From positions 1 to 10,446 of the forward strand of contig VXZL01000334.1 of the NCBI GenBank assembly GCA_009845505.1: 10,446 nt of DNA. The letters run 5' to 3'. The notes beneath the pieces are model-generated. The model had not been told where the DNA came from, searched no databases, and saw only the letters and a list, made by a program, of their open reading frames with translations. This document shows, piece by piece, positions 1 to 10,446 of this stretch (the stretch's first letter is position 1; each line of letters starts with the position of its first letter). The DNA is from Candidatus Poribacteria bacterium (GTDB lineage Bacteria > Poribacteria > WGA-4E > WGA-3G). A program made the position numbers and the translations under genes.

Positions 1-505
1 GTTCATAATAAGCACCCGACGGACTGGCGTATAATGCCCGGATCACTTCAGGTCGGTTTTCTACGGTCATCCCCATCTTTTTCAGCATTGCGTAGGTGTC
101 TGCTGCGGCGAACTCATGATTTCCTCGAACATAGATAAGCTTGTTACCATTATCGCCGAGTTGCCTTCGGAGTTCGGTTATCCGGTCAACAATACGTATA
201 TCGCCATAAGGAGGGTGCCTCGGTTCATCTGGCTTATAGTCGACCGCATCTCCAAGTATTAGTCCGTAAACGTCTTCACCTGCTTGAATCCGCTCGATGA
301 GGTTTGTGAGTCGTAACCACTGGTTAAAATCGTCCCAATGTGCGTGCAGATCAGAAACAATATAGACAGTGCCGTGATCAGGTAGAACAACGATGTGTCC
401 ATCGCGTGTCAATTGATTAGGGTATTCTGCAAGCCGTTTGGGTTGTGCTATTGCTATTGAAGCGAGCGAAAAACAGAGGATGGTGTAAACTATAGGGGCG
501 TTCAT
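1..505 (-). CDS. Secreted metallophosphoesterase, C-terminus cut by window edge
   Basis: The frame opens at ATG 505 and runs off the left end after 168 codons without a stop. Residues 1-20 form a Sec signal peptide with a likely cleavage after Ala-Ile-Ala-20. Three calcineurin-like phosphoesterase motifs follow in the correct order: SDLHAH (D52, H54), GDAVD (D86, D89) and GNHE (N129, H130). They would hold a two-metal centre that hydrolyses phosphomono- or diesters, here in the periplasm or outside the cell. The remaining His-containing motifs of the family lie beyond the window. The gene starts 6 bp after the stop of the upstream peptidase-like gene and has AAGGA shortly before the ATG, so it is very likely cotranscribed with it. 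The substrate cannot be told from sequence. The family assignment is firm. Confidence 0.85.
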   Translation of the reverse strand, partial: MNAPIVYTILCFSLASIAIAQPKRLAEYPNQLTRDGHIVVLPDHGTVYIVSDLHAHWDDFNQWLRLTNLIERIQAGEDVYGLILGDAVDYKPDEPRHPPYGDIRIVDRITELRRQLGDNGNKLIYVRGNHEFAAADTYAMLKKMGMTVENRPEVIRALYASPSGAYYE

Positions 506-511
506 CGATCC

Positions 512-1420
512 TTAAACCTTAAAGAATGCGTCCACAGTATCTTCCTGTTGCGCGAGTTTATTGAGGTGACGCCGTCTGCGGCTCCAACAGACAAGATAGC
601 CGAGGAGCGCGAGACCGCCGAGTCCACCCCATAAGATGTATGAGTTGGAAAAAAGAGATGCCCATCGGTAACGCTCCATCAACGATTCGCGCCAACGGAC
701 ATCGTAGGTGGCGAGATTCCATCCAACTACGTCTTCAAAAGCAGTGTTGAAATTACGACCAGCATGAAGCTTCGCAATAATGTCAAACAATGCCTCTCTA
801 CCTTTGACTTCAACTAACCAACGGACAGCGTCTTGGCTTTCGGCGTAAGCCAAATCGGCACCCATTTGCGAACGCGGGAAACTTCGCTCCAATTCCTGAA
901 GTGGCAGTATAGATTTCGAGAATATGTGTTTGAGTAGTGTTCCGTGGCGACTCGGCACCCATTCATCAGCAAAATAGATGGCAATACCCTCCACGAACCA
1001 CAAGGGAATCTCTTTAACGGCTTTGCGTGTACACTGTCCAAAGAGGACGTGTGCGATTTCGTGGCGAAGGACTTGCACTAACTGTAGTTTGGCAAGAGCT
1101 ATATGTTTTGGGTTTTGGATAACAATCCGGCGACTCAGCGGAAAGGCACACCCGACCGCCCAATCCTGAATGGGTGCGTGAACAGAAGCCTGAAATGCTT
1201 TCTGTGTATCACAGACCCAGATGTCAATTATTCCTGGCGACATACGACTGGTGAGCTGCGGCATTTCAGCGTAAAACTCTTCTGCAATCTGAAGAATTGA
1301 CACTGGATCCGCTGTCCCTTCTCGATAGTAGACTCGAAAATGTGGGCTCTCTACTGATTCCCAAGTGGCTGATGCTGAAAGTATCGGCAGTAGTAATAGG
1401 AAAAGAATAAGGTTTTTCAT
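512..1420 (-). CDS. Membrane-anchored peptidase MA-like metalloprotease (HExxH)
   Basis: This 302-residue protein has an N-terminal signal peptide (residues 1-18) and the zinc motif H120-E-I-A-H124. WFVEG follows, placing E144 20 residues downstream, which fits a gluzincin-type third zinc ligand. This is the pattern of the 'peptidase MA-like' family. A hydrophobic segment at about 261-279, followed by four arginines, would anchor it in the inner membrane with the catalytic domain in the periplasm. Only a short cytoplasmic tail follows. The start at 1420 is supported by the signal peptide directly at the N-terminus. GGTGA lies 6 nt before the ATG and a stronger GGAGGG 14 nt before it. It follows msrP by 47 bp and precedes the phosphoesterase by 6 bp. 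Whether it is an active protease, and on what, is unknown. Confidence 0.75.
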   Translation of the reverse strand: MKNLILFLLLLPILSASATWESVESPHFRVYYREGTADPVSILQIAEEFYAEMPQLTSRMSPGIIDIWVCDTQKAFQASVHAPIQDWAVGCAFPLSRRIVIQNPKHIALAKLQLVQVLRHEIAHVLFGQCTRKAVKEIPLWFVEGIAIYFADEWVPSRHGTLLKHIFSKSILPLQELERSFPRSQMGADLAYAESQDAVRWLVEVKGREALFDIIAKLHAGRNFNTAFEDVVGWNLATYDVRWRESLMERYRWASLFSNSYILWGGLGGLALLGYLVCWSRRRRHLNKLAQQEDTVDAFFKV

Positions 1421-1467
1421 ATTTAGTCACCCGTCCCTCCCAACACGCGTGAGGTTCACCACGAAAC

Positions 1468-2430
1468 CTACGGATAAAGATGAGCGACTGCGCTGCCGTA
1501 ACCGTTGTAAATCATTGTTGGGAGCCTTTCTCCGGTTCCAATCATTCTCTCACTGGCTTGTGACCACCGCGGATGCGGCACGTTCGGATTGACGTTCGCC
1601 TCAAAGTCGTACTCCCGCGGTGCAAGCGTATTCCAAAAAGTGCGTGGCTTCTTGTTTGTCAATTCAATGCTAACAATAGATTTAATACTTTTGAACCCAT
1701 ACTTCCAAGGTACGATGAGCCGGATAGGTGCCCCGTGCTGTGGCGGTAGGATGTGTCCGTAAATGCCGACAGTGAGTATTGTCAAGTCATTCATCGCTTC
1801 AGCCAATGTGAGTCCTTCATAATAGGGCCACGGATAGCGCAAATTGCGTTGTTGCGGTGCTACCTCTGAATCCATGAATGTGAGCATTCGCACATATTTG
1901 GCATCCGCTGTTGGCTGAACTTTTTCAAGGAGTGCTTTCATCGGGAAGCCGATCCAAGGGACCACCATTGCCCATGCTTCAACGCACCGAAAACGATAGA
2001 TTCTCTCTTCCAACGGCATCTGTTTGATTAAATCATCGATGTCCAAGGTCATCGATTTTTCGACGAGTCCTGATATTTCGATTTCCCAAGGGCGTGTTTT
2101 GAATTTCTTCACTTCTTTCCAAACGCCGCTCTTAGAGGTGGTGAACTCATAATAGTTGTTATAGGTAGCAGCAACAACTTCGTCGGTCATCTGTCTATCT
2201 ACTGTAAAGTTCGGATTATTTTCAGCATTAAGTTTCTGTGCACGATACGGCTCTAACTGTTTTTCGACCCCTTTGTTCTGTGCACAGGCGTTTGAACTCG
2301 AAAAGAGTAACGCTCCCGCGCCCGCTAATCCCAAATCTTTAATGAACTTCCGACGATTGATATAATCTGATTCAGATGTTGCCTGATTTTCAGGAATTTC
2401 CCATTCCTTTGGAATTTTAATATACGGCAT
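1468..2430 (-). CDS. msrP: MsrP (YedY): periplasmic methionine sulfoxide reductase, molybdopterin catalytic subunit
   Basis: This is the sulfite-oxidase-fold molybdenum enzyme that repairs oxidised methionines of envelope proteins, normally taking electrons from the haem protein MsrQ. The 320-residue product has a twin-arginine signal (N-R-R-K-F-I-K, R26-R27), a hydrophobic stretch to about residue 46 and a likely A-C-A cleavage near 50. The family signature RFRCVEAWAMVVPWIGFP contains C149, the expected Mo ligand. The conserved segment VGIYGHILPPQHGAPIRL and the KYGFKSIKSI cofactor-binding segment follow. I chose ATG 2430 because GGAGG sits 7 nt upstream and the length fits the family. An in-frame ATG at 2508 would add 26 residues but has no Shine-Dalgarno. 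No msrQ follows; the downstream genes are a peptidase-like protein and a phosphoesterase. The assignment is strong. Confidence 0.95.
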   Translation of the reverse strand: MPYIKIPKEWEIPENQATSESDYINRRKFIKDLGLAGAGALLFSSSNACAQNKGVEKQLEPYRAQKLNAENNPNFTVDRQMTDEVVAATYNNYYEFTTSKSGVWKEVKKFKTRPWEIEISGLVEKSMTLDIDDLIKQMPLEERIYRFRCVEAWAMVVPWIGFPMKALLEKVQPTADAKYVRMLTFMDSEVAPQQRNLRYPWPYYEGLTLAEAMNDLTILTVGIYGHILPPQHGAPIRLIVPWKYGFKSIKSIVSIELTNKKPRTFWNTLAPREYDFEANVNPNVPHPRWSQASERMIGTGERLPTMIYNGYGSAVAHLYP

Positions 2431-2547
2431 GAGATTGCCTCCGTCTTGATTTAAACTACACCAGCTTGATTCCGATCTCTGTTTCTCTTTTCTGATAGAA
2501 AGTGGCATTTGAGAATATCACAAACTCAGCGCAGATACTTATGGTAT

Positions 2548-2576
2548 AGTATATCTTATTTTTCTCTGCGATGCAA
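2548..2576 (-). promoter_or_regulatory. Sigma70-like promoter for msrP and following genes
   Basis: On the minus strand TTGCAT (2571-2576) and TATACT (2548-2553) are separated by exactly 17 bp. Both hexamers are close to the sigma70 consensus. Transcription would start near 2541, giving a leader of about 110 nt before the msrP start at 2430. Confidence 0.65.
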
Positions 2577-2670
2577 CTTGAATTTGGGCATTTATTGGAT
2601 ATTCGAGCGCCGCGCCGTAGAGATTCCACATAATGTGACGGTCCTCTAAAAAACGATGCTCATCCTGGCA

Positions 2671-2684
2671 AAGTTGACCAACTT
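2671..2684. promoter_or_regulatory. Palindrome AAGTTG-AC-CAACTT, possible operator
   Basis: This is a perfect 6-2-6 inverted repeat in the divergent intergenic region. It is centred about 98 bp upstream of the predicted plus-strand start and about 137 bp upstream of the msrP start. That position suits an activator site, but no regulator is encoded in the window and the motif does not match the CusR box as I remember it. Confidence 0.3.
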
Positions 2685-2688
2685 AATA

Positions 2689-2698
2689 TCTCATGAGA
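2689..2698. promoter_or_regulatory. Palindrome TCTCATGAGA, possible operator
   Basis: This perfect 10-bp palindrome lies 4 bp from the AAGTTG-AC-CAACTT inverted repeat and about 82 bp upstream of the predicted plus-strand transcription start. The two dyads side by side are suggestive, but a 10-bp palindrome alone can occur by chance. Confidence 0.2.
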
Positions 2699-2739
2699 AA
2701 AGAATGAAATTGAGGTCCATTCGGCTGCCTGATTTTTTT

Positions 2740-2769
2740 TTGCAACTTTTTGAGATTTTGGTGTATAAT
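2740..2769 (+). promoter_or_regulatory. Sigma70-like promoter for the metal-efflux gene cluster
   Basis: TTGCAA (2740-2745) and a perfect TATAAT (2764-2769) are 18 bp apart. Transcription would start near 2776, about 50 nt before the ATG at 2828. This is the best plus-strand promoter in the window. No clear MerR-type dyad is present in its spacer. Confidence 0.65.
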
Positions 2770-2827
2770 ACCCTAAAGCGTTTATTTGGTTCCCACTTTC
2801 TGATGAAATAGCGGAGTTGATTGAGCA

Positions 2828-3268
2828 ATGTTGCAGAGACATCGACAAGTTCTCATTCTACTTGTAGGACTATTGTATGTTTATTCGGTATGCCCGCTTC
2901 TATGCTCGGCTTTTGAACAGAAGTTCTGTCACGATGGATCTCAAAAGGTCCTGCCCGGAACTGTAGAAGTCCAATCAAGCTGCTGCCGGAGTACCAAGAC
3001 AGGCGCAGCGGATGGAGCCGAAATACCGTCGGAAAGCGGTAAATTGTGTTGCTCGACCAATTTAGAACTTGTGATTCCAGATGACAGGCACAACACGTCC
3101 GAATTCCGTGAATTGATCGGACGGTCGCTCGTCTCAATCCTTCCTATCTCAGCGACTTTACCTATCACACCGTCGGAGTCACTCCAAACGCTCCGCATAC
3201 CTTTAATTTCCACGTTTTTCCCCGACCACTCTCTATCCCGTAGAGGTCCTCCATCTATCCTGTCTTAG
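2828..3268 (+). CDS. Small secreted Cys-rich protein of unknown function
   Basis: I do not recognise a named family. The 146-residue product begins with a basic n-region and a hydrophobic segment (about 8-21), so it is exported or membrane-tethered. Seven cysteines (22, 26, 34, 52, 53, 74, 75) include a CPLLC motif at the end of the hydrophobic segment and two adjacent pairs (CC). The C-terminus ends in an RRGPPSILS-like tail. Small secreted proteins with a similar tail occur beside CusABC-type genes in other bacteria as far as I recall, but I cannot verify homology here. Position directly behind the main promoter and ahead of metal-handling genes suggests a periplasmic metal-binding or sensing accessory role; that is inference. 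GGAG lies 11 nt before the ATG. The last third has no cysteine. Confidence 0.6.
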   Translation: MLQRHRQVLILLVGLLYVYSVCPLLCSAFEQKFCHDGSQKVLPGTVEVQSSCCRSTKTGAADGAEIPSESGKLCCSTNLELVIPDDRHNTSEFRELIGRSLVSILPISATLPITPSESLQTLRIPLISTFFPDHSLSRRGPPSILS

Positions 3269-3459
3269 GTGAGTTTCCAAAAAATTCCTGAAGCATTCAC
3301 CTATCCTTTATTACTATTACCAATACTTTTACATATCGTTTTCCCGCGTTCTCTTTGAGTGAAAATTTGTGCCGGGAACTGCTAATAGATCTGTAGTGAG
3401 AAGTCTTGTGTCTTGCTGCGCTACAATATTTATTTTATGGATGGTATAAATTACAAATT

Positions 3460-4509
3460 ATGAAAATGCGTTTGTTTTTCTGCGTGATGTTGTTCAGTTG
3501 GGTTTTTGTCTCTTTCGGATTCGCACAAGAGAGTTGCCCAGCTTGAAGCAATCCCGTCTTACCGCCAAGCGGTATGATGAGTGAAGTCAGTTTGGCTTCA
3601 AAAGAGATAGAGCAATTTCAAGTAAATGTCAATATGTTGGTTTCGCCTGATGCACGAGGTGGGCATCGAGCGTCAACAGGGCTGTCTGCAGCAGGAGAGA
3701 TAATAGATGCTCCTTTGCATAGACACCGTGTGGCGTTGAGTACTTACCGGATTGATGTTGGGTTACAATACTTGCTTAACGATCAATGGATGTTGCAGGC
3801 AAATGTTCCGTATGCGGTCAAAGACCAAAGAGCAAGCATTGAGTGGATTGATCCGGTGACTACCGAAGATAAGCAAGCCATTTTGCGGAGTAGAGACATC
3901 CATCATCGGAATGAAACCTATACCGGGCTTGCGGATTCAGATTTGTTCTTGGGCTATAAGTTTCGTGGGCTTTTTAAAGCAGGTGATATATTGTTTGCCC
4001 GGTTAGGCACAACGATTCCAACCGGTAGAACAGAAGAAAATCCATGGAAACTTGGGGATGCCGGCATCGAACATCTCCATATCCAATTCGGCACTGGTAC
4101 CTTTAACCCAATTGTTAATTTGCGATACAGTTTACCTCTCTATCGGGGTATGATGATCACTGCTTCGACACGTGGCACGTTTCCGTTCTATGAAAATAGC
4201 AAGACGTATCGAGGTCCAGTGGAGTTAAGCTATACAGCCGGTTTTATGTATCGTCTCTTTGATTGGCTTTCATTTAATGGAAACTATCTCGGATTTTATC
4301 AATCCGCTGCCATTTGGGATGGGGAGCGTGATATTAATACCGGACTGCGTTATAGCATGGCAGCCCTTGGTATGTCTTTGGCAACGCTGGATGGCATTAC
4401 CGTCTCCGCCAATGTCATGTTTCCATTGACGCAAGAGACTCTTTATGATGAAGGCGATGCCATTGAATTTGGCAATTTGGTTTCTTTGACCACGACCTAC
4501 TCATTTTAA
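3460..4509 (+). CDS. Outer-membrane beta-barrel protein, apparently read through an in-frame UGA (candidate CxxU selenoprotein)
   Basis: The uninterrupted frame 3574-4509 (311 residues) is rich in alternating beta strands and ends in aromatic Phe, as barrels do. It contains TIPTGRTEENP, reminiscent of outer-membrane 'MetA-pathway/transporter-like' barrels. It has no signal peptide. In the same frame, ATG 3460 begins a clear Sec signal (MKMRLFFCVMLFSWVFVSFG, cleavage after F-A-22). The mature start is then QESCPA, UGA (3544-3546), SNPVLPPSG, and the barrel. Only this UGA separates signal and barrel. Read through, the protein has 349 residues with C26-P-A-U29, a redox-type CxxU motif. ATG 3460 has no obvious Shine-Dalgarno. 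A hairpin follows the UGA. Alternatives are a TGC-to-TGA mutation or sequencing error, or a 28-codon leader peptide before an unexported protein, which is unlikely for a barrel. The barrel call is fairly firm; recoding is a hypothesis. Confidence 0.6.
3553..3581 (+). promoter_or_regulatory. SECIS-like hairpin just downstream of the in-frame UGA
   Basis: The upper stem TACCGC (3560-3565) pairs perfectly with GCGGTA (3569-3574) around a CAA loop. Below a U-U mismatch (3559/3575) four more pairs form (3555-3558 with 3576-3579, one of them G-U). A C-A mismatch and a terminal C-G pair (3553/3581) follow. The UGA ends 6 nt before the stem, and the loop lies 19 nt after it, within the range of bacterial SECIS elements. 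The expected G near the start of the loop is present only if the top two pairs open (loop GCCAAGC). It could also be a chance hairpin. Confidence 0.35.
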
Positions 4510-4528
4510 TTTAACGTGAAAAAAAGAG

Positions 4529-4534
4529 TATAAT
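4529..4534 (+). promoter_or_regulatory. Possible -10 box (TATAAT) before the YHS gene
   Basis: A perfect TATAAT lies 20 bp after the barrel gene stop, within an A-rich run. No good -35 hexamer stands at the right distance, so this is a weak or activator-dependent promoter at best, or chance in AT-rich DNA. If real, its transcript would begin just before the two hairpins at 4563-4591. Confidence 0.25.
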
Positions 4535-4562
4535 TTTCCGTTTATCAGCACACTGTCTAAAT

Positions 4563-4591
4563 CTCGGCGAAAGCCGGGTAACCTGTCAGGT
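4563..4591 (+). promoter_or_regulatory. Two-hairpin structured leader before the YHS gene
   Basis: A 6-bp stem (4563-4568 with 4573-4578, one T-G pair) is capped by a GAAA tetraloop. A second small hairpin, ACCT-GTC-AGGT (4581-4591), follows immediately. The start codon at 4613 is preceded by AGGAG (4602-4606). The stem is not followed by a T-run, so it is not an intrinsic terminator. It does not match a riboswitch class that I can name. Confidence 0.35.
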
Positions 4592-4612
4592 AGAATAAAA
4601 AAGGAGAAATAG

Positions 4613-5242
4613 ATGAAGATGAAAGCGATGGGGCGAATTGTTGCCTCTTTCTTTGCAATTACCACCGTCCTGCTGTTTTTAGTCTTTTCGCTTAAGGCAG
4701 AGAACGCGCATAAAGCGCATGAGACCCATCAGCATGGTGATCACGTGGCTGCTGATGACAAAGTACGTTGTGCAGTTGATGGCATGATGATGAAGCCTTC
4801 GGCGATGGTTAAAGTTGAACAGGACGGAAAAGTCTACTATTTCTGCAACGACATGCAGGCAGAGATGTTTAAGGCGGATCCAGATAAGTTCCTCCAAACG
4901 ATTTCAGTAGGAAATTTGACTTTCGATCTCAACGTGTTAACTACGGATGCTTATAAAGGAATGATGTCTCACATGGGAATGGGAGGCATGATAAAAGCCG
5001 ATGAGATTAAGGGAAAAACACACTATTTCAGTGTGTACCCGATACAAGGTCACGGAGAGGCTACGTTAGGCGATGTGAAGCTCGCCCTTCAGGTTACCAA
5101 TGCCGAAGGGGAGACGAAGATGACATTGCTGAAATATGGTAAAATGACTCGCACCTACGAAGGGTTTATCGCTATGCCAATGGGTGATGAACACGAGGTT
5201 CGCATTCGGGTGACGAGTCCTGCTGTTAAAATTTCACTTTAG
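4613..5242 (+). CDS. Periplasmic YHS/TRASH-like heavy-metal-binding protein
   Basis: The 209-residue product has an N-terminal signal anchor or signal peptide (hydrophobic 8-27), then a His-rich stretch (H33, H36, H39, H41, H44). A YHS-like module at about 51-94 contains C53, D-G-M-M-M, YYFCND (C78) and F-x4-DPDKF. A C-terminal beta-rich region (about 98-209) includes a Met-rich stretch, MMSHMGMGGM (117-126). YHS/TRASH domains bind soft metals such as copper. The added His and Met clusters fit Cu(I)/Ag(I) handling in the periplasm. Compared with typical YHS modules, the CGM motif is DGM here and the second Cys after FC is replaced by Met, so the ligand set is altered. AGGAG lies 6 nt before the ATG. 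It sits between the barrel gene and the TolC genes, and a chaperone or scavenger role feeding the efflux pump is inference. Confidence 0.75.
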   Translation: MKMKAMGRIVASFFAITTVLLFLVFSLKAENAHKAHETHQHGDHVAADDKVRCAVDGMMMKPSAMVKVEQDGKVYYFCNDMQAEMFKADPDKFLQTISVGNLTFDLNVLTTDAYKGMMSHMGMGGMIKADEIKGKTHYFSVYPIQGHGEATLGDVKLALQVTNAEGETKMTLLKYGKMTRTYEGFIAMPMGDEHEVRIRVTSPAVKISL

Positions 5243-5243
5243 T

Positions 5244-5274
5244 GACTTTCAGTCTTCGGCTTTCAGCCTTCAGT
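5244..5274 (+). repeat. Short tandem hairpins of a TTCAG-type intergenic repeat
   Basis: Two consecutive mini-hairpins, GACT-TTC-AGTC (5244-5254) and GGCT-TTC-AGCC (5258-5268), are joined by TTC and followed by TTCAGT. A related decayed stretch rich in GCTGA/GCTGTT appears at 5303-5325. It fills the 101-bp gap between the YHS and TolC genes. It looks like a dispersed low-complexity intergenic repeat; there is no T-run that would make it a terminator. Confidence 0.4.
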
Positions 5275-5343
5275 AAAAGGGTTTCTGTTAAAGTTACACT
5301 CTCTGCTGATTGCTGTTAGCTGAGGACTATTAACAAGGAGACG

Positions 5344-6702
5344 ATGATGCGTAAAGTTAGTGTGCTTTACCAAGTCGCAGTCGTCACTATTGGAAGTGTG
5401 CTGATGTTTGGTATTCTGGTACAAATGGAGGCATACGGAATGACGCAGACAGTGCCAACGCCGGAGCAAACTGATGGGACGACGCTGTTTGCTGAGACGC
5501 TTGAACTGCCAAGTTTAATTCGGGCTGCTGTTGAGCGAAGTCCAAAAGTTAAAGCTGCAAAAGCGCGGTGGCAGGCGACAATTGAGCAATACCTGCAAGT
5601 AACGGCATTGCCTGATCCGATGTTCATGTATGGTTACTTTTTGCGAAGCGTGGAGACGCGCGTGGGGCCTCAGCGTCATCGGGTTAGTTTTTCACAGACA
5701 TTTCCGTACCCTGGTACGCTTGATACGGCAGGGGAGGTCATCAAGAAGGCAATTGAGATTGAGCGAGTCAAGCACGAACAGGTGATACGTGATCTTATTG
5801 TTGAATTGAAACTGGGTTACCACGAGTTGGCATATCTCCAACGGGCAGTCGAGGTGACGCGACAGAATCACGAACTGGTAGCCTCTATTCTCACGATTGC
5901 CACCACTCGTTATGCCGAAGGCAAGGCTGTGCTCAATGATGTCCTGAATGCACAGAGCCAACTCGCGCAATTGGAATATGATCTTATCCTGCTGGAGGAG
6001 TTACAACGCGTTGAACATGCAAACATCACAGGAATTCTATCGATTCCTTCAGCAACGGCACTGGGTCCGACAATGCCTGTTCCGTACGAACCGCTTGATG
6101 TAGGATTGGTTGATATAGAGAAACAAGCATTGTCAAAACGGCAGGAATTACGGATTGCCGGATTAAGCATTGAGAAAGCTAGCGAGGGGATTGCACTTGC
6201 AGAACTTCAAACCAAACCCATGCTTAAGCTTGATTTAATGACAATAGAAACGGGTAAAGCCTTGATGCAGGACACCCTTGGTAGTGGTAAAAATCCGTTC
6301 ACCATCGGTTTTGGTATAACAATTCCGTGGTCGGATCTAAAGAATAGTAGCAAGGTTCGAGAAGCTCAGCAAAATCATGAGGTCGTTAAGGCGAACAAGC
6401 ATTCCCTTGAGGATACAACGCGGGTTGCCCTCCGAAAGATTTATTTTCGACTTGAGAACGCGCGACGGCTCGTTGAACTCTATGAGACCACGCTTATCCC
6501 ACAAGCAGGTGCTGCTATTGAAGTTGCTGAGACATGGCACCAAGAAGGTCCCAAAAGCATTACTGGGTTTCTTGAGACGCAGAGCGTCTGGTTGAATTTT
6601 AATCTCGCTCGCCTGCGTGCGATTGCGGACTATCAGCAGAACCTCGCTCGGTTAGAGCAGCTCGTCGGGGGAAGGATTGATGATTCACAGACTACGCAGT
6701 AG
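5344..6702 (+). CDS. TolC-family outer-membrane efflux factor (CusC-type), first copy
   Basis: The 452-residue product has a signal peptide (hydrophobic about 10-27, cleavage near A30-Y-G). Two outer-membrane-factor repeats follow, dominated by long coiled helices (about 56-235 and 258-442). The segment GPQRHRVSFSQTFPYPGTL (108-126) is typical of heavy-metal-type members of the TolC family. The C-terminal LYETTLIPQ (379-387) and the helix ending in NLARLEQLVG are also family hallmarks. It would form the trimeric exit channel for an RND pump. No lipobox is present, in contrast to its neighbour. AAGGAG ends 3 nt before ATG 5344 and 6 nt before the adjacent ATG 5347; the second may be the true start. 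Its last 23 bp overlap the next gene, so the two are translationally coupled. Confidence 0.88.
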   Translation: MMRKVSVLYQVAVVTIGSVLMFGILVQMEAYGMTQTVPTPEQTDGTTLFAETLELPSLIRAAVERSPKVKAAKARWQATIEQYLQVTALPDPMFMYGYFLRSVETRVGPQRHRVSFSQTFPYPGTLDTAGEVIKKAIEIERVKHEQVIRDLIVELKLGYHELAYLQRAVEVTRQNHELVASILTIATTRYAEGKAVLNDVLNAQSQLAQLEYDLILLEELQRVEHANITGILSIPSATALGPTMPVPYEPLDVGLVDIEKQALSKRQELRIAGLSIEKASEGIALAELQTKPMLKLDLMTIETGKALMQDTLGSGKNPFTIGFGITIPWSDLKNSSKVREAQQNHEVVKANKHSLEDTTRVALRKIYFRLENARRLVELYETTLIPQAGAAIEVAETWHQEGPKSITGFLETQSVWLNFNLARLRAIADYQQNLARLEQLVGGRIDDSQTTQ

Positions 6703-8380
6703 AGACAGACTGCAATATCTATTTGCTCGAATGGTTGTGTTGTTCAGACACGTTCAACGTAACGCCATTTTCAGCACACTGTATCGCTACTTTTTTCACT
6801 ATCGGGAATGTTCTGTTCCCTTATTCATCAGCCTTATGATGTTCACTATTCTGGTAGGTGGATGTGCGAATCATCAACTGGAAACGTACCAAGAATTGCG
6901 TGACACTGCGTTAACGCAACCAGTATATTACTATACGGAGATAGAAGAGAAGATTGCTGATGCTGAGAACGAACCGATTGTGGAACCGGACCCGTTTCTC
7001 AGCGAAATTGAAGCAGAGGTGTTGAAATATCAGAAAGAGTGGCAAGCGCGATTAGAAAGTGAGACACCGATGCCAAATCTGTTTTACGATGTTTCAACAG
7101 ACCCTGTGAAAGCTTATCGTCAATTGGCAGCGTCTCCTGAAGCAGCACAGGCGCGGCTTGCTGAGCCGATTACGTTGGAACTCCTTGTGGCATTCGGGTA
7201 CGAGTGGAACCCAGGGTTGAAATCTATCCGAGAAAAAATTCGGGCGATACTGAAACGATATCCGCAGGCTGCTTACTTAGAGAACGTGTTACGCCAGTAT
7301 AACGCCTTCACAAAACAACTGGATACGAAAGTTGGACCGAAACAGCATAAAGAGATGATGGCAATGAAATTTCCGTTCCCGGGGACCTTAGCATTAAAAG
7401 GACGGATTATTACTGAGGATGTACTAATTGCGGAAAAAGAGTTTGAAATCGCTCTGCGTGATCTGGTGACCGAAATCAGGTTAGCTTACTACGATTATCT
7501 TTTTGTTACTGAGGCGATCCGTATTAACGAAGAAAATCAAAAATTGCTGGAGCAGATGATTGCTATTGCTCAGACAAAGTTTCGCGTAGGACGGGGCAAA
7601 TATTCAAACGTTATTATGGCGCAGGTAGAGTTATCGAAATTGGCGAATACAATTATTACGCTCGAACAACAGCGGGAGACTGTTATTGCGCGTCTTAATA
7701 CGTTGTTGAACGTTTCTGCGGATTTGCCGTTAGGAGTTCCAGTGCTAATTGAAGAGAGTAGCGTTATACCTACTTTGGCTGAGTTGTATCCGTTATCAGT
7801 TGAGAAACGTCAGGAAATCCAAAAACAGAAGTTGGCAATCAGTAAGATAGGTTTGGCTGTGGAAATGGCGAATCAAATGACATATCCTGACCCGACTCTG
7901 GGTTCGAGTTACTTTGAAAATCGGAGTATGGGAGACTTAAAACACAAAGAAAAAATGCCGATGACATTTTCCACGAGACGTACATTGAATCCAGCAAATA
8001 CGGCATGGTTCGCACATCGAGGTTCGTATATCCATGAAATGGATGTCAAGATTGAAGCGATGACGCATCAGGTTGAGAAACTCGAAAGCGATCTTCGCTT
8101 TGTTGTGAAAAAACATCATTTCGCTATGGAAACAGCAAATCGGAGTATTCGGCTCTATCGACAGACGCTGCTGCCGCAGGCACGGCAGGCGTTGGATGCC
8201 TCGAACACGGCTTACCAAGCGGCACAAATTGACTTTTTGAGTTTTCTTGACGCGCAACGTACTTTATTAAATTTGAGGATTGAAGAACAGCGAGCATTGC
8301 GCGATTATCGCCAACATCTCGCCCAGTTAGAACAGGCAGTTGGGATAATATTACCAAAGCAGCCATTGACTCGAGAATAG
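6680..8380 (+). CDS. TolC-family outer-membrane efflux lipoprotein, second copy with N-terminal extension
   Basis: The 566-residue product is paralogous to the preceding gene. Shared blocks are GP-x-x-H before FPFPGTL (230-236 here), LYRQTLLPQA (492-501) and a closing HLAQLEQAVG. A lipobox V-G-G-C62 follows a hydrophobic segment (about 46-60), so the mature protein should be lipidated and held in the outer membrane like CusC or OprM. About 100 extra residues (63-165) precede the first TolC repeat. About 44 basic or polar residues precede the signal core, unusually long, so a later start is possible (for example ATG 6731), though a GGGGGAAGG purine run lies just before ATG 6680. It overlaps the first TolC gene by 23 bp in another frame. 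Whether the pair forms mixed channels or serves two pumps is unknown. Confidence 0.88.
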   Translation: MIHRLRSRDRLQYLFARMVVLFRHVQRNAIFSTLYRYFFHYRECSVPLFISLMMFTILVGGCANHQLETYQELRDTALTQPVYYYTEIEEKIADAENEPIVEPDPFLSEIEAEVLKYQKEWQARLESETPMPNLFYDVSTDPVKAYRQLAASPEAAQARLAEPITLELLVAFGYEWNPGLKSIREKIRAILKRYPQAAYLENVLRQYNAFTKQLDTKVGPKQHKEMMAMKFPFPGTLALKGRIITEDVLIAEKEFEIALRDLVTEIRLAYYDYLFVTEAIRINEENQKLLEQMIAIAQTKFRVGRGKYSNVIMAQVELSKLANTIITLEQQRETVIARLNTLLNVSADLPLGVPVLIEESSVIPTLAELYPLSVEKRQEIQKQKLAISKIGLAVEMANQMTYPDPTLGSSYFENRSMGDLKHKEKMPMTFSTRRTLNPANTAWFAHRGSYIHEMDVKIEAMTHQVEKLESDLRFVVKKHHFAMETANRSIRLYRQTLLPQARQALDASNTAYQAAQIDFLSFLDAQRTLLNLRIEEQRALRDYRQHLAQLEQAVGIILPKQPLTRE

Positions 8381-8396
8381 TCTTTTCTTGTATAGA
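8366..8396 (+). promoter_or_regulatory. Possible MerR/CueR-type promoter-operator before the adaptor gene
   Basis: TTGACT (8366-8371) and TATAGA (8391-8396) are 19 bp apart, the stretched spacing typical of MerR-family metal-responsive promoters. The spacer contains an imperfect dyad, CGAGAA (8372-8377), 7 bp, TTCTTG (8385-8390), with 5 of 6 positions complementary. The element overlaps the end of the second TolC gene, about 90 bp before the adaptor start. The -10 is only 4/6 and no regulator gene is seen, so confidence is modest. Confidence 0.35.
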
Positions 8397-8431
8397 ATCT
8401 TAACGTGTATTCGTTGCTAATTTCTTTTGAG

Positions 8432-8443
8432 AGACGCGCGTCT
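8432..8443. promoter_or_regulatory. Perfect 12-bp palindrome AGACGCGCGTCT
   Basis: This self-complementary GC-rich dodecamer lies in the 105-bp gap before the adaptor gene, 42 bp upstream of its start and about 30 bp downstream of the possible promoter start. It could be an operator. No T-run follows, so it is not an intrinsic terminator. Confidence 0.25.
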
Positions 8444-8485
8444 AATCCGTAAAGCAAAACACGGACAATACAAGGAGTTCACAAA

Positions 8486-10381
8486 ATGTATAAAAATTTC
8501 TACCTTGCAACCGCACTGATAATTACCGTGCTTTTTATATTCGGCTGTAATCAGCAAGAGAACGCTGAAATGGCGCATCGTGTTAGTGAAGAACATGACT
8601 CAGTATCGAAGGACCTATCGGGTATGGATGAACACGCTGACCATACGTCAATGGTAGCATCCTCAGATGAAGCAAAAGCGATTCGGTTCTGGACTTGTGT
8701 TATGCACCCCACGGTCAAAATGCCAGAACCCGGTAGTTGTCCGGTTTGTAAGATGGATCTGATTCCTATCTACGAAGGTTCAGGGTTAGAACTCACTGAA
8801 CAACAGAAGGCGTTAATTCCGGTGCGCACCGAGCCGGTCGTTTTCCGAGAGGTATCGCGTGAAATCCGAACCGTTGGTGTTTTGGATTATAACGAGACGC
8901 GTATGGCTTATGCTTCAACACGAATCTCCGGATGGATTGAGGACTTGCACATTGACTTTACCGGTATCAAGGTGCGTGAGGAGGACGAACTTTTGTCTAT
9001 CTACAGCCCGGAATTAGTCACAGCACAAGAAGAATATCTGACAGCACTTAAAAGTATTGAGGAACTTCAGAATACAGAATACGTGCAACTTCGCAAATCG
9101 GTTGAACAGACGCTTACCGCTGCGAAGTCTAAACTTGAATTGTACGGATTAACCTTAAACCAGATTGAGGATATTCGTAACCGTGGGGAAGTCAGTACAA
9201 CTTTACCACTGTTCGCTCCGATGGCTGGTACCGTAGTTCACATGAACGTGAGCCAAGGTCAACATGTAAACAGAGGTATGAATCTTTACCGTATTGCGGA
9301 TCTCAGTAGTTTATGGATTATGGCGGATGTTTACGAATATGAACTGCCGTGGATTTACATGGGGCAAGCGGTTGAAATTACGACACAGTCAATGCCTGGG
9401 CAAACATTTTCTGGCAAAGTTACTTACATTTATCCATTCTTTGACACACAAACACGGACCCAGAAAGTTCAAATAGAGGTGCCTAATCCGACTGGACGAC
9501 TCCGTCCAGGGATGTATGTAACGCTTCAGATAAAACCGACACTTGCAGAAATCTATACCCATGGCGCGATCTCTCAAGCACCGTATGCCTGCCCGATGCA
9601 TCCATGGATTACTTCTGAACATCCCACTGAATGTGAAATATGTGGTATGGATCTGGAGCTGACACATTCCGATATCATGGGGTCTAAAGTAGAGGGAAAG
9701 TGGGTCTGCCCGATGCATCCTGAGGTACAATCTGAGGAATTCAGTGAATGCTCTATCTGCGGTATGGATCTCGTTGAAAGAGCGGAGGTATCTGCACCGG
9801 CAGAAACTCCAGCAACTGTTTGGACGTGTCCGATGCATCCTGAAGTGCAGTCTGAAGAATTCGGAGAATGTCCTATCTGTGGCATGGATCTCGTTGAAAA
9901 ACAGCCGACGGCGACAGGAACTGACACCCATTTCCATACACATCAACCAACGGTCCATTCAGATCTGCCACCACTGATTTTCAAATATGTATGTCCTGAC
10001 CATCCCGATGAGTATGCGACTGTACCGGGGCTATGTTCGCGTGATGGAAAGCCACTTCTTATGACCGGTGAAGTCTTAACTGTTCCTAAGAGTGCGGTCA
10101 TTAACACGGGTTTACGGAAGATAGTCTTCGTGGATCGTGGCAAATCGGGTTATGAACAGATTGAAGTTGAGGTGGGCCCTGAAGCTTGGGGAACATCGGA
10201 TGGTTCGCAAACTAAATGCCGATACTATCCCATCGTTAGTGAGCTTACCCCTGGCGATATGGTTGTTACGCATGGCAATTTCCTGATAGACTCACAGACG
10301 CAATTGACGGGTTCTGCATCAGGTGCTTATGGTGGCGCGCTCGGCGGTGAAGAATCAAAACCGCCTGTCCATCAACATTAA
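8486..10381 (+). CDS. CusB-like RND efflux adaptor lipoprotein with multiple heavy-metal-binding modules
   Basis: The 631-residue product is a predicted lipoprotein (hydrophobic 7-20, I-F-G-C21). A His/Met-containing linker leads to a first heavy-metal-binding module (residues 69-95: C71-V-M-H-P, C85-P-V-C88-K-M). Adaptor domains follow: barrel-sandwich halves around a helical hairpin (about 128-270, hairpin near 175-232) and a beta-barrel ending at LRPGMYVTLQ. The membrane-proximal domain resumes at LTVPKSAVINTGLRKIVFVD (531-550). The closing TPGDMVVTHGNFLIDSQTQL (588-607) matches heavy-metal adaptors. Between barrel and membrane-proximal domain lies an insertion of about 175 residues. It contains three further modules starting at 367, 406 and 446 (each CPMHP...C-x-x-C-GMDL) and a degenerate fifth at 501-526. 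AAGGAG sits 8 nt before the ATG. The pump gene should follow beyond the window. Copper or silver is the likeliest substrate by family. Confidence 0.92.
   Translation: MYKNFYLATALIITVLFIFGCNQQENAEMAHRVSEEHDSVSKDLSGMDEHADHTSMVASSDEAKAIRFWTCVMHPTVKMPEPGSCPVCKMDLIPIYEGSGLELTEQQKALIPVRTEPVVFREVSREIRTVGVLDYNETRMAYASTRISGWIEDLHIDFTGIKVREEDELLSIYSPELVTAQEEYLTALKSIEELQNTEYVQLRKSVEQTLTAAKSKLELYGLTLNQIEDIRNRGEVSTTLPLFAPMAGTVVHMNVSQGQHVNRGMNLYRIADLSSLWIMADVYEYELPWIYMGQAVEITTQSMPGQTFSGKVTYIYPFFDTQTRTQKVQIEVPNPTGRLRPGMYVTLQIKPTLAEIYTHGAISQAPYACPMHPWITSEHPTECEICGMDLELTHSDIMGSKVEGKWVCPMHPEVQSEEFSECSICGMDLVERAEVSAPAETPATVWTCPMHPEVQSEEFGECPICGMDLVEKQPTATGTDTHFHTHQPTVHSDLPPLIFKYVCPDHPDEYATVPGLCSRDGKPLLMTGEVLTVPKSAVINTGLRKIVFVDRGKSGYEQIEVEVGPEAWGTSDGSQTKCRYYPIVSELTPGDMVVTHGNFLIDSQTQLTGSASGAYGGALGGEESKPPVHQH
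9701..9901 (+). repeat. Tandem duplicated metal-binding module inside the adaptor gene
   Basis: Two 81-bp units (9701-9781 and 9821-9901) lie 120 bp apart. By hand alignment they match at 66 of 81 bases and 23 of 27 residues, and many of the differences are third-position silent changes. A more diverged copy begins at 9584. The pattern indicates internal duplication of a CPMHP...CxxCGMDL module followed by purifying selection on the metal-binding residues. Confidence 0.8.
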
Positions 10382-10446
10382 AGAGACATTTTAGTGTTCT
10401 GTCACATCTAAACTGAGAGGCAGTTTGTAGTAGGGCAATTCATTGC
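10382..10446. other. Non-coding tail after the adaptor gene
   Basis: These 65 bases follow the adaptor stop. I see no terminator hairpin and no start codon with a ribosome-binding site. Transcription probably continues into a pump gene beyond the window. Confidence 0.4.

Follow-up and report, generated by a model that had tools for sequence, protein, structure and literature searches.

The described outer-membrane channels that are most like the protein presented here in predicted fold are those of COG4313, known in Pfam as Phenol_MetA_deg (PF13557), and the amyloid secretion channel FapF, which has an N-terminal plug domain. We know of no Cys/Sec motif at the N-terminus of any member of the COG4313/PF13557 family. 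Selenoproteins are mostly cytosolic or periplasmic and, to our knowledge, none of them is an outer-membrane barrel. Selenoprotein L, a diselenide protein of aquatic animals, contains a UxxU motif with two selenocysteines spaced by two residues. This spacing is also found in many members of the family described below, whereas the fold of Selenoprotein L is unrelated and its eukaryotic SECIS is located in the 3' UTR. In E. coli fdhF, the SECIS is a hairpin that lies 3' of the UGA, still within the coding sequence, and has G and U in its apical loop; the loops of known bacterial SECIS elements lie nearer to the UGA than 43 nt. Here, we analysed a stretch of 10,446 nucleotides from a Candidatus Poribacteria bacterium (contig VXZL01000334.1), hereafter referred to as the window. 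Judging from sequence comparison and a structural model, its positions 3460-4509 very probably encode a selenoprotein with a selenocysteine in an outer-membrane barrel, a judgement that does not extend to any role in metal handling.

The gene can be followed in a single frame from the ATG at 3460 through MKMRLFFCVMLFSWVFVSFGFAQESCPA to a TGA at 3544-3546, and from there through SNPVLPPSGMMSEV... to the TAA at 4507-4509 (Table 1). When this TGA is read as U, it corresponds to U29 of the 349 residues of the read-through open reading frame. The protein comprises, in this order, the signal peptide MKMRLFFCVMLFSWVFVSFGFA, delimited by eye, the residues QESCPA, the TGA, the residues SNPVLPPSG, and the barrel. 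The same architecture of signal peptide, CxxU motif, and barrel is present in the 36 window-type orthologues with a complete N-terminus. Without read-through, the open reading frame would be restricted to 3574-4509, and the resulting 311 residues would include no signal peptide. A first-pass annotation of the window had already proposed an in-frame TGA between signal peptide and barrel, and the read-through translation, which requires no shift of frame, confirms it.

Table 1 Features of the barrel locus in the window
Feature	Positions	Strand	Basis and remarks
Probable selenoprotein gene, complete: signal peptide, CxxU N-terminus, and outer-membrane beta-barrel	3460..4509	+	Read-through translation; 349 aa, TAA stop
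Signal peptide, codons 1-22	3460..3525	+	From sequence; cleavage after GFA judged by eye; dN/dS 0.31 (36 orthologues)
CxxU motif: Cys26 (TGC 3535-3537), Pro, Ala, predicted Sec29 (TGA 3544-3546)	3535..3546	+	Codon counts at site 1 and site 2, 115 members
Barrel domain, start at about residue 53	3616..4506	+	
Hairpin H1, first after the UGA; pairing varies by subfamily	3555..3579	+	Single-sequence fold; RNAalifold
Hairpin H2, UGAAGUCA-GUU-UGGCUUCA, SECIS-like, GUU apical loop at 3590-3592	3582..3600	+	Covariation, synonymous constraint
Cys-rich protein of 146 aa, probably secreted	2828..3268	+	No Pfam match; tblastn match in 36/36 fetched window-type loci
YHS-domain protein	4613..5242	+	Pfam YHS 29.4 bits, just under the cut-off of 30.3; 32.1 bits (over the cut-off) in L237
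Two TolC/CusC-like outer-membrane efflux proteins and a CusB-like adaptor	5344..10381	+	Pfam OEP (twice), HlyD_D23, HMBD

Using the read-through protein (P0001) as the query, we searched 84 genomes of the phylum. A family match was obtained in 66 of them, and neither TAA nor TAG was listed inside these matches. Among the 119 family loci examined (30 + 40 + 40, and 9 of a further 20), 115 possess the complete N-terminal motif, and all 115 exhibit a TGA at the codon corresponding to U29 (site 2), including those of the single-contig genomes G079, G081, G082, and G083. The TGA at 3544-3546 is thus not a chance occurrence. At the first position of the motif (site 1), the codon is TGT or TGC in 37 of the 115 members, namely 36 window-type members with QESCPAU and one with QDSCSAU, and TGA in 78, which exhibit SUGAU or variants such as GUGAU. 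The single UGA reported by the first-pass annotation holds for the window type, most relatives outside this type having two. It had also been asked whether homologues exhibit Cys or UGA at residue 29: UGA is universal among the motif-bearing members, whereas Cys is found there in none of the 115.

Both forms coexist in the genome of the window, which holds, besides the CPAU copy, a paralogue with UGAU (L058) on contig C153. The paralogues L058 (G000:C153), L059-L089, and L171-L218 nearly all show two TGAs nine bases apart (UGAUSNP), followed by the same downstream hairpin. The four loci outside the 115 are L057, which is cut by a contig end, L090, which is frameshifted yet keeps both TGAs, and L217 and L219, which are pieces without the motif. 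One of the 115, L218, is decayed and comprises 141 residues. L186, a two-UGA member, carries one further TGA at residue 60, at a Trp codon (Trp in its relative L184), in a gene that is otherwise open; this is presumably a null allele or an error. In addition, 18 of the 115 members terminate in TGA, so UGA has two meanings within one gene, whereas all eight window genes use stops other than TGA.

A scan of genome contigs kept 80 of 112 relatives, all 80 of which are labelled as Poribacteria; 79 of them contain the motif and the other, L118, is cut by a contig end. These relatives largely repeat the 84 genomes and are excluded from the counts. Also left out are 17 weak barrel matches (20-36 bits), in which the N-terminus is uncovered; seven of the 17 were fetched (L220-L226) and the barrel of L223 was read. 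L223 encodes a distant barrel of 352 aa with weak similarity to the family, with His and Met near its N-terminus and no TGA. Homologues were not found in plasmids, and the 30 pattern matches in viral contigs include no relative.

With regard to selection, pS is high and pN is low on each side of the UGA in the 36 window-type orthologues, which indicates that both flanks are translated in frame. The values are 0.634 and 0.000, respectively, for residues 23-28, before the UGA, and 0.392 and 0.032 for residues 30-40, after it. The earlier impression that the flanking codons are coding is borne out by this excess of synonymous over nonsynonymous change. The barrel (residues 49-349) shows a pS of 0.509, a pN of 0.090, and a dN/dS of 0.11. 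A markedly different pattern is observed for codons 42-48 (3583-3603), at the hairpin H2, where pS is 0.001 versus 0.509 in the rest of the barrel. These seven codons form the longest synonymously invariant run of the gene, the next longest being two, as counted over degenerate codons among the sequences that share the majority residue; 1 of 100,000 permutations reaches this length. The other subfamilies exhibit a milder dip at the same place, with a mean synonymous entropy of 0.66 versus 1.25 for the whole gene (79 sequences together).

The hairpin H2 begins 35 nt past the UGA and its apical loop is located 43 nt past it. Three alignments were used: A1 with 16 sequences, A2 with the window and 48 of the 79 named sequences, and A3, the covariation alignment, with a hand-thinned selection of 61 from the 115 sequences (60 distinct rows). 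In A3, 95.8% of the cells of the H2 helix (columns 42-49/53-60) are paired, against 23-49% for slid versions of the helix. Compensatory double changes are observed at four of the eight pairs, in 19 cells versus 3.9 in shuffles, a number that 0 of 500 shuffles reach. The covariation score is 0.215 versus 0.154, and again 0 of 500 shuffles score as high. Two of the five covariation measures are not clearly above the shuffles, namely how many pairs show a double change (equalled by 54/500 shuffles) and how many further pair types occur (by 407/500). On the 61 sequences, RNAalifold recovers H2 together with a shorter helix between H2 and the UGA. The latter is related to H1 and has four pairs, one of which shows 11 double changes but 9 breaks, and H1 itself, between the UGA and H2, is only partly conserved. 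The divergent member L089 aligns poorly to the hairpin.

A covariance model of this region, applied to eight genomes, identified 15 places at E < 1e-9, all of them family copies (one being a decayed copy in G046). A match at G000:C396 (E 0.35; 0.42 for its counterpart in G055) was rejected as a chance match: it lies inside an ordinary TPR gene and does not itself begin with TGA. No Rfam family scored over its cut-off in the window. The covariation and the synonymous constraint point to H2 as a SECIS-like element, with putative binding of SelB and an unusual spacing. Like the fdhF SECIS, it is a coding-sequence hairpin that follows the UGA and has both G and U in its apical loop. In contrast to the fdhF element, the GU-bearing hairpin of the barrel gene is located further from the UGA, with another hairpin in between. 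As its loop lies beyond the usual bacterial range, H1 may bring it closer to the UGA. In two-UGA members, the UGAs, nine bases apart, have one H2-type element in common. The first-pass annotation did not include the downstream hairpin.

The exchange between Sec and Cys at site 1 was examined on an unrooted maximum-likelihood tree of 114 proteins, based on the part after the motif only; the short L218 was omitted. Cys at this site needs two changes on the tree, and these are forced by well-supported branches. The tree indicates a minimum of two switches between Sec and Cys at site 1 and, being unrooted, does not give their direction. L086 (SUGAU, with Sec) and L087 (G026:C357, SCSAU, with Cys) are encoded by the same genome and, together with L088, are close relatives, Cys being present in L087 alone of the three. 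The tree program warned that the long branch of L089, beside L086-L088, may be misplaced. As the UGAU form (Sec-Gly-Ala-Sec) is more widespread, it is perhaps the older form of the family. The retention of the UGA in homologues and the exchange with Cys at the first motif position both favour the selenocysteine reading put forward initially.

The sel genes had been suggested as a further check. The assembly of the window, a draft of 86.5% completeness, contains a tRNA-Sec with anticodon UCA (78 bits; cut-off 47), which adjoins selB (351 bits) on contig C335, and selA (589 bits) on contig C15, whereas no selD over the cut-off was found there. selD is present in nine of ten chosen genomes, including the same-species genome G055, each time with one TGA; the in-frame TGA lies in CGUA in L231 and in CAGUA in L232-L236. 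SelD is a known kind of selenoprotein and likewise has one in-frame TGA in this phylum, but it is an enzyme of selenium metabolism and no barrel, and in six loci the single-sequence folds after its UGA differ from those of the barrel gene. A tRNA-Sec over the cut-off is found in 71 of the 84 genomes, including the single-contig genomes G023, G046, G079, and G081-G083. At E 1e-10, it was not found in eight of the 66 family-bearing genomes (G024, G029, G032, G035, G049, G059, G060, and G077), which are drafts with more than 100 contigs each, in a search filtered more strictly than that for the barrel. The machinery does not depend on the barrel protein, since 13 of the 18 genomes without the family also have tRNA-Sec.

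The structural model predicts a barrel of the COG4313/FapF channel type. The N-terminus, where the motif is located, is poorly predicted, with pLDDT below 50 for residues 12-29 and 39-49. In the barrel, seven His positions are invariant across 49 sequences. Identity to the COG4313 channel of PDB code 4rl8 is 13%, and the window protein scores 14.2 bits against PF13557, under the curated cut-off of 22; it is therefore considered a fold relative of COG4313 rather than a member. The comparison with FapF (PDB codes 5o65 and 5o67; identity 14%) concerns the fold only, and the Fap family is absent from the Pfam matches of the eight window proteins. For the window protein, no Pfam family and no NCBIfam model (June 2026) scored over its cut-off, and 16 members scanned against NCBIfam match at E 0.02 or weaker. 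A sequence search of solved structures gave one match at E 0.8 for P0001 and none for the A1 profile.

The genes downstream of the barrel gene in the window encode efflux components (Table 1), and four stretches of the CusB-like adaptor (8486-10381) match the heavy-metal-binding domain HMBD. The single-contig genome G083 exhibits the same gene order followed by a CusA-like RND pump (ACR_tran, L237); the window ends before the pump. With homologues of CusC, CusB, and CusA in a row, the pump being seen in G083, the locus is by its gene content a Cus-type RND efflux locus, although the barrel is no standard component of Cus-type systems. The metal-efflux setting noted by the first-pass annotation applies to 23 of the 36 fetched window-type loci, the window included, and thus not to all. 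Efflux genes were not seen in the fetched DNA, in some cases short, of the other 13, five of which have other genes. In L109 (5069-8741), on which Pfam was run, the efflux genes are replaced by genes for a YtkA-like protein, a protein with a weak FMN_bind match (under the cut-off), and a CxxCH protein; L092, L103, L108, and L112 look alike by eye. In L241 (7322-8573, G025), a Penicillinase_R-type repressor and an M56 peptidase are encoded directly upstream of a two-UGA barrel gene.

Other readings of the UGA have to be weighed against selenocysteine. If a sense codon had been mutated or misread to TGA, the gene would be dead or wrongly sequenced, and isolated decay does occur in the family (the extra TGA of L186, the frameshift of L090, and the decayed copies or pieces L217-L219). 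This is hardly conceivable for the motif TGA, which is present in 115 of 115 members from many assemblies, single-contig genomes included, in a gene whose barrel has a dN/dS of 0.11. The close relatives, in which varied disruptions would have indicated a pseudogene, keep the read-through frame otherwise undisrupted in all 36 window-type orthologues. It is also very improbable that a separate leader of 28 codons ends at the UGA and that the barrel is re-initiated at Met 3574. The window does have Met-Met at 3574, where the 311-aa open reading frame begins, but this Met is not conserved, being absent in four of the 36 window-type orthologues (L046, L048, L049, and L054) and in two-UGA members (e.g., GGIGEV and GGGSEV). 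Moreover, a barrel begun there would lack a signal peptide, residues 30-40 past the UGA are under protein selection, and the paralogues carry two UGAs three codons apart. The absence of TGA stops from the eight window genes would be compatible with a change of code, in which UGA stands for an ordinary amino acid such as Trp or Gly, or with nonspecific read-through. Nevertheless, TGA is the stop in 18 of the 115 members and in a TPR gene of L260, in the window's genome. The assembly also encodes selA, selB, and a tRNA-Sec whose anticodon is UCA, the UGA of site 1 is exchanged with Cys and with neither Trp nor Gly, and the hairpin would be left unexplained, which makes this reading highly unlikely. 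Selenocysteine at U29 is strongly supported by the sequence evidence, namely the conservation of the UGA, the coding selection on both sides, the Sec/Cys exchange, the covarying hairpin, and the machinery.

We propose that tRNA-Sec(UCA) and SelB decode the UGA at 3544-3546 as selenocysteine, guided by an RNA structure that follows the UGA inside the coding sequence and has the hairpin at 3582-3600 as its conserved core. The product would be exported, lose its signal peptide, and form an outer-membrane channel with the COG4313/FapF barrel fold, the mature N-terminus of which would carry the Cys-Pro-Ala-Sec pair. The location and role of this pair are the weakest step of the proposal. It may lie in the lumen or at the mouth on the periplasmic side, where it could bind a soft metal, such as Cu(I), Ag(I), or Hg(II), or form a selenenylsulfide or diselenide, and might control the passage of metal or of small molecules. 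As the window copy lies within a Cus-type efflux operon, we lean towards soft-metal binding. The fuller picture is tentative and somewhat short of probable: one or two N-terminal Sec of an outer-membrane channel would plug or gate its pore as a switch based on a soft metal or a diselenide, and in most members a single SECIS-like element would serve both UGAs, nine bases apart. In the same selenoprotein, the Cys/Sec pair could instead be a redox centre (selenenylsulfide or diselenide) for periplasmic electron or thiol exchange and not a metal site, which is a real possibility, if a little less than an even one. CxxU and UxxU are like the redox motifs of known selenoproteins, and the five loci with look-alike downstream genes, such as the YtkA-like, FMN_bind, and CxxCH proteins of L109, would be in line with such a role. 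In contrast, YHS and efflux genes adjoin the barrel gene in the window and at 22 further loci of the window type, the seven invariant His of the barrel suit metal binding, and the predicted fold is a barrel and not a thioredoxin-like domain.

Gene callers that read UGA as a stop are expected to cut genes of this kind, with loss of the signal peptide. The two-UGA members are a natural experiment on how two UGAs three codons apart may be served by one SECIS-like element. Outer-membrane channels with CxxU or UxxU would bring the chemistry of selenium to the surface of uncultured bacteria that are associated with sponges, and the barrel family offers a way into the metal handling of sponge symbionts.
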